Assembly (NCBI RefSeq): GCF_017358165.1
Contig: NZ_CP071446.1
Coordinates: 1,550,001 to 1,614,000 of the forward strand
DNA from: Thermosipho ferrireducens
Lineage (GTDB): Bacteria > Thermotogota > Thermotogae > Thermotogales > Fervidobacteriaceae
Length of the DNA stretch: 64,000 nt
Direction: 5' to 3'
The notes beneath the pieces are model-generated. The model was not told the DNA's origin. It was given only the letters and a program-made list of their open reading frames with translations, and made no database searches. Made by a program: the position numbers and the translations under genes. This document shows, piece after piece, positions 1 through 64,000 of this stretch. Positions within the stretch are counted from its first letter, which is position 1. Every line of letters starts with the position of its first letter.

Positions 1-282
1 AAGCGAATGAGACATGTTGCAGAATTTGGAATATCAGTTCTGAAAGATTACTGGGGAGTTGGTATCGGAAAAAACCTTATTTCAAACGCTATAAAATGGG
101 CTATTACCAAAAAGGTTACTCGAATTCAACTGGAGGTGATGAAAACTAACAAAAGAGCGATTAAATTATACGAAAAATTTGGCTTTCAAATAGAGGGGAT
201 TAAAAGAAATGCTGTAAAAATAAACAATAGATACATAGATCTTCTTATTATGGGATTACTTATAGCTCCTGAAAGAAGGTGA
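1..282 (+). CDS. GNAT-family N-acetyltransferase, C-terminal part (cut by window edge)
   Basis: The reading frame is already open at base 1, so the visible 93 codons are the C-terminal part of a longer gene. The segment GVGIGKNLI is the acetyl-CoA pyrophosphate-binding loop (motif A) of GNAT acetyltransferases. It is followed by the usual N-R-A-I-x-L-Y-E-K-F-G-F signature near the C-terminus. GNAT enzymes transfer an acetyl group from acetyl-CoA to an amine; the substrate cannot be told. The stop lies 3 bp before the next start, so it probably leads or belongs to the run of plus-strand genes ending with hutH. The family is near certain. Confidence 0.85.
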   Translation, partial: KRMRHVAEFGISVLKDYWGVGIGKNLISNAIKWAITKKVTRIQLEVMKTNKRAIKLYEKFGFQIEGIKRNAVKINNRYIDLLIMGLLIAPERR

Positions 283-285
283 AGA

Positions 286-1026
286 ATGCGAAAAACCTTT
301 TTTCTTTTTTGTGCTATTTTGTTGATTATCATGCCATATTTGATATATTTGAGCAGTTTATCTTATACATTTTATGATATCAAAAATCTGGAACATATGC
401 TTCGTAATGAATTAAAACTTTATTTTATGTTAATAGAAAGTATTGTTAATTTAAAAAAGCCAAGTGGTTATGTAATTGAACAGGAAAGTATATACTACAA
501 GGGTAACTTATATAACGTTAAAGTAAACGAAGAAGAAATAAACTTTGTAGAGATAAATAACGAAAAGATGTTGATTTATGTAAAAGATGGAAAATGGTAT
601 AAAATCCCGGATTTTAGCGGAAATTTTATCATTTACAATTACCAGGGGATTATTATAACAGACAAATTTTTTGGGGAAAAAATAGAAAATCTTTTTAGTT
701 TAACAAAGACGATTCAAAAAGGATTTTTTGAAGGTAAAAGAGTTTTACTGAAAAGAATATCGCTGCAAAAAAACTTGCAAGCAGTGATTATAAAGGCGTT
801 ACCAATCCAACATGTACTATTATACTTTTTCTTTGTTCCATTATCACTGATTTTGATCTATGATGGTTTTATTTATAAAAGAAAATTGGAAAGGGAATTT
901 AAGAAAAAGTCTGAAAAACTTTCTAAAGCTCTTTTGATTGTAAAAGAGATTCTGACAAATCTTGAAGATAAAGAGAAAATGCTTGAAGGGGTAAGAAAAA
1001 TTAAAAGAGTACTGAAGGGGGAGTGA
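286..1026 (+). CDS. Unrecognised membrane protein with two membrane segments and C-terminal coiled coil
   Basis: A 246-residue protein I do not recognise. A hydrophobic segment at residues about 4-25 is followed by a roughly 150-residue, probably extracytoplasmic domain. A second hydrophobic segment lies at about 178-197, and then a lysine- and glutamate-rich helical tail suited to a coiled coil. The layout recalls simple sensors or anchors, but no kinase, HAMP or receiver domain is present. The ATG has an AAGGTG ribosome-binding site overlapping the end of the GNAT gene. The next gene starts 3 bp after its stop, so the two are probably co-translated and may work together. Confidence 0.75.
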   Translation: MRKTFFLFCAILLIIMPYLIYLSSLSYTFYDIKNLEHMLRNELKLYFMLIESIVNLKKPSGYVIEQESIYYKGNLYNVKVNEEEINFVEINNEKMLIYVKDGKWYKIPDFSGNFIIYNYQGIIITDKFFGEKIENLFSLTKTIQKGFFEGKRVLLKRISLQKNLQAVIIKALPIQHVLLYFFFVPLSLILIYDGFIYKRKLEREFKKKSEKLSKALLIVKEILTNLEDKEKMLEGVRKIKRVLKGE

Positions 1027-1029
1027 ATT

Positions 1030-1794
1030 TTGACTATTCTATTTGATGCAAGTTTTTCTTTTCAGGAGATTATAGATTTTTTAGTGCCCATAATCATAAA
1101 AGTTGACGGGGGGTATAAAGTAGATTTTTTTGGAAAAACATCGTTATTACTTGCCAATAAACAAATAACAAAACAGAGCATGACAACATTCAAAGGTAAA
1201 AATTTTCGTGTTATTGAAATAAATGGCGAAAGTGAAAGTGCCGTTAAACTTCCAAATTTAACTTCAAAGTTGTGGGAACTTTTTTTAATAAGAAATACCG
1301 TAGCCAATGAATTTATGAAATCAAAGATGATTTTCCCTCCTGAAATGCTTAGAATAGAAAATTCGTTTTCAGACGAAGGAATAATCATAGAAATCAATAC
1401 CGATTATATTATCCAGAATGGTCAACTACTTTACTTTAAAGGCATGGAAAAGATTTTAGACGTTCTTATATACTTCTCGCTTTACAAACTTTGCCAGCAG
1501 TATTCTTATGAACTTTCACTTACTCAAAGCATTATATACCATGTATATCCTACATGTGAATTTGATAAATTTCAAAAATTTTTCTCAGAGTTAAAAAGCA
1601 AAAGTTTAAAAATAGATGCCTATTTGACAGAAAATGTTGAACGTATAAAACAAAGTGTTGAAAAATTTGAATACATTTTCGAACTTTTTCCTATAGAAGC
1701 TCTTCGACTGTTGTCAATAAATTTTGAGCATTTAGAAACAATAAAAAAGCAGCTTGAATATTTTAGCGAATTTATAAAAAGTATTGTGGGGTGA
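1030..1794 (+). CDS. Unrecognised cytoplasmic protein
   Basis: A 254-residue protein with no family I recognise, no signal peptide and no clear membrane segment. It is rich in Phe, Ile, Leu and Lys, with mostly helical predicted character in its second half. The start is a TTG preceded by GGGGGAGTG. Its 3' end abuts the cobalamin adenosyltransferase start (ATG at 1799), whose ribosome-binding site lies inside its last codons. Its position between a membrane protein and metabolic genes gives no clear functional clue. Confidence 0.72.
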   Translation: MTILFDASFSFQEIIDFLVPIIIKVDGGYKVDFFGKTSLLLANKQITKQSMTTFKGKNFRVIEINGESESAVKLPNLTSKLWELFLIRNTVANEFMKSKMIFPPEMLRIENSFSDEGIIIEINTDYIIQNGQLLYFKGMEKILDVLIYFSLYKLCQQYSYELSLTQSIIYHVYPTCEFDKFQKFFSELKSKSLKIDAYLTENVERIKQSVEKFEYIFELFPIEALRLLSINFEHLETIKKQLEYFSEFIKSIVG

Positions 1795-1798
1795 TGAA

Positions 1799-2314
1799 AT
1801 GATTTCTACAAAAACTGGAGATTCTGGAAAAACAAGTTTGGCAAATGGTGAAAGAGTAGATAAAGATAACATTAGAGTGGAAGCTTATGGAACAATTGAT
1901 GAATTAACTTCTTTTTTGGGAATTGTAAAGTGTTATTTAACAGGTGAAGAAAAAAAATTAATCGAATCTATTCAAAAAGAACTTTTTAAAATAGCTGCTG
2001 AGCTTGCAAAAGGTGAAAAATATATAGAACCCATAGGCAAGAAAGAAGTAGACAGTTTAACTAAAAAAGTGGAGTATTATGAGACAAAAGTAAGTATAAA
2101 TTCTTTCGTACTTCCTGGAGCTACAATTCCTGGAGCTTATTTAGATATAGCAAGAACGATTGTTAGACGCTGCGAAAGAAGAATTGTATCCCTTTCAAAA
2201 ATTGAAAAAGTGCGAAAAGAAATTTTGGCTTATATGAATAGGTTATCCGATTTACTTTACATCCTTGCAAGGTACACAGAAAAGAATAATATCCAGTCTG
2301 TGGAGGAGGGATGA
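1799..2314 (+). CDS. Cob(I)alamin adenosyltransferase, PduO type
   Basis: Transfers the adenosyl group of ATP to cob(I)alamin, making adenosylcobalamin. The N-terminal STKTGDSGKTSLANGERVDK segment is the ATP-binding signature of PduO-type enzymes. EAYGTIDELTSFLG follows, and the helix with ARTIVRRCERR near residue 120 is also typical. At 171 residues the length is normal. An in-frame TTG lies upstream at 1784, but the ATG at 1799 has GGGGTGATG just before it and gives the family's usual N-terminus. A cobalamin-dependent MetH occurs elsewhere in the window, although MetH uses methylcobalamin. Confidence 0.93.
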   Translation: MISTKTGDSGKTSLANGERVDKDNIRVEAYGTIDELTSFLGIVKCYLTGEEKKLIESIQKELFKIAAELAKGEKYIEPIGKKEVDSLTKKVEYYETKVSINSFVLPGATIPGAYLDIARTIVRRCERRIVSLSKIEKVRKEILAYMNRLSDLLYILARYTEKNNIQSVEEG

Positions 2315-2317
2315 ATC

Positions 2318-3799
2318 TTGATAACCCTGGATGGAAACAGCCTTACTATAGAAGATGTTCATAAAGTCTCTCGAAAATGTGAAAGAGTTACTCTGTCCAA
2401 AGATGCTGTTAATAAAATGCTCGAATCAAGGAAAGTTGTTGAACAGATTTTGGAAAAAGGCGCTCCTGTGTATGGGATAAATACAGGATTTGGTGCTCTT
2501 GTTAACGTCAGAATCAGCGAAAACGAACTTTCAACTTTGCAAAAAAATATTGTACTTTCTCATGCGGCAAATATTGGGGAACCACTTTCCAATGATATTG
2601 TCAGAGCCATGATGCTTTTAAGGGCAAACTCACTTGCAAAGGGGTTTTCTGGTGTTAGACCAATTGTTGTTGAGAAAATACTGGAATTTTTAAACAATAA
2701 CGTTATTCCATATGTTCCAGAAAAAGGTAGTGTTGGAGCAAGCGGAGATTTGTCACCTCTTGCACACATTGCCATGACGTTAATTGGTGAAGGCTATGTG
2801 CTTTTTGACGGGAAAAAAGTCAAAACCAGAGAAGTGTTAGAAAAATTGAAATTAAAACCATTGAAATTGAAGGAAAAGGAAGGTTTAAGTTTGTTAAATG
2901 GGACCCAGTACATAACCTCCATATTAAGCCTGGTTGTAAGAGATTCCCTTAAGCTTATGAGAATTGCAACGTTAATAGCAGCCGCTTCTGTAGATGCGCT
3001 ATACGGAACACCTGCAGCTTATGATATAAGATTACAAAAGGTTAGAAATCATGATGGTCAAGTTCAAATTGCCTCATGGCTTCAAGAATTTCTTAGAGAA
3101 AGTAAATTAAGAGATTTGCATCTGCATTGCAATCGCATTCAAGATGCATACACTCTTAGAACCATACCACAGGTTTATGGAGCAGTTCTGGACACTTTAA
3201 ATTATGCCAAAAAAGTAGTGGAAAATGAAATAAATGCCTCAACTGATAATCCTTTAGTTTTTGAGAACGATGTAATAAGTGGAGGTAATTTTCATGGAGA
3301 GCCAGTTGCATTGGTCGCAGACTTTGTAGGTATAGCGTTAACCGATATGGGAAATATGATCGAAAGGAGAATTGATAGGCTTGTAAATCCAAAGGTAAAT
3401 GAAGGATTGCCGCCCTTTTTAGCTTCCGGGAAAGAGGGTTTAAACTCCGGTTACATGATATGGCAATATACTGCTGCAGCTTTGTGCAATGAGAATAAGG
3501 TATTAGCCCATCCCGCAAGTATTGACACAATACCAACTTCAGGTTATCAGGAAGATCACGTGAGTATGGGAGCAACCGCTTCAAGAAAACTCTTAAAGAT
3601 ATTTGATAACCTGGTATCTTTATTATCGATTGAAGCAATGCTGGTAAAAGTAGCGCTTGAGTGCAGAAAACCGGCCCGCTCATCGGAAGTTATCGAAGAG
3701 TTCTTTTCTAAATTTACTGTGGAAATAAGTGGCGACAGATTCTTCGGAGATGATTACAATCGTGTACGGGAAATTTTACAGTTAGAATTAAATTCTTAA
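2318..3799 (+). CDS. hutH: Histidine ammonia-lyase
   Basis: Catalyses non-oxidative deamination of L-histidine to urocanate, the first step of histidine breakdown. The autocatalytic MIO cofactor tripeptide Ala141-Ser142-Gly143 sits in GSVGASGDLSPLAHIA, and the substrate-loop motif NGTQYITS follows. At 493 residues it is full length. The TTG start is set by GGAGGAGGG 7 bases upstream; it begins 3 bp after the adenosyltransferase stop. No hutU, hutI or hutG is nearby, so the rest of the pathway is elsewhere or absent. A strong hairpin follows the stop. Confidence 0.95.
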   Translation: MITLDGNSLTIEDVHKVSRKCERVTLSKDAVNKMLESRKVVEQILEKGAPVYGINTGFGALVNVRISENELSTLQKNIVLSHAANIGEPLSNDIVRAMMLLRANSLAKGFSGVRPIVVEKILEFLNNNVIPYVPEKGSVGASGDLSPLAHIAMTLIGEGYVLFDGKKVKTREVLEKLKLKPLKLKEKEGLSLLNGTQYITSILSLVVRDSLKLMRIATLIAAASVDALYGTPAAYDIRLQKVRNHDGQVQIASWLQEFLRESKLRDLHLHCNRIQDAYTLRTIPQVYGAVLDTLNYAKKVVENEINASTDNPLVFENDVISGGNFHGEPVALVADFVGIALTDMGNMIERRIDRLVNPKVNEGLPPFLASGKEGLNSGYMIWQYTAAALCNENKVLAHPASIDTIPTSGYQEDHVSMGATASRKLLKIFDNLVSLLSIEAMLVKVALECRKPARSSEVIEEFFSKFTVEISGDRFFGDDYNRVREILQLELNS

Positions 3800-3813
3800 A
3801 CTTAAATAAAAAA

Positions 3814-3842
3814 ACATGGCTCCTATTAATCAGGAGCCATGT
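3814..3842. terminator. Bidirectional intrinsic terminator between hutH and the 3861 gene
   Basis: An 11-bp perfect stem (ACATGGCTCCT with AGGAGCCATGT) encloses a 7-base loop. A-rich sequence lies on the left and T-rich sequence on the right. It sits between convergent genes and can serve both strands. Confidence 0.88.
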
Positions 3843-3860
3843 TTATATTCCCTATCTTTA

Positions 3861-4262
3861 TTATTCTTCATCGAATGCGTCGTAACTATCAAAATCGTCC
3901 AGAGATATTCCATTACTAAACTCTTCTTCTTCAATACTTTCTATGGTTCTTTCTTTTATATCTTCTTTAGATTGACCAAATGGATTCTTTGGATCAAGTT
4001 TTCCACTAAAAATTTCAATCTTTGATTTTCCATCGTATAAATATGCCTTTGCTTTTACTTTAGTTTTTATAAGTGAAAGAATTTTTTTCACAAGTTCTTC
4101 GTCAAGGTCTTCATTTTCAGCACAAGTTAGCGTTAATGTTCCATCTTCATATTTAATTTCCGTGGAATGTTTTTTGGCTATTTTCTTTATCTCGGGATTT
4201 GATAAAATTATTTTAGATTTTATTTCGTCAATTGCCATCTCAACTGTGTAATGAAATGACAT
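3861..4262 (-). CDS. Conserved-looking acidic protein of unknown function
   Basis: A 133-residue protein, not recognised. The start is chosen at 4262 because GGAGGTG stands directly upstream of that ATG; the longer frame to 4307 would overlap rpsT. The N-terminal 90 residues look like a small alpha/beta domain. The last 30 or so residues are very acidic (EEEEFSNGISLDDFDSYDAF) and probably disordered. It follows ribosomal protein S20 by 16 bp on the same strand, so it is likely co-transcribed with it. The acidic tail could fit a nucleic-acid or ribosome-associated role, but that is only a guess. Confidence 0.75.
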   Translation of the reverse strand: MSFHYTVEMAIDEIKSKIILSNPEIKKIAKKHSTEIKYEDGTLTLTCAENEDLDEELVKKILSLIKTKVKAKAYLYDGKSKIEIFSGKLDPKNPFGQSKEDIKERTIESIEEEEFSNGISLDDFDSYDAFDEE

Positions 4263-4278
4263 TTCCACACCTCCGTAT

Positions 4279-4560
4279 TTATTGCTCTGAAGCAGACAAA
4301 TATTCATTTACTTTGACCATCAATCTTGACTTCTTTCTTGAAGCCTGATTTTTATGAATCGCGCCTATTTTACTTGCTTTATCAATACTACTCTGGGCCT
4401 TTTTATAAAGTTCTTTTACTTCTTCTACAGGTTTCTTGTCTTCAATTGCTTTTAAAACTTTCTTTATTGCGGTTTTCATTCTGGTTTTATATGCTTTGTT
4501 TATAAGTCTATTCCTTTCAGAAACTTTTACTCTTTTTTTTGCAGACATTATATTAGGCAT
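4279..4560 (-). CDS. rpsT: 30S ribosomal protein S20
   Basis: A small, lysine-rich, all-helical 16S rRNA-binding protein of the small subunit. The sequence carries the family pattern: an N-terminal [13 protein letters not shown] segment, then helices with [11 protein letters not shown], and a C-terminal [14 protein letters not shown]. It is 93 residues, the usual size. The start has GGGAGG nine bases upstream. It is separated from metK by a short gap and is probably transcribed with the small acidic gene downstream. Confidence 0.96.
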
Positions 4561-4595
4561 ACCAAACGAACCTCCCTCTTATTTCTTTTTTCGTA

Positions 4596-5783
4596 TTATA
4601 ATAATTTTTTCAACTCATTAACCATATCAAGTTTTTCCCAGGTAAACTCAGGATCATTTCTACCAAAGTGTCCATATGCAGCGGTTTTTCTATATATAGG
4701 TTTCAAAAGATCAAGCTTTTTAATAATTGCCCCAGGTCTAAAATCAAAAAGCTCAAGTATTGCGTTAAGAATTTTTTCCTCAGCTACTTTTGCTGTGTTG
4801 TAGGTATTGATCATAATTGAAACAGGTTGAGCTTTTCCTATTGCATAGGCCACCTGTATTATAAATTTGTCGGCAAGTCCAGCTGCCACAACATTTTTAG
4901 CGACATAACGTGCAAAATAGTGTGCAGAGCGATCAACTTTTGTAGGATCTTTTCCGCTGAAAGCTCCTCCACCATGTGGAATTGCTCCACCATAAGTGTC
5001 TACAATAATTTTTCTTCCAGTAAGCCCGGTATCTGCTGAAGGACCACCAAGAACAAATCTTCCTGTAGGATTAACCAATATTTTGAGGTTATCATCTCTT
5101 AAATTTTCAGGTAAAACGGGATCTATTACGTGTTTTATAAGAGCTTCTTCAATTTCCTGATTCGTAACATCAGGCTCGTGTTGTGTAGAAATTAATACAG
5201 TATCAATTCTAATGGGCTTTTCGTTTTCATCATATTCAACTGTTACCTGTGTTTTTCCATCAGGTCTAAGAAATGGAACTGTGCCATTCTTCCTGACTTC
5301 ACTGAGTTTTTTTGCAAGTTTGTGTGCAAGAACAATAGGAAGAGGCATAAATTCTTCCGTTTCATTTGTTGCGTATCCAAACATCATTCCCTGGTCGCCT
5401 GCACCAACAATTTCCAACTCGTCCTCAGCTTTTAGCTCACCTTTTTTAGCTTCTAATGCTTTATCAACTCCAAGGGCAATATCTGGAGACTGACTGTGAA
5501 TCGATGAAACAACAGCACAGGTTTCACCGTCGAATCCATATTTTGCCCTGGTGTATCCTATATCCATAATAGTTTTTCTTACAACATCCTGAATGTCTAC
5601 ATAAGCTCTTGTTGTAACTTCACCGGCAACAATAGCTATCCCGGTTGTCACTAATGTTTCCACAGCTACACGGGACTTTGGATCCTGTTCAAGCATCGCG
5701 TCCAAGATAGCGTCACTGATCTGGTCCGCTACCTTGTCTGGGTGACCTTCGGTAACACTTTCACTTGTAAAGAGTCTCTTCAT
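4596..5783 (-). CDS. metK: S-adenosylmethionine synthetase
   Basis: Makes S-adenosylmethionine from methionine and ATP in the cytoplasm. Clear family motifs are [10 protein letters not shown] at the N-terminus, the hexapeptide GAGDQG in the ATP site, and [16 protein letters not shown] with catalytic lysine and phosphate-binding residues. At 395 residues it is full length. The ATG overlaps the stop of the preceding zinc-ribbon gene in an ATGA arrangement, which implies translational coupling. No SAM riboswitch is visible because there is no leader. It connects to metH in the window through the methyl cycle. Confidence 0.97.
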
Positions 5784-6109
5784 TCCTCAACCTCCTTTTC
5801 GTAATCTTCTTTTGTAATAAACTTACCACCGCTTATTTCTATGCTCACTGGCTTATACGAGCCAGTGAATTGTGCTTTTATCTCGATTTTGTTAGGACAT
5901 TTTGAACCCACATAAAGTTTTTCTATCCTATATGGAACATCTGGATTTTCATAATTTATTATAAAATCATATCCCTTTCTTAAATGACTCCTGAAAACTT
6001 CTCCGCATTTATTACATCTTAGATACACTACCAGATTTTTCTTATCTTTATAAAAAGGATTTATTTCAAGATCTGCTTCTTTTTTCTTTTTCTTCTTGAA
6101 AAAGAACAC
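5780..6109 (-). CDS. Small CxxC protein, probable zinc ribbon, coupled to metK
   Basis: A 109-residue protein starting with GTG (AAGGTG upstream). It has a basic, Phe/Lys-rich N-terminus, then [19 protein letters not shown], where the CxxC resembles half of a zinc knuckle. A further single Cys lies at SKCPNK. It is cytoplasmic by appearance. It overlaps metK by 4 bp, so the two are translationally coupled. I do not recognise a named family. Nucleic-acid or metal binding is plausible from the cysteines only. Confidence 0.75.
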
Positions 6110-6113
6110 AATG

Positions 6114-7076
6114 TCACCTTCTTAAGTTAAAAGTTAACACTTTTTTCCTTCCCCATGCATCTGAAAGTTCTATTGTAACAGGTATAATGTCACCTGATGG
6201 TTTAAATTCGGGGAAATTATTTTCTTTTACAACAGAGCCAATTTTTTCCGGATATAACTTATAGTAAGCCCGGTAAACATAACCTGATGCAATGGAATCA
6301 TCAGTATATACTGTATAAGCTTTTTCAAATTCAGACATAGGTACACTATCGAACATTATATGATACACCAATTTATTTGAAAAGTAAAGTTTTATATCAT
6401 TCAAACCTATTAAATTTCTGTTAATTTGAAAATACGCATTTACCGCTATTTTAGGATACGCTCCTGAATACTGGTATGTTTTCCCTTCTTCGTAATCGTA
6501 CCGCTTACCATTTATTATTAAGTCTTTCACAACTATTTCTCCTTTTGGAGGATCGATTTTTATGAAATCAAGTGGATTATACAATGTTTCTTCTGTTCTG
6601 TCTCTTATTTCCACATGAGCATGCGGTTGAACTGCTTCTCCAGTTTTTCCTGAATATCCTATAACATCACCTTGCGAAAATTTTATATTCTCTTCAGAAA
6701 ATTCAACAACTATTCTTTGCTTACCAAACTCTGCTATAAGATTATCAACAAGCTTTTGAATTTTTGGAGCAAAAGCGCTTAGATGAGCATAAAGGGACCT
6801 GTAACCATTTGGATGCTGCAATACCACTACGTTGCCATAAATGTTATCATCATCTATCTCAATTCTTGCAAGATAACCATCGTAAATAGCTCTTATTGGT
6901 ACGCCTTCTCTTAAAAAAGTGCTGAAGTCAATTCCGCCGTGAAAGTGTGCAGCTGTCCCGGTGCTTCTAAATTCACCAAAAGTAGACGTAAGATAACTAT
7001 CTTCAACTGGTGGAATAAAAGCTGAAAATAAGCTTAATCCTACCACTAATAATACTAAAAGAAGCAGTTTTTTCAT
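6114..7076 (-). CDS. Exported M23 (LytM/gp13-type) metallopeptidase
   Basis: A 320-residue protein with a signal peptide (residues about 1-18, MKKLLLLVLLVVGLSLFSA). The M23 zinc endopeptidase core follows: FHGGIDFST supplies the first His and Asp ligands, and PHAHVEIRD supplies the HxH pair. VVVLQHPNGYRSLYAHLS is also typical. Such enzymes cut peptide cross-links of peptidoglycan or act as regulators of amidases. All zinc ligands are present, so it is probably active. A C-terminal domain of about 140 residues is unrecognised. It ends 4 bp upstream of the zinc-ribbon gene and follows hflX directly. Confidence 0.9.
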   Translation of the reverse strand: MKKLLLLVLLVVGLSLFSAFIPPVEDSYLTSTFGEFRSTGTAAHFHGGIDFSTFLREGVPIRAIYDGYLARIEIDDDNIYGNVVVLQHPNGYRSLYAHLSAFAPKIQKLVDNLIAEFGKQRIVVEFSEENIKFSQGDVIGYSGKTGEAVQPHAHVEIRDRTEETLYNPLDFIKIDPPKGEIVVKDLIINGKRYDYEEGKTYQYSGAYPKIAVNAYFQINRNLIGLNDIKLYFSNKLVYHIMFDSVPMSEFEKAYTVYTDDSIASGYVYRAYYKLYPEKIGSVVKENNFPEFKPSGDIIPVTIELSDAWGRKKVLTFNLRR

Positions 7077-8348
7077 TTAAAAACCTCCTTGTATTGTTTT
7101 TTTTATTTGATGCAAGACTGCCTTTGGACCTTTTAACGATAATTTATAACTATTGTTTCTCATTTCAATAACGTTTAGATTTAGTGCATCACGAAATTTC
7201 ATTACTTCACCTATTTTAGGAAATGGAACATCCAAAATTAAGCTCTCTTCCATTTTATCAAAGAACTTATCTATTTTCAATAACAAATCAATTATATTTT
7301 GTCTTTTTTTTGCCGATATATAAATCGCTTCTGGGTAATTCTTTTTTACCACCGAAAGATAGTCCTCAGAACATAGATCTATTTTGTTAAATACAAGGAT
7401 GTAAGGTTTATTGTAAACTCCTATGTCGTATAAAACTTCATGTACTATTTTCAATTTTTTCTGATAGTTATGATCAGATACGTCAAGTAATATTAATATT
7501 AAATCAGAATGTACTATCTCTTCAAGCGTTGAATGAAATGACTCGACTAATGTATGAGGTAATTTTTTAATAAAACCTACTGTATCACTAAAAATGACAT
7601 AACGCCCCGAAGGAAGCTTAACCTTCCTCAATAAAGGTGCCAGTGTTGAAAACATCTCGTTTTTTATTAAAACGTTTTCCTGCGAAAGTTGAGCCAACAA
7701 AGTGCTTTTTCCAGCATTTGTATAACCCACAATGGAAATTATTCCGTGATACGATTCCAATCTTTTTTTTCTTTTAATTTCTCTGTTCTTTTTAATTTGT
7801 TCCAGCTTTTTTGTTAAAATTCGGATTCTTTTTTTAATATACCTTTTGGTGTATTCTGCTTCCTGTTCTCCAGGGCCTCGAGTTGCAATTCCACCACCGA
7901 GTCTTGAAAACTCTTTCCCCTTACCAACAATGTATGGTAACTCGTACTTTAATTTTGCAATTTCTACCTGAAGTTTTCCCTCATTTGTAGTAGCATGTTT
8001 CAAAAAAATTCTTAATATTACCTGGGTCCTATCTAAAACATTCACATTTAAAAATTTTTCCAGGTTTCTTTTCTGTGCAGGTGTTATTTCGTCATTTGTT
8101 ACTACAACTTCTATATTCTCATCTTTGCAAAAGTTTTTGATTTTGTTAAGTTTACCTTTTCCAAGATAATAGGACGGATCTGGTTTTACTCTCTTTTGAT
8201 AAAATTTGTCTACAACTTCCAATCCAAGCGTTCTGCACAACTGCTCAAGTTCAAGCAACGAATCAAGTACATCCTGTTCATACCCGGAAATACCAATTAA
8301 CAAACATTTATTGTTCACTACTTTTTTTCTCACTCTCCTTTTTCTCAC
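7077..8348 (-). CDS. hflX: Ribosome-associated GTPase HflX
   Basis: HflX is a GTPase that splits or rescues stalled 70S ribosomes under stress. The family signature GGGIATRGPGEQEAEYTKR precedes the G domain. The G domain has G1 GYTNAGKST, G3 DTVGF and G4 NKID. The start is uncertain: the frame opens with GTG at 8348, overlapping hfq by about 40 bp, and another GTG lies at 8318 near the hfq stop. Linkage hfq-hflX is widespread in bacteria. Length of about 413-423 residues is normal. Confidence 0.95.
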   Translation of the reverse strand: MRKRRVRKKVVNNKCLLIGISGYEQDVLDSLLELEQLCRTLGLEVVDKFYQKRVKPDPSYYLGKGKLNKIKNFCKDENIEVVVTNDEITPAQKRNLEKFLNVNVLDRTQVILRIFLKHATTNEGKLQVEIAKLKYELPYIVGKGKEFSRLGGGIATRGPGEQEAEYTKRYIKKRIRILTKKLEQIKKNREIKRKKRLESYHGIISIVGYTNAGKSTLLAQLSQENVLIKNEMFSTLAPLLRKVKLPSGRYVIFSDTVGFIKKLPHTLVESFHSTLEEIVHSDLILILLDVSDHNYQKKLKIVHEVLYDIGVYNKPYILVFNKIDLCSEDYLSVVKKNYPEAIYISAKKRQNIIDLLLKIDKFFDKMEESLILDVPFPKIGEVMKFRDALNLNVIEMRNNSYKLSLKGPKAVLHQIKKTIQGGF

Positions 8349-8589
8349 TTTCTTCAGAAGTTTCTTGCTGTTTCATTATTTTCACGTAAGTATCTGGCAT
8401 AATAGTACTCACAGCATGTTTATAAATGAGGTTTTGTTGGTTCCCGTTTTCAAGTAGCATTGTAAAACTATCAAAGGATCTTATAATTCCTTTTGTTTGA
8501 AATCCATTAACAAGATACACTTTTACCGGTATTTTGTTAATACGCAGGATATTAAGAAATTTGTCCTGAAGGTTAAACTTTTCCGCCAT
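8308..8589 (-). CDS. hfq: RNA chaperone Hfq
   Basis: Hfq forms Sm-type hexamers that pair small RNAs with mRNAs. The whole Sm1/Sm2 core is present: NLQDKFLNILR, IPVKVYLVNGFQTKGIIRSF and the highly conserved YKHAVSTI. Residues 1-72 form the core. The C-terminal tail of about 20 residues is Glu/Ser/Lys-rich and probably unstructured. The ATG has GGGGG upstream. It is the first gene of the hfq-hflX-M23 group. Confidence 0.96.
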   Translation of the reverse strand: MAEKFNLQDKFLNILRINKIPVKVYLVNGFQTKGIIRSFDSFTMLLENGNQQNLIYKHAVSTIMPDTYVKIMKQQETSEESEKKESEKKSSEQ

Positions 8590-8636
8590 TTGTTAATCCC
8601 CCTTTTCTAAATGATAATAAATAACAAAAATAATTT

Positions 8637-9068
8637 TCATTTTTTATAAAGATCACGTGGAAAAGACCATCTTATATCTATATATCTAACAAGTAAATTT
8701 GTCTGTTTCCCATCTTCTAAAATGTATATTCTATCTATCCCACGAACATTTTGAAATAACGTATACATCATCTGCAAAAACAAATATATTTCTTCTTCCA
8801 GAGAATAAGATTGTATAAGCGAAAAATTTATGTCAATAATAAGCGAAGTTTCGACAAAATAATACGCATTTAACAGATCAGTCGGAATATAAGTTGAATA
8901 TCCAACGGGAGGTTTGCTGAGCTTTTTAAATAAATCCTCCACTTGTAGGCTTTCCGAACTATCTTCTACAAAGATTATATCATTATTATTTACAAAAGCA
9001 ATTTTTGCTGAAAAAGAAAAAGAATAAATAAATAAAACTAAAACAAATATTACTGCAATCTTTTTCAT
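8637..9068 (-). CDS. Exported protein with GerMN-like domain
   Basis: A 143-residue protein with a signal peptide (MKKIAVIFVLVLFIYSFSFS). Residues about 40-138 follow the GerMN pattern: a hydrophobic strand, VIDIN-like SLIIDINFSL, a helix ending in MMYTLFQNVRGIDRIYILEDGK, and a final strand. GerMN domains occur in spore germination protein GerM, and in non-sporeformers next to cell-wall amidases; they bind envelope components. It starts 2 bp after the stop of the amidase-like gene upstream, which supports that association. The assignment comes from pattern matching and is moderate. Confidence 0.7.
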   Translation of the reverse strand: MKKIAVIFVLVLFIYSFSFSAKIAFVNNNDIIFVEDSSESLQVEDLFKKLSKPPVGYSTYIPTDLLNAYYFVETSLIIDINFSLIQSYSLEEEIYLFLQMMYTLFQNVRGIDRIYILEDGKQTNLLVRYIDIRWSFPRDLYKK

Positions 9069-9070
9069 GT

Positions 9071-9964
9071 TTAATCACCCTTCAAATATTTTTTAACTTC
9101 CTCCCAGGTTTCTTCTGGTCCATAAATTACTATTCCAGGATTCTCTATTGGAAGCTGAATAAAAGGAACATAAAACAATTTGAATTTAAACTTAGTGGCT
9201 AAGTTTTCAGCTACATTTTTGCTAAAAGCATATCTTTCCCAGTCACTGCCTCCAAAATCCGGACTGTAATTTCTCACAAAAACTGCGTTCATTGTGCTAT
9301 TTACGTAAAAAACAACAAAAGAATCAGAATCGAGATTTGTTATGGTATCACCAAGAGATTTGAAAACGTATTTTTTTACTTCCCAATTTGTGTAAATTTG
9401 AATTATAGTTCGGTTTGGAAGAAAATTTTCTTCGAAACTATTTGCATTTTCATATTTATGTGTGTAGACTACCTCACCGGGCACATACAATCTATTCATA
9501 TATGTATATCCGTCCGTTTTAATGTACAGTGTGTTATTATTCAAAAAAGTTTCAAGGTTATTTTTACCAAGATAATCAATCTGTATCAGATTTGAATAGT
9601 CAGTGAGCTTTTCAATATACATTGTAACAAGATTTATATTATCTCCTTCTTTTAGATATTTAATTTCAAAAAAATCGAAAATTTTTTGAAAATCAATTTC
9701 TTTGACCACTGCTCCATCAAAAACGAAAACATCATTAGATACAGCCAGCAAATGATCGTTCCATTCAACGTATTTAAACGTACCTACTTCCCCAAGAGAA
9801 ATTTTTTGTAAAGACAATTGAGATGTATACAATTGCAAAATTTCAACAATAGTATTGTAATTTACCTCTGTAGCTTCAACAGATAATTTACCTATGTTAA
9901 TGGTTACACCCAGGCTTATGCTGAGTAATGCTACAGCAAGCATTAAAATCAAATGAAGTCTCAA
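9071..9964 (-). CDS. Exported protein resembling a degenerate N-acetylmuramoyl-L-alanine amidase
   Basis: A 297-residue protein with a signal peptide (about residues 1-19). The TTG start overlaps the uridine-kinase-like gene's stop in a TTGA arrangement. Residues about 20-100 look like the small beta-rich domain often called copper amine oxidase N-terminal-like. The C-terminal third (FVVFYVNSTMNAVF, then FSKNVAENLATKFKFK) follows the layout of Amidase_3 after its catalytic SIHAN motif. The zinc-binding His residues and the N-terminal DPGHGG motif are absent. It may be an inactive, binding-only amidase relative. This is inference; unknown function is the safe label. Confidence 0.7.
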   Translation of the reverse strand: MRLHLILMLAVALLSISLGVTINIGKLSVEATEVNYNTIVEILQLYTSQLSLQKISLGEVGTFKYVEWNDHLLAVSNDVFVFDGAVVKEIDFQKIFDFFEIKYLKEGDNINLVTMYIEKLTDYSNLIQIDYLGKNNLETFLNNNTLYIKTDGYTYMNRLYVPGEVVYTHKYENANSFEENFLPNRTIIQIYTNWEVKKYVFKSLGDTITNLDSDSFVVFYVNSTMNAVFVRNYSPDFGGSDWERYAFSKNVAENLATKFKFKLFYVPFIQLPIENPGIVIYGPEETWEEVKKYLKGD

Positions 9965-11637
9965 TATCTAAACACACTCCTTCCTATAAACTCCCTAATT
10001 AAAGATGTTCTTGGAATATCCTCCAAATTGGTTATTGGAAGGAAATAATCTAAAATTTTGAGTAATCTTGTTGCTTCCGAAATTTCTGGCTCGCTATCAG
10101 GTACAGCTATAAGCAACGGTTCAGCGAACATTTTCAACACTGCTATTTCATAAACCAGGGCACTATTGAACATTACATCTGCATTTTCCTGGAAAGGAAA
10201 AATGTTTCTGTCCTCCCCTCTTCTAACATTTGGCCACATCTTTAATGTAGCAAGAGCATCATGATTTCTGAATTTACTATCTCTTACCAATCGCCTGAGA
10301 AGCCGTGTGTCAGTAGTGTGTATCCTATTTGTGTTATCCAGGTTTAATTGTGTAAGTGCACTGGCATAAATTTTAAATTTTAACTCTTCCGGTACCATCT
10401 CCGTTAATTTTGGATTGAGTCCATGAATTCCCTCAACAATTATTGGTTGGTCTTTATCTATTTTCAAGAATCTTCCATTTTTCTTTCTTTTCCCGGTTGT
10501 AAAGTCAAATCGAGGAAGTTCTACTTCTTTTCCTTCGAAAAGCTCCAATAAATTTTTATTAAAAAGCTCTACATCAAGAGCTTCCAATGCCTCGAAATCA
10601 TAATTTCCATTTTCATCCCTTGGAGTTTTTTCACGATCCACAAAATAGTCATCAAGAGAGATTGTTACTGGTCTTAATCCGCTTGCCCTAAGTTGTACCA
10701 TTAAGCGTTTAGAAAAGGTTGTTTTTCCGCTGGAAGAGGGGCCAGCTATAAGAATCAGTCGAACTTTTGGTTTTTGCTTTATCTCTTCTGCAATCATCGC
10801 TATTCTTTTTTCATGTAAAGCTTCTGCCATAATTATAAGATCAGTTACTGTTCTTTCACCTCTGGCTATGAGACTATTTAAATCTCCTACACTGTCTATG
10901 TTCATTATTTCTAACCATTTTTCATACTCAAGGAAGACCGCTGAAAGCTTTGGAAGAGGTTTGAACTCACAAATGGGGTTACCATTATCAAATTTAGGTA
11001 ACACTAATACAAATCCCTCGCTATACTTTACAAGATCGAAATGTTTTAGAAGACCTGTGCTTGGTGGCATGTAACCATAGAAATAATCAAAATGTCCTGC
11101 TGCTTCATAAACTTTTATTGTTTTTTTCTTTCTATACTTTAATAAGCTAACTTTATCTTCATATTTCATTTTTTCAAATAATTTAAAAGCTTCGTATTTA
11201 AATAGTTCGTGCTTTTTGAATTCGTAATCATTTTCAATGATTTTCTCCATTTCACTTTTTATACGCTTGACATCTTCTTCAGAAAGCACCAATTTCCTAT
11301 CATGATCTCTCAATTCACAGTAAATTCCTCTTCCAATACTGTGGGAAACTTTTAACTTATAACCAGGGAATAACTCTCTGATGGACGCATGCAAAATGAA
11401 TAATAGCCCCCTCTGGTATATTCTAAATCCATCTGTAGTATTTACATCGATAAATTCCACTACACCTGAACGTGTTAATGGTCTGAAAAGCTCAACTATA
11501 GAGTTATTAATTCTGGCGGCAACTATAGGAGACTTGTAAAATTTCTGGTAATCTTTTGCAAAATTCAAAAGAGTTGTACCTTCTTCCACAAAAATTTTTT
11601 TGTTGTCTTCTTTAAATATCAATTCCAGTTTTTTCAC
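9961..11637 (-). CDS. Uridine kinase-like protein with ThrRS-like N-terminal domains
   Basis: A 558-residue cytoplasmic protein. Residues about 1-60 look like a TGS domain, and about 70-170 like the second additional domain of threonyl-tRNA synthetase (SHSIGRGIYCEL). A P-loop kinase of the uridine kinase/phosphoribulokinase family follows, with GPSSSGKTT at 299-307, SLDDYFVDR and the acceptor-site region PRFDFTTGKR. This three-part architecture is known in Thermotogae and Firmicutes and is usually annotated as uridine kinase; its real substrate is not proved here. It ends with a TTGA overlap into the amidase-like gene. Confidence 0.88.
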   Translation of the reverse strand: MKKLELIFKEDNKKIFVEEGTTLLNFAKDYQKFYKSPIVAARINNSIVELFRPLTRSGVVEFIDVNTTDGFRIYQRGLLFILHASIRELFPGYKLKVSHSIGRGIYCELRDHDRKLVLSEEDVKRIKSEMEKIIENDYEFKKHELFKYEAFKLFEKMKYEDKVSLLKYRKKKTIKVYEAAGHFDYFYGYMPPSTGLLKHFDLVKYSEGFVLVLPKFDNGNPICEFKPLPKLSAVFLEYEKWLEIMNIDSVGDLNSLIARGERTVTDLIIMAEALHEKRIAMIAEEIKQKPKVRLILIAGPSSSGKTTFSKRLMVQLRASGLRPVTISLDDYFVDREKTPRDENGNYDFEALEALDVELFNKNLLELFEGKEVELPRFDFTTGKRKKNGRFLKIDKDQPIIVEGIHGLNPKLTEMVPEELKFKIYASALTQLNLDNTNRIHTTDTRLLRRLVRDSKFRNHDALATLKMWPNVRRGEDRNIFPFQENADVMFNSALVYEIAVLKMFAEPLLIAVPDSEPEISEATRLLKILDYFLPITNLEDIPRTSLIREFIGRSVFRY

Positions 11638-11651
11638 AGCTTATTCCCCCT

Positions 11652-13049
11652 TTATTTTTTCCAGGTGATTTCAAACGATGCAGGATTATAATGCGTAAAA
11701 TGTATATGAACTTCCATGTTAACAGCCTTTTTAACATCTTTTCTGCTTATGTACTCTTTCAAAGATGGATGCAATTTAATTATAACTTCTTTCACATTTT
11801 CGGGCTTTTCAGACAATTTGTCGAACAACTCTCGTATAATAATTTTGGGTGATGGAACGAAACCGTATCCTTTACACGATGGACATTTAACACCAGTTAG
11901 TTCATCGAATGAACGTATAGTTCTTTTACGCGTAAGCTCCAAAAGACCCAATTTTGTAAATCCTAAAATTTCTATCTTGCTTTTATCTTTTGTTGTTTCT
12001 TCTTTCATTTTATTCAAAACGGCTTCTTTGGCTTCCTGAGACGTCATATCTATAAAATCGATTATAATTATACCACCTATGTTTCTCAATCGAAGTTGTC
12101 TGCATATTTCTTCTGCAGCTTCAAGATTTGTACGAAATGCAGTTTCCTGTTGATTTTCCCCGGAAACAAAATGTTTTGAATTCACATCTATTACAGTAAG
12201 GGCCTCTGTCCTGTCAATTATAATTTCACCACCAGATGGTAAATTTACCCTCCTTCTAAAAAGCTCCTTAGATTTTTCGTATATTCCCGCGTACTGGAAT
12301 GTATCTCCATCTATAATCTCTATTTTTGGTCGTTTTGGGTAACCTTTTATATATCTGGAAATTATTTGAACATGCTCTGGCAGGTTCGTTATTATAAGTT
12401 CTACATCCCTTGAAAGCTTTTCTTTAAAAATATAATCTGCTGCACTTTTTTCGCTGTAAAGCAATCGGGGTTTTCTGGCTCTTTTAAACGTACTAAGTAT
12501 ACTTTCCCAGGTTTCAACAAGTGTAATTATCTCGTCTTCTATATGTGTTTCATCAACTCCCTCTGAAGCTGTTCTTAGCACTATTCCTAATTTGTACTTT
12601 TCACTGTAAGTATTTGCCAGGTTATACAAACGTTCTCTTTCATCTTCATCGATTATCTTTTTTGAAACTCCTTTAGTATTAGAAAATGGGAATATAACCA
12701 CATACCTTCCCGCCAAACTTATGTTCGTGGTAAGCTGAGCACCTTTACTTCCCGTTGGATCTTTTTTTACCTGAACCAGCAATTTTAATTTTGGAGTCAA
12801 TTTTTTCAATTTAAAAAAATCCTGATATGCTTTTGAAATGTCTTTCATACGCAAAAAACCATTTTTGCTTTCACCAATGTTTACAAATACAGCTTCAAGG
12901 GCATTAACAGCCCGGTCAAGCCGTCCAAGATATATATTTCCTGCAAGCTTTTCATTTTCTTCAAAAAACAGTTCTACCAACTTTCCTGATTCAATTACAG
13001 CACATTGAAGCTGTTCAAAAACGGTATTTAAAACAAGAATCTTACCCAT
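11652..13049 (-). CDS. rng: Ribonuclease G/E family endoribonuclease
   Basis: Endonuclease that cuts AU-rich single-stranded RNA in rRNA maturation and mRNA decay. The N-terminal S1 domain is interrupted in the usual way (LAGNIYLGRLDRAV, then residues to about 110). The catalytic region has VIDVNSKHF and IIIDFIDM, which carry the two metal-binding aspartates. The zinc-link CPSCKGYGF joins the small domain. At 465 residues it is RNase G-sized, without the long RNase E scaffold tail. It lies 14 bp upstream of the uridine-kinase-like gene. Confidence 0.94.
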   Translation of the reverse strand: MGKILVLNTVFEQLQCAVIESGKLVELFFEENEKLAGNIYLGRLDRAVNALEAVFVNIGESKNGFLRMKDISKAYQDFFKLKKLTPKLKLLVQVKKDPTGSKGAQLTTNISLAGRYVVIFPFSNTKGVSKKIIDEDERERLYNLANTYSEKYKLGIVLRTASEGVDETHIEDEIITLVETWESILSTFKRARKPRLLYSEKSAADYIFKEKLSRDVELIITNLPEHVQIISRYIKGYPKRPKIEIIDGDTFQYAGIYEKSKELFRRRVNLPSGGEIIIDRTEALTVIDVNSKHFVSGENQQETAFRTNLEAAEEICRQLRLRNIGGIIIIDFIDMTSQEAKEAVLNKMKEETTKDKSKIEILGFTKLGLLELTRKRTIRSFDELTGVKCPSCKGYGFVPSPKIIIRELFDKLSEKPENVKEVIIKLHPSLKEYISRKDVKKAVNMEVHIHFTHYNPASFEITWKK

Positions 13050-13191
13050 TTCTCAAACCCTTTCATTTTTTAGTGAGCTGTGTTTCAAATTTCATGCTTA
13101 TACTTTTTCCAAAGCATTCTTTAGACTTGTTGATTTTATTTTATGTTCATAAAAACACTTTTTCAACATTTTCCATTAACATATATGTAGA

Positions 13192-13228
13192 ATAATTTTA
13201 TCATAAGCAGGGATAATTTTATCATAAG
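13192..13228. repeat. Phased 16-bp direct repeat, possible operator
   Basis: ATAATTTTATCATAAG occurs twice without mismatch, at 13192-13207 and 13213-13228. The period is 21 bp, two helical turns, so a protein could bind both copies on one DNA face. It lies 100 bp upstream of the predicted plus-strand promoter and 145 bp upstream of rng. No regulator gene adjoins it. Confidence 0.75.
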
Positions 13229-13330
13229 ATTTTATTATTCTATAAATACGTATTTGTGTTCAACGGATAAATTTTTAAAGGGTTTTCAGGTTAACGATAA
13301 TTTTTCGATTACAATTCTCTATTTAAGCTC

Positions 13331-13359
13331 TTGGCTAAAATAGCATTTTGTATTAAAAT
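13331..13359 (+). promoter_or_regulatory. Sigma-70-type promoter of the dCMP deaminase/korBC operon
   Basis: TTGGCT at 13331-13336 and TAAAAT at 13354-13359 are separated by the ideal 17 bp. The expected start of transcription is about 7 bp downstream, near 13366, leaving a leader of about 25 bases that contains the GAGGTGG ribosome-binding site. Confidence 0.65.
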
Positions 13360-13392
13360 TTAACTGAAAGTTTCCTTAAGAGGTGGAAAATA

Positions 13393-13905
13393 TTGAATAT
13401 AGAAGAATATTTACAAAACCTCAAAATTCTTCAGGTAAATGACGAAAGGGAACCGTGGGATATATATTTTTCAAAAATAGCAAAGCTGATAGCGGAACGT
13501 TCCACATGTATTCACAGAAAAGTAGGAGCTGTTATAGTTCGTGATAAAAGGATTCTTTCCACAGGGTATAATCAACCACCTTCTGGATTCCCCCATTGTA
13601 ATAGTATAGGTTGTATTCGCGATGATTTAAACATCCCTTCTGGAAACAACCAGGAAATATGTTACGCTCTCCATGCTGAACAAAACGCTCTTGTACAGGC
13701 AGCGAGATTTGGGATTTCCACAGAAAACGCCACAATTTATGTAACACATAAACCATGCTCTGTTTGTGCAAGATTAATAATAAATGCTGGTATAAAGAGG
13801 GTTGTATTTATAAAGGATTATCCCGACTCTTTGACTGAATTTCTCTTTAAAACCTGTAACATATCTGTCGAAAAATTAGGAGGTGAACTGGGTGAAAAGG
13901 GATAA
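13393..13905 (+). CDS. dCMP deaminase (ComEB-like) family protein
   Basis: A zinc deaminase that converts dCMP to dUMP for thymidylate synthesis. The zinc site is complete: His94 and catalytic Glu96 in HAEQNA, and Cys122 and Cys125 in PCSVCAR. The TTG start has GAGGTGG 6 bases upstream. The length of 170 residues fits. The name ComEB comes from Bacillus competence operons; the protein has a metabolic role there. Its 3' end overlaps the start of the next gene by 14 bp. Confidence 0.93.
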   Translation: MNIEEYLQNLKILQVNDEREPWDIYFSKIAKLIAERSTCIHRKVGAVIVRDKRILSTGYNQPPSGFPHCNSIGCIRDDLNIPSGNNQEICYALHAEQNALVQAARFGISTENATIYVTHKPCSVCARLIINAGIKRVVFIKDYPDSLTEFLFKTCNISVEKLGGELGEKG

Positions 13906-14710
13906 ATTAGTAGATTATTTAAGAATAGACAGGTGGCCAACTGTCTGGTGTCCAGGCTGTGGAAATGGAATTATAATGAAAGCTTTTATAGACGCTGCAG
14001 ATCAGCTGAATTTAGAAAAAGATAGGGTAGCTGTTGTCTCAGGAATAGGATGCTCATCAAGGGTAACAGGTTATCTTGATTTCAATACACTTCACACACT
14101 TCATGGCAGGGGAATAGCTTTTGCAACAGGGGTGAAACTTGCACGTCCCGATTTTAAAGTAGTGGTTATGGGTGGTGATGGTGATATAACAGCAATTGGT
14201 GGTAATCATTTTGTTCACGCTTGCAGAAGAAATATAGATCTTACAGTTATTATTTTTAACAACATGATATACGGTATGACAGGAGGGCAACATTCCCCAA
14301 CCACCCCAGAAAAGCATTTTGCAAGTACCATGCCATTTGGCAACGTAGAGACTCCTTTCGATATTGCTCAACTTGCTCTATCTGCTGGTGCCACATACGT
14401 TGCTCGATCAACTGTATACCATTACGCTCTAACTGTAAACTACATAAAAGAAGGTCTATTGCATAGAGGTATGAGTGTAATAGAAGTTTTTACCAATTGT
14501 CACACGTACTATGGAAGATACAATAATATGAAAAATTCGTGGGAAGTCTTAGATTATTTCAAAAAGAATACCGTAACATTAAAGAAAGCACAGAATATGT
14601 CTGAAGATGAATTAAAAGGGAAAATAGTTATTGGAGTGTTGAAAAAAGAACAAAAACCGGATTTCTATGAAAAATATAGAAGAATTTTCGCGCTTCAGTC
14701 GGAGGTGTAA
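13892..14710 (+). CDS. 2-oxoacid:ferredoxin oxidoreductase, beta (TPP) subunit
   Basis: The thiamine diphosphate subunit of a 2-oxoacid (most like 2-oxoglutarate) ferredoxin oxidoreductase, which makes an acyl-CoA, CO2 and reduced ferredoxin. WCPGCGNG near the N-terminus and the TPP motif GDGDITAIGGNHF are characteristic, as is NNMIYGMTGGQHSPTTP. I chose the GTG at 13892 because AGGAGGTG lies 6 bases before it; the frame opens at an earlier GTG at 13883. The gene overlaps the deaminase end. The gamma subunit follows by 3 bp. No alpha subunit or ferredoxin-like delta subunit is in the window. Confidence 0.9.
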   Translation: MKRDKLVDYLRIDRWPTVWCPGCGNGIIMKAFIDAADQLNLEKDRVAVVSGIGCSSRVTGYLDFNTLHTLHGRGIAFATGVKLARPDFKVVVMGGDGDITAIGGNHFVHACRRNIDLTVIIFNNMIYGMTGGQHSPTTPEKHFASTMPFGNVETPFDIAQLALSAGATYVARSTVYHYALTVNYIKEGLLHRGMSVIEVFTNCHTYYGRYNNMKNSWEVLDYFKKNTVTLKKAQNMSEDELKGKIVIGVLKKEQKPDFYEKYRRIFALQSEV

Positions 14711-14713
14711 ATC

Positions 14714-15319
14714 ATGAAAAATTTGGTTAGACCATTTTCTGTAAGAATTGCAGGAATAGGCGGTCAGGGTAATTTAATCTCAGGGCTTATTTTAGCAAAA
14801 GCCCTCGTAAAATCTGGCAAACATGTTATTCAAACGCAGAATTACACTGCACAAGTTAGAGGTGGTCCAAGTTACTGTGATCTCTTGATTTCAAGTGATC
14901 CAATTGATTTTCCAAAAGCCACAATTTTTGATGTATTGGTAATTTTACATCCATCCATGATTAGTCAATGCAAAAATGTCAGAAATAATGGTATAATTTT
15001 AGTAGATGATACTTACATCAGCAGTTATCCACCGGATATTTTCAGAATGACAAGAAGAAAAATTATGGTACCTGCCTCAAAACTTTCATATGAAAAATTT
15101 GGAACTGAAATGTATGCAAACATGATTATGTTAGGGTTGACTATAAAAGCGTCTTCGTTGGTTGATGTTAATTCTGTAATTGAAGCTATAAAGGAGAACA
15201 TGAAACCAACACATATAGAAAATAACATAGAGGCGATTAAATATGGAACGACTCTCACAGAAAAAGTATATAAACCAAGAATCGAAAGAAAAATACCGCG
15301 TACAATTGGGTTCGAATAA
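14714..15319 (+). CDS. 2-oxoacid:ferredoxin oxidoreductase, gamma subunit
   Basis: The partner of the preceding beta subunit. The N-terminal IAGIGGQGNLISGLILAKAL and QTQNYTAQVRGGPSYCDL are signatures of the gamma (KorC/OorC/VorC) subunit. It is 201 residues, normal for this family. The ATG has GGAGGTG upstream. Beta, gamma and the alpha subunit normally form one complex; alpha must be encoded elsewhere. The next gene overlaps its 3' end by 77 bp if the ATG start of that gene is right. Confidence 0.9.
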   Translation: MKNLVRPFSVRIAGIGGQGNLISGLILAKALVKSGKHVIQTQNYTAQVRGGPSYCDLLISSDPIDFPKATIFDVLVILHPSMISQCKNVRNNGIILVDDTYISSYPPDIFRMTRRKIMVPASKLSYEKFGTEMYANMIMLGLTIKASSLVDVNSVIEAIKENMKPTHIENNIEAIKYGTTLTEKVYKPRIERKIPRTIGFE

Positions 15320-15767
15320 TTTAAAGTCTTCTTTCTCTCATGCCATAGAAGGAATAGTTACTTCTATTTTTCAAGAGAGAAACCTTCGTATTCATTTTTT
15401 TATTGGTTTTACAGTACTTTTAATAAGTTTATTTTTACCTTTAAATGAAAATGATTTTATATGGCTGTTTTTTGCAGTTTTTTTTGTGATTATAGCCGAA
15501 TTAATCAATACACTTATTGAAAATCTTATGGACTTTTTTTCTGCAGAGTTTCATCCTATCGTTAAAATAATAAAAGATATTAGCTCAGGAATAGTTCTGT
15601 GGTCTGCTATGTTTTCAGTGGTTGTTGGAGTGGTTATTTTTGGTAAAGGATTGTTTGGATGGAATCTGCAAATCGCAAAAGTGCTGGGGTTAACATTTGT
15701 AGCATTTTTCCCGGTGGTGGCGCTATTTTTGGAGGTGAAAAGATGGCTCCGGAACCGATCAAAGTAA
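15243..15767 (+). CDS. dgkA: Diacylglycerol/undecaprenol kinase family membrane protein
   Basis: An integral membrane kinase phosphorylating diacylglycerol or undecaprenol. The family pattern is clear: AIEGIVTSIFQERNLRIHFF, then AELINTLIENLMDFF with the catalytic Glu. Three hydrophobic segments match the DgkA core. A fourth hydrophobic stretch (about residues 143-163) and a basic tail extend it to 174 residues, longer than the usual 120-140. GAGG lies 9 bases before the ATG at 15243; an internal TTG at 15306 would remove the overlap with the gamma subunit but has no good ribosome-binding site. It overlaps cheB by 25 bp. Confidence 0.88.
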   Translation: MERLSQKKYINQESKEKYRVQLGSNNLKSSFSHAIEGIVTSIFQERNLRIHFFIGFTVLLISLFLPLNENDFIWLFFAVFFVIIAELINTLIENLMDFFSAEFHPIVKIIKDISSGIVLWSAMFSVVVGVVIFGKGLFGWNLQIAKVLGLTFVAFFPVVALFLEVKRWLRNRSK

Positions 15768-16780
15768 TGATAGTGGACGACTCTGCGTTTATGAGAATGA
15801 TATTGAAAGATGTAATAGAAAAACAACCAGATATGAAAGTCGTAGCAATAGCAAAAGATGGACTTGAAGCCGTTGAACTTGCCATGAAACATAAGCCCGA
15901 TGTTATTACACTTGACGTTGAAATGCCAAAACTAAACGGTATCGAAGCACTTAAAGAAATTATGAAGCGAGCGCCTGCGAGAATAATAATGGTAAGCAGT
16001 CTAACAGAAAAAGGAGCTGATATAACAATTACAGCTCTGGAATTAGGTGCTGTAGATTTTATTACAAAACCAGCGGGAAGTATTTCAATGAATTTCAGAA
16101 AAGTTGCAGACGATTTAATAGAAAAAATTAGAAACTCAATGAATATAGACACTGACAAATTGTTATTCAGAAAACGTACTGTAGTATCAAAAACGAAAAT
16201 AAAGAGTTTAATCACAAGTCATGTTGTTGTTATTGGTTCCTCTACAGGTGGACCTAAATCCTTAGATATGGTTGTCCCAGCTTTACCTGAAAATTTTCCT
16301 GCGCCAATAATAATTGTTCAGCATATGCCACCTGGATTCACAAAGTCTCTTGCAGCTCGATTGAACAAAATTTCCAGCTTAAATGTTAAAGAAGCAGAGG
16401 ATGGGGATGAATTAAAGCCAGGTTGGGTTTACGTGGCTCCTGGGAACTTTCATCTCGGGGTAAGGTATCACGATAAAAAAGGTATTTTATATCTGGATAA
16501 CAGTGATAAAATAAATAATGTCAGACCTGCTGTGGATTTTACACTGGATAAAGTAGCTGAAATTTATAAAGATAAAACCATTGCTGTTATTTTAACAGGA
16601 ATGGGAAAAGATGGAACAAAAGGGTCTTTTAAAGTAAAATACTATAAAGGAAAAGTAATAGCCGAATCGAAAGAAACGTGTGTAGTATACGGTATGCCAA
16701 AGGCTGTGGTAGAAGAAGGTTATGCAGATTTCGTATTACCCGCTTATAAAATACCAGAAAAATTGGTAGAAATCATTTAG
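15743..16780 (+). CDS. cheB: Chemotaxis response regulator protein-glutamate methylesterase
   Basis: CheB removes methyl groups from chemoreceptors and deamidates glutamines. Residues 1-120 are a receiver domain with phospho-acceptor Asp58 in ITLDVEMPKLNG. After a linker, the methylesterase domain has GSSTGG (nucleophile Ser167), the His in QHMPPGFT and the Asp in ILTGMGKDG. The start at 15743 follows GGAGGTG by 5 bases; the frame opens earlier inside dgkA, but that sequence is unrelated. No other che gene is nearby. Flagellin lies elsewhere in the window, so motility is expected. Confidence 0.96.
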   Translation: MAPEPIKVMIVDDSAFMRMILKDVIEKQPDMKVVAIAKDGLEAVELAMKHKPDVITLDVEMPKLNGIEALKEIMKRAPARIIMVSSLTEKGADITITALELGAVDFITKPAGSISMNFRKVADDLIEKIRNSMNIDTDKLLFRKRTVVSKTKIKSLITSHVVVIGSSTGGPKSLDMVVPALPENFPAPIIIVQHMPPGFTKSLAARLNKISSLNVKEAEDGDELKPGWVYVAPGNFHLGVRYHDKKGILYLDNSDKINNVRPAVDFTLDKVAEIYKDKTIAVILTGMGKDGTKGSFKVKYYKGKVIAESKETCVVYGMPKAVVEEGYADFVLPAYKIPEKLVEII

Positions 16781-16792
16781 GAGGTGTTAACG

Positions 16793-18049
16793 ATGAAAAG
16801 GGTATTAACATTACTTTTTGGAATTATTTTACTTGGTGTAACAATTTTTGGCGCTTTTAAAGATGTACCTGTGAATCATTGGGCTTTTGATGCAGTTAAT
16901 GAGCTAAGTAAACTTGGAATAGTTAGCGGTATGCCCGATGGAACTTTTCAGGGAAACCAGGCAATGACAAGATACCAGGTAGCTGTGGCATTATACAGAT
17001 TATTGAATAATATTCAGGAGAGAATAGACAAAGCTGTATCTGGCGCAGCTAACGTGGGGAAATTGCAGGAACAATTTTTGACACTTTCTGATCTTGTGAG
17101 TACAGCTATGAATCGTATAGAAGATTTATCTGCTATGAAAAATACTGTCCAAATTCTTTCGACTGATGTCAGTGAATTAAAAACAGCACTGGTTAATGTT
17201 AGAAATGATGTAAAGAGCTTGTCTATAGAGATTTCTTCTTCAAAAAATAAATTATCGTCCAACGAAGAAAAAATAGTATCTATCTTAGAAAGACTTTCAG
17301 CTTTAGAAGCTTCTATAAAAAATCTTTCAAGTAGTAATGAAATGATGAGTTTAAAAGGTAATATTTCAAGTTTAATGAGTGATATGGAACAATTAAAACA
17401 AATGGTTAACGCAAAAGTGGATAAAGAGTCTTTCCAGAAAAAACTTGAAACTATTAATACCCAAATCAACGCATTAATTTCCAGAGTTGATACTCTTTCT
17501 GGTGACATTAGTGTATTTAAAACCGATATTTTGAGCGAAATAAACTCAGTAAAAACTTTAAAACTCTCTGTTGAAACAAATTCTGCGAGTATAAACGCTT
17601 TATCAGTAAATGTTAAAAACATTTCCGACAAAATAGTTAAATACGATCAAAAAATTTCTTCCCTGGAAGAATATTTAACCACCAGCATGAACGCATTAGA
17701 CACTAAAATTGCAGCAGTCTCCGGGGATATCTCACAAATAAAGGTAGATTTCCAGGCATTCTCTTCAGAAATTAGTGCAAAAGTACAAAAAATGAATGAT
17801 AAAATAGCTGATTTTGAAACTAAAGTTTCAAAAGTTGATGCACTTGAAAACAACATTACAAAAGTTTCAGAAGAAGTAAATTCTTTAAAGAAAGACACCA
17901 CTGAAAATCTCAAAGAACTTTCAACTAAAGTAGAAGATGTTAATAACTCTCTTAATAATTCAAAGAATTTAGCAATCTTTGCCATGGTGCTTTCAGTACT
18001 TTCTGGATTAATTGCAGGTTGGGCTTTATTTACAGCTATGCAACCTTAA
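16793..18049 (+). CDS. Omp-alpha-like SLH/coiled-coil outer-envelope spacer protein
   Basis: A 418-residue exported protein. The signal peptide covers about 1-19. An SLH domain follows at about 20-72 (FKDVPVNHWAFDAVNELSKLGIVSG), which binds the peptidoglycan layer. Residues about 80-385 are a long heptad-rich coiled coil built from Ser/Lys/Asn/Leu repeats. The C-terminus has one membrane segment (FAMVLSVLSGLIAGWALF). This is the design of Omp-alpha of Thermotoga, which holds the toga at a fixed distance from the cell body. The start at 16793 has GGAGGTG 6 bases upstream. A strong terminator follows. Confidence 0.88.
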   Translation: MKRVLTLLFGIILLGVTIFGAFKDVPVNHWAFDAVNELSKLGIVSGMPDGTFQGNQAMTRYQVAVALYRLLNNIQERIDKAVSGAANVGKLQEQFLTLSDLVSTAMNRIEDLSAMKNTVQILSTDVSELKTALVNVRNDVKSLSIEISSSKNKLSSNEEKIVSILERLSALEASIKNLSSSNEMMSLKGNISSLMSDMEQLKQMVNAKVDKESFQKKLETINTQINALISRVDTLSGDISVFKTDILSEINSVKTLKLSVETNSASINALSVNVKNISDKIVKYDQKISSLEEYLTTSMNALDTKIAAVSGDISQIKVDFQAFSSEISAKVQKMNDKIADFETKVSKVDALENNITKVSEEVNSLKKDTTENLKELSTKVEDVNNSLNNSKNLAIFAMVLSVLSGLIAGWALFTAMQP

Positions 18050-18060
18050 AAGCTGTTCGC

Positions 18061-18105
18061 CAACAAAAAAGGCTCCCAAAAATTTCGGGAGCCTTTTTGT
18101 TAAAA
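18061..18105. terminator. Bidirectional intrinsic terminator between the Omp-alpha-like gene and tkt
   Basis: AAAAAGGCTCCC and GGGAGCCTTTTT form a stem around a loop of about 9 bases. A-run and T-run flanks make it functional on both strands, between convergent genes. Confidence 0.9.
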
Positions 18106-18112
18106 AGTGATT

Positions 18113-19981
18113 TTAATCTTCCAATAACCTCTTAACAGCTTTTTTAATTCCTTCTGAATCTAAACCGTATATTTTAAATAAATATTTATAACTTCCCGAC
18201 ACCGGGAAATGATCCAGACCTATTTTCTGAAATTTATCAGGTAAAACTTTCATCTCAAAAAGTTTGGCTGCTATTAATTTTCCCAGTCCGTTAAATGTGT
18301 TGTGATCTTCGACCACCAGAATCTTTTCTCTACCATATCTTGTAAGTATCTCTTCGTCGAGTTCTAAAGGACATGATACATTTATCAACGCAACATCTAC
18401 GCCTTCTTTTCTTAATTCTTCTACTGCGTTTAAAGCATGAGGAACAACTGATCCCATTGTGAAAATGGCTACTTCTTTCCCATCTCTTATTACATCCATT
18501 TTCCCGTAAGTGAATGAATAATTTCCATCAAAAAACAATGAACCATCTTCCTTTTTGATAGGTTCCATTTTACTTCTCCCCATGGCTATAACAAAATTTC
18601 CATATTCTTTAGCAACATACCTTACAGCGCGATCCGTCTGATTTGGGTCAGCCGGGACAATTACTTTAAATCCAAACCAGGCAGTTGGGGCTGATAAGTA
18701 ATTCAATCCATGATGAGTTTTTCCATCTTCGCCCACGTCTATTCCACAATGAGTTACCACAACTTTTAAATTAGTGTTATTAATCGCATTCAATCTGTGC
18801 TGATTAAATGTTTCATCCACTCCAAAAACGCCAAAATCTGCAAAAAATGTTACGAAATCTTCCACACTTAAAGCTCCGGCCAGAGTTGCCGCATTGTGCT
18901 CCTGAACTCCTATTTCAATTAATCTATCAGGCCTTTCTTTATCCAGATAATTGAGTTTAACAGAACCTTTAAGATCGCAATCAATAGCCACAACATTATC
19001 ATTAATAACGGCAAGATCAGCAATAGCCCTTCCTAAAGCACTTCTATTATCAGTCTTATCATTGTAGATTCTATATTTACCCGTATTTATACTTACCTTG
19101 TACGATTTCTTGACATTTTCATGTTCTTTTATTGGCAATTTTTCTCTTATTTCTATGTACTTTCTCGTATCATTTTCTATACCTAATTCCTTTAGAGCTT
19201 TTTCAAGCTCTTCAGCGTTTAATGGTTTCCCATGGTAATCTGGTTTATCCTCCATAAAAGATACGCCTTTACCTATTATTGTATGAGCAATTATTACAGT
19301 AGGAGCTCCATCATTCTTTGCAATGTTCAAAGCGGAGTAAATTTGTTTATGATCGTGCCCATCGATTTCTATAACTTTCCAACCAGCTGATTCATATTCA
19401 GATTTTAAATCAACATACATGATGTCTTTTGCATGGCCACTAATTTGTATATCATTGTAGTCAATTATAACAGTAAGGTTATCTAAGTTATATTTTCGAG
19501 CAGTTCGTCTTGCTTCCGCAACCTGACCTTTTGCACTTTCACCATCACTCATAACAACGTACACATGATAACTGGAATTTTTCAACTTTCCTGCCAATGC
19601 CATTCCAACACCTGCAGACAATCCCTGTCCAAGATTCCCCGTTGTCCATTCTACGCCTGGTATTCCTCTGGTAATATGACCTTCAAATATACTCGCAGGA
19701 TGTCTGAAACCGGATATGACTTCGTCTCTGTCAACAAATCCATAAGCAGCAAGCGTACTATAAACACCGGGAGAAATATGACCATGGCTTATTATTATCC
19801 TATCTCGATTTTCTTTCCATGGATCCTTTGAATCAACATTTGCGAATGAATAAAGAGTTACAAGAATATCAATTGAAGACATAGAACCACCAGGGTGGCC
19901 TGAATTTGCTACATGAGTCATTTTCAAAATATCTCCACGGCATTGAAGCGACAGATTTTCTAAGCGTTTGAAATCGAGCAT
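18113..19981 (-). CDS. tkt: Transketolase
   Basis: Thiamine-dependent transfer of two-carbon units in the pentose phosphate pathway. It is a single chain of 622 residues with all three domains. GHPGGSMSSIDIL lies in the N-terminal TPP-binding domain, GNLGQGLSAGVGMA and GDGE-type VMSDGESAKGQ bind TPP and metal, and the pyrimidine domain has IEIGVQEHNAATLAGAL. The C-terminal domain is present. The start has AGGAGGTG upstream. It probably has its own promoter (a TATAAT at 20025-20030 on this strand). Confidence 0.94.
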   Translation of the reverse strand: MLDFKRLENLSLQCRGDILKMTHVANSGHPGGSMSSIDILVTLYSFANVDSKDPWKENRDRIIISHGHISPGVYSTLAAYGFVDRDEVISGFRHPASIFEGHITRGIPGVEWTTGNLGQGLSAGVGMALAGKLKNSSYHVYVVMSDGESAKGQVAEARRTARKYNLDNLTVIIDYNDIQISGHAKDIMYVDLKSEYESAGWKVIEIDGHDHKQIYSALNIAKNDGAPTVIIAHTIIGKGVSFMEDKPDYHGKPLNAEELEKALKELGIENDTRKYIEIREKLPIKEHENVKKSYKVSINTGKYRIYNDKTDNRSALGRAIADLAVINDNVVAIDCDLKGSVKLNYLDKERPDRLIEIGVQEHNAATLAGALSVEDFVTFFADFGVFGVDETFNQHRLNAINNTNLKVVVTHCGIDVGEDGKTHHGLNYLSAPTAWFGFKVIVPADPNQTDRAVRYVAKEYGNFVIAMGRSKMEPIKKEDGSLFFDGNYSFTYGKMDVIRDGKEVAIFTMGSVVPHALNAVEELRKEGVDVALINVSCPLELDEEILTRYGREKILVVEDHNTFNGLGKLIAAKLFEMKVLPDKFQKIGLDHFPVSGSYKYLFKIYGLDSEGIKKAVKRLLED

Positions 19982-20024
19982 AATACACCTCCTCTGGTTT
20001 TTATAAGACTTAAAGGTAAAGAAA

Positions 20025-20030
20025 ATTATA
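20025..20030 (-). promoter_or_regulatory. Candidate -10 element for tkt
   Basis: On the minus strand this reads TATAAT, a perfect -10 hexamer, about 44 bases before the tkt start. I see no convincing -35 element, so the call is tentative. Confidence 0.4.
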
Positions 20031-20104
20031 ACATTTCAAAGTTACACAAATACGTTATTTATTATAAAATTTTGAAAGCTTTCCTTCGGCAATTACCGGG
20101 AAAA

Positions 20105-22444
20105 TTATGCTTTTGGTTTAGTTTTCTTTGATATAAGACTTTTACATAATTTAACCGCTTCTATTGCATTTTTCGCATAATAGCAACCAAATTCTCTTGC
20201 AAGAAATTCATTCATGGAGGCACCCCCGGCTATAACGAAAGTCTCCACTTTAGACTTTTTTAGTTTTTCAACAATTTCTTTAATATGTCCAACAGTTGTT
20301 GTCATCATTGCTGAGAGTCCAAGAATATCAGGCTTAAACTTTACCACATGTTTTATAATTTCTTCTACTGGCACATCTTTACCAATGTCTATTACCTCAA
20401 AACCAACGCTTTTAAGGATTGTAGCCACAATATTTTTTCCTATATCGTGAATGTCATTTTGAACAGTTGCGAGCATCACCGTCCCTAATTTTTGGGTACC
20501 TGTTTTTTCGATTAACAAGTTAAGATATTCAAACACAGGTTTCACAGTTTCTGATGCCAGCATCAATTGAGGAAGATAAATTTTACCTGTAGCATATAAC
20601 TCACCAATTTTGTTCATGGCTTCAGCAAGAAAGTTCTGACTTATCTCAATAGGAGATGTATTTTTAAGTTTGTTTTTTACAAACTCCATTAACATTTCCT
20701 TTTTTCCATTTACTATGTAATACACTAACGAATTTTCGGGAAGTTTAATTTCCTCTGCTATTAACTCTTTACCATTTAACATTAAAATCCCAGATAAAAC
20801 ACTCATTGTAACATTTTCGGATGGATTCATTATTGCCGCATTTGCGCCATACTCTACGGCTAATGCAAGAAACGCTGCATTCATACTTTCCCTGTTTTTC
20901 ATTCCAAAAGTCAAATTTGATAATCCTATTATTGTCTTTAAGCCTTTTTTAGATAGGAGTTGGATAGTTTTTAGAGTTACATGATAATCGTTTCCTGCTC
21001 CAGCAGGTAAAACTATAGGATCAAAGTAAATACGACTCAAACTTATACTGTGTTCCTTAATTATATCTACTGATCTTAACGCTAAATTAAGCCTTTCTTC
21101 AGCAGATTCTGGAACTTCCTTATCCATTAAAAGGACAACAAGCAGTCCACCGTATTTTTTTATCAGTTCCAATCTTTTTTCAAGATGTTTTCTATTTGAA
21201 AATGCCGAGTTTATCAATGGGCGTCCTACGTATTCTTTAAGAGCTGTTTCAAGAAATTCAAAAGTTTGTATATCAAAAGACACGGGAATCGTAGATATTT
21301 TATCCAATTCTTTTGTAAAATTCGCAAAGTGTTCTTTACTAAGAATGGATTCAATTCCAAAGTTTACATCTATTGCAGTTGCTCCTTCTTGCTCCTGCTT
21401 TGTTGCAAGCTCTAAAGCTCTTTGAAAATTCATTTCTTTAATTTCATTTTGAAATTTCTTTTTACCACTTACATTTATTCGCTCTCCAATTATCAAAAAA
21501 GGTTCGGTGCTTTTCAGGATTGTTCTTGAAGATAAAAACTCTTCAACTAAAATCTTTCTTTTTTGGGGTTTTGTAAAACCGATTCTTTCAATCATAGCTT
21601 TGATATGTTCTGGTCCTGTTCCACAACATCCTCCAACAATATTTGCTCCCATTCTGACAAACTCTTCCATATACCTGGAAAATCTTTCAGGTGATAATCT
21701 ATAAGATAATATTCCGCGTTTGAAAATGGGTTTCCCGGCGTTAGGTTTTACACATAATGGCTTTTTAGAATATTTTGCAAGTTTTGAAAATACAAATAAC
21801 ATTTCCTCTGGTTCAAGCGTACAGTTTATTCCGACTACATCCACATCCAGATCGTTTAAAATGGTTGCAAATATTTCTACAGAGGTTCCTGTTATAGATA
21901 CACCATTTTTTTCAAATGTCATACATGCTATCAATGGAATTTCTTCTGAAATATCTCTCACAGCAAGAATAGCTGCTTTTAATTCTTTTAAGTCGGAAAT
22001 TGTTTCTATTAAAATGGCATCTACTCCTGCATTTAACAAAATCCCCGCTTGCTCTTTGAAAATAGTGTAAGCCTTATCAAAAGAAATATTCCCTAATGGT
22101 TCTATAAACATTCCAGTTGAAGAAATATTTCCCACGATAATTTGTTCAGAAGTACTGGCTCTTTTTGCAATTTTAACCGCTTCTAAGTTAATTCGTTTGA
22201 CTAAATCCCCTGCTTTAAACGAGTCCAATTTTATCCTATTTGCACTAAAAGTATTTGTTAATAACAGATCCACCCCCGCTTTCACATAAAATTTATGAAT
22301 CTCATAAACGATATGTGGGGCTCTAATATTAAGCATTTCGACAAACTTTTCCTTAATACCATATCTGAAAAACTCTGTACCATACGCTCCATCAAGAAAT
22401 AACACTCGTCTTGATAGCAATTCTAAAAAGGTTTTTCTATCCAT
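20105..22444 (-). CDS. metH: Cobalamin-dependent methionine synthase, without reactivation domain
   Basis: Transfers a methyl group from methyltetrahydrofolate to homocysteine through cobalamin. Three modules are present in 779 residues. The homocysteine-binding barrel has its zinc cysteines (NCTLEP and GGCCGTGPEH). The folate-binding barrel contains GERINVSGKKKF. The cobalamin module is a cap plus DIHDIGKNIVATILK, which supplies the axial His. The C-terminal SAM-binding reactivation domain of E. coli MetH is missing, as in Thermotoga maritima MetH. No separate reactivation protein is seen in the window. No cobalamin or SAM riboswitch is visible upstream. Confidence 0.94.
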   Translation of the reverse strand: MDRKTFLELLSRRVLFLDGAYGTEFFRYGIKEKFVEMLNIRAPHIVYEIHKFYVKAGVDLLLTNTFSANRIKLDSFKAGDLVKRINLEAVKIAKRASTSEQIIVGNISSTGMFIEPLGNISFDKAYTIFKEQAGILLNAGVDAILIETISDLKELKAAILAVRDISEEIPLIACMTFEKNGVSITGTSVEIFATILNDLDVDVVGINCTLEPEEMLFVFSKLAKYSKKPLCVKPNAGKPIFKRGILSYRLSPERFSRYMEEFVRMGANIVGGCCGTGPEHIKAMIERIGFTKPQKRKILVEEFLSSRTILKSTEPFLIIGERINVSGKKKFQNEIKEMNFQRALELATKQEQEGATAIDVNFGIESILSKEHFANFTKELDKISTIPVSFDIQTFEFLETALKEYVGRPLINSAFSNRKHLEKRLELIKKYGGLLVVLLMDKEVPESAEERLNLALRSVDIIKEHSISLSRIYFDPIVLPAGAGNDYHVTLKTIQLLSKKGLKTIIGLSNLTFGMKNRESMNAAFLALAVEYGANAAIMNPSENVTMSVLSGILMLNGKELIAEEIKLPENSLVYYIVNGKKEMLMEFVKNKLKNTSPIEISQNFLAEAMNKIGELYATGKIYLPQLMLASETVKPVFEYLNLLIEKTGTQKLGTVMLATVQNDIHDIGKNIVATILKSVGFEVIDIGKDVPVEEIIKHVVKFKPDILGLSAMMTTTVGHIKEIVEKLKKSKVETFVIAGGASMNEFLAREFGCYYAKNAIEAVKLCKSLISKKTKPKA

Positions 22445-22538
22445 TAACCCACCTTCTTTTATTAATATTCTACCAGAATTATTTAGATAAAAAGTATTGT
22501 AACATTATAACGTTTTATCAGGAAAATGAGCACAAAAA

Positions 22539-22628
22539 TTGGCAAGGTTGGCGAGATTAGCGAGAGTTAACAAGACCTGTCCTGAGCATGGAGTGCGAAG
22601 GAACTTCAAGGTTGGCAAGACTAACAAG
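22539..22628. repeat. Patch of degenerate 9-nt tandem repeats
   Basis: Units close to TTRGCRAGR occur at 22539, 22548, 22557 and 22567, and again at 22611 and 22620. A more GC-rich 30-base insert separates the two groups. The patch is more GC-rich than its surroundings and lies between the metH start and the AhpD-like gene end. The 213-bp gap holds no gene that I can support. Confidence 0.7.
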
Positions 22629-22657
22629 ATCTGCTTTGTTGAGGAGTAAAGCAAGTG

Positions 22658-22993
22658 TCATTCATCTGTTGAACAGCAATTTTCATCTTTTTCTATTTTT
22701 ATATCTTCCCAATATTTCATCGCCTTTAATGCCCATTGTTCACCTACACAACCTGCAAACATTATGGAAGTTTCCAGCGCTTCTAAAAATTCTTTTTCAT
22801 TAACGTTTGCATTTTTTGATTTTTCCACATATGCTTTTATACATGGCTCACATTTCGCCACTATTGACATTGTTAGCGCCATCAGTATTTTATACTTCGA
22901 AGGTATTTCACCATCGCTTAAGGCTTTTTGACGCATTCGAACTAATCCACCAGTAACTTCTGGCAAACTTTTTCTCCATTCTTTTAAATTCAT
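22658..22993 (-). CDS. AhpD/carboxymuconolactone decarboxylase-like protein
   Basis: A 111-residue helical protein of the AhpD-like family, which often acts as a thiol peroxidase partner. The CxxC pair is Cys48 and Cys51 in IVAKCEPCIKAYV. The His that normally follows the second Cys by four residues is Tyr55 here. A second Cys pair (ENCCSTDE) ends the chain. Its ATG overlaps the stop of the SHOCT gene by 4 bp. The group of four genes (22658-24113) shares Cys-rich features. Function as reductase or metal carrier cannot be decided from sequence. Confidence 0.85.
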   Translation of the reverse strand: MNLKEWRKSLPEVTGGLVRMRQKALSDGEIPSKYKILMALTMSIVAKCEPCIKAYVEKSKNANVNEKEFLEALETSIMFAGCVGEQWALKAMKYWEDIKIEKDENCCSTDE

Positions 22994-23187
22994 AACGATT
23001 CGCCCCCCTTTCGTAACTGTTCTCTTTCATTTAAAAACTCTTCCTCGGTTATTTCTCCTCTTGCGAATTTTTCTTCAAGAAGTTGCTCGGGATCTTTTTT
23101 AGAACTACAGCAAGAACTTGAAAAGAACTTTTTAGAAACAACAAACCATAAACCCACACCCAGCAAAACACCAATTATTGCCCACAT
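22990..23187 (-). CDS. Small membrane protein with Cys pair and SHOCT domain
   Basis: About 65 residues. One membrane segment (MWAIIGVLLGVGLWFVV) is followed by a Ser/Cys stretch SSSCCSSKK. A C-terminal SHOCT motif then reads LLEEKFARGEITEEEFLNER. SHOCT domains are short helical modules found at the ends of many membrane proteins and are thought to mediate oligomerisation. I prefer the ATG at 23187 because GGGGTG stands 7 bases before it; an ATG at 23202 would add five residues. It is coupled by a 4-bp overlap to the AhpD-like gene. Confidence 0.8.
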   Translation of the reverse strand: MWAIIGVLLGVGLWFVVSKKFFSSSCCSSKKDPEQLLEEKFARGEITEEEFLNEREQLRKGGESL

Positions 23188-23266
23188 TTTTGCCCACCCC
23201 ATTTTTCAAGGAATAAACAAATTTTTAGAAATTCTTACCTGTCTAATTATTGCATTTTAAACAATT

Positions 23267-23503
23267 TCATGATTCTTCAGATTCATTTATCAGTTGTTCT
23301 ATATAATTAATTTCTTCAACTACTTCATTAAGTTCTTCCAAAACTTTGTTCAAATCCAGTCCCTTATTCTCACAACTATCTTTTAGTGTACTCATTTTGG
23401 TACAGCACGTATCGAATCCATATTTCTGAATAGCCTGATACAACTTGTCATCCATTTCCATAATTTCCTTTAACGTCATGTTTTCAGTAATCTTTGGTAA
23501 CAT
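23267..23503 (-). CDS. ScdA-N/DUF1858-like small protein with double cysteine
   Basis: A 78-residue protein. The segment MTLKEIMEMDDKLYQAIQKY followed by GFDTCC and LKDSCENKGLDLNKVLEELN matches the N-terminal domain of the ScdA/RIC iron-sulphur repair family, also seen as a free-standing small domain. The start at 23503 follows AGGAGGTC; the frame opens earlier at 23533, inside the methyltransferase. The full RIC protein also needs a hemerythrin domain, which is absent. It lies between the methyltransferase and the SHOCT gene. Confidence 0.8.
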   Translation of the reverse strand: MLPKITENMTLKEIMEMDDKLYQAIQKYGFDTCCTKMSTLKDSCENKGLDLNKVLEELNEVVEEINYIEQLINESEES

Positions 23504-23519
23504 GATTTTCGACCTCCTT

Positions 23520-24113
23520 TTACTTTTTGGCAATTATTAATCTAACTATATCTTTAAACAAATATTGAACTTCGATAATATTCAAACCGGCTCTTCTAAT
23601 ATTATCTTCCGTCTCTCTTATCATAGAAGTGCCCAGGAATAATTTTGTCATAGGTTGCATAAGATATAATGGTATATTATATAAAATATTTTTGCTTTTC
23701 ATATGCTCCAGAAACACCGCTGTTCCATTTCTTTTAAGTACTCTTTTGACTTCTTTCAAAGCTTTTATTGGATCAGGAACTGTACAGAAAACAAACGTGG
23801 AAAACACTGTATCGAAAGTATCATTTTCAAATTTGATATCCATAGCATCCATTTCCAGCAACTCAATATTTTCAAGATTTAATTCTTTCTTCCTCTTTTC
23901 CGCGATTTTTAACATATTCTTACTCACGTCAATTGCAAAGCCTCTGACACCTTCTGGGTAGTATGGAAAGTTCTTTCCCGTTCCCACTCCTACTTCCAGT
24001 ACAAAACCATTTACATACTCAAATAATTTTTTTCTATATTTTGAAAATACCCTTTTTTCTATAAAACCTTCCGCCTTATCGTAAAACTTTGCAATTTTAT
24101 CGTATTTAGCCAT
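23520..24113 (-). CDS. SAM-dependent methyltransferase, PmtA/UbiE-like
   Basis: A 197-residue class I methyltransferase. The SAM motif I is VLEVGVGTGKNFPYY. Motif II contains the acidic DVSKNML, and DAMDIKFENDTFDTV and FCTVPDPIKALKEVKRVLK follow. The closest family I recognise is phosphatidylethanolamine N-methyltransferase (PmtA-like), but similar enzymes act on many small molecules, and the substrate is open. The ATG has GGGGAGGG upstream. It leads a four-gene cluster with the ScdA-N-like, SHOCT and AhpD-like genes. Confidence 0.85.
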   Translation of the reverse strand: MAKYDKIAKFYDKAEGFIEKRVFSKYRKKLFEYVNGFVLEVGVGTGKNFPYYPEGVRGFAIDVSKNMLKIAEKRKKELNLENIELLEMDAMDIKFENDTFDTVFSTFVFCTVPDPIKALKEVKRVLKRNGTAVFLEHMKSKNILYNIPLYLMQPMTKLFLGTSMIRETEDNIRRAGLNIIEVQYLFKDIVRLIIAKK

Positions 24114-24142
24114 TCTATCCCTCCCCTGGGGGGTTCGTAATA

Positions 24143-24148
24143 ATTATA
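24143..24148 (-). promoter_or_regulatory. Candidate -10 element for the methyltransferase cluster
   Basis: On the minus strand TATAAT lies about 30 bases before the methyltransferase start. A recognisable -35 element is not seen. The call rests on the perfect -10 hexamer and position. Confidence 0.4.
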
Positions 24149-24194
24149 ACATGATTTATTTTTCATTTATGTGTCTTTTCTGAAAAAATTCAAG

Positions 24195-24200
24195 TATAAT
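24195..24200 (+). promoter_or_regulatory. Candidate -10 element for the barrel-metallopeptidase gene
   Basis: TATAAT lies 44 bp before the ATG at 24244, in the divergent gap between two genes. The -35 region (TGTCTT at the 17-bp position) is poor, so it may need an activator or be of a different class. Confidence 0.45.
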
Positions 24201-24243
24201 TCTTTATGAAACCTGTAAATTCACGTGAAAGGTGGAATTTAAG

Positions 24244-26694
24244 ATGCGCTATGTGTTTATCACAGGGTTTTTCGTTCTTTTTATTTTGCACATTGGTTTT
24301 GGTGGAATCATATCTTTTCCTCACGCTGATATTTTTTATCCTGAAGGGTATAAAAATATAGCGATATTAGTTGGTAATATCTTTGAAAATATCAGAAAAC
24401 AGGTTATAGAATTGGTTGGTAACGATCCAGGAAGAGTTCATTTTATTATAGAGGATAAAGGAACCATTTCAAATGGCATTGCAAATCCTATTATTCATAA
24501 AACTATTACACTTTACGTATGGCCACCAGAAAATTGGTTTTATTTAGAACTCCCTATTGAGGATTGGTACAGATATTTAATAATTCATGAATTCACGCAC
24601 ATTGCTCATCTTACACTTCAAAGTAAAAATATGACTCTTTTAAGTAATATCACAGGAATACCTCTCTATCCTAACCTGTTTTCACCGTTTATAGAAGGTA
24701 TTACTCTTTTTTCAGAATCTAATTTTTCTCCAGAATCAGGGAGGTTAAACTCACCTATTTTTTCTATCGGATTATATGAGCACAATATAAATAATTTTCC
24801 AGAACTTGTTTATGTCAGCTCTGATCCTGCTGATGATTTTCGAAGAGGATTGCTTTACTATAACTTCGTTGGCGGGTTTTATAAATACCTTGTTGATCAA
24901 TACGGATTAGATAAAGTCAAGGATTTTCATAAAAAAATGTCAGGTGAAATACCCCTGATAAATGAAACCAAAATTTTCAAAGAAATATTTGGAAAAAGCG
25001 AAAAGGAACTGTATTACGAGTGGTACAAATCACTAAAATCTAACAGAGAAAAACTAAGCTATGGACAAGGTGAACTAATTTATTATCTTGAAAACGGATG
25101 GATAAAAAAGATAGAAAGTTCAAATGAAAAGCTAATAATACTTACAGAGCAATATGGACCAGTATCAAGTTATAATCCTTTTGTATTTAAAAACATTGTT
25201 GAATTTTCTGAAAATGGGACTGAATTTTCAAAAAAAGAAGTTTCATGGATTGATTTCAAAATTAGCGAAAAAAACTATTATATTTTGAAAAAGACAAATC
25301 GATTTGGTAAGATTTTAAATCAAATCTGGAAAGTCTCAAGTAGTGACTTTAAAGCAAAATTGATAGCTGAAGGATATATTTCATCATTTGCCGTTGCAAA
25401 GGAAAAATTATACATATCATATTACAACCCCAAAACATTAACAACAACTATATCCGGACTGAATATTAAAATCTCCAAATTTGTAAGATATATGGCTGCA
25501 AGCAAAGATATGATTGCTTTACTAACTTCAGACAACAGAATCTTAATATACAAAGATACAGGAGAATTTTTGTATGAGATACCAGATGATGCAATGAAAG
25601 GAGCTTACATCAAATTCTGGAACAACGGGATTGTTTTTACCAGAAAAGATAGCATTTATATGAACGCATATTATTACGATTTAAAGTCACAGAAACTATA
25701 CAAACTCACAGAAAAAGGTCTTATAATGGATTTTGTTATACAGGACAATACAATATTTTACGTTAGCTATTTCGACGGAAAAGGAACAGCAGTATATAAA
25801 ACAACTTATAACCTGCACAAGGAAAAATATAAAAATAACTACTATGTTTTCAACAACAAAATATTCCCCCATAAAGAAGCACAAAACGATTTTATCAAGC
25901 ATTTTTCGATATTTATTCAGCCTATAACATGGCTCCCTATTCCAGACATTCAAATTTCAGATAATGAAAAGCATTATGGACTCGGCTGGTTGTATGTATT
26001 TTCAGACCTTAAAATGAATAATATTCTTGGAATATTACCATCAATAAAATACAATTATGACACCCAATCACTCTCTACGCAAATTCAAGGATTTTACTTG
26101 ATGAATTATGAGCCTTTTGCTTTTCAAGCTATGTATAATTCTTCAAACAACTCAGGTTCTGCTTCCCTTAGCTTTAGCAGCAACATATTAGAAATTACTC
26201 CTGAGTGGACACTTGGCATTTACTCGTCAGTGAAAACTAAGAATTCACCAGCTGAATTTTCTTTCTCGCTGGGGTTAAATTTTTACAATATTACCAGAAC
26301 TTTCTCTTTTGGTATAACCTCTACATTGTATCCTATTCAAAAAACTATGTTTACCACCAATATAAAACTGGCATTTAATAAATTTTCTGGAATAAAAGTT
26401 TCTCTTGATTTCCATATTGAAACGTTTAAAGTTTATAAATACGATATTTCCACTGTTTTTACTTTAAAAACAGAAAGTTTTGATTGGTGGCATTTTACTT
26501 TCAAAAATCTTGGAATGACTTTTGGCGTAAATACAGAATCTGCCTATTTTCACTTTTTTCAGGAAATATACCTATTGAAGTTAAAATTTTACACGAAACT
26601 TGGAATACAAATGTATTTTGACAATAATTTCAACTTTTACTTTAAAATCGATTTAACTCCTTACAGTATTACACAACAGCTTTACAAATTCTAA
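24244..26694 (+). CDS. Exported HExxH metallopeptidase with propeller-like middle and beta-barrel-like C-terminus
   Basis: An 816-residue protein. A signal peptide (about 1-22) precedes a gluzincin-type zinc site: His115-Glu116-x-x-His119 in IIHEFTHIAHL, with Glu151 in PFIEGITLF as likely third ligand. Residues to about 275 complete the peptidase (MA-like). Residues about 280-560 are short strands with regular spacing like a beta-propeller. The last 230 residues alternate polar and aromatic/hydrophobic residues, and the chain ends in Phe, as outer-membrane barrels do. The start has GAAAGGTGG upstream; a GTG at 24232 is in frame but less likely. It would place a protease at the cell surface. 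No toxin or secretion gene adjoins. Confidence 0.8.
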   Translation: MRYVFITGFFVLFILHIGFGGIISFPHADIFYPEGYKNIAILVGNIFENIRKQVIELVGNDPGRVHFIIEDKGTISNGIANPIIHKTITLYVWPPENWFYLELPIEDWYRYLIIHEFTHIAHLTLQSKNMTLLSNITGIPLYPNLFSPFIEGITLFSESNFSPESGRLNSPIFSIGLYEHNINNFPELVYVSSDPADDFRRGLLYYNFVGGFYKYLVDQYGLDKVKDFHKKMSGEIPLINETKIFKEIFGKSEKELYYEWYKSLKSNREKLSYGQGELIYYLENGWIKKIESSNEKLIILTEQYGPVSSYNPFVFKNIVEFSENGTEFSKKEVSWIDFKISEKNYYILKKTNRFGKILNQIWKVSSSDFKAKLIAEGYISSFAVAKEKLYISYYNPKTLTTTISGLNIKISKFVRYMAASKDMIALLTSDNRILIYKDTGEFLYEIPDDAMKGAYIKFWNNGIVFTRKDSIYMNAYYYDLKSQKLYKLTEKGLIMDFVIQDNTIFYVSYFDGKGTAVYKTTYNLHKEKYKNNYYVFNNKIFPHKEAQNDFIKHFSIFIQPITWLPIPDIQISDNEKHYGLGWLYVFSDLKMNNILGILPSIKYNYDTQSLSTQIQGFYLMNYEPFAFQAMYNSSNNSGSASLSFSSNILEITPEWTLGIYSSVKTKNSPAEFSFSLGLNFYNITRTFSFGITSTLYPIQKTMFTTNIKLAFNKFSGIKVSLDFHIETFKVYKYDISTVFTLKTESFDWWHFTFKNLGMTFGVNTESAYFHFFQEIYLLKLKFYTKLGIQMYFDNNFNFYFKIDLTPYSITQQLYKF

Positions 26695-26843
26695 GGAAAA
26701 AGAAGTTTTTTAATCATTTAATAGTATGTTATGATTTAGTATAACGATTTTACAGAAAATAATTTATTTTTTAAATTCCCTGTGGTAAAATATTATCGAA
26801 ATATTACAAAAACTGTATAAAAAATAAGAGAAGGTGGGAGAAA

Positions 26844-27299
26844 ATGGATGCCTTGAAAAAGTTATACACAACCACTACTGTTATTACAGTTAATACAAAA
26901 AGGGGTATGAACGGTATAACGGTAGCATGGATAACGCGCGTGTCCATTAAACCACCTATGGTGGCAATTTCTATTGGAAAGTCTCGGTATAGTTTTGAAC
27001 TTTTAAAAGAGACAGAAATCTTTGGCATTTGCATTTTGGGGAAAAATGCCCGTCGTATCGCAGAACATTTTGGTTCAATTTCCGGGAGATATAAAAATAA
27101 ATTCGAAAATATCAACTATAAATTAAGTTCTCGAGGTATTCCTATAGTAGAGGGGACAATAGCTTATATTGAATGTAAAAAAGTATCAATTACAGAAACA
27201 GGTGATCATTTTATCTTTGTAGGAGAAGTTGTTGAACAAATTGTTTATTCAGATGAGAAACCACTTCTTTATGGTGAACACAAAATTTTGGAGGTGTAG
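26844..27299 (+). CDS. Flavin reductase-like (FMN-binding) protein
   Basis: A 151-residue protein of the flavin reductase-like family. TTTVITVNTKRGMNGITVAW and VSIKPPMVAISIG are the FMN-binding strands, and the closing GEVVEQI fits. Such proteins bind FMN and may reduce flavins or act in electron transfer. The ATG has an AAGGTGGGAG ribosome-binding site. It is the first gene of the long operon that runs to comEA, 2 bp before the next start. Its link to pilus genes is not explained by known function. Confidence 0.9.
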   Translation: MDALKKLYTTTTVITVNTKRGMNGITVAWITRVSIKPPMVAISIGKSRYSFELLKETEIFGICILGKNARRIAEHFGSISGRYKNKFENINYKLSSRGIPIVEGTIAYIECKKVSITETGDHFIFVGEVVEQIVYSDEKPLLYGEHKILEV

Positions 27300-27301
27300 A
27301 A

Positions 27302-27898
27302 ATGTTCGAACACTATTATACACAAAAACCGACTACTCCACTTCGTATAAAATATGCTGAACTGATTCTCAAAAATGCTCATAAATATATTTTTAAAACA
27401 CCAAGTGGGGTTTATTCTTTCGGAAAAATTGACAAGGCAAGCAAAATTTTAATAGAACATTCCATTGCCAAGTCTGGAAAAGTTCTGGACCTTGGATGTG
27501 GTTACGGAGTTATAGGTATTACGTTAAAGAAAGAATATCCGGAAATAGAACTTTATATGAGCGATATAAACGAAAGAGCAGTAGAATTTGCAAAAATCAA
27601 TGCAAAAGATAATAATGTTGAAGCTACCATAAAAGCAGGAAATCTTTACAGCGTATGGGAAAATATGGTATTTGATCACATTGTTTCAAATCCTCCAATA
27701 GTAGCAGGAAAAAAAGTCTGGATGGAAATAGTTGAAAAAGCTCCAGAATTCTTAAAAGACGGTGGAACTTTAGAAATTGTAGCGTTTCACAATAAGGGAG
27801 GAAAAAGAATAAAAGAATTTATGAATGAAATTTTTGGAAATGTAAAGGATACATGGAAAGAAGGAGGAATAAGAGTCTACCTTTCTGTTAAAGAATGA
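27302..27898 (+). CDS. RsmC-like SAM-dependent methyltransferase
   Basis: A 198-residue class I methyltransferase. The SAM-binding motif is VLDLGCGYGVIGI, and SNPPI is the NPPY-type catalytic motif of N-methyltransferases acting on nucleic-acid bases. The opening FKTPSGVYSFGKIDKAS is characteristic of the small-domain RsmC group, which methylates G1207 of 16S rRNA. Here only the catalytic domain is present. The stop overlaps the next gene's start in an ATGA arrangement, so translation is coupled. Confidence 0.88.
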   Translation: MFEHYYTQKPTTPLRIKYAELILKNAHKYIFKTPSGVYSFGKIDKASKILIEHSIAKSGKVLDLGCGYGVIGITLKKEYPEIELYMSDINERAVEFAKINAKDNNVEATIKAGNLYSVWENMVFDHIVSNPPIVAGKKVWMEIVEKAPEFLKDGGTLEIVAFHNKGGKRIKEFMNEIFGNVKDTWKEGGIRVYLSVKE

Positions 27899-28557
27899 AA
27901 ATCACACTTGAAAATTTAAGTTTTACCTATGCTAAAGGAACCCCATATGAGAAAGAAGTTTTAAGAGAAATAAACCTTGAAATTAAAGCCAGCGAGACTG
28001 TCTTTATAACAGGAAGAACAGGTTCTGGTAAAACTACGTTGTTGTATATACTTGATTTTCTTTTAAAGCCAACTTCGGGAAAAATAAAGGTTAACGGCGA
28101 AAACCCATTCAAAGATCCGTACAGATTTAGAAAACACATAGGTATTGCTTTTCAATTTCCAGAACATCAATTTTTTTCCGAACGAGTTATCGATGAAATA
28201 GTGTTTTCTATGAAGAATTTTGACGTGGAAAATATTGATGAAAATCTTGAAAAAGTATTGAGCATTACTGGAATAGAAAAAAAATTACTTTCAAAATCCC
28301 CATTTGAGTTATCAGGCGGGCAACAACGAAGAGTGGCAATTGCCTCCGCAATTGCCCATAATCCAGAATTTTTGATATTGGACGAACCAACAGCAAGCCT
28401 TGATTCTACAGGAATTAGCATGATAAAAACTCTGATGAAAAATTGGAGTTTATTGGGAAAGACACTTATAGTAGTAACTCACGATTTAAACCAGTTCAAG
28501 GATTTAAACAAAAAAGTTTATGAACTCAAAAACGGCACCTTAAAAGAGGTGAAATAG
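27895..28557 (+). CDS. ABC transporter ATP-binding protein, CbiO/EcfA-like
   Basis: A 220-residue ABC ATPase. Walker A is GRTGSGKTT, the Q-loop is FQFPEHQFFSE, the signature is LSGGQQRRVAIA and Walker B is FLILDEPTA. FPEHQFF is typical of energy-coupling-factor (CbiO/EcfA) ATPases, which drive vitamin and metal uptake. No EcfT or S-component adjoins; instead the gene sits between a methyltransferase and pilC, overlapping the latter by 1 bp. It may power an unlinked transporter. Confidence 0.9.
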   Translation: MKITLENLSFTYAKGTPYEKEVLREINLEIKASETVFITGRTGSGKTTLLYILDFLLKPTSGKIKVNGENPFKDPYRFRKHIGIAFQFPEHQFFSERVIDEIVFSMKNFDVENIDENLEKVLSITGIEKKLLSKSPFELSGGQQRRVAIASAIAHNPEFLILDEPTASLDSTGISMIKTLMKNWSLLGKTLIVVTHDLNQFKDLNKKVYELKNGTLKEVK

Positions 28558-29759
28558 TGAACTATAAATATGTAGCTTACAATCGAAAAGGAAAAAAGGT
28601 ATCAGGAACTATAGAAGCTCAAAACGTAAGAGATGCTATTAACCAGCTTAGAAACAACGGTTTTGCCATCCTTGAGATTTCAAAAGCTTCTGAAACCCGA
28701 TTTGAATTTTTAAAGAACCTTTTTACAATTCCCCTGAAAGATATTGTTCTATTTTCACGACAACTTGAAACTATGATAAGTGCAGGTGTACGAATTAAAG
28801 AAGCACTTGAAGTACTGTCTCAGCAAGAAATTTTCAGCAAAAGATTTAGAAAAGTTCTTACTCAGGTAACTATAGATCTTGAAAGTGGAAGTTCGTTCTC
28901 GGAAGCTCTGGAAAAACAGAATGTTTTTGATGAAGTTTTAATAAACATGATAAAAGCTGGTGAAGAAGGTGGAGTCCTCGAGGACACCTTGAAAAAACTT
29001 TCAAACTATTATGAAAGCGTAAATAGAATGAAACAACAAGTAAAATCAGCTATGGTATATCCTACTTTTATTCTAAGTTTTGCAATTGTAGTTATTATAG
29101 TTATTAGTGTTTTTATACTTCCCAGACTTTTTAGCGTCTTCGGGAACGCGTTGCAAGTAGGTGGACTTATTAGTATTTTAACAAAACTAAACCATTTGTT
29201 TTTAACAAGCTGGCCACTCATAAGTATACTTGGAGTATTGGCAATTGTCGGGTTTGCGTTATTTTTGAAAACAAAGTATGGTCAGAGTTTCAAAAATTTT
29301 CTTGGAAATTTAATACCTCCTGTTAGAAAATTAAAGGAAAAAATAACTCAGGAGAGATTTTGTAGAACATTTGGAGTTTTAATTGGAAGTGGCGTATCAG
29401 TAATAGACACGCTCGAAATGGCTGCAAAAGCTTCAAACAATCCATCGTTTATTAAAAAAATCAAAAATGTACAGGAAAAGGTAAGAAATGGTAGCACTTT
29501 AAAAATGGCGTTAAAAGAAGAAAAAGTATTTCCACAAATAATATATGAGATGGTTGGTACAGGGGAAGAAACTGGTAAACTGGATACAATAATGAACAAA
29601 GTTGCTGATTTCTTTGAAGAGCAAATCACCCAAGATACAAAAAAATTACTCTCAATGATTGAACCATTGATGATAGCTTTTGTTGGACTTTTTATTGCTC
29701 TTCTTGCGTATACTATGTATACTGCTATATTCCAGATGCAATCTTCGTTTGGAGGATAA
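28557..29759 (+). CDS. pilC: Type IV pilus/type II secretion inner-membrane platform protein (PilC/GspF)
   Basis: A 400-residue GspF-family protein that forms the membrane platform on which the pilus fibre assembles. The N-terminal YKYVAYNRKGKKVSGTIEA is the usual opening. Two homologous T2SSF domains follow, each with a helical bundle (FSRQLETMISAGVRI and FCRTFGVLIGSGVSV), and three membrane segments are visible. The GTG start overlaps the ABC ATPase stop by 1 bp. The related ATPase (PilB) is not in the window. Confidence 0.94.
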   Translation: MNYKYVAYNRKGKKVSGTIEAQNVRDAINQLRNNGFAILEISKASETRFEFLKNLFTIPLKDIVLFSRQLETMISAGVRIKEALEVLSQQEIFSKRFRKVLTQVTIDLESGSSFSEALEKQNVFDEVLINMIKAGEEGGVLEDTLKKLSNYYESVNRMKQQVKSAMVYPTFILSFAIVVIIVISVFILPRLFSVFGNALQVGGLISILTKLNHLFLTSWPLISILGVLAIVGFALFLKTKYGQSFKNFLGNLIPPVRKLKEKITQERFCRTFGVLIGSGVSVIDTLEMAAKASNNPSFIKKIKNVQEKVRNGSTLKMALKEEKVFPQIIYEMVGTGEETGKLDTIMNKVADFFEEQITQDTKKLLSMIEPLMIAFVGLFIALLAYTMYTAIFQMQSSFGG

Positions 29760-29763
29760 TTAC

Positions 29764-30114
29764 GTGTCATTGATCGAATTTATAGTGCTAATATTCGTAT
29801 TTAGTTTTATTTTTGCTACGTCTTTGATTAGTATATTATCACTAATAGATGAAAACTTATTAGAAGAAGAGCTTTTCAGTACTTTTGTTTATGCCGGTCT
29901 ATGGAAATCAAAAGCGGATTATATTCGTTATTTCAAAGATACAGGAATGATGTACTATTCCATTAGTAATTATTCAATAAACGTCCCTGTTGAATACTCT
30001 GAAAATTTTTTTGATCAAACTGAACTTAGAATAAAACCATTTAAATGGATCAATGGTGGAACATTTGGAATTTTTACAATTGAACCTATTTCATTTGAAG
30101 TCAATTCTAAATAA
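29764..30114 (+). CDS. Pseudopilin-like membrane protein without leader peptide
   Basis: A 116-residue protein starting with GTG, with GGAGG 8 bases upstream. Its first residues MSLIEFIVLIFVFSFIFATS repeat the mature start of type IV pilins and pseudopilins (FTLIEL...), with Glu at position 5. The usual short leader and its Gly at -1 are missing, so Met stands where the processed Phe would be. The hydrophobic segment is followed by a roughly 90-residue soluble domain. It lies between pilC and pilM-like genes. It may be an unprocessed minor pilin or simply a membrane-anchored assembly protein. Confidence 0.78.
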   Translation: MSLIEFIVLIFVFSFIFATSLISILSLIDENLLEEELFSTFVYAGLWKSKADYIRYFKDTGMMYYSISNYSINVPVEYSENFFDQTELRIKPFKWINGGTFGIFTIEPISFEVNSK

Positions 30115-30157
30115 TTGAGTTAGTTTTTTGCAATAACATAATCAGGAGATGATAAGA

Positions 30158-31105
30158 TTGTCACTATTACAAAAGCGCATAATAGCATTCGAACAGCAAG
30201 ATGAAACTTTTAATTATATGATAGGAGAATACTCAATGAAAAAGCTTAAAATTTCAAGTTATGGTGTTTTGCAAAAAGAATTTAAACAGCACATTGAAGA
30301 TATTATTGTCGTTAACATCCCCTGGGATCTCCTCTTACACGTAAAAATCGAAACACCTCCTATAACCAACGAAAAAGAATTGAAAAAATTTCTAAAATTT
30401 GAAATCAGCCAGAATATAAGCATGGAAACAAACGAGTTCTTTTTCGATTATTTACCATCTCAGGGAGGAATAACACACGCACTTGTAATAAAAAACAGTG
30501 ACCTTACGCTTTTTTTAGAAAACATTTACGAAAAAAATGTCCCCGAACCCGATATTTTATATCCCGATATTTTAAGAGAACTATTGCCTGTCAAAAAATT
30601 CCCTGGTGTCTGGATTTATTTTATTCTTTCAAAAGAGTACTCTGGTACTGTAATAATGGACAGCGATAAATTTTTAAATATAAGATTTTCAGAGCTCTCC
30701 CTTCAAAACGTTTCCCAGATAATTTTAGACGAAACAGGCTTCACACTCTTTGAAATAGAAGAAAGTAGAAATGAAGAATTAACAAGCGAAGCAAGAAAAA
30801 TTTTTACTGTGCTAATGCAAGATTTATTAGCTGAAATAGAAAGGGATATGCTGGTAACAATAAACACAACAGGTGAAAATTTTAATATAGATATGGTAGA
30901 AGGAATTTCCATTATTTCTGAATCTTCGCTATTTTACGAAATTTTACGGGAAAATATAGACTTTACAACCCTTATAAGAGAAAAATATATGGCACCAGAT
31001 TTTATCATTCAAATCAAAAAAAATACATTGACAGGTTTGACTGGATTGTTGCTGAGAGGGGGGTACGAGCTTGGAAAAGTTAAATCTCTACAGTGGAAAA
31101 ATTAA
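30158..31105 (+). CDS. PilM/GspL-like cytoplasmic assembly protein
   Basis: About 315 residues. The sequence is divergent, but the order and size match PilM, an actin-like cytoplasmic protein that binds the PilN tail. Features supporting it: alternating strands and helices (VVNIPWDLLLHVKIETPPI), an acidic KFLKFEISQNI segment and the position before a PilN-like gene. I chose TTG at 30158, 9 bases after AGGAG; the ATG at 30149 lies directly against that sequence. Recognition rests mainly on context. Confidence 0.78.
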   Translation: MSLLQKRIIAFEQQDETFNYMIGEYSMKKLKISSYGVLQKEFKQHIEDIIVVNIPWDLLLHVKIETPPITNEKELKKFLKFEISQNISMETNEFFFDYLPSQGGITHALVIKNSDLTLFLENIYEKNVPEPDILYPDILRELLPVKKFPGVWIYFILSKEYSGTVIMDSDKFLNIRFSELSLQNVSQIILDETGFTLFEIEESRNEELTSEARKIFTVLMQDLLAEIERDMLVTINTTGENFNIDMVEGISIISESSLFYEILRENIDFTTLIREKYMAPDFIIQIKKNTLTGLTGLLLRGGYELGKVKSLQWKN

Positions 31106-31649
31106 AAAAATTTCTATATCAACTTTTGCTTTGCTGATAATTTTATCACTTATACCATCAAGTTCTCTATATTTTTTCGAACGAATGTGGATCAACTGGA
31201 AAGTCAGTGGAATAATTGCAAATTATCCTGAAGTATTTAACACTGTTACAGTAACTGATACGTTCTTGTATCCTGAAGAAATAGAACAACAACAGAAAGT
31301 CTATAACAAAATGATCAAAAACCTGGAAAGAAATCTCTATGAAATAAAAAATACCATTGAAAAATCTGTAAAAAGTACTTTTTTTATCAAAGTGCTTTTC
31401 AATACTTTTTATAACCTTCAGCAAAATAAAGAAGATAATGTGCATTATTTTATAAAAGAAATAAACTTTGACGGAAAAAGATTTACTATTATATTTTATG
31501 AATTTAGCTCGAAACCATTTATAAACATTGAAAATCTTAAAAATGAACTAAAAAAACTCTATAAAGATGTTGATATTAAAATTATTGATTCAAAGAGAAT
31601 TTATGGTGCAGTGAAATTTTATAAGTATCAAGTGGGGGGGAACTTATGA
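31071..31649 (+). CDS. PilN-like single-pass assembly protein
   Basis: A 192-residue protein with a short cytoplasmic start LNLYSGKIKK, one membrane segment (about 15-34), a coiled-coil region and a C-terminal alpha/beta domain. This is the layout of PilN, which links PilM to PilO. LNLY takes the place of the INLL motif that binds PilM. The TTG start has AGGGGGG upstream and overlaps the PilM-like gene by 35 bp. Confidence 0.8.
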   Translation: MEKLNLYSGKIKKISISTFALLIILSLIPSSSLYFFERMWINWKVSGIIANYPEVFNTVTVTDTFLYPEEIEQQQKVYNKMIKNLERNLYEIKNTIEKSVKSTFFIKVLFNTFYNLQQNKEDNVHYFIKEINFDGKRFTIIFYEFSSKPFINIENLKNELKKLYKDVDIKIIDSKRIYGAVKFYKYQVGGNL

Positions 31650-32071
31650 ACGTACCGAAAAAAATAGCTTTTACTATAGCTGTAATAATTCTTGGAGTTA
31701 CAATTGCGTTTGTAACATATGATTTTGTTTTCAACGCAATAAATTTTGTAAATACCTTCGTTATAGATACTCAGTTATTTGCACAAACACTTGCAAAATA
31801 CGAAAAACTTTTTAATGAATTAAAAGAGCTCCGCAAAAATTTAGAAGAGGAAGTTAACCTGGAAAAACTGGAACAAATAAACCTGAAAAATGATAAAATT
31901 TCAATTGTAACTACAGATAAAGAAGCAGCAAAGTTATTGAATGAAATTCTATCGTCAAAAACCATCTATTTTAAAAAGCTAAACTTAAATGTTCAAGCGC
32001 CATTTCCAATTATTTTCCAGCCATCAACTGTTACCGTGAATATGTATTTAGAATTGGGTGGTCTGGAATGA
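31646..32071 (+). CDS. PilO-like single-pass protein
   Basis: A 141-residue protein with an N-terminal membrane segment (about 7-25), a coiled coil to about 75 and a small alpha/beta domain after it. Size, architecture and position match PilO, the partner of PilN in the inner-membrane alignment complex. The start overlaps the PilN-like stop by 4 bp; its ribosome-binding site is the GGGGGG before it. Confidence 0.75.
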   Translation: MNVPKKIAFTIAVIILGVTIAFVTYDFVFNAINFVNTFVIDTQLFAQTLAKYEKLFNELKELRKNLEEEVNLEKLEQINLKNDKISIVTTDKEAAKLLNEILSSKTIYFKKLNLNVQAPFPIIFQPSTVTVNMYLELGGLE

Positions 32072-32520
32072 AGCAAAAGTTAATTATACTGATAATAGTA
32101 ATAGGTATGGTGATATCATTGCTACTTACCTATTATCTGTTCTGGAATAAAAAAGAAACGGTAATTTTACCTGTAAATATTAGTTCTAAAGACTTTACCT
32201 ATATTAGCAAAATTAAAGCTCTTGAATCATATAATTTAAATGTTGAATCAACTAATTTTTTTAAACCATATCTTTTGAACATAAAGGAAAATAATTTTGA
32301 AGTTAATAAAATCCCGGCTGTTCCAAATATCTATTTTATAGGATATTATCGATTTGATACTCAAAACATGGTGCACCTGCTCTCAAAAGGAAATTTTTAC
32401 ACTTTCAAGCAGGAAGACTTAATTTTTAAAAGATACCACATATTAAAGGCTTTAAGTTATGGTTTGATTGTACTTGACGTCTCCGAAGGTGATATAAAGA
32501 TAATAAAGATAAAGCAATAA
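32068..32520 (+). CDS. PilP/GspC-like protein
   Basis: A 150-residue protein with one N-terminal membrane segment (about 4-24), then a linker and a small beta domain. KIPAVPNIYFIGYYRFDTQN and LKALSYGLIVLDVSEGDI look like the beta-sandwich homology region of PilP/GspC, which joins the inner-membrane complex to the secretin. A lipobox is not seen, unlike many PilP proteins. It lies directly before the secretin gene. Confidence 0.72.
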   Translation: MKQKLIILIIVIGMVISLLLTYYLFWNKKETVILPVNISSKDFTYISKIKALESYNLNVESTNFFKPYLLNIKENNFEVNKIPAVPNIYFIGYYRFDTQNMVHLLSKGNFYTFKQEDLIFKRYHILKALSYGLIVLDVSEGDIKIIKIKQ

Positions 32521-32538
32521 TGGGGAGGGGTTTATATA

Positions 32539-35500
32539 ATGAAAAAAATAGCGATTTTAATTTTAACAAGTTTTTCTCTAATTCTTCTTGCAAGTATAAC
32601 AAACATTACCTATTACGAGTCTAACGGAGAAATAATTTCAGTGTTTGAATTTGATAAACCAATTGCACCATCTTATGTGGAATTCGGCTGGAACGAATCT
32701 AAAACAGTTTATTATTTGCAAATCTCAAAAGAGTATATTGAAAACACTTATTTACCTGTTTCAAAAGGTCCGCTTGAAGGCATTCAAATTATTTCCACAA
32801 ATGGCGGTATTAACATTTTCTTTTTTACTATAGTACCTGTTAAAGCAGATTGGTATGTTTTAAATAACAAAATATATGTAAAAATGCCTCGATCTGTTTC
32901 GAAAAAACTTTTTAGTTTTTCATATGTGAATGCATCCCTTGATATTGTGGCAAGAGACTTTTCTGAAGCACTTGGCATAAACATTTCACTTTATGAAAGT
33001 GTTCGAGAGAAAACTGTGAATTTAAAGGTTGACAACGCCACTATCGAAGAAAGTCTACGACTGCTTTTACTTAATAATCCAGAAATTAGTTATGCATATG
33101 GTCCAAATAAAACTTTATACATAGGTTCACCTGAAGATATTCAAAAGAACTTTGCACGTTATTGGCAGGTTTACGAAGGGGAACTTAACGTTGAAAAGTT
33201 AAAATCATTACTTGCGTCTGGTACATTCGTTAAATATTTAGAAAACAAATCGAAGATATTCGTGTACGGAGGAGTTAGAGAACATAGAATGATAGCAGAT
33301 GCAATAGCTATTAAACCAACAAAAAGCTGGTATTATTATCCTTACAGTGTTTCCACGCAAACTGTAACAAAATTTATGGAAAATATCTCTGAAATTTACA
33401 GTGTAAAATATGTAATCCTTGATGGTCTAAAAAAAGTAGCCATTTACTCAAGTAGTGAGGCTGCAAAAACAATAGGGCGTCTGATTTCTTACTTAAAAGA
33501 AGAAATAGAATTTGAAAAAGAACCAACTGTAAAAATAAAAGTTAAATATCCTGACAGAATATTTGAAGTTTTATCGAGTCTGGGTGTAAATGTTCAAAAA
33601 CTTGGGAATTACATAGTTGTTCCGAAATCCAAGAAAGAAATAGTACTTAATTTGGAAAAAGATCATACTGTTGGAAATCCATATCGCCTGGTACTTGAAG
33701 ACGTTAAAATAGACACAGTTCAAAACGCTCTTAGATATTTAGGTATTTCAGAAAGTGATGGAATAGTTACTGAGAGCAATAACAAGGTATTTGTTACACT
33801 TTATGTAAGTGACGAAATTTATAGAAGATTTATTCAATTCTTAGAAATAGCCTCAATGAAAACTGCTATCGTAAATTTAGATGAAAATGAATTAAAAAAA
33901 TATAAAGTAACAATTATCAAGAAACTTTCAAATGGAAATTATCTTATTAGTGGAAAAGAAGAAGAGATTGATAAAATCAAACTATTAGTTTCAAAACAAA
34001 TGAAATCTGGATACACTAAACTGACTATAAAGTTGTTACCAACAGATCCTCCATTTGAGGTGCTTCAAACTTTACTTGAAGCAACTGGAACCAAAATTAA
34101 TGATGAAATTGTAGTATTTTCAGTCAAAAAAGATTTAGTAAGAGAGTTTGAAAACAAATTGAATAATCTGCGGAAAGAGTTTGGAAAAAAATATTATGTA
34201 ATTACTGACTATATAATTGACGAAAATCTGGAGAAAGCAATAAAAGATATGTACAACGTAGATATATCAAAAATCGGGGATAATTATCTTCTCATAGGAT
34301 ACGATATTGAACCTGCAAAGGATTTCATAAAAAGGTTTGGAATAATAAAAAAAGAAAGTTCGTACTACAACCAGACAATTAAAACAATTAAAGTATTATT
34401 AGAAAATTCTCAAGAGATAGAAAATATTCTAAAAGAATATTATAATGTAGACGCTAAATATTATTCATCTGTAAAATTACTTTTCATAAAAGGTACACCA
34501 GAAAAAATCAAATCTGCTGAAGAATTTTTAAAAACTATCATTACGGAAAAAATCCAATCGTCTTCAGAAAAAGTTTCCACAGAATTTCTTAAACAGCCTC
34601 TTCAGAAAGAACTCCTCTCATCTATAGAAAGTATAACAGGTGTTAAGATTTACACATTTGATTCCGGAAGCTTACTTGTTGGAAATAAACAAAACATTGA
34701 TTCTGCAAAAGCAATTTTAGATAGACTGTTAACTGATGCGACAATAGTTAAAGTTTCCACGCAATTGAGCGAAAAAGATATAGCAAAAATTATAAATGTG
34801 TACAACAACAAAGTAAATTTCTCTAAAGTTGGAAATTATGCGTATTTTTATGGAAATCCCGATATTATAAAAAGCATAATAAATGAAATCACAACAATTA
34901 CAAACGCATCAACCAAAACCATTGAGAAGCCAGAAATATACGTTGAAAATGAGAAGGTATATATAAGAGTTAATCAAAAACCACTACCAGAAGTAATAGT
35001 AAAAACTTTTACAAATTTTGGAAAATCTATTGTACTTTCCAACATACCAGAAACGCCTATTACAATAAATCTCGAAGGAGTATCTTTCGAACAATTTATA
35101 ACTGTTCTAAAAACATACAATGTAAAGATCGAAAAAAAAGATGACATATACTATGCCATCAAAATTCAAGCCGAAAGTGAAAACCTTGTTGAGCTAAAAA
35201 ATAATAAACTATTTGTCAGAGCAGAAAATATGCCCATAAGTTTTCTTGTAAAAGAAGTGTATAACAAGTTTGGATATTCCGTAGTAGTCAATGGAGTTTC
35301 AGAAACAATTAGTATGGTCTTAAATAACTCATCACTTGAAGACTTTGAAAGGATTTTAAAATCTAAGGTAAATATCATAAAAAACGATAATATAGTTTTT
35401 ATAACACCTATTGAAAAATCCGAAAAAGAACTACTGAGTAAAACTCTTGAAGGCACAATAAGGGTAAACGATGGATTGATTACTATAAACGCTGAATCCG

Positions 35501-36591
35501 TTTCTCTTGAAGAAATCATAAAAAGCATAATGCAAAAATTAGGATATTCAGTTGTTTTTTCAAAAAAACTGGATAAATCTGTAAATATTTATGCTAAAGA
35601 TATCACTTTTGATACATTTAAGAGAATAGCAGAAAATTATAATGTAAATATAGAAAAACAGAACAATTTATATTTTGTAAGCGAGACCAGCAATGCTACC
35701 AAAACTGTTGATTCATTTATATTTGCTGTTCCGCGCGGCGCTGATAAAATAAACGAACTCGTAAAATTCTACGGCGGTAGCACCTACATAGATACGGATA
35801 GTGGACTTGTAATCGCCACTGGTATAAATGCAAAAATTGCTGGTGAAATAAAACAACTGATAGAAAAAATTTCACAGGTGAAATTAGCTTCTATAGAAGT
35901 TAAAGTAATAGATGAAGAAACACTGGATTCGTTTGTCTCAGATCTTGGAACAATGTTTATCTCGGATCTTGGAACGATAACAAATCGCGATATGCAATTA
36001 AGAATAGGCGTTGGAGATGCTCGAATTGACAAAATTATGAAAAAATTAATAAGTATAGGAAATGAAATAGGGAAAGCAGAAATCGGCATAAACACCACAG
36101 CTGGAGCTCTTGAAAAAAATAATGGAAAAAGCAATGTAATTGCCAGCCCAAATATCGTCGCTAAAAGTGGTGAAACTGCAAATATACTAATTGGTGACAA
36201 ATATCCTATTATTCTCAAACAGGGTGAAAATCAAACTGAAACCATACAATATTTAGAATCTGGAATAAGCCTCAGTATAACTCCTTACATAAATGCTGAT
36301 GACACCATAGATCTTTCACTGCAAATCAAAGTTAGCTCTTTTGATTGGTCTGTGAGTAACCCGTATGGACTACCAAAAGAAAATACAAGGGAAGTTAATA
36401 CGAGTTTAACATTAAAAAATGGTCAAACATTGATAATAGGTGGATTAACCAGAGAGGAAAAAAGCAACTCTGTTTCAAAACTTCCAATTTTGGGCGATCT
36501 TCCCATAATAGGAAAATTTTTCAAAACAGAAAAAGAAAGTACCATTAAACGTAATATCATAGTCTTTATCACTGCGAAGGTGGTGAAATAA
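32539..36591 (+). CDS. Very large secretin (PilQ/GspD family)
   Basis: A 1350-residue outer-membrane secretin, about twice the common length. A signal peptide (1-20) starts it. Residues about 125-1130 hold many short alpha/beta ring modules: I count roughly eight N1-like and four STN/N0-like copies by eye. The C-terminal secretin core has ASPNIVAKSGETANILIGDK and SGISLSITPYI, then KLPILGDLPIIGKFFK, the family's last motif. It forms the channel through which the pilus or DNA passes. GGGGAGGGG precedes the ATG. The long periplasmic part may suit the wide envelope space of this phylum. Confidence 0.93.
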   Translation: MKKIAILILTSFSLILLASITNITYYESNGEIISVFEFDKPIAPSYVEFGWNESKTVYYLQISKEYIENTYLPVSKGPLEGIQIISTNGGINIFFFTIVPVKADWYVLNNKIYVKMPRSVSKKLFSFSYVNASLDIVARDFSEALGINISLYESVREKTVNLKVDNATIEESLRLLLLNNPEISYAYGPNKTLYIGSPEDIQKNFARYWQVYEGELNVEKLKSLLASGTFVKYLENKSKIFVYGGVREHRMIADAIAIKPTKSWYYYPYSVSTQTVTKFMENISEIYSVKYVILDGLKKVAIYSSSEAAKTIGRLISYLKEEIEFEKEPTVKIKVKYPDRIFEVLSSLGVNVQKLGNYIVVPKSKKEIVLNLEKDHTVGNPYRLVLEDVKIDTVQNALRYLGISESDGIVTESNNKVFVTLYVSDEIYRRFIQFLEIASMKTAIVNLDENELKKYKVTIIKKLSNGNYLISGKEEEIDKIKLLVSKQMKSGYTKLTIKLLPTDPPFEVLQTLLEATGTKINDEIVVFSVKKDLVREFENKLNNLRKEFGKKYYVITDYIIDENLEKAIKDMYNVDISKIGDNYLLIGYDIEPAKDFIKRFGIIKKESSYYNQTIKTIKVLLENSQEIENILKEYYNVDAKYYSSVKLLFIKGTPEKIKSAEEFLKTIITEKIQSSSEKVSTEFLKQPLQKELLSSIESITGVKIYTFDSGSLLVGNKQNIDSAKAILDRLLTDATIVKVSTQLSEKDIAKIINVYNNKVNFSKVGNYAYFYGNPDIIKSIINEITTITNASTKTIEKPEIYVENEKVYIRVNQKPLPEVIVKTFTNFGKSIVLSNIPETPITINLEGVSFEQFITVLKTYNVKIEKKDDIYYAIKIQAESENLVELKNNKLFVRAENMPISFLVKEVYNKFGYSVVVNGVSETISMVLNNSSLEDFERILKSKVNIIKNDNIVFITPIEKSEKELLSKTLEGTIRVNDGLITINAESVSLEEIIKSIMQKLGYSVVFSKKLDKSVNIYAKDITFDTFKRIAENYNVNIEKQNNLYFVSETSNATKTVDSFIFAVPRGADKINELVKFYGGSTYIDTDSGLVIATGINAKIAGEIKQLIEKISQVKLASIEVKVIDEETLDSFVSDLGTMFISDLGTITNRDMQLRIGVGDARIDKIMKKLISIGNEIGKAEIGINTTAGALEKNNGKSNVIASPNIVAKSGETANILIGDKYPIILKQGENQTETIQYLESGISLSITPYINADDTIDLSLQIKVSSFDWSVSNPYGLPKENTREVNTSLTLKNGQTLIIGGLTREEKSNSVSKLPILGDLPIIGKFFKTEKESTIKRNIIVFITAKVVK

Positions 36592-37401
36592 GTGATTGAT
36601 AGAATTCCCGCTGTAGCAGGCACATTTTACCCGAAAGAACAATTTCAACTAAAAGCTTTATTAAAAGACTTTTTTGAAGAAAAAATGGAATTATCATTTT
36701 TAAAACAAAATGTTGGACTTATATTACCACATGCAGGATATATATACAGTGCTAAAACAGCCGCATTTGCTATTTCTAAACTAAAAGATTTTGGTAAACC
36801 CAAAACTGTTATTTTAATAGGACCAAATCACACCGGAATTGGAAAAGGAACTTTTTCAATATGGGATAAAGGAAAATGGATTACTCCATTTGGAGATTTT
36901 GCTGTTGATACCAAACTTGCAGCTTTTCTTATAGAAAATAATCCATTCATCGTGCCAGATTATAGCTCGCATATTGCAGAACATTCACTGGAGGTTCAAA
37001 TACCAATTCTATCGTATTTTCTGGGATCATTCAAAATTGTACCAATACTTGTAAATAATCAATCATACGAAAATGTTTTAAAACTTACTAAAACTTTAAA
37101 AGAAATATGGGAGGTTGAAAAATCTTTACTATTCGTGGCATCATCAGATATGAATCATTATGAAAGTGAAGACATAACATTACAAAAGGATACGAAATTG
37201 ATTGAAAAAATCCTGGAAAAAGATATAAAAGGGATGTACGAAATAGCCTTAAAGTACAATATCTCCGCATGTGGAATAGGTCCTATTGCAAGTATTATCC
37301 CGCTTTTTGAAAATGTAAAGCTCATCCATCATACAACAAGCGCTGATATTTCTGGAGACAGTTTTCATACAGTTGGGTATGCAAGTTTTTTACTATGGTA
37401 A
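36592..37401 (+). CDS. Memo family protein (AmmeMemoRadiSam system protein B)
   Basis: A 269-residue protein. RIPAVAGTFYPKEQFQLKAL and LILPHAGYIYSAKTAAFA at the N-terminus, with SSDMNHYE and the closing FHTVGYASFL, define the Memo family. Bacterial members are usually encoded near an AMMECR1 domain protein and a radical SAM enzyme; neither is here. The chemistry is not known. It begins at a GTG directly after the secretin stop and is followed by comEA. Confidence 0.9.
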   Translation: MIDRIPAVAGTFYPKEQFQLKALLKDFFEEKMELSFLKQNVGLILPHAGYIYSAKTAAFAISKLKDFGKPKTVILIGPNHTGIGKGTFSIWDKGKWITPFGDFAVDTKLAAFLIENNPFIVPDYSSHIAEHSLEVQIPILSYFLGSFKIVPILVNNQSYENVLKLTKTLKEIWEVEKSLLFVASSDMNHYESEDITLQKDTKLIEKILEKDIKGMYEIALKYNISACGIGPIASIIPLFENVKLIHHTTSADISGDSFHTVGYASFLLW

Positions 37402-37437
37402 AATACAGGAATTATTGTACACAAGGAGGTCTAAATC

Positions 37438-38016
37438 ATATTTGATATTACCAGGTTAATAAAAAATCTCAAAAAACATCGCGCGTTTTTCGTAGTTTTT
37501 TTTCTTATAATAATTTTTTCAGGTGTATTATTAGAACCGAACAAACTAAAAAGTAGTGAAGTCACCTATAAACCAAGAAAATACGTTAATCAAATTATTG
37601 ATTTAAACACAGCCTCCATTGATGAAATCAAAACATTACACGGAATAGGTCCTGCAAAAGCACAGGCAATAGTAGATTATCGCAAAAAATTTGGGCCTTT
37701 TAAGAGCATAAAAGATGTATTGAATGTCCCTGGAATAGGAACTGCTACTTTAGAAAAGATTAAAGACAGAATATACATTAATGATTCTGCAGAAATTAAC
37801 ACCAACAACGCATCAAAAGAGCATGTAAAAATTAACATAAACACTGCCACAGAACAGGAATTAGAAACACTCCCGGGTATTGGTAAGGTGAAAGCTAAAG
37901 CTATAGTAAATTACAGAACAGAAAATGGCAACTACACCACCTATGAAGACTTGTTAAATGTAAGTGGGATAGGAAAAGTAACTCTCGAAAAAATAAAACC
38001 TTATATTGAATTTTAA
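37438..38016 (+). CDS. comEA: ComEA-like DNA-binding protein with two HhH domains and non-standard start
   Basis: A 192-residue reading frame, closed upstream by a TAA at 37432. It has no ATG, GTG or TTG before residue 95, yet AAGGAGGT lies at 37423-37430 and an ATA codon at 37438 is 7 bases after it (ATC at 37435 is possible). The frame encodes a membrane segment at about 16-32 and then two helix-hairpin-helix domains. They contain LHGIGPAKAQAIVDYR with VPGIGTATLEKI, and LPGIGKVKAKAIVNYR with VSGIGKVTLEKI. ComEA binds incoming DNA in natural transformation. It ends with 4 bp of convergent overlap with ftsI. Confidence 0.88.
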   Translation: MFDITRLIKNLKKHRAFFVVFFLIIIFSGVLLEPNKLKSSEVTYKPRKYVNQIIDLNTASIDEIKTLHGIGPAKAQAIVDYRKKFGPFKSIKDVLNVPGIGTATLEKIKDRIYINDSAEINTNNASKEHVKININTATEQELETLPGIGKVKAKAIVNYRTENGNYTTYEDLLNVSGIGKVTLEKIKPYIEF

Positions 38017-39758
38017 TTTTCGGGATAAGAAAAAGACAAGTTCACCTCAATTTCTTCAGATATATTTCCGGGTGATGGATTTTGACTTATAACATAATAT
38101 CCCTTGCTTTTTATTTTGATTTTGAAATATCTTGCCAGACTTTCCAGCTGTCTTATATTCCATCCTTTAAGATCAGGAACTACTCCAGGTGTGACTAATA
38201 ATCGTTTGTTTCTCTGCTGCTGATTTACAATAGCCTTTACAATCTTTGCAAAAATCGGAGCAGCAACATTTCCGGCGAGCGTATAACCTTCTGGATTATC
38301 AATCCACACAAGCACTGTATATTGTTTTTCTGAACTTTTAAAGTATCCCTCAAATATCATATAATACTCTCCAGAGCCTGGTTTCTTTTCTGCTGTCCCT
38401 GTTTTCCCATAAACCGCTACTCCAGGTACATTTGCAAGAATTCCTGTACCGCTTTTCACAACTTCTCTTAACGTTGATAAGATTATACGCGCACTTTTTT
38501 TACTGACAACTCTGCGACGAACAACACTCTTTCCTTCGATAAGCGTTGGTGAAACATAAATTCCATCATTAACCACTGCATTAAAGGCTGATATCAATTG
38601 CAAAGGAGTAACTCCAATGGAATAACCTATTGGAATATAAGCCCAATCTATTTTAGACCAGTTTTCAACCTTTCTAAGAATTCCTGAAATTTCTCCAGGA
38701 AGTTCTACACCTGTTGGCGCACCAAAGCCAAAAGATATCAATACATCGTATAATTTTTCTTCTCCATACATTTTAACAAGTTTTTTCGAAGTCAATATTG
38801 CAGCTACATTACAGGAACGAGCTATGGCCCCGGTTAGGTCAAGTAAACCATGCGCGTGAATGTCAGTAATTTTTATATCAATGTCTGGATCAGGATAGAT
38901 GTAACCCTGACAATTGTAGGTTGAATCTGGCGTAACTACACCAAGATCAAGCATTGCCGCATAAAAAATGGGTTTCAAAGATGAACCTGGCTCAATATAT
39001 CCCATTATAAAATCTGGCCATCTTCTTGTTGTAACAATACTTCTTAATTTTCCTGTATTTGTTTCCATGACAATAATTCCAACACTCTCTGCTGAATATT
39101 TTTTTAAAGAATCTTCGGCAATGGCATACATTAATGCCTGGAGATCAGAATCAATTGTTAAATTTAAATTGTTTCCATTTACTGGAGGGCTATAATCAGA
39201 AATTGTAGCACTTAAACTAAAAAAACCAGAATAGGAAACTTTAATCATTCCATTTTGTTTGGGCGAAAGAAAATCATTAAAATACTTTTCTATGCCTGAT
39301 ATTCCCTGGTGATCTCTAACATTACCAACTATATTATTCAATCCAAAACTTCCCACAAATTTTCTCTTTTCCTGAGATTCAAGACTTACAAAAGGTAACA
39401 AGGAAGGAGGAACTTTCTTGAGGAGAAATTCTCTATCAATGGATTCTCCTAATTTGATAAATTGTTTATTTAAATCCATTTTAATATTAAAATTGTTTTC
39501 CAGATGTTCTATGTCATTTTCATAAGACGGGTTATAATATTCCTTGAAAAATTTCACGTCAAAATACGCCACATACACTGGATAACTCAGCGCTAATAGC
39601 CTCCCACGCCTATCATAAATATTTCCTCTAAGCGCCGGTATTTTCTCAGTGTACGTATTTTCAGCTTTAACTATGTCAAAACTTATTAACTTTATGAACA
39701 TTCCAAAAAGTACTATGACTATTATCAGAAGAATAAAATTTAATCTTGGATTCTTCAT
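38013..39758 (-). CDS. ftsI: Penicillin-binding protein, FtsI/class B transpeptidase with PASTA domain
   Basis: A 581-residue division transpeptidase that cross-links septal peptidoglycan. A membrane anchor (about 8-28) leads to the dimerisation domain. The transpeptidase motifs are S259-S-L-K262, SCN at 315-317 and KTG at 452-454. A PASTA domain covers about 523-578. It follows ftsL and rsmH in the classical division-cluster order. The start is close to the ftsL stop. Confidence 0.93.
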   Translation of the reverse strand: MKNPRLNFILLIIVIVLFGMFIKLISFDIVKAENTYTEKIPALRGNIYDRRGRLLALSYPVYVAYFDVKFFKEYYNPSYENDIEHLENNFNIKMDLNKQFIKLGESIDREFLLKKVPPSLLPFVSLESQEKRKFVGSFGLNNIVGNVRDHQGISGIEKYFNDFLSPKQNGMIKVSYSGFFSLSATISDYSPPVNGNNLNLTIDSDLQALMYAIAEDSLKKYSAESVGIIVMETNTGKLRSIVTTRRWPDFIMGYIEPGSSLKPIFYAAMLDLGVVTPDSTYNCQGYIYPDPDIDIKITDIHAHGLLDLTGAIARSCNVAAILTSKKLVKMYGEEKLYDVLISFGFGAPTGVELPGEISGILRKVENWSKIDWAYIPIGYSIGVTPLQLISAFNAVVNDGIYVSPTLIEGKSVVRRRVVSKKSARIILSTLREVVKSGTGILANVPGVAVYGKTGTAEKKPGSGEYYMIFEGYFKSSEKQYTVLVWIDNPEGYTLAGNVAAPIFAKIVKAIVNQQQRNKRLLVTPGVVPDLKGWNIRQLESLARYFKIKIKSKGYYVISQNPSPGNISEEIEVNLSFSYPEN

Positions 39759-39760
39759 TT

Positions 39761-40024
39761 CTATTTTATGATCTCAAAACCAACCATTGTACTATCGATA
39801 TTTTTTTCGAGGATATTAAGATCATTCTGGAGGTCTATTAATTTTGTTTCGTAAAACTGTTTCTCATTTTCCAGTTTTAGTGTTATGTTAGAAAAATAAG
39901 TTGTTACATACATCATTCCAGCGAACAATATCACTGGAATTAAAACCTGAATAACCAATTTCAAAATATCAACCAAAGGTACCTCATGTGCCAGATCTTT
40001 TCTTTTGACTTTGTGAACAGTCAT
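39761..40024 (-). CDS. ftsL: FtsL-like septum protein
   Basis: An 87-residue single-pass protein with a basic N-terminus, a membrane segment at about 24-46 and a coiled coil with LENEKQFYETKLIDLQNDLN. It is poorly conserved, as FtsL is everywhere, so the call rests on size, topology and position between rsmH and ftsI. FtsL partners FtsB and activates FtsW-FtsI. Confidence 0.82.
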   Translation of the reverse strand: MTVHKVKRKDLAHEVPLVDILKLVIQVLIPVILFAGMMYVTTYFSNITLKLENEKQFYETKLIDLQNDLNILEKNIDSTMVGFEIIK

Positions 40025-40037
40025 TTTAACGCACCTC

Positions 40038-40916
40038 CTATCTCCGCTCCGCTACACGCAACTTAGCACTTCTGGCTCTGGGATTCACAGATAACTCTTC
40101 TCGCCCCGGTACAATTGGACCAGCTAAACTTGATAGCCTCTTATCTTCTTTGAAATGATTCTTCACAATACGATCTTCCAGGGAGTGGAAAGAAATTATT
40201 GCAATGCGTCCTTGAGGCTCAAGATATTCGGGAACTAAATTAAGAAAAGTTTTAAGATTTTTGAGCTCCGAATTTACTTCTATTCTTATAGCTTGAAAAG
40301 TTTTAGTTGCAAAATGTCTTTTTCTACGACGAAGCTCACCAATAGGAAGAGCTTTTTTTATAGCCTCCACAAGCTCATACGTTGTATTAATTGGTCGATG
40401 TGATACAATGGATTTCGCAATCCGGCGGGCAAACCTCTTTTCTTCACCAAATTCAAATATTATTCTGGATAGTTCATCTTCTGAATAATTGTTAACTACA
40501 TCAGAAGCGGTTTTCTTTTGCTCCAGATTCATTCGCATATCAAGAGGTTCGTCTTTGGAAAAAGAAAATCCTCTACCTTCGCCTTTAAGCTGATAGGTAG
40601 ATACACCTAAATCCACCAAAACACCACTTACCCTATTTATACTTAGGGTTTTTAATACGACGGGTAACTCTATGTAGGAAGCTTTAAAAAGCTTTACATT
40701 ATTCAGGTGGGACAATCTCTTTTCTGCTATCTCCAATACCTCAGAATCAACATCTAATCCCAAAACGCTTATTTTATCATTTCGCTCCGCTATAGCTCTG
40801 GTATGTCCCCCCTCGCCAGCTGTACAATCAACATAGATCCCGTCATCTTTCCAGATAAGATGCTTTAATACCTCTTCTAAAAGAACAGGAATGTGTTTTT
40901 CGTTATATATTCTCAC
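40038..40916 (-). CDS. rsmH: 16S rRNA (cytosine-1402-N4)-methyltransferase
   Basis: RsmH (MraW) methylates C1402 of 16S rRNA. HIPVLLEEVLKHL at the N-terminus, the SAM motif YVDCTAGEGGHTRAI and ISFHSLEDRIVK near the C-terminus are diagnostic, as is VLVDLGVSTYQL. The start is a GTG. It is the first gene of rsmH-ftsL-ftsI; mraZ is not present upstream. Confidence 0.96.
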   Translation of the reverse strand: MRIYNEKHIPVLLEEVLKHLIWKDDGIYVDCTAGEGGHTRAIAERNDKISVLGLDVDSEVLEIAEKRLSHLNNVKLFKASYIELPVVLKTLSINRVSGVLVDLGVSTYQLKGEGRGFSFSKDEPLDMRMNLEQKKTASDVVNNYSEDELSRIIFEFGEEKRFARRIAKSIVSHRPINTTYELVEAIKKALPIGELRRRKRHFATKTFQAIRIEVNSELKNLKTFLNLVPEYLEPQGRIAIISFHSLEDRIVKNHFKEDKRLSSLAGPIVPGREELSVNPRARSAKLRVAERR

Positions 40917-40959
40917 TTTTCTCGCTCCGCTCCGCTATAATTACAACAAACCAATTTTA

Positions 40960-40987
40960 AATTTATCATATTACCTCATTAAAGCAA
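40960..40987 (-). promoter_or_regulatory. Candidate promoter of rsmH-ftsL-ftsI
   Basis: On the minus strand TTGCTT and TAAATT are separated by 16 bp, about 45 bases before the rsmH start. It lies just downstream of the terminator of the purine operon, where an own promoter is expected. Confidence 0.4.
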
Positions 40988-41003
40988 AATTTTTTATACA
41001 ATA

Positions 41004-41052
41004 AAAAAAGGCGGTAAAAGTCCCCATGTAATGCGCCTTTACCGCCTTTTTA
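41004..41052 (-). terminator. Intrinsic terminator of the purine operon
   Basis: A 15-bp arm pair (AAAAAAGGCGGTAAA with TTTACCGCCTTTTT) encloses about 19 bases, followed by a T-run on the minus strand. It is placed just after the 8-oxoguanine-deaminase-like gene and before rsmH. Confidence 0.85.
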
Positions 41053-41118
41053 AATTTAATAGACATAAGTATATATTGATTGTTACATTCAAATTATGTT
41101 TGTTAACTTTTCTAAATG

Positions 41119-42474
41119 CTACTTTGACGCTTTTTCTATTAATTTTTTTGAAATACTATTGTGCTTGTTTATAAGCAACTCAAGATCTTCATCAAGAATT
41201 TCTCCATCTTTTATTTTTATTACTCCATTTATAACTGATAAATCAACCTGTTTTGCATCACATAACACGATTGCGTTGAGTGGATCACTTAATCCTCCGG
41301 CAAACTCAAGTTTATCCATTTTAAACCCAATAAAATCTGCTGCCATTAAAGGAGATATCTTTCCTATATAATCATCCATTCGTAAAACCTTTGCTCCGCC
41401 CATTGTACCAAGCTCCAGAACTTCAGATACGGTTAACGCATCAGCCCCGTATCTTACCCTCTGTAATAAAAGTGCATTTCTTATTTCTGAAATCATGTTA
41501 TTTGTATCATTGCTGGCACTTCCGTCCACAGCTATTCCTATTCTGATTTTATCTTTTAACTTTACAATAGGAGCTATACCAGAACCCAAACGCATGTTCG
41601 AAGACGGGCAATGTGCCATTCCAACATTATATTTTGAGAGTTTTTCAATATCTTCATCGTTAAGCCAGACCATGTGAGCAAACCATACTCTTGAATTCAA
41701 CCATCCAAGTTCTTCCATATAATCAACCGGCCTTTTTCCAAACTTTTCTAAGCAATACTCTTCTTCATCTTTTGTTTCAGCAAGATGTGTATGAAGTAAA
41801 ACATCATATTTTTCAGCAAGTTTTACCGTTTCAATCATAAGCTCAGGAGTCACTGAAAAAGGAGAACACGGAGCCAGAGCTATTCTCAACATTGAATATT
41901 TTTCAGAATTGTGGTACTTTTCTATAACTCTTACACTTTCCTGAAGAATTTCTTCATCTTTTTGAACAACACTATCTGGTGGCAATCCTCCATCTTTTTT
42001 ACTGAGAGACATACTTCCTCTTGTAGGGTGAAACCTTATACCCGTCCGTAACGCCGCTTCAATCTCAGCATCAAAAAGCTTGTTGTTGCCGTAAGGATAT
42101 AAATATAAATGATCTGTTGTAGTGGTAACTCCTGTTTTAATCATCTCATACATTGCAATTACTGCACTTATGTATACAGCTTCTTCATCAATGTATTTCC
42201 ATATTTCGTACAGATACACAAGCCAATCAAAAAGTTTTTTATCGGGAGCCAGTCCCCGAGTTAATGACTGAAACAAATGATGATGCGTATTCACAAATCC
42301 TGGAATCACCACATATCCATCCATATCATACACTTCATCTGCTTTAATATTTTCCCAATTTTTTCCCACTTTTTTTATAATATTATCTTCTATGAGAATA
42401 TATCCATTTTCAATATTTCCCAGGGTTTCATCAAATGTGTACAGAAAAGATATATTTTTAAATAGTTTTGTCAC
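41119..42474 (-). CDS. Amidohydrolase, probable 8-oxoguanine deaminase (TRZ/ATZ family)
   Basis: A 451-residue metal-dependent amidohydrolase. His64-His65-His66 in NTHHHLFQSLTRG, LLHTHLAET, and GMAHCPSSN with VDGSASND supply the metal ligands. The stretch HPTRGSMSLSKKDGGLPPDS is one I associate with 8-oxoguanine deaminases, which turn 8-oxoguanine into urate. Guanine or triazine relatives are alternatives. The GTG start at 42474 has GAGGAGGG upstream; a longer frame to 42489 would overlap the next gene. It is the last of a four-gene purine operon. Confidence 0.88.
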   Translation of the reverse strand: MTKLFKNISFLYTFDETLGNIENGYILIEDNIIKKVGKNWENIKADEVYDMDGYVVIPGFVNTHHHLFQSLTRGLAPDKKLFDWLVYLYEIWKYIDEEAVYISAVIAMYEMIKTGVTTTTDHLYLYPYGNNKLFDAEIEAALRTGIRFHPTRGSMSLSKKDGGLPPDSVVQKDEEILQESVRVIEKYHNSEKYSMLRIALAPCSPFSVTPELMIETVKLAEKYDVLLHTHLAETKDEEEYCLEKFGKRPVDYMEELGWLNSRVWFAHMVWLNDEDIEKLSKYNVGMAHCPSSNMRLGSGIAPIVKLKDKIRIGIAVDGSASNDTNNMISEIRNALLLQRVRYGADALTVSEVLELGTMGGAKVLRMDDYIGKISPLMAADFIGFKMDKLEFAGGLSDPLNAIVLCDAKQVDLSVINGVIKIKDGEILDEDLELLINKHNSISKKLIEKASK

Positions 42475-42485
42475 GTTTTCCCTCC

Positions 42486-43904
42486 TCAATCGGAAAAGTA
42501 CATCTCCATTAATTCATTTTTATGTGCTTCTCTGTATTCTTCGATTAGCTTGTTGGTTTCAAAGACTTTCTCCTGCTGGGCTCTCCAATATGCCTGATCT
42601 CTTTGTTTGTCAAGTTCTTCAACAGTTTTTCCCTGTTGCTCTACCCATGTGTAATATTTAAGATTGTGCCATCTTTCTCGACTCCATTTGTCTCCCTCAA
42701 ATATCCAGCTTGGTTCCTGATAAAGTAATATTCTCTCTGTTCTCGATTTTGCTTCTGCTCTATCTAATTTTCCAAACTGCCTCGTTAAATCCTCCATTAC
42801 TGATCTGTATCTTTCTATACTATCAGTTGCAACTATGAATATATTATCCTCTGATGAGAAGTTATAGAATTTAGCTATTTTAATAGCCCCTATAAGATTC
42901 GCTACACCAGATATTCCAAATTTATCAGAGATAAAATCAACAGCATCTGATGGAACGAATTCCTTAAGGAATTTCATTCCTTCCGGGTCGCTAAGTACCT
43001 GTAACATTTTTTTAGAATCCATGTCATCTACCAATACAACAGCATCGTTGTTCATAACATTATGAATCCATGTTACGTGTTTGTCTCCTATTCCCTGAAT
43101 GTCATGACCACCATACCCATTCATAGCTATTGTAGGACATTGTAATGGTTCAACAGTTACAACTTTTGTTTCAGGAAACTCCTGTTTTACTCTGTCGCCA
43201 CTTGCTATTGTACCTGCAGAACCAACTCCCAAAACTATAGCCGATATTCTTCCATTGCCTATTTTCTTCTCTTTTACGAGTTCTATCATTGTGTTACCTG
43301 TAACGTAATAATGAAATCTGTAATTCCCAAACTCTTCAAACTGATTCAAAATTCTTACATGTTCTGGATCCTTTTGATATAGTTCTTTGGATTTGTCGTA
43401 TATTTCTTTTACATTAGATTCACACCCTGGTGTGGCTATAACTTCTGAACCATATTTCCTTATTAATTCAAAACGTTCTTTACTCATTAATTCTGGAAGA
43501 ATCACTATAGACTTATAATTCATTCTTGATGAGACCCAGGCCCCACCTATCCCATAATTTCCAGTAGATGGCCATATCAACGTGTGCTTTAGCGGATCAA
43601 CTTCACCTGAAACAGTTTTTTCAGCCAGAACAGAATACGTAGCACCAACTTTATGACTTCCAGATGGAAAATTTTTAGCATATAAAACTATTATGTTTGC
43701 ATCAACCCCGGTTAACTCTTTCGGCATTACAAAGTAGTATATCTCATCATTTTCGTCTCTCCACGTTATATTATACAAATTAACAGGATGTAAAGGATCT
43801 TTCTTCTTCATTTCAATAGCCCTTTTTCTTATCTCAGGATCAATCTTCCACGGATGTAGCATTTCTTCAAACGTTGGACCAACAACGGGGATTTTCTTTG
43901 CCAT
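42486..43904 (-). CDS. PLP-dependent enzyme of fold type II, substrate unknown
   Basis: A 472-residue protein of the cysteine synthase/threonine dehydratase fold. PLP-binding Lys85 lies in FPSGSHKVGATY, the STGNYG at 113-118 takes the place of the substrate loop TSGNTG, and GVGSAGTIASG at 226-236 binds the PLP phosphate. The C-terminal 150 residues are extra compared with cysteine synthases and rich in Trp and charged residues. I do not recognise a named activity. It sits between a molybdenum hydroxylase and a purine deaminase, which suggests a role with purine-derived or amino-acid substrates. Confidence 0.88.
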   Translation of the reverse strand: MAKKIPVVGPTFEEMLHPWKIDPEIRKRAIEMKKKDPLHPVNLYNITWRDENDEIYYFVMPKELTGVDANIIVLYAKNFPSGSHKVGATYSVLAEKTVSGEVDPLKHTLIWPSTGNYGIGGAWVSSRMNYKSIVILPELMSKERFELIRKYGSEVIATPGCESNVKEIYDKSKELYQKDPEHVRILNQFEEFGNYRFHYYVTGNTMIELVKEKKIGNGRISAIVLGVGSAGTIASGDRVKQEFPETKVVTVEPLQCPTIAMNGYGGHDIQGIGDKHVTWIHNVMNNDAVVLVDDMDSKKMLQVLSDPEGMKFLKEFVPSDAVDFISDKFGISGVANLIGAIKIAKFYNFSSEDNIFIVATDSIERYRSVMEDLTRQFGKLDRAEAKSRTERILLYQEPSWIFEGDKWSRERWHNLKYYTWVEQQGKTVEELDKQRDQAYWRAQQEKVFETNKLIEEYREAHKNELMEMYFSD

Positions 43905-43931
43905 TGTAAAACCTCCTTTTTAATTTTTAAA

Positions 43932-46190
43932 TTAGATTATATCCTCCATTGCAATTGGTATTTTCCGTATTCTTTTTCCTAAAGCATGTGAAACTGCGTT
44001 AGCAACTGAAGGTGGAGAACTCATTAACGAAGGTTCTCCCAACCCTTTTGCTCCAAAAGGACCTTCAGGATACATATCTTCCACAAAATCCACATGTATA
44101 TTTTCTGGAACATCTTTCACCGTTGGAATTAAATAGTTATTAAAGTTGTTTGTAATAATTTGTCCATTGTTCATCTTGATTTCTTCCATAACAGCGTAGC
44201 CCATCCCCTGAACTACTCCTCCATGCACCTGTCCAACGGCTCCATCATAGTTTATGACTTTTCCAATATCATGGCAAACCCAAGCCTCTTTTAATTGAAT
44301 TTTTCCAGTTAAAAGATCAACTTCTACTAAAGAAAGTTGAGTACTAAAAGTGTAAGTAACATAGGCTTCACCTATTCCATTTTCGTGGTCAAAGTGAAGT
44401 TTTGGTGTTTCAAACCATCCCATTTCCACAAGTTTCACGTTGTTATTGTTGCATAAGGTAGCAATTTCGTCAAAAGAAAAGATCTTATCACGTATATAGC
44501 ATTTTCCATTTTCAAAAACTATTTCATTATGTCCAACTCCAAAATAATTTGAAAGGAACGTTTTCATATTACTTTTTATTTTTTCCGCAGCAATTTTTAC
44601 GGCATTTCCACTGAATACCGTTGTTCGTGACGCTACAGTAGGACCACTATCCTGAACAACAAGAGTTTGAGGTTGCATAACATGTATTTTAGAAACATCC
44701 TGACCAAGAACTTCCGCGGCTATAATTGCCATGGTTGTTTTTGCTCCCTGACCCATTTCAGTATTTCCTATCATGACATTTATAGTCCCATCCGAATGCA
44801 CATGAACTTTCGCGCCTGCGCCATCAAGGTGTTGCCCACCAGAACCAAGACTTACTCCATAAAATATGTGTGACCAGCCAAGTCCTAATTTTTTGTAAGT
44901 ATTAGATTTATTGTATTTCTCTACCTTTTCTTTTAAATTCAGATAATCTGACATTTTGTAAACTCGCTCTAATGTTTTTTTAGCTCCAACTGAAGATACA
45001 AGTTTATGGCCGGTGGCTGTTTCTTCATTTATATCCAGAGCATTCTTATATCTGATTTCATAAGGATCAATTCCAAGTTTTTTGGCAGCTTCGTCCATTA
45101 TAGCCTCCATTGCAAATAAAACCTGAGGCGAGCCAAATCCCCTGAATGCTCCACATGGAACTTTATTCGTATATATGGCGTAAACATCCACATAAACATT
45201 TGGAACTTTATAAGCACCGCATGAATGTATTGTCGTTCGATACATAACAATAGGCGAAAGTGTCGAATAAGCGCCCATATCAAGATAGACCGACGTTTCA
45301 ACAGCAATTAACGTCCCATCCTTTTTAAAAGCAACTTTGTATTTTGATTTGCTCGGATGCCTTTTACTCGTTTCCTTTATATCCATTTCCCTTGTATAAA
45401 TAATTTTTACCGGTCTTTTTGTAAGATATGATAGCAACGCTGGCTTTGCAGCAATATAAGATGGAACGTCTTCTTTTCCACCAAAACCACCACCTGTTTC
45501 TGTTTGAATCACGTTTATTTTATTAAGGGGAAGATTCAAAATAGATGCGACATCTTCCTGAACATAAAAAGGACATTGTGCTGTCACGTAAATTTCCAGA
45601 ATATCTTCCGGTGTATAAAACGCAACAGCTCCTTGAGGTTCAAGGTAAGCATGTTCCTGATAACCTGTCTCAAAATCCATTTCAATAATAAGATCAGCTT
45701 CTTTAAATGCTTTGCTCACATCACCCTTTCTTATTTTTCGATGAAACGCCACATTAGTTTTGCCATTGACAACTGGATCGTCTTTCAACGCTTCATCAAT
45801 TGTAAGAACTGGGGGCAAATCTTCTATTTCGAATTTTACAAGTTCTGCTGCCTTTTGTGCTATTTCAGGTGTTTCAGCTGCTACCAATGCTATAACGTCT
45901 CCTTCAAATCGAACTTTATCACCCTCTGGAACTAAAAAATTCATATCCTTTGTAACTATTCCAAATTTATTACTTCCAGGAACGTCTTTATAAGTAGCAA
46001 CATATACTACTCCGGGCAATTTCTCTGCTTCTGTAGTGTCAATTTTCTTAAGAATTCCGTGAGGTTTGTTTGCATACACCACTGCACCATAAAGCATATT
46101 ATGAAAATAATAATCAGCAGCATATCTGGCAGTCCCCTGTACTTTGGCAGCCCCATCTATTCGCTTAACTTTCTTACCTATATACTTCAC
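43932..46190 (-). CDS. Molybdenum hydroxylase large subunit, xanthine dehydrogenase-like
   Basis: A 752-residue Mo-subunit like XdhA, which hydroxylates purine rings. TGGGFGGKE at 232-240 and GAFRGFGSPQ at 347-356 contact the molybdopterin cofactor. EMGQGAKTTM lies further on, and GLGEP with catalytic Glu719 is near the C-terminus. Small [2Fe-2S] and FAD subunits that normally pair with it are not adjacent. Between adenine deaminase and an 8-oxoguanine-deaminase-like gene, hypoxanthine or xanthine is a likely substrate; nicotinate or an aldehyde cannot be excluded. Confidence 0.9.
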   Translation of the reverse strand: MKYIGKKVKRIDGAAKVQGTARYAADYYFHNMLYGAVVYANKPHGILKKIDTTEAEKLPGVVYVATYKDVPGSNKFGIVTKDMNFLVPEGDKVRFEGDVIALVAAETPEIAQKAAELVKFEIEDLPPVLTIDEALKDDPVVNGKTNVAFHRKIRKGDVSKAFKEADLIIEMDFETGYQEHAYLEPQGAVAFYTPEDILEIYVTAQCPFYVQEDVASILNLPLNKINVIQTETGGGFGGKEDVPSYIAAKPALLSYLTKRPVKIIYTREMDIKETSKRHPSKSKYKVAFKKDGTLIAVETSVYLDMGAYSTLSPIVMYRTTIHSCGAYKVPNVYVDVYAIYTNKVPCGAFRGFGSPQVLFAMEAIMDEAAKKLGIDPYEIRYKNALDINEETATGHKLVSSVGAKKTLERVYKMSDYLNLKEKVEKYNKSNTYKKLGLGWSHIFYGVSLGSGGQHLDGAGAKVHVHSDGTINVMIGNTEMGQGAKTTMAIIAAEVLGQDVSKIHVMQPQTLVVQDSGPTVASRTTVFSGNAVKIAAEKIKSNMKTFLSNYFGVGHNEIVFENGKCYIRDKIFSFDEIATLCNNNNVKLVEMGWFETPKLHFDHENGIGEAYVTYTFSTQLSLVEVDLLTGKIQLKEAWVCHDIGKVINYDGAVGQVHGGVVQGMGYAVMEEIKMNNGQIITNNFNNYLIPTVKDVPENIHVDFVEDMYPEGPFGAKGLGEPSLMSSPPSVANAVSHALGKRIRKIPIAMEDII

Positions 46191-46204
46191 AACTTCACCT
46201 CCAA

Positions 46205-47926
46205 TTAAACAAACAGATCCACTATTTCCTGTTTTGAAACTTTAACCAATCCTTTATTTGTTATTTTCAACTCCGGTATTACAGCAAGCTGTAAAAAATG
46301 TATATTCATAAGAACATCATCTGTACATCCAAGAAGCTTTATAGCCTGTTTCAGTTCTTTCAGCTGTTTTGTAACTACATCAAGTGATTTATCTGACATC
46401 AATCCAGCAATTGGCAACGGCATTTCAGCCAGCACTTTCCCATTTTTTACAATTACTATTCCCCCGTTATTTTTAACAACTCTTTGCATTGCTGTATATA
46501 TGTCAGCATCGTTCATACCAACAACACCAAGGTTATGTGAATCATGCCCAATTGTAGTTGCAATTGCACCATCTTTTATATTTAAACCGCTCACAAATCC
46601 TATACTAAACCCGGACGCGTTATGTCGATCAAAGACAACTATTTTCGCAAGATCTTTTTGAACAACTGGAATTACCTCTCCTTTTTTAACTGAAGGTTCT
46701 ATTATCAACTCTTTTGTCAAAAGAGAGTCACTTATCAAACCTATAACCCTTATTTTTTTACCTCTATCCTTGACTTTCAAGTCTTCTAACTCTATTTCTT
46801 TTACGTTAATTTTTCCAACAGTAGATGGAATATTATTAAAAACACTTGCAATCTCTGAAACAATTTTTCCTTTTTCAGACACAATTTTTGTATCTTTTAT
46901 TACCATTTCTATTTCAAAATTCTCTAAACTGTTCACAAATACTAAATCTGCTTTATATCCCGGGGCAATTGCTCCCATACTTCTCAAATTAAAATAACGA
47001 GCGGTATTTATTGTAGCCATACGAATTGCCAGAATAGGATCCAGCCCCTGTTTTATAGCCTCGCGAATTATACCATCTATATGCCCTCTTTCTTCGATAT
47101 CTAAAGGATCTCTATCATCTGTGCAAAAGGAAAAAAATTGATGATTAAATACATCCACAGCCGGTAACAATGCATCTAAATTCCTTGCAGCAGTACCTTC
47201 TCTTATAAAAATTTGCATACCACGAGAAACTTTTTCTAAAGCTTCATCGATTTTTTCACATTCATGGTCTGAACGTACAAAGGCATCAATATAAGCATTT
47301 AATTCCTTTTTTGACAAACCTGGAGCATGCCCATCTATTTTTTTGTATTTATGTCTTAAAATTTCAATTTTCGCAATTAACTCCCTATCACAGTTCAACA
47401 CTCCAGGATAGTTCATTACCTCACCAAGAGCTATTATTCTAAAAGGATATTTATCTACAAAGCTGACCATATCTTCAGGCCCAAGTCTGGCTCCAGAAGT
47501 TTCAAGCTCGGTTGCCGGAACAGCAGATGGTATGGCAATATAAACGTTTAACGGTATCCCTTCAGTTGCTTTTATTATGTATTCTAACCCCTCAGTTCCT
47601 AAAACATTTGCTATTTCATGGGGATCAGCTATTATTGTGGTAGTCCCGTGCGGTAAAATAGCCTTGGCAAATTCTATGGGAGATAACATGGAACTTTCTA
47701 TATGTATATGCGCGTCAATTAAACCTGGGATAACATAAAGCCCTTTTGCATCGATAACATCTTTCGCCGTTTTATAATCTCCAATACCCGCTATTCTTTT
47801 TTTGTAAAGAGCTATGTTTGTTTCTTCAATTCTTCCGGTAAACACATTTACTATTTTTGCGTTTTTGATCAACAAATCTGCAGGTTCTTTTTCCAGAGCA
47901 ACTGGCACTATTTCCTTTATTTTCAT
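46205..47926 (-). CDS. ade: Adenine deaminase
   Basis: Hydrolyses adenine to hypoxanthine and ammonia. The 573-residue chain has the amidohydrolase start VIPGLIDAHIHIESSMLSP (His73, His75), then GTTTIIADPHEIANVLG. IGHDSHNLGVVG lies in the C-terminal half and is specific to this family. Length is normal. It leads the operon; the molybdenum hydroxylase starts 14 bp downstream. The short leader shows no purine riboswitch. Confidence 0.95.
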   Translation of the reverse strand: MKIKEIVPVALEKEPADLLIKNAKIVNVFTGRIEETNIALYKKRIAGIGDYKTAKDVIDAKGLYVIPGLIDAHIHIESSMLSPIEFAKAILPHGTTTIIADPHEIANVLGTEGLEYIIKATEGIPLNVYIAIPSAVPATELETSGARLGPEDMVSFVDKYPFRIIALGEVMNYPGVLNCDRELIAKIEILRHKYKKIDGHAPGLSKKELNAYIDAFVRSDHECEKIDEALEKVSRGMQIFIREGTAARNLDALLPAVDVFNHQFFSFCTDDRDPLDIEERGHIDGIIREAIKQGLDPILAIRMATINTARYFNLRSMGAIAPGYKADLVFVNSLENFEIEMVIKDTKIVSEKGKIVSEIASVFNNIPSTVGKINVKEIELEDLKVKDRGKKIRVIGLISDSLLTKELIIEPSVKKGEVIPVVQKDLAKIVVFDRHNASGFSIGFVSGLNIKDGAIATTIGHDSHNLGVVGMNDADIYTAMQRVVKNNGGIVIVKNGKVLAEMPLPIAGLMSDKSLDVVTKQLKELKQAIKLLGCTDDVLMNIHFLQLAVIPELKITNKGLVKVSKQEIVDLFV

Positions 47927-47958
47927 TTTTCCCCTCCTTTTTGAAGAGATTATAATAA

Positions 47959-47991
47959 AAAATATCGCCCTTTGAAAAAGGGCGATATTTT
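47959..47991 (-). terminator. Intrinsic terminator of the flagellin gene
   Basis: A 15-bp perfect stem (AAAATATCGCCCTTT with AAAGGGCGATATTTT) with a 3-base loop, followed on the minus strand by a T-run. It lies between the flagellin stop and the ade start. Confidence 0.88.
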
Positions 47992-48037
47992 AAGTTTTTT
48001 TATTCTCAAGTTTTCAGAAAGCTGAAATTTGCGATTT

Positions 48038-49204
48038 TTAACCTCTAAGCAATTGCAAAATATTTTGTGGCAGAGTATTAGCCTGTGCAAGCATAGCCAT
48101 ACCAGATTGTACAATAATTTGATGTTTTGTAAATTCCATCATTTCTTTTGCCATGTCAGCGTCTCTTATTCTACTCTCAGAAGCAGTGAGGTTTTCCACA
48201 GCTACGCCAAGATTAGCTATAGTATGTTCCAGTCTGTTCTGCACAGCACCAAGTTGTGATCTAACGGTACTAACCTTATGAATAGCCGCATCCACAACAC
48301 TTATAGTCCTTTCCGCATTATCCTGAGAAGTTACATCAACTACTGAACTAATAAGACCAAGATTCTTTGAATCCACTGCATCTATACCTGAAACCATATT
48401 AGCTCCTTCATTAGCACCTATCTGAAAAATCAATTGATTGCCAGTTGTATTTACACCTTCAATTCTGGCAACCGCTGCATCAACTACTTCGTTTACTGGC
48501 AAAGAAGAACCAAAATCTGAAAGAGTTAAACTGGTACCGTCCCATCTTAAAGTCACATTTCCTATTGTTCCAACTCCACTGCTAAAATTCACAACCTTAG
48601 ACGTGGTTCCACCAGCAGTAATAAGTGTTATTCTTGCATCCAGCGCACTCGTTGCAGAACCTGAAAATTGCCCAACTTCTATTAAATAAGTCCCATCAAC
48701 TGCGTTTGTTCCTACAGTATTCAAAGTCAAATTTATCATTCCGCCATTCACTACTTTACCATCTGCAGAAGCGCGAAAACTCTCGAGATTTCCATTAAGA
48801 AGTTTCTTGGTATTAAATTCTGTTGAACGAGCTATTCTATCAATTTCTGATCTCAATTGATCTATTTCTGCCTGTAAACTATCTCTATCAACATCGGTGT
48901 TAGTATCAGAAGAAGCTTGAACTGCCAGTTCTCTTATTCTTTGAAGAATTGAGTGGATTTCATTTAACGCTCCTTCAGCTGTTTGGATTAGTGAAATAGC
49001 GTCCTGTGAATTTTTAATGGCCATGTTTAAACCATTAATCTGTCCCCTCATTTTCTCGCTTATTGCTAATCCCGCTGCATCATCAGAGGCCCTATTTATG
49101 CGTAATCCCGAGGAAAGCTTTTCAAGAGTTTTTCTCATACTGTCATTTGTCAAACTTATTTGTCTCCAGGCATTAAGAGCACTTAAATTATGGTTTATAC
49201 GCAC
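48038..49204 (-). CDS. fliC: Flagellin
   Basis: The 388-residue filament protein. The conserved N-terminal D0/D1 region begins MRINHNLSALNAW and has LSSGLRINRASDDAAGLAI. The C-terminal D1/D0 has ASESRIRDADMAKEM and ends LPQNILQLLRG. The middle (about 145-300) is a variable, Gly/Thr/Ser-rich surface domain. It is a single gene here without fliD or other flagellar genes. The GTG start has AGGAGGTG upstream. A sigma-28 promoter could not be placed with confidence. Confidence 0.97.
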   Translation of the reverse strand: MRINHNLSALNAWRQISLTNDSMRKTLEKLSSGLRINRASDDAAGLAISEKMRGQINGLNMAIKNSQDAISLIQTAEGALNEIHSILQRIRELAVQASSDTNTDVDRDSLQAEIDQLRSEIDRIARSTEFNTKKLLNGNLESFRASADGKVVNGGMINLTLNTVGTNAVDGTYLIEVGQFSGSATSALDARITLITAGGTTSKVVNFSSGVGTIGNVTLRWDGTSLTLSDFGSSLPVNEVVDAAVARIEGVNTTGNQLIFQIGANEGANMVSGIDAVDSKNLGLISSVVDVTSQDNAERTISVVDAAIHKVSTVRSQLGAVQNRLEHTIANLGVAVENLTASESRIRDADMAKEMMEFTKHQIIVQSGMAMLAQANTLPQNILQLLRG

Positions 49205-49284
49205 GCTTACACACCTCCTGTAAAAATAGATCTATTCCTTTAAAATATTTCAACATAATTAAGATAAATTCCTAATTTAATGAA

Positions 49285-49311
49285 AAAGAGACACCTAAAA
49301 GGTGTCTCTTT
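49285..49311 (-). terminator. Intrinsic terminator of the oligopeptide transporter operon
   Basis: Stem AAAGAGACACC with GGTGTCTCTTT and a 5-base loop, followed on the minus strand by a T-rich stretch. It is placed after the OppF-like gene and upstream of the flagellin start. Confidence 0.85.
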
Positions 49312-49339
49312 CAATAAATACCAGATTATCATCTTAATG

Positions 49340-50482
49340 TTATTTTAACGTTCCAGGGAAATGACACGCGACATAATGTCCTGGATTTAATTCCTTAAGT
49401 TGTGGTTCCTGTTTTGAACAAATCTCTTTTGCCACCGGACATCTTGGATGGAACCTACACCCTTTTGGAGGATTAACAGGACTTGGAACGTCTCCTTGAA
49501 GAATTATTCGTTTCTTTTTATACTCTGGATTTGGTACAGGTATAGCACTCATTAAAGCTTTTGTATATGGGTGCAGAGGTTCTTCAAATAATATGTTTTT
49601 TGGAGCCATTTCAGCAATTTTACCAAGGTACATAACAATTACCCTATCAGAGATATATTTTATGACTGACAGGTCATGTGAAATGAATAAATATGTTAGG
49701 TTATGTTTTTTCTGAAGGTCAAGCATCAAATTTATTACCTGCGATCTTATTGAAACGTCCAAAGCAGCTACGGCTTCATCAGCTACTATTAGTTTAGGAT
49801 TCATCAATAAAGCCCTTGCTATACCAATTCTTTGCCTCTGACCACCAGAAAATTCATGTGGAAATCTATACATGTGACCACCGTGGATTCCAACTTCTTC
49901 TAAAGCTTCTTTTACCTTGTCAATCACATTTGACTTTTTTATTGTTCCATGAAGTACAGGTCCTTCTGAAACTATAGTTTTCACTCTAAGTCTTGGATTG
50001 AGTGAACTATATGGATCCTGAAAAACTATTTGCATGGTTTTTCTAAATTCAGATCTCTTTTCCTTTATATTATCCAGCATCTCTTTTAAAAAGCCATCTT
50101 TACCAAGTTTTTTATACATTTCATAATATTTCTTGTCCACTCCTGTAAATGTTTCTGGATCTTCTGTTTCAAACTTTTTTACATAAGTATTTTTTAAATA
50201 TTTTGCTGCCTTATATCTGGGCAAAAAGTAATAAGTAGTATCTTCTTCTCCGACAATTATTCTTCCAGAAGTAGGCTCATATAGCCTCAGTATTGTCATT
50301 CCCGCAGTTGTTTTACCACAACCAGATTCACCCACTAATCCAAGCGTTTCTCCTTCATATATATCAAAACTAATGTCATCAACTGCACGCACCCACGCGA
50401 CTACCCTTTTGAACACTCCTGCTCTTATTGGAAAGTGTTTTACAAGGTTTTTTACACTTACCAATACTTTTTTATCACTCAT
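49340..50482 (-). CDS. Oligopeptide/dipeptide ABC transporter ATP-binding protein (OppF/DppF-like)
   Basis: A 380-residue ABC ATPase. Walker A is GESGCGKTT, the signature is [12 protein letters not shown] and Walker B is LIVADEAVA. Between Walker A and the Q-loop ([10 protein letters not shown]) lies an insertion of about 60 residues that shorter OppF proteins lack. The C-terminal oligopeptide-specific domain is present with its Cys-rich [17 protein letters not shown]. It overlaps the OppD-like gene by 4 bp. Confidence 0.93.
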
Positions 50483-51501
50483 GCGCTTTCACCAGCCTTG
50501 TTAATTTTCTGCGCTTCTTCAACTTTTTTGTAGAAGAAACATCTGGATAGGTGATTCTTATTAACTTCATAAAGTGGTGGTATTTCTTTCTTACACTTTC
50601 CCTCCACAAATTCACATCTTGTGTTAAACCTACATCCAGGTGGAAAGTGTAACGGATCGGGAACAATTCCTGGAATATTATAAAGTCTTTCCTGTTCTAT
50701 ATCAAGTCTTGGTATGGAGTTCAAAAGTCCCCATGTGTATGGATGTCTCGTTTCTTTGAAAAGTTCTTTTACCTCGGCAGTTTCCATAACCATTCCACCG
50801 TACATCACAACAACCCTATCAGCATTTTCAGCAATAACTCCAACATCATGTGTGATAAGTATTATTGCCATACCATATTCTCTTTGAAGTTCCTTCATTA
50901 ACTCAAGAATTTGAGCTTGAATAGTCACATCAAGAGCAGTGGTTGGTTCATCTGCAATTAACAATTTGGGTTTACAGGAAAGAGCCATGGCGATCATTGC
51001 CCTCTGGCGCATACCACCGGAAAGTTCATGTGGATATTCGTCAACACGCTTTTCAGGTTCTGGAATACCAACCTTTTTAAGCATATCAATGGCCATTTTT
51101 CTCGCTTCGTTTTTACTTACATCCTGGTGGAGAAGAATTGCTTCCATTATTTGTTCTCCTACAGTAAACACAGGATTTAAAGCTACCATTGGCTCCTGAA
51201 AAATCATTGCTATATCATTTCCTCTTATTTTTCTCATTTCATCTTCATCAAGTTCCAAAAGATTTTTTCCTTCAAAAATTATTTCACCATCTTCGATTTT
51301 CCCTTTTTCATCCAGCAACCTCAATATAGAAAGAGAAGTAACACTTTTTCCACTACCAGATTCACCAACTATTCCTAAGGTTTCTCCTTCATAAACTTCA
51401 AAATCGACACCATCAACAGCTTTAACAATGCCATCTTCTGTATAGAAATATGTTTTTAAATTTTTCACGCTGAGAAGTGGTTTCCTCTCCAATTCTATCA
51501 C
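50479..51501 (-). CDS. Oligopeptide/dipeptide ABC transporter ATP-binding protein (OppD/DppD-like)
   Basis: A 340-residue ABC ATPase. Walker A is GESGSGKS, the Q-loop [10 protein letters not shown], the signature [12 protein letters not shown] and Walker [10 protein letters not shown]. The C-terminal domain has [12 protein letters not shown] and further Cys residues, as in DppD proteins. With the OppF-like protein it forms the ATPase pair that drives peptide import through the two permeases. Transcribed in the same operon. Confidence 0.94.
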
Positions 51502-51505
51502 TCCT

Positions 51506-52444
51506 TTATTTCAATTTCGGATCAAATACATCCCTAAGAGCATCTCCTACCAGATTCCATGCAAGCACAAACAGAACCATCGCTACACCTGGATAGAAAA
51601 CTGTGTACCAATACGCAAATGCCTGACCACTTGCACCAAGTATATAATTTCTCGTATAGTTAAGCATTGAACCCCAATCTGCATATCCTATAGGCGCTCC
51701 TAATCCTAAAAAGGATAACGCAGCAGCAGTTATAACTAACGAGCCCAATCTCATTGTTGACTGTACTAAAACGGGGAAAATTGTATTTGGAAGTATATGT
51801 CTTAATATTATTACAAAATTCTTTATCCCAAGAGCTTTTGCAGCAAGAACATATTGTTCTTCCTTAACCTGTAATATGTTTGCACGTATAAGACGAGCTG
51901 TAGCCATCCATCCAAATACAATCATAGCGATCATAACTTTATCAAGACCACTTCCAAGAATTGTAGTAAGAACCATAGCCGCTAAAAGAAACGGTATTGA
52001 TAGAAAAACATCGGTAATTCGCATCAACACTTCATCAATCCATCCTCCAAAATATCCGGCTATTGAACCTATTACAAGACCTATAAGCGTTGAAGCTATA
52101 ACCACTATCAATCCTATCTTAAACGCTGTTCTTGTTCCCCAGACAACCCCGTAATAAATATCGCGCCCGGCAATCATACCGAAAGGATGATCTTTACTCG
52201 GTGCCACAGGATCCGAATTCCAGCTCAAAATTGGCATAATATATGGATTATCGAGTTTCATTGGATTACCGTTTTCATCAGGAAATAAAGGATTTATTGG
52301 TGGTGCTAACAAAGGAGCAAATAACGCTACTAACGTGAAAAATATCAAAAGAGAAAAACCTAAAACAGCTGATGGATTCTTAAATAGTTTTCTTAAAATT
52401 CTTTTGGTTTCAGTATTCACTTCTCCAAGCACCTCCTTAACCAA
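51506..52444 (-). CDS. Oligopeptide ABC transporter permease (OppC/DppC-like)
   Basis: A 312-residue permease with an N-terminal membrane segment and five more helices. The EAA loop is present in [20 protein letters not shown]. The inserted periplasmic segment after the first helix is typical of OppC. It lies 4 bp before the OppD-like start and overlaps the OppB-like stop by 8 bp. Confidence 0.93.
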
Positions 52445-53474
52445 GTCTTATTCTTGGATCTATTGCAGCGTAAAGTATATCTATTATTAGATTACCAACT
52501 ATTAAAACAGTAGAATAGAACAACACACCACCAAGAATCGCAGCATAATCAAGTTGAGTTGCAGCCTGCGCGGTAAACCTACCCATTCCTATTCTATTGA
52601 AAATCACTTCCACAATAACGGTTCCTGATAACAAACCTATCACCATTGCACCAGCAACAGTAATCACCGGTATCATTGCATTCTTTTTAGCATGCTTATT
52701 TATAACATCTTTTTCGGCAACACCTTTCGCTCTTGCTGTTCTTACATATTCTTTTCCAAGAACTTCAAGCATACTTGAACGTGTTATTCTCAAAAGGTAT
52801 GCCCACCAGAGCCATGAAATTGTTAGAATTGGACCAATTAAATGCCTTAAAGCATCCCAGAATATGTCAAATCTACCGTTTAACAGGGCATCTATAGTAA
52901 CAAGATGAGTAATATTTTTAAATTCTGGAGATTTCACAACAGCGTCAGCCCAATTACTTAACGTACCAGGTGGAAACCATCCAAGTACCGAATAAAATAC
53001 CATTAATACTATCAGTCCGAAAACAAAATCAGGCAATGACCAACCAACAATTGCAAATATTCTTATAAAATGATCGAGAAATTTATCACGATGCACCGCC
53101 GCGGAAACCCCAAGCCATATACCAACACCTATAACTGGTATCATTGCGTAAAGAGCTAGCTCAATTGTATAAGGTATCCTTTCTTTAATAGCATCAGCAA
53201 CAGGCTGTTTGGCTGTAACAGACCAACCAAGGTCTCCTTTTAAAACTCCTCCTAACCATTTGAAATATCTTTCCCACATGGGAGCGTCTAATCCATACTT
53301 TGCCTTTAATGCGTCAAGTTCTTCGTTGGAAAGTTTGTCAAAAACGTTTGGGTTAACATATGCTGAGAGTAATTTGTCTGGGCCAAGAATTTCAGTGAAG
53401 CTAAAGATAATGAGGGTCACTCCAAAGAGAATCAGAGGAAGTAACAAAAGTCTTCTTATAATGTACGCAGTCAA
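52437..53474 (-). CDS. Oligopeptide ABC transporter permease (OppB/DppB-like)
   Basis: A 345-residue permease starting MTAYIIRRLLLLPLILFG, which is the usual OppB beginning. The start is a TTG at 53474, set by TAGGAGGTG 7 bases upstream; the open frame to 53534 is not used. The EAA-loop motif is EYVRTARAKGVAEKDVINKHAKKN. No substrate-binding protein gene is near, so the operon is of four genes only. Confidence 0.92.
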   Translation of the reverse strand: MTAYIIRRLLLLPLILFGVTLIIFSFTEILGPDKLLSAYVNPNVFDKLSNEELDALKAKYGLDAPMWERYFKWLGGVLKGDLGWSVTAKQPVADAIKERIPYTIELALYAMIPVIGVGIWLGVSAAVHRDKFLDHFIRIFAIVGWSLPDFVFGLIVLMVFYSVLGWFPPGTLSNWADAVVKSPEFKNITHLVTIDALLNGRFDIFWDALRHLIGPILTISWLWWAYLLRITRSSMLEVLGKEYVRTARAKGVAEKDVINKHAKKNAMIPVITVAGAMVIGLLSGTVIVEVIFNRIGMGRFTAQAATQLDYAAILGGVLFYSTVLIVGNLIIDILYAAIDPRIRLG

Positions 53475-53516
53475 CCGGATACACCTCCTAAGGTTTCTTT
53501 TCAATAGTTCTCTTAT

Positions 53517-53544
53517 ATTATAGCAACTTGTCAAAATGTTTCAA
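53517..53544 (-). promoter_or_regulatory. Sigma-70-type promoter of the oligopeptide transporter operon
   Basis: On the minus strand TTGAAA and TATAAT are separated by 16 bp, about 43 bases before the TTG start of the OppB-like gene. The perfect -10 hexamer and near-consensus -35 make this one of the better promoters in the window. Confidence 0.7.
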
Positions 53545-53598
53545 CATAGATTCTTCCGATTAATTAATTGTTAACACTTAATTATCAACTTTATCCTT

Positions 53599-55248
53599 CT
53601 ATAACTCTTCTTTAATCCTTCTTGCTAATTTTTTCCCAATCACTTTTTCCAGTTCTTCCATACTTGCCTGTCTTATGTCATCAATTGTTCCAAAATGTTT
53701 CAAAAGTTTTTTCTTTCTTTTAGGTCCTATTCCTTCTATACTATCAAGAATGGTGCTTCTTAAACTGCTTTCACGTAATTTCTGGTTATAAGTATTGGCA
53801 AGGCGATGCGTTTCGTCTCTAATTTTTATAAAAGCTCTTAACACTGGATGATCGTCTGGTAAAGATATCATTCCATTTTCGGTAACTATTGTCTCATTTT
53901 CTTTGGCCAGTCCAACTACTGGAACATCTTTTCCCAATTCTTTTAAGGTATTTTTTACAACATTTACCTGACCTTTACCACCGTCTACAAAAACTAAGTC
54001 TGGAATTTCATGTTTACTATATCTCCTTTTTACAAATACCCTTAAGCTTTCATAATCATCAAGAATATTCCCAAGTTTATAACGCCTATATTTCTCCTTT
54101 AAAGGTTTCCCATTTTCAAAAACTACAAGAGATGCAACGGTGTGTTTTCCAAAAAGATGTGAAATATCTGTTCCCTCTATAATCACCGGGAGTTTTTTTA
54201 AGCCAAGTATTTCTTTCATTTGCTTCAATATCTCTCTCGAAATAACAGCCTTTTCAAGTTCAATCATCAGATTTTCAAATGCTATTTTCAAAAGAATTTC
54301 ATCAGATTCATCCTCTGGTAAGGTTATCGGAATTTCGAAAGACAATTTTCCACGATCTTTTATAACTATTCTTTCAGGAAGATCGCTTCCCTTCCCATAA
54401 TAAAATTGATACAGAAACTCTTCAATATCCACATCTGCTTCATAAATGAGCTTTGATAAAAGAATACCTCCACGCATTTTTATAACAACAAACTTATTAT
54501 CTTCATAGGCTATGTAATCAACATTACGATTATCCGAAAGAATAATTCCCTGAGATTTTATCACTTCATCAAAACTATTCATCATATCTCTATATTTTGC
54601 AGCGTTTTCAAAATCAAGCATTCTTGCATGATGTTCCATTTTTTTTGTAACAAACTCTCGTACAAATTTAAAATCTCCAGAAAGTGTTCTTTTCAAATTT
54701 TCAATAATAGCAGTATAACCTTTCTCATCAATCACTTTTACACAGGGTGCACTGCAAAGTCCTAAATGATATTCCATGCAACTTCTTTTAACTTTCATCA
54801 AATCCTTTTTACACGTCCTAAATCTAAAAATCTTTTGCAGTATTTCGACAAGCAATTTTGCAAAAGATACATTCGTATAAGGTCCAAAATGAGTACCAGA
54901 TTGTCTTTTGTTCCTCACCACTTCAACATAAGGAAATAGATCGTTGCTTATTCTAATATATGGATAATATTCAGCTCCCTTTAGCATCACATTGTATTTT
55001 GGTTTATGTTTGTAAATAAGAACGGCCTCAAGCAAAAGAGCTTCACGTTCATTGAGAACTAAAATTGTTTCAATCTCATTTGATTCTGAAACTATCAGAG
55101 CACTTTTTTCTTCTCTTTTTGCCAGATGTGAAGAAATACGTTTTTTAAGATTTTTGGCCTTTCCAATGTATATAATTTCAGAATTTTTTTTAAACATATA
55201 AACTCCTGGTTTTTCAGGAATTTTATTCAGTACAGAACGATCCAGCAC
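53599..55248 (-). CDS. uvrC: Excinuclease ABC subunit C
   Basis: The dual-incision nuclease of nucleotide excision repair. The N-terminal GIY-YIG domain has GVYMFKKNSEIIYIGKAKNL. A UVR motif (HARMLDFENAAKYRDMM) binds UvrB. The RNase H-like domain has VFVDGGKGQVN, and helix-hairpin-helix motifs (SIEGIGPKRKKKLLKHFG) end the chain. It is 549 residues, somewhat short but complete. The GTG start has GAGGTG 5 bases upstream. Confidence 0.95.
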   Translation of the reverse strand: MLDRSVLNKIPEKPGVYMFKKNSEIIYIGKAKNLKKRISSHLAKREEKSALIVSESNEIETILVLNEREALLLEAVLIYKHKPKYNVMLKGAEYYPYIRISNDLFPYVEVVRNKRQSGTHFGPYTNVSFAKLLVEILQKIFRFRTCKKDLMKVKRSCMEYHLGLCSAPCVKVIDEKGYTAIIENLKRTLSGDFKFVREFVTKKMEHHARMLDFENAAKYRDMMNSFDEVIKSQGIILSDNRNVDYIAYEDNKFVVIKMRGGILLSKLIYEADVDIEEFLYQFYYGKGSDLPERIVIKDRGKLSFEIPITLPEDESDEILLKIAFENLMIELEKAVISREILKQMKEILGLKKLPVIIEGTDISHLFGKHTVASLVVFENGKPLKEKYRRYKLGNILDDYESLRVFVKRRYSKHEIPDLVFVDGGKGQVNVVKNTLKELGKDVPVVGLAKENETIVTENGMISLPDDHPVLRAFIKIRDETHRLANTYNQKLRESSLRSTILDSIEGIGPKRKKKLLKHFGTIDDIRQASMEELEKVIGKKLARRIKEEL

Positions 55249-55286
55249 TTTTTCACCTCATGTTTTAAATTGCAAAAATAACAAAA

Positions 55287-55306
55287 AATGGGGGTTCCCC
55301 CCCATT
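55287..55306 (-). terminator. Intrinsic terminator downstream of the 55326 membrane gene
   Basis: Stem AATGGGGG with CCCCCATT and a 4-base loop, followed on the minus strand by six T. It ends the gcvH-membrane protein unit before uvrC. Confidence 0.82.
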
Positions 55307-55325
55307 CTAATTACAAAACCAACAC

Positions 55326-55766
55326 TTATTTTATATTTCTATGAGTATAACCAACAAATAGCATTATAACATAAGCCCATCCTATAGAAAATAACGAGAT
55401 CATTGCTGCATTTCCTACCCAGAAAAAGTCAAAAATCAATATTAAAATCATGAGCAAAGATGCTACAATGGAAAAACGCATACCTTCCCTTACCTTAAGA
55501 CTTCCAAAATTTTTGAGTAACATAATAGAAATTATGCTCAACAAAGCGTATGCAAAAGGTGAAATAGAAAATCCGAGTCTTGTTAAAAATCTTGTAAAAC
55601 CACCACTTGCAAAAAAAGACAACGAAATAATCAAATAAACCATAGAGGTGACACTTGCTATTCCAAAAGTTGATTTTGCTTGCTGGACTATTCCAAGTAC
55701 CAGAACAGCACCAAGAACTATATTAGCAATGAACATCAGAGTTGAGTAAGCCGTTACTGTAAGCAC
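55326..55766 (-). CDS. Unrecognised four-helix membrane protein
   Basis: A 146-residue hydrophobic protein with four membrane segments (about 8-27, 37-55, 66-84 and 98-137 as two close helices) and no recognised motif. The GTG start has GAAGGTG 7 bases upstream. It begins 2 bp after the gcvH stop, so the two are co-transcribed. Its link to GcvH is not explained. Confidence 0.72.
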   Translation of the reverse strand: MLTVTAYSTLMFIANIVLGAVLVLGIVQQAKSTFGIASVTSMVYLIISLSFFASGGFTRFLTRLGFSISPFAYALLSIISIMLLKNFGSLKVREGMRFSIVASLLMILILIFDFFWVGNAAMISLFSIGWAYVIMLFVGYTHRNIK

Positions 55767-55768
55767 TT

Positions 55769-56137
55769 TTATTCACCTTCACTTTCGATAAATTTTAAAT
55801 ATTCATCTTTGTCAAAAAGCTCATCTAACTGGGCAGGATCTGAAATTTCAATTTTTACAAGCCATCCTTTGCCTTCTGCATCTTCATTAACAAGCTCTGG
55901 AGAAGTTTCGAGTTCTTCATTTATTTCTACTACTTTTCCTGAAACTGGAGCATAAACATCTGTTGCAGCTTTAACACTTTCTATTGATAAGATTATTTCA
56001 CCTTTTTCGACCTCTTTATCAACTTCAGGCAAATCCACATAAACTATATCCCCCAACTCTTTTTGAGCATGTTCTGTTATACCCATGTAACCAGTATCTG
56101 TATCAATCCATTCATGAGTCTTTGTGTATTTTTTCAT
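55769..56137 (-). CDS. gcvH: Glycine cleavage system H protein
   Basis: The lipoyl carrier that moves the aminomethyl group in glycine cleavage. Lys56 in SIESVKAATDVY is the lipoylation site. The 122-residue chain and the opening YTKTHEWIDTDTGYMGIT are typical. The start at 56137 has GGGGAGGG upstream; a longer frame (56155) is less likely. No gcvT or gcvP is nearby. Free-standing GcvH proteins may also serve in lipoate relay. Confidence 0.94.
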   Translation of the reverse strand: MKKYTKTHEWIDTDTGYMGITEHAQKELGDIVYVDLPEVDKEVEKGEIILSIESVKAATDVYAPVSGKVVEINEELETSPELVNEDAEGKGWLVKIEISDPAQLDELFDKDEYLKFIESEGE

Positions 56138-56245
56138 TACTTTATCCCTCCCCAATTAGTTTTGTTCACAAATATTTTAACACATGAAAGCATGTTTTCA
56201 AGTTACGTTTTAAATGGTTTTTAGAAAAATTAGACACTAAACACT

Positions 56246-56286
56246 TTTATTCAAAAAAATTGAGCTTATACGAACTTTTGAATAAA
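56246..56286. repeat. AT-rich inverted repeat in the feoB-gcvH gap
   Basis: TTTATTCAAAA and TTTTGAATAAA form an 11-bp perfect inverted repeat with a 19-base spacer. It lies 80 bp downstream of feoB on the minus strand, upstream of gcvH. It may be a weak terminator or an operator; the AT-rich stem makes a strong terminator doubtful. Confidence 0.55.
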
Positions 56287-56366
56287 TATAAAAATACATA
56301 AATTCCATATATTGCGTCCATTGGCTTAGAGATTGATTTGATTTTGTTTTAATTCATAAACTTTTG

Positions 56367-58313
56367 CTACTTTATTAATAGATTCATTATACCAACAAAA
56401 ATTAACGAAAGTGTATAAGCCAGTGTAAGACTATAACCCACAGAAACAGCGACCCATTTCCATTTTCCAGTTTCGGAGCGAATTGTTGCAAGAGTTGCAA
56501 AACACGGAATGTAAGCAAGTACAAATAAAAGTAATGCATACGCTGATACCGGAGTTAATGAAGTAGTCAACGCCACTTTTGCCATTTGAAGATTTTCTTC
56601 AGCAAAACCATAAAGCATTGCAAAAGTGGAAACTATAACTTCTTTCGCAATTCCTCCGAAAAACAAAGCGGTTCCTACCTGCCAGTTGAATCCTAACGGT
56701 TTAAGCACAGGTTCCAAAAATTTTCCTATGTAAGCCGCATAACTCGTTTCAACATTTCCGTTATCTGGAAAGTATGAAACAAACCAAACAAGAATACTTG
56801 TTGCAAATATTATTGTTCCCGCTTTTTTTATAAAATGACTCCCCTTATTCCACATATAAATATAAATGTTCTTCAACGTAGGTATTCTATAACGAGGTAG
56901 TTCCATTATAAGCGGAACTTCCTCTCCTTTGAAAAATATTTTATTTATTATAATTGCTGAAAGAGCCGTTAACAAAATGCTCACAAAATATATTGAGAAC
57001 AAAATTTCCCCCCTATATTTTGGAAAGAAAATTCCCACTATCATGAGATACACAGGGAGTCTTGCACTACACGACACAAACGGCGCGGCAATTATTGTAC
57101 TAATTCTTTCTTTCTCGTCATTAAGTCCTCGAGTACTCATTATGGAAGGTACATTACACCCAAAACCAAGAAGGAGTGATATAAAAGCTCTTCCCGAAAG
57201 TTTCATTTTATACATTATCCTATCAACAACAAAAGCTGCACGGGGCAAATAACCAGTCTCCTCAAGAATCCCTAAAGCGAAAAACAATGCGAATATATTT
57301 GGTATAAATACGAGAACACCTCCAACACCACCAATAACTCCATCTGCAATTAATGAAAGAAACGCATTATCCCCAAAACTTTTTATATATTCACCAAGCG
57401 CTGAAAATCCTACATCCAGAAGGTCAGAAAGTGGTTGAACTACATCAAAAGTAAATTTAAAAACAAGGTACATTATTAATATAAGCAACGGTATCCCAAA
57501 ATATTTATGCGTTAAAATATGATCAATTTTATCATTAATTGTTTTCTGGATACTCAACGACTCTCCAGAATAAGCTTCTTTTATAACGTTTCTTACATGG
57601 GAATATCTTACAGTTGCTATTTTTGACTTAGAAGATTCAACAAAATCCTCTGGTAGCTCTGTTTTACTGTTTATAACTTTTAGAAAATCTCTGTCTCCTT
57701 CCAGGATTTTTAATGCTACAAATCTTTTATTTTGATATAAATTTTCAGGTATAAGTTTTTCTATAGATGTGATATTTTTCTCAAATTCACCGTAACTAAA
57801 AAGAACCTTTTTTGAAACCTTCCCTTTTGCAACTTCAAGAATCCTATCTTTCAGCTCTGATACACCTTCCCCCGTTTTGGCAGATGTGAAAACCACAGGG
57901 ACTCCGAAATGTTTCTCAAGTTCGTATCGGTCTATTTTTATGCCCAGCCTTTTTGCTTCATCAATAGAATTCATTGCAAGTATAACATTTGTTGTTACTT
58001 CAAGAGTCTCAATAAGGAGATAAAAACTCTGCTCTGGATTTATACTATCTGCTATTAAAACAGTCACATCTGGTGGAGAATAAAATAAAAAATTTCTTGT
58101 AATCTTTTCATCAGTACTTTGTGCAGTCAAACTGTAAGTTCCAGGCAAATCAATAATACGAAGAATATTTCCACGCCATTCGGTAGCTCCTTCAACTTTT
58201 GTAACAGTTACGCCCGGCCAATTTGCAATATACTGCCTTGCTCCAACTAAAGTATTGAAAATACTCGTTTTCCCAACATTAGGATTTCCTACAAGCCCCA
58301 CAGACACGATCAT
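56367..58313 (-). CDS. feoB: Ferrous iron transport protein B
   Basis: A 648-residue Fe(II) transporter. The N-terminal G domain has GNPNVGKTS at 9-17, DLPGTYSL and NSID. The helical S-domain and then several membrane segments follow, with the two Gate motifs (GFGCNVPSIMSTRGL and PCFATLATI). The chain is slightly short of E. coli FeoB. It starts 2 bp after feoA's stop and is under the same promoter and Fur-like operator. Confidence 0.96.
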   Translation of the reverse strand: MIVSVGLVGNPNVGKTSIFNTLVGARQYIANWPGVTVTKVEGATEWRGNILRIIDLPGTYSLTAQSTDEKITRNFLFYSPPDVTVLIADSINPEQSFYLLIETLEVTTNVILAMNSIDEAKRLGIKIDRYELEKHFGVPVVFTSAKTGEGVSELKDRILEVAKGKVSKKVLFSYGEFEKNITSIEKLIPENLYQNKRFVALKILEGDRDFLKVINSKTELPEDFVESSKSKIATVRYSHVRNVIKEAYSGESLSIQKTINDKIDHILTHKYFGIPLLILIMYLVFKFTFDVVQPLSDLLDVGFSALGEYIKSFGDNAFLSLIADGVIGGVGGVLVFIPNIFALFFALGILEETGYLPRAAFVVDRIMYKMKLSGRAFISLLLGFGCNVPSIMSTRGLNDEKERISTIIAAPFVSCSARLPVYLMIVGIFFPKYRGEILFSIYFVSILLTALSAIIINKIFFKGEEVPLIMELPRYRIPTLKNIYIYMWNKGSHFIKKAGTIIFATSILVWFVSYFPDNGNVETSYAAYIGKFLEPVLKPLGFNWQVGTALFFGGIAKEVIVSTFAMLYGFAEENLQMAKVALTTSLTPVSAYALLLFVLAYIPCFATLATIRSETGKWKWVAVSVGYSLTLAYTLSLIFVGIMNLLIK

Positions 58314-58315
58314 TT

Positions 58316-58744
58316 CTACAACCTCCTAACAATTATCTTCTCTTTAATTCCAAATCCTAAATCTATTTTTGTTGAATTAATAAACACTTCCCCGTTGGTG
58401 ATATCTAAAATTGTACCAGGAGTTATCCCGAACCTCTTAACTTTCAGTTGAAACATTTTTCCTCCAAGAAGTTTTACAACCTCAAATTTTCCATCGGAAA
58501 CATAAGCAAGGGGAACAAAATTGCTCAAAAATTCTACTTCAATAAGCTTTGCTTCAGAGTTTCGAAGAGTAACCAATTTGTTAAAAACGCGATAAAGACG
58601 TGGATCACCCATGGGAGACGAACGCACAACTTCTATTTCAACATCTGGAATAATTCCTATTCCAAGTATTCTATTCGACACGTCGCTCTCTCTTATTTTC
58701 ACTATTCTAACTCTTAAACCAGGCAATACTCTATCAAGCGTCAT
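58316..58744 (-). CDS. feoA: FeoA protein with two tandem FeoA-like domains
   Basis: A 142-residue protein. Residues about 5-75 form a regular SH3-like FeoA domain (LPGLRVRIVKI, RILGIGIIPDVEIEVVRSSP). Residues about 85-142 are a second, more divergent copy. FeoA helps FeoB function. Most FeoA proteins are single-domain, 75-90 residues. The ATG at 58744 has GGGAGGGTG upstream; a longer frame exists to 58759. Confidence 0.9.
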   Translation of the reverse strand: MTLDRVLPGLRVRIVKIRESDVSNRILGIGIIPDVEIEVVRSSPMGDPRLYRVFNKLVTLRNSEAKLIEVEFLSNFVPLAYVSDGKFEVVKLLGGKMFQLKVKRFGITPGTILDITNGEVFINSTKIDLGFGIKEKIIVRRL

Positions 58745-58775
58745 AAAACACCCTCCCATAATTTGTTTTTTATTT

Positions 58776-58794
58776 ATTGAAAATTATTCTCAAT
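58776..58794 (-). promoter_or_regulatory. Fur-box-like operator of feoAB
   Basis: On the minus strand ATTGAGAATAATTTTCAAT is a 9-1-9 inverted repeat with one mismatch. Its core TGAGAATAATTTTCA agrees with 12 of the 14 defined positions of the 7-1-7 Fur-box consensus TGATAATNATTATCA, recalled from Bacillus. It lies over the expected transcription start of the promoter at 58799-58826, the usual repressor position. Confidence 0.72.
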
Positions 58795-58798
58795 AACC

Positions 58799-58826
58799 AT
58801 TTTAACACAAAACTTTTTTTAATCAA
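58799..58826 (-). promoter_or_regulatory. Promoter of feoAB
   Basis: On the minus strand TTGATT and TAAAAT are separated by 16 bp, followed by the Fur-box-like palindrome. The distance to the feoA start leaves a leader of about 45-50 bases. Confidence 0.65.
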
Positions 58827-58863
58827 GAGGTAATAATCGTATAATTTACATAACATCAAAATA

Positions 58864-58887
58864 AATCCCCCGAATGTTCGGGGGATT
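58864..58887 (-). terminator. Intrinsic terminator of the flavodiiron gene
   Basis: Stem AATCCCCCGAA with TTCGGGGGATT and a loop of 2-4 bases, just after the flavodiiron stop. The following T-run is short, but the stem is strong. Confidence 0.78.
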
Positions 58888-58889
58888 GT

Positions 58890-60083
58890 CTATATTTGTC
58901 TCAGTCTCTTTACAAATTTTTTTGCAAATTCCCTCAAACGTTCAAAGTCTTCTTCATCGGGAGAAAATTGAACTTCTACAGGTTCACATGCAAGTTCCCA
59001 TTTATTCCTTTGTATATAATCAACTATTCCTTTTACACCTCCACCACTCCATCCATATGTCCCAAATACTCCAAATATTCTGTTTTTTATTCCTTTATGA
59101 GCAAGATTAATTATAAGATTTTCCATGGGAGGAAAAATGCCATTGTTATAAGTAGATGTTCCAAAAATAACTCCTTTGAATCGCCATATTTCGTTTATTA
59201 TAAAAGATTCGTGAACCTGCGACGAGTTCATAACACGTATATTCTTTACCCCTTCTTTGGCCAAAACTTTCGCGATAAAATCAGCCATCTTCTCAGTATT
59301 CCCATACATTGATCCGTAAGCTATAACAACTCCTTCTTCCACTTCATACCTGCTCCACCTGTCGTACGACTCTATAATTCTTTGAGGGTTACTTCTCCAT
59401 ATGGGTCCATGAGTGGAAGCTATTATTTTGATTTCAACTTCTGAAAGTTTTTTAAGCGCTTTTTGAACCATTGGTCCAAACTTGCCAACAATGTTTGAAT
59501 AATATCTTCTTATTTCGTTTTCATAATAATCTATATCAACTTCATCATCAAATATGCCACCATCAAGTGAACCAAACCCTCCAAAAGCATCTCCTGAAAA
59601 AAGAATTTTTTCAGTTACCTCGTAAGTCATCATAGTTTCGGGCCAGTGAACCATGGGAGTTATATAAAATTTCAATTTATGTTTTCCCAGGGAAAGTTCT
59701 TCTCCATCTTTTATTTCAACAAAATTATCGCTAAGGCCATACAATGCTTTAAGAAATTCCCGTGTTTTTTTATTACCAATTATTTTTACACCCGGGAAAG
59801 CGTGGATTATGGAAGATATGGATCCTGAATGGTCTGGTTCCATATGATTTATTACAAGATAATCGAGAGATTTACCACCTAAAACTTCTCTGATCTTTTC
59901 TACAAATTGTTCAACTTTACTAATTTTTACAGTATCAATTAGCACATTTTTTTCATCTCTGATGAGATATGAATTATAAGACACACCTTTTGTTAGAGGC
60001 CAGATATTTTCAAATAATACTGTGTCCCTGTCATTTACACCTGCATAAAAAATATCATCAGTTATTTTTAATACTCGATGCAT
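58890..60083 (-). CDS. Flavodiiron protein (FprA-type O2/NO reductase)
   Basis: A 397-residue protein with an N-terminal metallo-beta-lactamase-like diiron domain and a C-terminal flavodoxin domain. Diiron ligands His80, Glu82, Asp84 and His85 lie in INHMEPDHSGS. The FMN phosphate loop is GSMYGNTEKMA. Such proteins reduce O2 to water or NO to N2O with electrons from rubredoxin and protect anaerobes. It lies 13 bp after the nucleoside-binding protein gene. No rubredoxin is nearby. Confidence 0.94.
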   Translation of the reverse strand: MHRVLKITDDIFYAGVNDRDTVLFENIWPLTKGVSYNSYLIRDEKNVLIDTVKISKVEQFVEKIREVLGGKSLDYLVINHMEPDHSGSISSIIHAFPGVKIIGNKKTREFLKALYGLSDNFVEIKDGEELSLGKHKLKFYITPMVHWPETMMTYEVTEKILFSGDAFGGFGSLDGGIFDDEVDIDYYENEIRRYYSNIVGKFGPMVQKALKKLSEVEIKIIASTHGPIWRSNPQRIIESYDRWSRYEVEEGVVIAYGSMYGNTEKMADFIAKVLAKEGVKNIRVMNSSQVHESFIINEIWRFKGVIFGTSTYNNGIFPPMENLIINLAHKGIKNRIFGVFGTYGWSGGGVKGIVDYIQRNKWELACEPVEVQFSPDEEDFERLREFAKKFVKRLRQI

Positions 60084-60096
60084 AATCTACCTCCTA

Positions 60097-61176
60097 TCAA
60101 AACGGAATTTCTATCCCCTTCAACCAGAAAGCTTTTAATTCTTCCTCTGTGGAAGGAATTTTTATTTTCCCAATTCCTACAAGATTTTGTATGTAAACAA
60201 TTTCTGCCAACAGTTTATTTGATACTAAACCTTTGGTAAATGGCATTCTACTTATACCTTCACCTTTTTCTTTGATTCCCAGTTCAACATTGCCAGGTTC
60301 CCATTCACCTGTATAAGCTTTAACAACACCTAAATAGGAAGCAACATCCACTCTTTTAATAGCACTCGCTAATATATGTCCAGGTGCCTGCCATTCCTGT
60401 TCTATATCACCACCAAGCATGAACACTCCCCCATTTTTATACAGGTCATCAATGAATTCTGGAAGATTATCTATATTAGCTCTTTTTTGATTTTCTTCTT
60501 TTATCGCTTCTAAAAGCCCAAGTGCTGTACCACCACAGGCTTGTTGAATAATATCGTACCCTTCGCTTATTAAAGCCTGCCCAAATTCTTTACCTTTTTT
60601 TGGATCAGTAAATGTATTTGCATAGACACTTTTCACTTTGATGTTAGTCTTATGAATCTGGTTATACGCTTTTACCCCCGCCTCAAAACCTATAACATAT
60701 CTTTGGACTGGAGGGATGGGGATACCGCCTAATATTGCTACTTTTCCTGTTCTTGTCATTCCCGCTGCCAGGTATCCTGTTAAAAAACTACCTTCCTGCT
60801 CTTTAAAAGTAAAAGTCATCACATTTGGAAGGTTTTTTTCTTCTGGAAAGCTGAAATCAATACCAACAAAATACGTTGCAGGATATTGCTGAGCAACTTT
60901 GAAAAAGGCATCAGACATTAAAAAACCTACAGCAAAGACCACATCTGCTTCTTCTGCAGCTTTGCTGAGGTTTGGAATATAGTCGCTTTGTTCTTTTGAC
61001 TGAATAACTTCATATTCAAGTCCATACTCTTCTGCAGCTTTAACAATTCCGGCCCATGTCCCATCCATAAATGAACCATCTCCGAGTCCTCCTATGTCTG
61101 TCACCATAATAACTTTAAAAGCAAATCCAGAAACAATTAACCCTACTAAAAAAGCCAGCATAAAAAATCTTTTCAT
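60097..61176 (-). CDS. BMP-family substrate-binding protein (nucleoside uptake)
   Basis: A 359-residue exported protein. The signal peptide (about 1-19) has no lipobox Cys. KVIMVTDIGGLGDGSFMDGTW is the family opening, with VVFAVGFLMSDAF and VAILGGIPIPPVQRYVIGFE after it. BMP proteins (PnrA-like) bind purine nucleosides for an ABC importer. ATPase and permease genes are not adjacent. GGGGGAG precedes the ATG. The purine operon at 41119-47926 gives a possible metabolic link. Confidence 0.92.
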   Translation of the reverse strand: MKRFFMLAFLVGLIVSGFAFKVIMVTDIGGLGDGSFMDGTWAGIVKAAEEYGLEYEVIQSKEQSDYIPNLSKAAEEADVVFAVGFLMSDAFFKVAQQYPATYFVGIDFSFPEEKNLPNVMTFTFKEQEGSFLTGYLAAGMTRTGKVAILGGIPIPPVQRYVIGFEAGVKAYNQIHKTNIKVKSVYANTFTDPKKGKEFGQALISEGYDIIQQACGGTALGLLEAIKEENQKRANIDNLPEFIDDLYKNGGVFMLGGDIEQEWQAPGHILASAIKRVDVASYLGVVKAYTGEWEPGNVELGIKEKGEGISRMPFTKGLVSNKLLAEIVYIQNLVGIGKIKIPSTEEELKAFWLKGIEIPF

Positions 61177-61222
61177 ATCAAACTCCCCCTTCTTGTTTTT
61201 CTAAACTATATATTAACACATT

Positions 61223-62536
61223 CTAATGGTGCGATTTAAATTTAAGAAATATAGGTGCACCAGTAAATGAATATATGTTTTCACGTATAGTTCTTCTAAT
61301 CAAGTTTTGATAATGCTCTGGCACTTTCCTTCCGTTTGTGAAAAACAGAAAAGTTGGTGGTCTTATATCTACCTGAGTTCCATAAAATATTTTTAATCCA
61401 CGCGGAGGTGGTGTGAACATCATCATTCGTTGTACAACAGCATTTACTGCGCTTGTTGATACCCGATGTTTTAAAGCATTGTAAGCGTCATTTATAGCAT
61501 TTATGAGCTTTGAAATTCCAGAAGATTTAACAGCACTTGTAAAAATCACAGGGCTATAATTCACAAAATAAAGCTTTTCGTAAAACATATTCATATACTC
61601 ATCAACACGTTCTCTGGCGTGACTCACAAGATCCCACTTGTTATAAACTATCACAGTTGCCTTCCCTCTGTTTTCCGCTATTCCAGCTATTTTTTGATCC
61701 TGTTTTGTAATGCCTTCCAACGCGTCAATCACTATAACTGCCACATCACACATTTCTATAGCTTTTATAGAGCGAACAGTACTATACATATCCAGACTTT
61801 TGTACTCTGTTTTACTTTTTCTCTTGAAACCGGCAGTATCAACAAAAAGATATTTTTTATCTTTTATTGTAACTAATTCATCAATTGCATCACGAGTTGT
61901 ACCCGGGATAGGTGTAACAAGTGAGCGTTCTGATCTTAGAATGGCATTAAACAATGAAGATTTACCCGCATTTGGTCTGCCCACAATTGCCACACGTATT
62001 ATTTCTTTTTCCTCAACTGTTCTTTCCAGGTCGTAGCCTTTATTTTCCAGAATTTCTATAATCTTTTCAATGAGAATATCTATATTTTTCCCCTGTTCTG
62101 CAGAAACAGGGATAGGATCACCAAATCCCAATTTATACAAATCAGGTAAAACTTCCTGGTATTTGCGTTCATTTTCTGCCTTATTAGCCACAAATATTAT
62201 CTCTATTCCACTTTTCCTTAAAAGTTCAGCAAGATGCTCATCTTCCGAAGTTATCCCCTTCCGCCCATCAACAATAAAAACTGCTGCATCTGCCTCTTTA
62301 AGCATGGAAATTGTATTTTCCTTTGTTTTTTGAGTAATTAAATCTTCCGGAATTTCAAATATTCCACATGTATCCACTATTTCAAAAACTTTTCCAAAAT
62401 AAGAGACGCGGTCTGAAACCGCATCCCTTGTAACGCCTTCTTTGTCATCTACAATTGATTTTCTTTTACCGATTAATTTATTAAAAAGTGTTGACTTCCC
62501 TACATTACTCTTTCCCACTATTAATACTGTTGGCAT
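61223..62536 (-). CDS. der: Ribosome biogenesis GTPase Der
   Basis: A 437-residue GTPase with two G domains in tandem: GKSNVGKST then DTCGIF, and GRPNAGKSS then DTAGFKRKSK. A KH-like C-terminal domain ends it (FYGTQVDIRPPTFLFF). Der acts in 50S subunit assembly. It overlaps the end of the rpsA gene by 32 bp. The start has AAGGAAG upstream. Confidence 0.96.
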   Translation of the reverse strand: MPTVLIVGKSNVGKSTLFNKLIGKRKSIVDDKEGVTRDAVSDRVSYFGKVFEIVDTCGIFEIPEDLITQKTKENTISMLKEADAAVFIVDGRKGITSEDEHLAELLRKSGIEIIFVANKAENERKYQEVLPDLYKLGFGDPIPVSAEQGKNIDILIEKIIEILENKGYDLERTVEEKEIIRVAIVGRPNAGKSSLFNAILRSERSLVTPIPGTTRDAIDELVTIKDKKYLFVDTAGFKRKSKTEYKSLDMYSTVRSIKAIEMCDVAVIVIDALEGITKQDQKIAGIAENRGKATVIVYNKWDLVSHARERVDEYMNMFYEKLYFVNYSPVIFTSAVKSSGISKLINAINDAYNALKHRVSTSAVNAVVQRMMMFTPPPRGLKIFYGTQVDIRPPTFLFFTNGRKVPEHYQNLIRRTIRENIYSFTGAPIFLKFKSHH

Positions 62537-64000
62537 CGCTTATCTTCCTTTCTAAAGAAAGAGTCCTCTCTTTCTCCGTTTCTTCTTGTAGCTCTTTTAA
62601 TTTTTCTTTTTCAACCAGTTCTTTTTCACTTATAGTTATTCTGTATATTTCTCCATCCTGGACAAAACGGATAATTTTTCCCGTAACACTATCACCCACA
62701 TTTTTAACTGAAATTGTATGTGATTTTGGTAAGTATACCTCTATATCTTCTACCAGGATTATATACCCCTTCTTTACTTCCTTTAATACCTTTCCGGTAA
62801 TTACATCTCCATTTTTATATTTTCTGGAAAACTTTTCCCATGGATTTTCCGTTGATTTTCTTACACTCAGTCTAATTCTTCTTGCTTCTTTATCAAGATC
62901 AATTATAACAGCCTTAACTTTTTCCCCAATTCGAACAATTTCCTCCGGTTTTTCAATATATCGCCATGACAATTCTGAGATAGGACAATATCCACTTATT
63001 CCCTCTTCGAGATCAATTATTACACCTGATGTAAGAATAGTTCCAACGACTCCCGTTACTAAATTTCCAACAGGATATTTTTCCTCTACTTCTTCCCATG
63101 GATCCCCTTTTGCCATCTTATAGCTCAAAGAAAGTTTTCTTTTTTCCTTATCTACCTCTTTTACAACTACCTTTACCACATCTCCTTCTGAAACTACATC
63201 ATTTATTTTCCCGGGTTTTCCCCAGAATATTTCACTTATATGCACAAGACCATCCACACCTGGCTCTAAAGTGACAAAAAAACCATAAGGTAAAATACTT
63301 TTTACAGTTCCAGAAACAACAGTCCCAACCGGGTATTTTTTCTCTACATTCAACCATGGATCTGGCATAAGCGCTTTCAAACTAAGGGTTACTTTTTTAT
63401 TATTCCTATCAATTTCTTTTATAAGAAGTTTCACGGACTTTCCTATTTCCGTTACATCTTCCGCTGTTATACTATTGTCATACGAAACTTCACTGTTTGG
63501 AAGTAATCCAACAATTCCATCAACAATTCTCACAAAAGCACCGAATTTCTCGATGTTTTCCACTATTCCCTCTATAACGTCTCCTGGTTTTCTTTCGCTA
63601 AAAAATCGCTTAACAAATTCATCTTTTATCGCTTTTCGCGATAAGACAATATTTTGCTTTCGACCCCTGGATTCAAATTTTATGATCTTAAATTCAAGAA
63701 AACCATCTGGAATATTTTCACCTTGCTTTATTAAAGACTCACTTCCCGGAAGAAAAGCCGGTAAAACATTTTCAATTAATACAAGGTACCCTCCTTTTAT
63801 TTGCTGTTTTACAACGCCTTTAATTTTTTCTCCCTTTTCATATTTTTCTTTAATTTCGTTTCTTAATTTCGATAAAAGAGGTTTTTTCTCTGATAGTAAT
63901 GCCGTCCCCTCTTCATCGTTAGTTTTTAAAACCATTAATGTTAGCTTTTCACCTATTCCATAATCTTTTGGAGATCTTACAAGCTCCTCTGCAGGTACCA
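62505..64000 (-). CDS. rpsA: Ribosomal protein S1-like protein with at least six S1 domains (5' end outside window)
   Basis: The frame stays open from the ATG at 63935 to the window end, and the added residues (VPAEELVRSPKDYGIGEKLTL) continue an S1 domain, so the gene begins beyond base 64000. In the visible 498 codons six S1 repeats can be seen. They include GDVIEGIVENIEKFGAFVRI, GTVVSGTVKSILPYGFFVTL and GNLVTGVVGTILTSGVIIDL. S1 binds mRNA on the small subunit. In some Thermotogae and Firmicutes this protein is fused to IspH; I cannot see whether that is so here. Confidence 0.9.
   Translation of the reverse strand, partial: VPAEELVRSPKDYGIGEKLTLMVLKTNDEEGTALLSEKKPLLSKLRNEIKEKYEKGEKIKGVVKQQIKGGYLVLIENVLPAFLPGSESLIKQGENIPDGFLEFKIIKFESRGRKQNIVLSRKAIKDEFVKRFFSERKPGDVIEGIVENIEKFGAFVRIVDGIVGLLPNSEVSYDNSITAEDVTEIGKSVKLLIKEIDRNNKKVTLSLKALMPDPWLNVEKKYPVGTVVSGTVKSILPYGFFVTLEPGVDGLVHISEIFWGKPGKINDVVSEGDVVKVVVKEVDKEKRKLSLSYKMAKGDPWEEVEEKYPVGNLVTGVVGTILTSGVIIDLEEGISGYCPISELSWRYIEKPEEIVRIGEKVKAVIIDLDKEARRIRLSVRKSTENPWEKFSRKYKNGDVITGKVLKEVKKGYIILVEDIEVYLPKSHTISVKNVGDSVTGKIIRFVQDGEIYRITISEKELVEKEKLKELQEETEKERTLSLERKISDANSINSGKE

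Follow-up and report, generated by a model that had tools for sequence, protein, structure and literature searches.

We examined a window, that is, a stretch of 64,000 nucleotides from Thermosipho ferrireducens analysed as a whole, in which one strand carries in order genes for a uridine-kinase-like protein, a DUF4941 protein, a GerMN-domain protein, Hfq, HflX, an M23 peptidase, a zinc-ribbon-like protein and a MetK-like protein, the last named by eye (Table 1). The second of these products matched Pfam DUF4941 (PF16299) at E 3.1e-40 and 138.5 bits, against a cut-off of 28.8, and the same profile matched all 35 aligned members of the family. Its Pfam title names no function, and a full-text literature search on the family name found no published fold assignment. 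Nothing was found in full-text literature combining Thermotoga, toga, amidase and peptidoglycan, and the literature on GerMN with amidase held nothing on the DUF4941 family as judged by title. The GerMN gene begins 2 bases after the DUF4941 stop. Its product scored 22.5 bits with the Germane profile (PF10646), just below the 23-bit cut-off, and 30 of the 31 aligned partner proteins matched at E <= 0.01, in keeping with the GerMN-like neighbour of the initial annotation; no lipobox was seen by eye. The zinc-ribbon-like protein (window 5780-6109, 109 aa) has the same place, flanked by the M23 and metK-like genes, in two further loci read of the window's family (L042 and L043; the family is hereafter f1).

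Table 1. Positions of the genes and protein regions discussed, numbered from the first letter of the window.
Feature	Position	Strand	Remarks
DUF4941 pseudo-amidase gene	9071..9964	-	297 aa; begins with TTG; overlaps the kinase gene upstream by 4 bases
Signal-peptide-like hydrophobic helix at the N-terminus, residues 1-19	9908..9964	-	Model helix, and hydrophobicity by eye
Probable reduced stalk domain of copper-amine-oxidase N1 type, N-terminal, residues 20-112	9629..9907	-	Inferred
AMIN-like beta sandwich, residues 113-193	9386..9628	-	Fold match only
Amidase_3-like domain lacking the zinc site (residues 197-297)	9074..9376	-	Structure superposition; no His
FYVNST, residues 219-224	9293..9310	-	Strand carrying SIHAN in Amidase_3, by strand order (inferred)
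Best-conserved stretch of the pseudo-amidase domain, R231...D236, G239, D241	9242..9274	-	35-member alignment
GerMN (Germane)-domain partner gene	8637..9068	-	143 aa, signal-peptide-like start by eye
Uridine-kinase-like gene	9961..11637	-	Directly upstream, constant neighbour
hfq	8308..8589	-	After GerMN in f1 loci read; outside the conserved module
hflX	7077..8348	-	After hfq in the window, L042 and L043
M23 peptidase gene	6114..7076	-	Has HxxxD and HxH motifs; close to the pair in f1 alone

The window protein was modelled from the 35-sequence alignment (mean pLDDT 90.9, pTM 0.68). The model has a helix at residues 2-15, is beta-rich up to residue 203 and alpha/beta beyond, in agreement with the signal peptide and beta-rich N-terminal part that had been proposed. 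Structures were compared with VIA-align over Foldseek's top 1000 PDB chains, and the top 50 rows were considered. Nine of these rows cover the segment at residues 193/197-297, and all nine are Amidase_3 proteins: Rv3717 (4m6i; Z 8.1, 95 residues aligned, 2.9 Å), a second Rv3717 entry (4m6h, Z 7.2), AmiB (7.2), AmiC (7.1), Ami1 (6.5), a C. difficile amidase (6.4), the PHICD111 EAD (6.2), AmiC2 (6.1) and YrvJ (6.0). We take YrvJ to be an amidase and the PHICD111 domain to be of the Amidase_3 kind. A Z near 8 can by itself reflect a common arrangement of elements, and the match of the window model is borderline when taken alone.

A longer orthologue from family f11 (L067, 350 aa; model pLDDT 90.5) gave a clearer result. 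Its best row was again Rv3717, at Z 11.1 with 122 residues aligned at 3.0 Å, followed by ten further Amidase_3 entries at Z 9.8-8.7, which makes 11 rows in all. The non-amidase rows for the amidase-like segment were aspartoacylases and Csd4 at Z 7.6-7.3, and the distance of Z 11.1 from 7.6 indicates that the Amidase_3 likeness is more than chance. The C-terminal part of both proteins thus has an Amidase_3 fold in the computed models, as the initial annotation had supposed from the sequence layout. The AmiC structure aligns over L067 residues 136-350 at Z 8.9 but with an rmsd of 16.6, the domains being turned differently. The amidase-like part of L067 has an extra helix (241-249) that is absent from the window form. 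Against the f11 form the window-type domain lacks about 20 residues, and it falls further short of the 174-position Amidase_3 model. For both models, Foldseek used alone placed other folds at the top.

The preceding regions were assigned from the same comparisons. Residues 113-193 of the window protein match 5h3k (Z 8.0) and 3jc8_Qa (Z 7.0), a type IV pilus chain that we take to be the PilQ AMIN domain. Many small heat-shock proteins match at similar Z, so that the AMIN-like sandwich is a statement about fold only. No row of the top 50 covers residues 20-112 of the window model, where the order of elements is similar to that of L067, and residues 39-123 of L067 match residues 6-82 of E. coli amine oxidase at Z 9.5. 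By way of L067, the N-terminal domain of the window protein is probably a reduced stalk of the copper-amine-oxidase N1 type.

We then compared the family with amidases at the level of sequence. None of the 35 DUF4941 members matched Pfam Amidase_3, AMIN or Cu_amine_oxidN at E <= 0.1, and the window protein has no DPGHGG motif, its absence having been observed correctly at the outset. The Amidase_3 amidases of the phylum (for example L072, 458 aa) likewise begin with a signal-peptide-like segment, and in them a long N-terminal half precedes the amidase domain and shows a weak profile match to DUF4941; they keep DPGHGG, a SIHxN-type motif and conserved Glu columns, all of which the DUF4941 proteins lack. 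A profile-profile match to true amidases at P 6e-6 was discarded as inflated by the signal peptide; the signal peptide by itself (24 columns) gave a match between the GerMN alignment and DUF4941 at P 9.7e-5. With the signal peptide trimmed, the DUF4941 profile scored 31.2 against the phylum's amidases (P 0.0026, or 0.0098 in global mode; the top score of 40 column shuffles was 18.9), and we count this fall in significance as leaving weak support. The C-terminal part gave no significant match to the amidase profiles for the family (P 0.059), and two f11 members reached P 0.0095 with a match partly outside the catalytic domain, so that homology of this part rests on fold. MAFFT alignments of DUF4941 with true amidases in two modes never paired the DUF4941 strand with SIHAN and differed in how they aligned the first part of the proteins; they were dropped as a guide to residue equivalence.

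The zinc ligands of Amidase_3 are His-Glu-His, accompanied by a catalytic Glu, and the site therefore includes two histidines. From residue 195 onward, 27 of the 35 aligned members have no histidine, the window protein (195-297) among them, which makes the two-histidine site impossible in those members. The remaining eight C-terminal segments have one to three histidines each, and these members, including L066 and L067, may bind metal, judging from sequence. The L067 strand corresponding to the SIHAN strand reads DFHTSS, perhaps a remnant. FYVNST of the window protein had been placed where SIHAN should be; it does sit partly on a strand of the model (215-222), and its equivalence to the SIHAN strand is judged from strand order.

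Other positions of the domain are strongly kept. Across the 35 members, G239 and an acidic residue (D or E) at 236 occur in all, D241 and P272 in 33 each, P267 in 32 and R231 in 28. Of 11 species pairs, 10 gave a full-gene dN/dS of 0.068-0.135 and one was saturated; the pairs overlap and are not independent, and dS was above 1 in four. The C-terminal part had values of 0.04-0.22, above the N-terminal part in some pairs and below it in others. Such low ratios indicate purifying selection on a DUF4941 gene that is not decaying.

The genomic setting of the gene was found to be constant. In 36 loci measured from 36 of the 37 genomes with DUF4941 (the remaining one, G102, is split over two contigs and was left out), the kinase gene lies upstream and the GerMN gene downstream without exception. 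Kinase and DUF4941 genes overlap by 4 bases in 28 of the 36 loci. From DUF4941 to GerMN the spacing ranges between -19 and +7 bases across the 36 loci, 20 of which show a 4-base overlap; it was measured to the start codon closest to the end of DUF4941, a rule that in itself makes the distances smaller. Together with the fold and the loss of histidines in 27 of the 35 members, this arrangement upholds the earlier proposal of a non-catalytic Amidase_3-like protein tightly paired with a GerMN gene. At one locus (L021 of G091), the kinase gene is split in two, the detected piece stopping 478 bases away, and a TGA interrupts the GerMN gene; as read from the sequence, these breaks are frameshifts or sequencing errors.

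Beyond GerMN the neighbours vary with lineage. The f1 loci read (the window, L005, L006, L042 and L043) continue with hfq, and the f2 and f3 loci with a next gene listed continue with a gene of 257-268 aa, presumably TrmI-like. Two f11 loci have a 91-92-aa gene plus a 266-267-aa gene resembling the one in f2 and f3. Some pair-less f4 and f9 genomes have same-looking genes (by eye) directly after the kinase, so it seems that the pair either disappeared from a constant slot behind the kinase or never entered it.

To describe the distribution of the pair, 103 Thermotogota genomes and 14 controls were searched. Thermotoga maritima was the sole control with a DUF4941 match. The window protein found matches at E <= 0.01 in 37 of the 103 genomes, of which 34 sit at the expected locus and three are weak and lie elsewhere, and the Pfam profile at E <= 0.001 in 38, of which 36 were above the cut-off. 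The final set comprises 37 genomes: nine of f1, 11 of f2 and 14 of f3, families that form one order, and three of f11, including G102, whose DUF4941 match is below the Pfam cut-off. It was reached by dropping G034, where a weak match lies in another gene context. The three weak matches elsewhere (G075, G014 and G016) and a second match in G084 adjoin neither a kinase nor a GerMN gene and are regarded as chance; the one in G075 is a cation-efflux protein. A scan of genome contigs with the window protein found no relatives.

The GerMN protein was found at E <= 0.01 in 40 genomes, namely these 37 and, weakly, G003, G027 and G042. The match in G003 (f6) is a real GerMN gene of the partner's family (L128:333-803, E 4.8e-13 to the alignment), and no DUF4941-like frame occurs in the 332 bases upstream of it, where the contig begins. 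In two f1 genera (11 genomes, one only 60% complete) neither DUF4941 nor GerMN was found, and the kinase is followed by another small gene in all seven loci read from them. The kinase itself was present at E <= 1e-30 in 99 of the 103 genomes. In a midpoint-rooted tree of 69 kinase sequences, f1-f3 grouped together with support of 0.995 and f11 fell outside, which points to a patchy history of the pair.

We also assessed the occurrence of live amidases. Amidase_3 was found in 51 of the 103 genomes but in only three of the 37 with DUF4941 (G063, G084 and G086), counts that are shaped by lineage and far from independent, and a search of the window's own genome for Amidase_3 found none. Amidase_2 occurs in four of the 103, one of them the DUF4941 genome G084, and 18 genomes lack Amidase_3 and DUF4941 alike; the census covers PF01520 and PF01510, and other amidase types are possible. 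The idea that DUF4941 is the f10 amidase altered in place was rejected, as the amidase follows cheB and its neighbours, not the kinase gene, in the f10 genomes read. Another kind of Amidase_3 protein, of 526-553 aa and with PGHGG present, was observed in three genomes, at L074:5041-6621, L076:1253-2914 and L077:6864-8492; each adjoins a similar 265-272-aa gene, and in two cases transporter-like genes (by eye) come next.

A possible origin was sought in a wider sample of 80 amidase loci, taken from a scan of genome contigs with true amidases and lying mostly outside Firmicutes by title. A same-strand open reading frame lies downstream in 46 of them and an opposite-strand one in 23; three loci end there, and in eight the amidase frame was not picked out. 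Within this mostly non-Firmicutes sample, Germane directly follows the amidase in two of the 46, from a Negativicutes MAG (L176:2113-4169) and a Gemmatimonadetes MAG (L165:2173-4288). In each the amidase carries PGHGG and the Germane frame overlaps its 3' end. The initial annotation had called amidases and GerMN domains frequent neighbours in Firmicutes, a statement on which these loci bear only in part. The gene order is that of DUF4941-GerMN, which makes an origin from such a unit plausible, with an ordinary operon of amidase and GerMN genes as the probable ancestor. No amidase matches near Germane matches were found within the 103 phylum genomes, and at five f9 loci GerMN genes of a different type, without a match to the partner alignment, do not lie beside amidases.

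On this evidence, we consider it about two-thirds probable that the DUF4941 protein is a secreted, non-catalytic descendant of a stalk-AMIN-Amidase_3 amidase that works with its GerMN partner in a scaffolding or regulatory role. The computations bear directly on the fold, the lost zinc site, the purifying selection and the two-gene unit; secretion, binding to peptidoglycan, contact with GerMN and regulation are predicted. The AMIN and stalk part would bind peptidoglycan on the outer side of the inner membrane. The dead amidase domain would hold the GerMN protein or a wall polymer through its R231-D236-G239-D241 face without cutting, and the pair may scaffold or regulate other enzymes of the wall. 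The protein is probably a non-cutting one that binds the wall or has a regulatory role.

Several known systems offer a comparison. The mycobacterial CwlM, as portrayed in PMC4946905, is homologous to amidases, has degenerate histidines at the zinc-binding positions and activates MurA; an amidase activity of CwlM is given there on the strength of a cited report. CwlM resembles the DUF4941 protein in its likeness to amidases and its degraded zinc site, and it is regulatory; it is cytoplasmic, whereas the DUF4941 protein is predicted to be secreted and is paired with GerMN. Inactive LytM regulators of the EnvC/DipM type, according to PMC4946905 and PMC10336132, are also dead wall hydrolases kept as regulators. 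In those systems a dead M23-type protein acts on live hydrolases including amidases, whereas in DUF4941 it is the amidase fold that is dead. The GerM protein of B. subtilis is described in PMC6934232 and PMC7924749 as a sporulation lipoprotein with two GerMN domains, unlike the partner here, which has one GerMN-like domain and lacks a lipobox by eye.

The system could also be a mirror image of EnvC, in which, in an order largely devoid of Amidase_3 and Amidase_2 genes, a dead amidase with GerMN recruits or activates M23 endopeptidases, regulator and enzyme being swapped relative to E. coli. The initial annotation had suggested, as one option, that the pair regulates the M23 peptidase encoded by the third gene beyond GerMN. 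That peptidase has zinc motifs that look intact and is no more than about 3 kb from DUF4941 in all nine f1 genomes with the pair, and EnvC, in PMC4946905, provides the precedent of an inactive hydrolase homologue that activates amidases. Of the other 28 pair genomes, however, nine carry the M23 gene on the same contig but no closer than about 125 kb, 18 carry it on another contig, and in one (G056) it was not found. M23 is also common, at E <= 1e-25 in 87 of the 103 genomes, and in the pair-less f1 genera it occurs in 10 of 11 genomes and within about 10 kb of the kinase in nine of those 10. Nearness in f1 therefore does not depend on the pair; the specific tie to this peptidase was not sustained, and we hold the mirror-image arrangement to be unlikely.

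Slightly less likely still is that the C-terminal part is an unrelated or distant alpha/beta domain, of the zinc-carboxypeptidase or aspartoacylase kind, with a chance likeness to Amidase_3. The insignificant sequence match of this part and the alignment of aspartoacylases and Csd4 would suit such a domain. Against it stand the higher amidase rows of L067, the fit of its stalk-AMIN-amidase domain order and the occurrence of GerMN beside motif-bearing amidases in two distant genomes. A role as an assembly factor of the toga (outer sheath), with GerMN in a ring-like oligomer and apart from wall hydrolysis, appears highly improbable: DUF4941 was found only in Thermotogota among the 103 genomes and 14 controls, but pair-less members of the phylum also have a toga. 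The GerMN domains of GerM have non-canonical ring-building motifs, as would favour this role, but PMC6934232 reports that GerM showed no physiologically relevant oligomers. An enzyme with a new active site on the Amidase_3 fold, built from D236 and D241 with R231, seems just as improbable, since the acidic positions 236 and 241 are indeed conserved but conserved polar residues are few, most members lack histidine and the window-type domain is shortened relative to the f11 form and the Amidase_3 model.

With the reading of a secreted pseudo-amidase paired with GerMN, a family present in 37 of the 103 phylum genomes gains a fold and a testable role. It points to heat-loving bacteria that are mostly without the usual amidase families yet keep a pseudo-amidase, which has a bearing on how the wall is split at division in these bacteria. 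It would also add a secreted case with an amidase fold to the dead-hydrolase regulators represented by CwlM and the inactive LytM proteins.

What the first reader, a model, noticed from the sequence alone, without database searches (positions are those of the whole stretch)
41119..47926. Purine operon that contains an orphan PLP enzyme
Seen: four co-directional genes with gaps of 11-27 bp: adenine deaminase, molybdenum hydroxylase large subunit, fold-type II PLP enzyme with Lys85, and an 8-oxoguanine-deaminase-like amidohydrolase. Known: the first, second and fourth handle purine rings. The PLP family member has no obvious place in purine metabolism. Inference: it may act on an amino-acid product of ring breakdown or represent a new step of purine fermentation.
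Basis: partly seen in the sequence, partly recalled or inferred. Interest (0 to 1): 0.6.

Follow-up and report, generated by a model that had tools for sequence, protein, structure and literature searches.

The report
Uric-acid pathway enzyme replacing YgeX
The puzzling vitamin-B6 enzyme in this purine operon belongs to a widespread, apparently undescribed branch of the recently discovered anaerobic uric-acid breakdown pathway, where it and a second B6 enzyme stand in for the known last-step enzyme (YgeX) and probably turn the final amino acid into serine and then pyruvate.

Summary
In detail: a four-gene minus-strand operon (adenine deaminase, xanthine-dehydrogenase-type Mo subunit, 472-aa fold-II PLP enzyme with Lys85, 8-oxoguanine deaminase; gaps 14, 27, 11 bp). 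The PLP enzyme is not an orphan. Its family (invariant HKV, STGN and GIGDKH) recurs in anaerobic uric-acid clusters across many phyla, for example YgeY-YgeW-PLP-HyuA-SsnA-UacX. In this genome the rest of the reductive uric-acid pathway is in two other operons: YgeY-YgeW-HyuA-SsnA-UacX, and a threonine-synthase-like PLP protein with FeS, FAD and Mo subunits. The known terminal enzyme YgeX (2,3-diaminopropionate ammonia-lyase) is absent from all 103 Thermotogota searched and almost never shares a genome with this family elsewhere. The PLP enzyme and the threonine-synthase-like protein co-occur almost one to one (63 both, 35 neither, 5 discordant). I conclude that this pair replaces YgeX. Asp274 in the GIGDKH loop aligns with Asp232 of Fn1055, which makes serine from cysteine and water, so the likely chemistry is diaminopropionate + water -> serine + ammonia, with the partner then making pyruvate. 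Pathway membership is strongly supported; the exact reaction is inferred. I found no published description of this variant.

The parts
46205..47926 (-). adenine deaminase (ade), first gene of the operon: adenine to hypoxanthine
   Evidence: TIGR01178 597 bits, above the cut-off of 472; Pfam Adenine_deam_C
43932..46190 (-). molybdenum hydroxylase large subunit, xanthine-dehydrogenase type; no FeS/FAD subunits beside it
   Evidence: Ald_Xan_dh_C, MoCoBD_1, MoCoBD_2; best NCBIfam TIGR02965, 513 bits, below its cut-off; FeS/FAD genes elsewhere in the genome
42486..43904 (-). fold-type-II PLP enzyme, 472 aa (K85; STGN 113-116; GIGDKH 271-276; C-terminal NLKYxTWxEQQ 414-424); proposed uric-acid pathway enzyme that, with a ThrC-like partner, replaces YgeX
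   Evidence: PALP 86 bits; CysK-like but 142 bits against an equivalog cut-off of 351; invariant residues; AF2 model pLDDT 92.9; CysK/CBS/Fn1055 fold
41119..42474 (-). 8-oxoguanine deaminase-type amidohydrolase, likely start GTG 42474 (longer ORF from TTG 42489)
   Evidence: NF006055 602.7 bits against a cut-off of 532; PDB relatives 3hpa and 7ww2
47959..47991 (.). bidirectional terminator-like hairpin between the flagellin gene and ade; a sigma-70-like match overlaps it (47978-47949)
   Evidence: consensus match only
41007..41050 (.). terminator-like inverted repeat (AAAGGCGGTAAA...TTTACCGCCTTT) after the last gene
   Evidence: read directly from the sequence; not listed by the scan, whose loop limit is 8

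Best explanation
The operon is one of three operons in this Thermotogota genome that together encode the anaerobic reductive uric-acid (purine) degradation pathway. The window operon feeds purines in: adenine deaminase, a xanthine-dehydrogenase-type Mo subunit, and 8-oxoguanine deaminase, which yields urate. The other two operons supply SsnA-, UacX-, HyuA-, YgeW- and YgeY-type enzymes, which would take urate to 2,3-diaminopropionate, plus a second Mo hydroxylase with FeS/FAD subunits. The known final enzyme, YgeX, is missing. The window PLP protein together with a threonine-synthase-like PLP protein (genome position 1,109,269-1,110,525) takes its place. Proposed mechanism: Lys85 forms the external aldimine, the beta-amino (or beta-ureido) group leaves to give alpha-aminoacrylate, and Asp274 of the GIGDKH loop activates water so that serine is released (hydrolytic beta-replacement, as in Fn1055). 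The ThrC-like partner then dehydrates serine to pyruvate and ammonia. Shown here: pathway context, co-occurrence, absence of YgeX, active-site residues. Inferred: substrate, the serine intermediate, and the division of labour.
For: 1) Context. The family lies in uric-acid clusters in many phyla: L009 XDH-XdhC-YgeY-YgeW-PLP-HyuA-SsnA-UacX-ThrC-like, L006 YgeY-UacY-PLP-ThrC-like-hydantoinase, L137-L140 PLP-ThrC-YgeY-hydantoinase-YgeW-XDH, G053 XDH-FeS-FAD-XdhC-PLP-YgeY-YgeW-HyuA-SsnA-UacX at 76% identity. 34 of 49 loci with at least 5 kb on each side hold a marker gene. 2) The own genome holds the other steps in two further operons. 3) Co-occurrence: YgeY above cut-off in 17 of 17 PLP+ and 0 of 4 PLP- Thermotogota, FeS subunit 17/17 against 0/4, ThrC-like partner 63 both, 2 PLP only, 3 ThrC only, 35 neither, partner in 26 of 28 other PLP+ genomes. 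4) YgeX absent from 103/103 Thermotogota and from 20 of 21 PLP+ genomes; in 41 relatives of L009, 10 have YgeX, 12 have PLP, none has both. The one genome with both keeps YgeX in a separate YgeX-YgeY-UacY operon. 5) Mechanism: D274, K275 and H276 are invariant (123/123); D274 aligns with Asp232 of Fn1055, seen in the wild-type and D232N sequences; Fn1055 makes serine from cysteine and water (PMC9865163). The ThrC-like partner lacks the Arg of the NxxRxEGQKT motif present in all five solved threonine synthases aligned.
Against: No biochemical data exist. CysK-type enzymes act on L-amino acids, whereas the pathway intermediates may be R (D-diaminopropionate; stereochemistry is called open in PMC12990295). 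Some PLP+ genomes (four Eisenbacteria, two Planctomycetota, Hakubella, one Cloacimonadota, one Thermotogota draft) show no YgeY, so the family is not strictly tied to the YgeY route, although most of them have the ThrC-like partner and some show other pathway genes beside it. The GIGDKH to Fn1055 match is one aligned position in a loop, at about 25% overall identity. Which of the two PALP proteins does which reaction cannot be read from sequence. Counts of genomes are not phylogenetically independent.
Confidence: 0.6

Rival explanations
1. The PLP protein alone is a direct functional analogue of YgeX: alpha,beta-elimination of 2,3-diaminopropionate to pyruvate and two ammonia. The ThrC-like protein has a different role, such as the other enantiomer, a racemase-type step, or another intermediate.
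For: Both YgeX and this protein are fold-type-II PALP enzymes, and this one occupies the clusters where YgeX is missing. YgeX handles both enantiomers (PMC12507026), so two enzymes could split that task.
Against: The YgeX motif TTDGNHG is replaced by PSTGNYG, the nearest fold is the beta-replacing CysK/CBS/Fn1055 group, and the near one-to-one ThrC-like partner suggests that the PLP protein does not finish the job alone.
Confidence: 0.22
2. The ThrC-like protein is the lyase that replaces YgeX, and the window PLP protein diverts the amino acid elsewhere: a beta-replacement of diaminopropionate or albizziin with sulfide to make cysteine, or a sulfur supply for the Mo cofactor of the adjacent hydroxylase.
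For: The PLP protein is closest to cysteine synthase and beta-cyanoalanine synthase and in Thermotogota it sits directly behind the Mo subunit.
Against: In Anaerobacterium, Fretibacterium and Chloroflexota (L006, L080, L014-L016) the gene sits with YgeY/UacY/YgeW and the ThrC-like gene, with no XDH gene within the flanks read. The CysK loop GIGAGF is replaced by an invariant GIGDKH, matching a water-using rather than a sulfide-using enzyme. The own genome already has CysK (L002).
Confidence: 0.12
3. It is an ordinary cysteine synthase, cystathionine synthase or ornithine-pathway (OrtB) enzyme that happens to sit in a purine operon.
For: It carries the PALP domain and scores 142 bits against cysK.
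Against: Far below every equivalog cut-off. The same genome encodes a separate CysK, a CBS-like protein and an OrtA-OrtB-like pair in an ornithine-type cluster; that OrtB barely aligns with it (27 bits). Context is conserved over many phyla.
Confidence: 0.03

Closest known systems
YgeX, 2,3-diaminopropionate ammonia-lyase, last step of the reductive uric-acid pathway (PMC12507026)
   Same: PALP fold; same pathway position; same gene neighbours (YgeY, YgeW or UacY, HyuA, SsnA, XDH)
   Different: Not the same family: TIGR03528 gives about 27 bits against a cut-off of 532; no TDGNHG motif; not seen in the same cluster; comes with a second, ThrC-like PALP protein
Fn1055, cysteine (hydroxyl) lyase of Fusobacterium nucleatum (PDB 5b53, 5b55)
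   Same: CysK-like fold; acid residue at the same loop position (Asp232 aligned with Asp274); predicted water-for-leaving-group replacement giving serine
   Different: About 25% identity; Fn1055 acts on cysteine; lacks the conserved N- and C-terminal extensions and the DKHVxWIHN motif
Cysteine synthase CysK / cystathionine beta-synthase (PF00291)
   Same: Closest sequence and fold matches, Asn loop, glycine-rich phosphate loop
   Different: Below all curated cut-offs; GIGAGF loop replaced; 472 aa rather than about 310
Reductive uric-acid degradation cluster of E. coli and C. difficile (ygfK/uacX, ssnA, hyuA, ygeW/uacY, ygeY, ygeX, xdhD)
   Same: All steps but the last have recognisable counterparts in this genome, with UacX as in C. 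difficile
   Different: YgeX replaced by two other PALP proteins; genes split over three operons; OTC-like carbamoyltransferase below the YgeW equivalog cut-off
OrtB, 2-amino-4-ketopentanoate thiolase beta subunit
   Same: Similar length, PALP domain
   Different: An OrtAB-like pair is elsewhere in this genome; almost no alignment

Membership tests
YgeX / 2,3-diaminopropionate ammonia-lyase | Reaches the TIGR03528 equivalog cut-off (532 bits) | tested here: not met
   26.6 bits; no hit at E<=1e-40 in 103 Thermotogota
YgeX / 2,3-diaminopropionate ammonia-lyase | Catalytic loop TDGNHG | tested here: not met
   STGNYG in the window protein; STGN invariant
YgeX / 2,3-diaminopropionate ammonia-lyase | Diaminopropionate to pyruvate and ammonia | not testable with these tools
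   needs assay
Cysteine synthase (CysK) | Reaches the cysK/cysKM cut-offs (351/344 bits) | tested here: not met
   142 and 137 bits
Cysteine synthase (CysK) | GIGAGF(I/V)P active-site loop | tested here: not met
   GIGDKHVTW; D, K, H in 123 of 123; own CysK has GIGAGFIP
Fold-type II PLP (PALP, PF00291) | PALP domain, Schiff-base Lys, Asn loop, glycine loop | tested here: met
   86 bits against 35; K85, STGN, GSAGT conserved; AF2 model matches CysK/CBS
Fn1055-type cysteine hydroxyl-lyase | Asp at loop position 232 | tested here: met
   D274 aligned with D232 (alignment of family member L077)
Fn1055-type cysteine hydroxyl-lyase | L-cysteine + water to L-serine + sulfide | not testable with these tools
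   needs assay
Reductive uric-acid pathway | SsnA, HyuA, YgfK/UacX, YgeW/UacY, YgeY and XDH genes in the genome | tested here: met
   two further operons in G000; YgeY 605 bits against 321; SsnA-, HyuA-, YgeW- and UacX-like proteins resemble these families but do not reach equivalog cut-offs
Reductive uric-acid pathway | YgeX as terminal enzyme | tested here: not met
   absent
Threonine synthase (partner protein) | Arg of the NxxRxEGQKT motif seen in solved threonine synthases | tested here: not met
   L/T/M/S/C in 38 of 38; EGKKT instead of EGQKT
OrtB (AKP thiolase beta) | OrtA partner next to it | tested here: not met
   no conserved small upstream ORF; OrtAB-like pair at 0.85 Mb

The most novel reading that the evidence does not exclude
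Across many anaerobic phyla the last step of uric-acid degradation is not a single ammonia-lyase. It is a two-enzyme PALP relay with serine as a true intermediate: a CysK-descended enzyme swaps the beta-nitrogen of diaminopropionate (or albizziin) for water, and a ThrC-descended dehydratase follows. That would give cells serine directly from purines, a biosynthetic branch point that YgeX bacteria lack.
Probability: 0.35. Interest if true: 0.7.

Novelty: new variant of a known kind. Interest (0 to 1): 0.55.

Why it matters
The anaerobic uric-acid pathway matters for gout and gut purine balance and was solved only in 2025, on YgeX-bearing bacteria. The survey in PMC12507026 marked the terminal enzyme by the broad PF00291 domain, which would lump this pair with YgeX. 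Recognising the PLP + ThrC-like variant extends the pathway to Thermotogota, Bacteroidota, Ignavibacteria and other lineages, gives two unnamed protein families a testable function, and would correct 'cysteine synthase' and 'threonine synthase' labels in many genomes.

Tried and rejected
OrtB (2-amino-4-ketopentanoate thiolase) was my first lead for the 470-aa PALP relatives; rejected because no OrtA-like gene accompanies them and the own genome has an OrtAB-like pair that hardly aligns. Direct YgeX orthology rejected. The xanthinase (Rabinowitz) glycine route was not pursued, because the genome carries the reductive-pathway genes. Literature: searches found the 2025 pathway paper and a commentary but no mention of a CysK-like or ThrC-like enzyme in uric-acid clusters; subscription papers, and the supplements of PMC12507026, could not be read. 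A Moco-sulfuration role was considered and ranked low. Promoter matches in this AT-rich region are little above shuffled controls.

Full report
Observation. The four genes are present as described. They lie on the minus strand: ade 47926-46205, Mo-hydroxylase large subunit 46190-43932, PALP enzyme 43904-42486, and 8-oxoguanine-deaminase-type amidohydrolase 42474 (or 42489)-41119. Start codons behind Shine-Dalgarno-like sequences give gaps of 14, 27 and 11 bp. Ade and the 8-oxoguanine deaminase exceed their curated NCBIfam cut-offs; the Mo subunit is closest to xanthine dehydrogenases without reaching a cut-off, and the PLP protein passes only the general PALP domain, with cysK at 142 bits against a cut-off of 351. 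The nearest solved structures of the PLP protein are cysteine synthases at low identity.

Not an orphan. Annotating the 80 best loci shows two groups, about 56-86% and about 43-50% identical to the window protein, and both occur in anaerobic uric-acid clusters. L009 (Peptostreptococcaceae, 68%) reads XDH, FeS, FAD, XdhC, YgeY, YgeW-like, PLP, HyuA-like, SsnA-like, UacX-like (dihydroorotate-dehydrogenase-like), threonine-synthase-like PLP protein, FAD, FeS, XDH. L006 reads YgeY, UacY-like D-aminoacylase, PLP, ThrC-like, hydantoinase. Of 49 loci with at least 5 kb on each side, 34 have a marker gene within 10 kb. Of 25 genomes, most of them chosen because their locus lacked such a neighbour, 16 have YgeY elsewhere.

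The rest of the pathway in this genome. YgeY lies at 1,708,658 in an operon YgeY-YgeW-HyuA-SsnA-UacX, a few kilobases downstream of pyruvate/2-oxoacid:ferredoxin oxidoreductase genes. A third operon at 1,104,393-1,110,525 holds a ThrC-like PALP protein, two FeS, two FAD and one Mo subunit. The window Mo subunit, which has no FeS or FAD gene beside it, plausibly uses one of those sets (inference). These are the steps of the reductive uric-acid pathway of PMC12507026, in the UacX form found in C. difficile. YgeY is above its cut-off; the SsnA, HyuA, YgeW and UacX counterparts are recognisable but below equivalog cut-offs, so their names rest on resemblance and context.

The missing step. YgeX, the last enzyme, is absent from all 103 Thermotogota genomes and from 20 of 21 genomes tested that carry the PLP gene. 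In 41 genomes of the L009 family, 10 have YgeX and 12 have the PLP gene, with no overlap (chance 0.018 if independent). In the one genome with both, YgeX sits in its own YgeX-YgeY-UacY operon, and L006 shows the same YgeY-UacY pair followed by PLP and ThrC-like instead of YgeX. Within Thermotogota the PLP and ThrC-like genes occur together in 63 genomes, neither in 35, one alone in 5; both PLP-only genomes are incomplete drafts (71% and 82%) and one ThrC-only hit is just 37% identical. The partner is found in 26 of 28 further PLP genomes, including most that lack YgeY. Its neighbourhoods in Hakubella and an Eisenbacteria genome again contain SsnA-type genes with XDH, UacX or FAD-subunit genes. 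These counts are not phylogenetically independent, but they span several phyla and repeated losses.

Active sites. In 123 full-length members H84, K85, STGN 113-116, C256, T258, GIGDKH 271-276, W279, D361, K416, Y417, W420, E422 and Q423 are invariant. The cysteine-synthase loop GIGAGF has become GIGDKH. In the alignment of family member L077 with Fn1055 (PDB 5b53), the residue equal to Asp274 falls on Asp232; the D232N entry 5b55, whose title says it holds an alpha-aminoacrylate intermediate, shows the N at that same column. Fn1055 converts cysteine and water to serine and sulfide (PMC9865163). This suggests that the window enzyme replaces a beta-substituent with water. The ThrC-like partner resembles threonine synthase in fold, but the Arg of the NxxRxEGQKT motif, which from general knowledge binds the phosphate of the normal substrate, is absent in 38 of 38, along with changes at ASTGNT, GNAGN and ATAI. 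So it is probably not a threonine synthase. AF2 models are confident (pLDDT 92.9 and 86.7).

Mechanism committed to. Urate to 2,3-diaminopropionate by the published steps; then PLP protein: diaminopropionate + water -> serine + ammonia (Lys85 aldimine, aminoacrylate, Asp274-activated water); then ThrC-like protein: serine -> pyruvate + ammonia; then pyruvate oxidoreductase. My confidence is about 0.95 that the protein belongs to this pathway, about 0.75 that the pair replaces YgeX, and about 0.35 for the serine relay in detail.

What is known and what is new. The pathway is known (PMC12507026, PMC12990295). The YgeX-less variant with two other PALP families was not found in any paper I could search; PMC12507026 marked 'YgeX' by PF00291 in its network, which would include both. 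Subscription literature was not searchable. I therefore class this as a new variant of a known kind.

Open points. The stereochemistry of diaminopropionate is unsettled (PMC12990295), and a CysK-type enzyme would favour the L form. A few lineages (Eisenbacteria, Planctomycetota) keep the PLP gene without YgeY, which could mean direct action on the ureido compound or other hydrolases. The division of labour between the two PALP proteins needs assay.

Noticed in passing
window 60097-61176 (-): Bmp/PnrA-like substrate-binding protein (PF02608), a family that often binds purine nucleosides; a possible purine uptake component near the operon, with no ABC partners checked.
   Followed up: partly
window 55769-56155 (-): Glycine cleavage H protein followed at once by a small membrane protein; no other glycine cleavage genes were noticed beside it.
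   Followed up: no
L149:6394-12526 (genome 1,104,393-1,110,525): One Mo subunit but two FeS and two FAD subunits in one operon, suggesting that the second set serves the window's lone Mo subunit.
   Followed up: partly
L196 (genome about 0.85 Mb): Ornithine degradation-type cluster with 2,4-diaminopentanoate dehydrogenase-like, OrtA-like, OrtB-like and OraS-like genes in this Thermotogota genome.
   Followed up: partly
L022-L031, L034-L036: Eisenbacteria and Planctomycetota loci carry the PLP gene (48-59% identity) without purine neighbours; the genomes tested lack YgeY, though most have the ThrC-like partner elsewhere. Their ureido-removing step is unexplained.
   Followed up: partly
window 32539-36591 (+): Very long (1350 aa) secretin-type protein, with the PF00263 match only at its C-terminal end, in what looks like a type IV pilus operon.
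   Followed up: no
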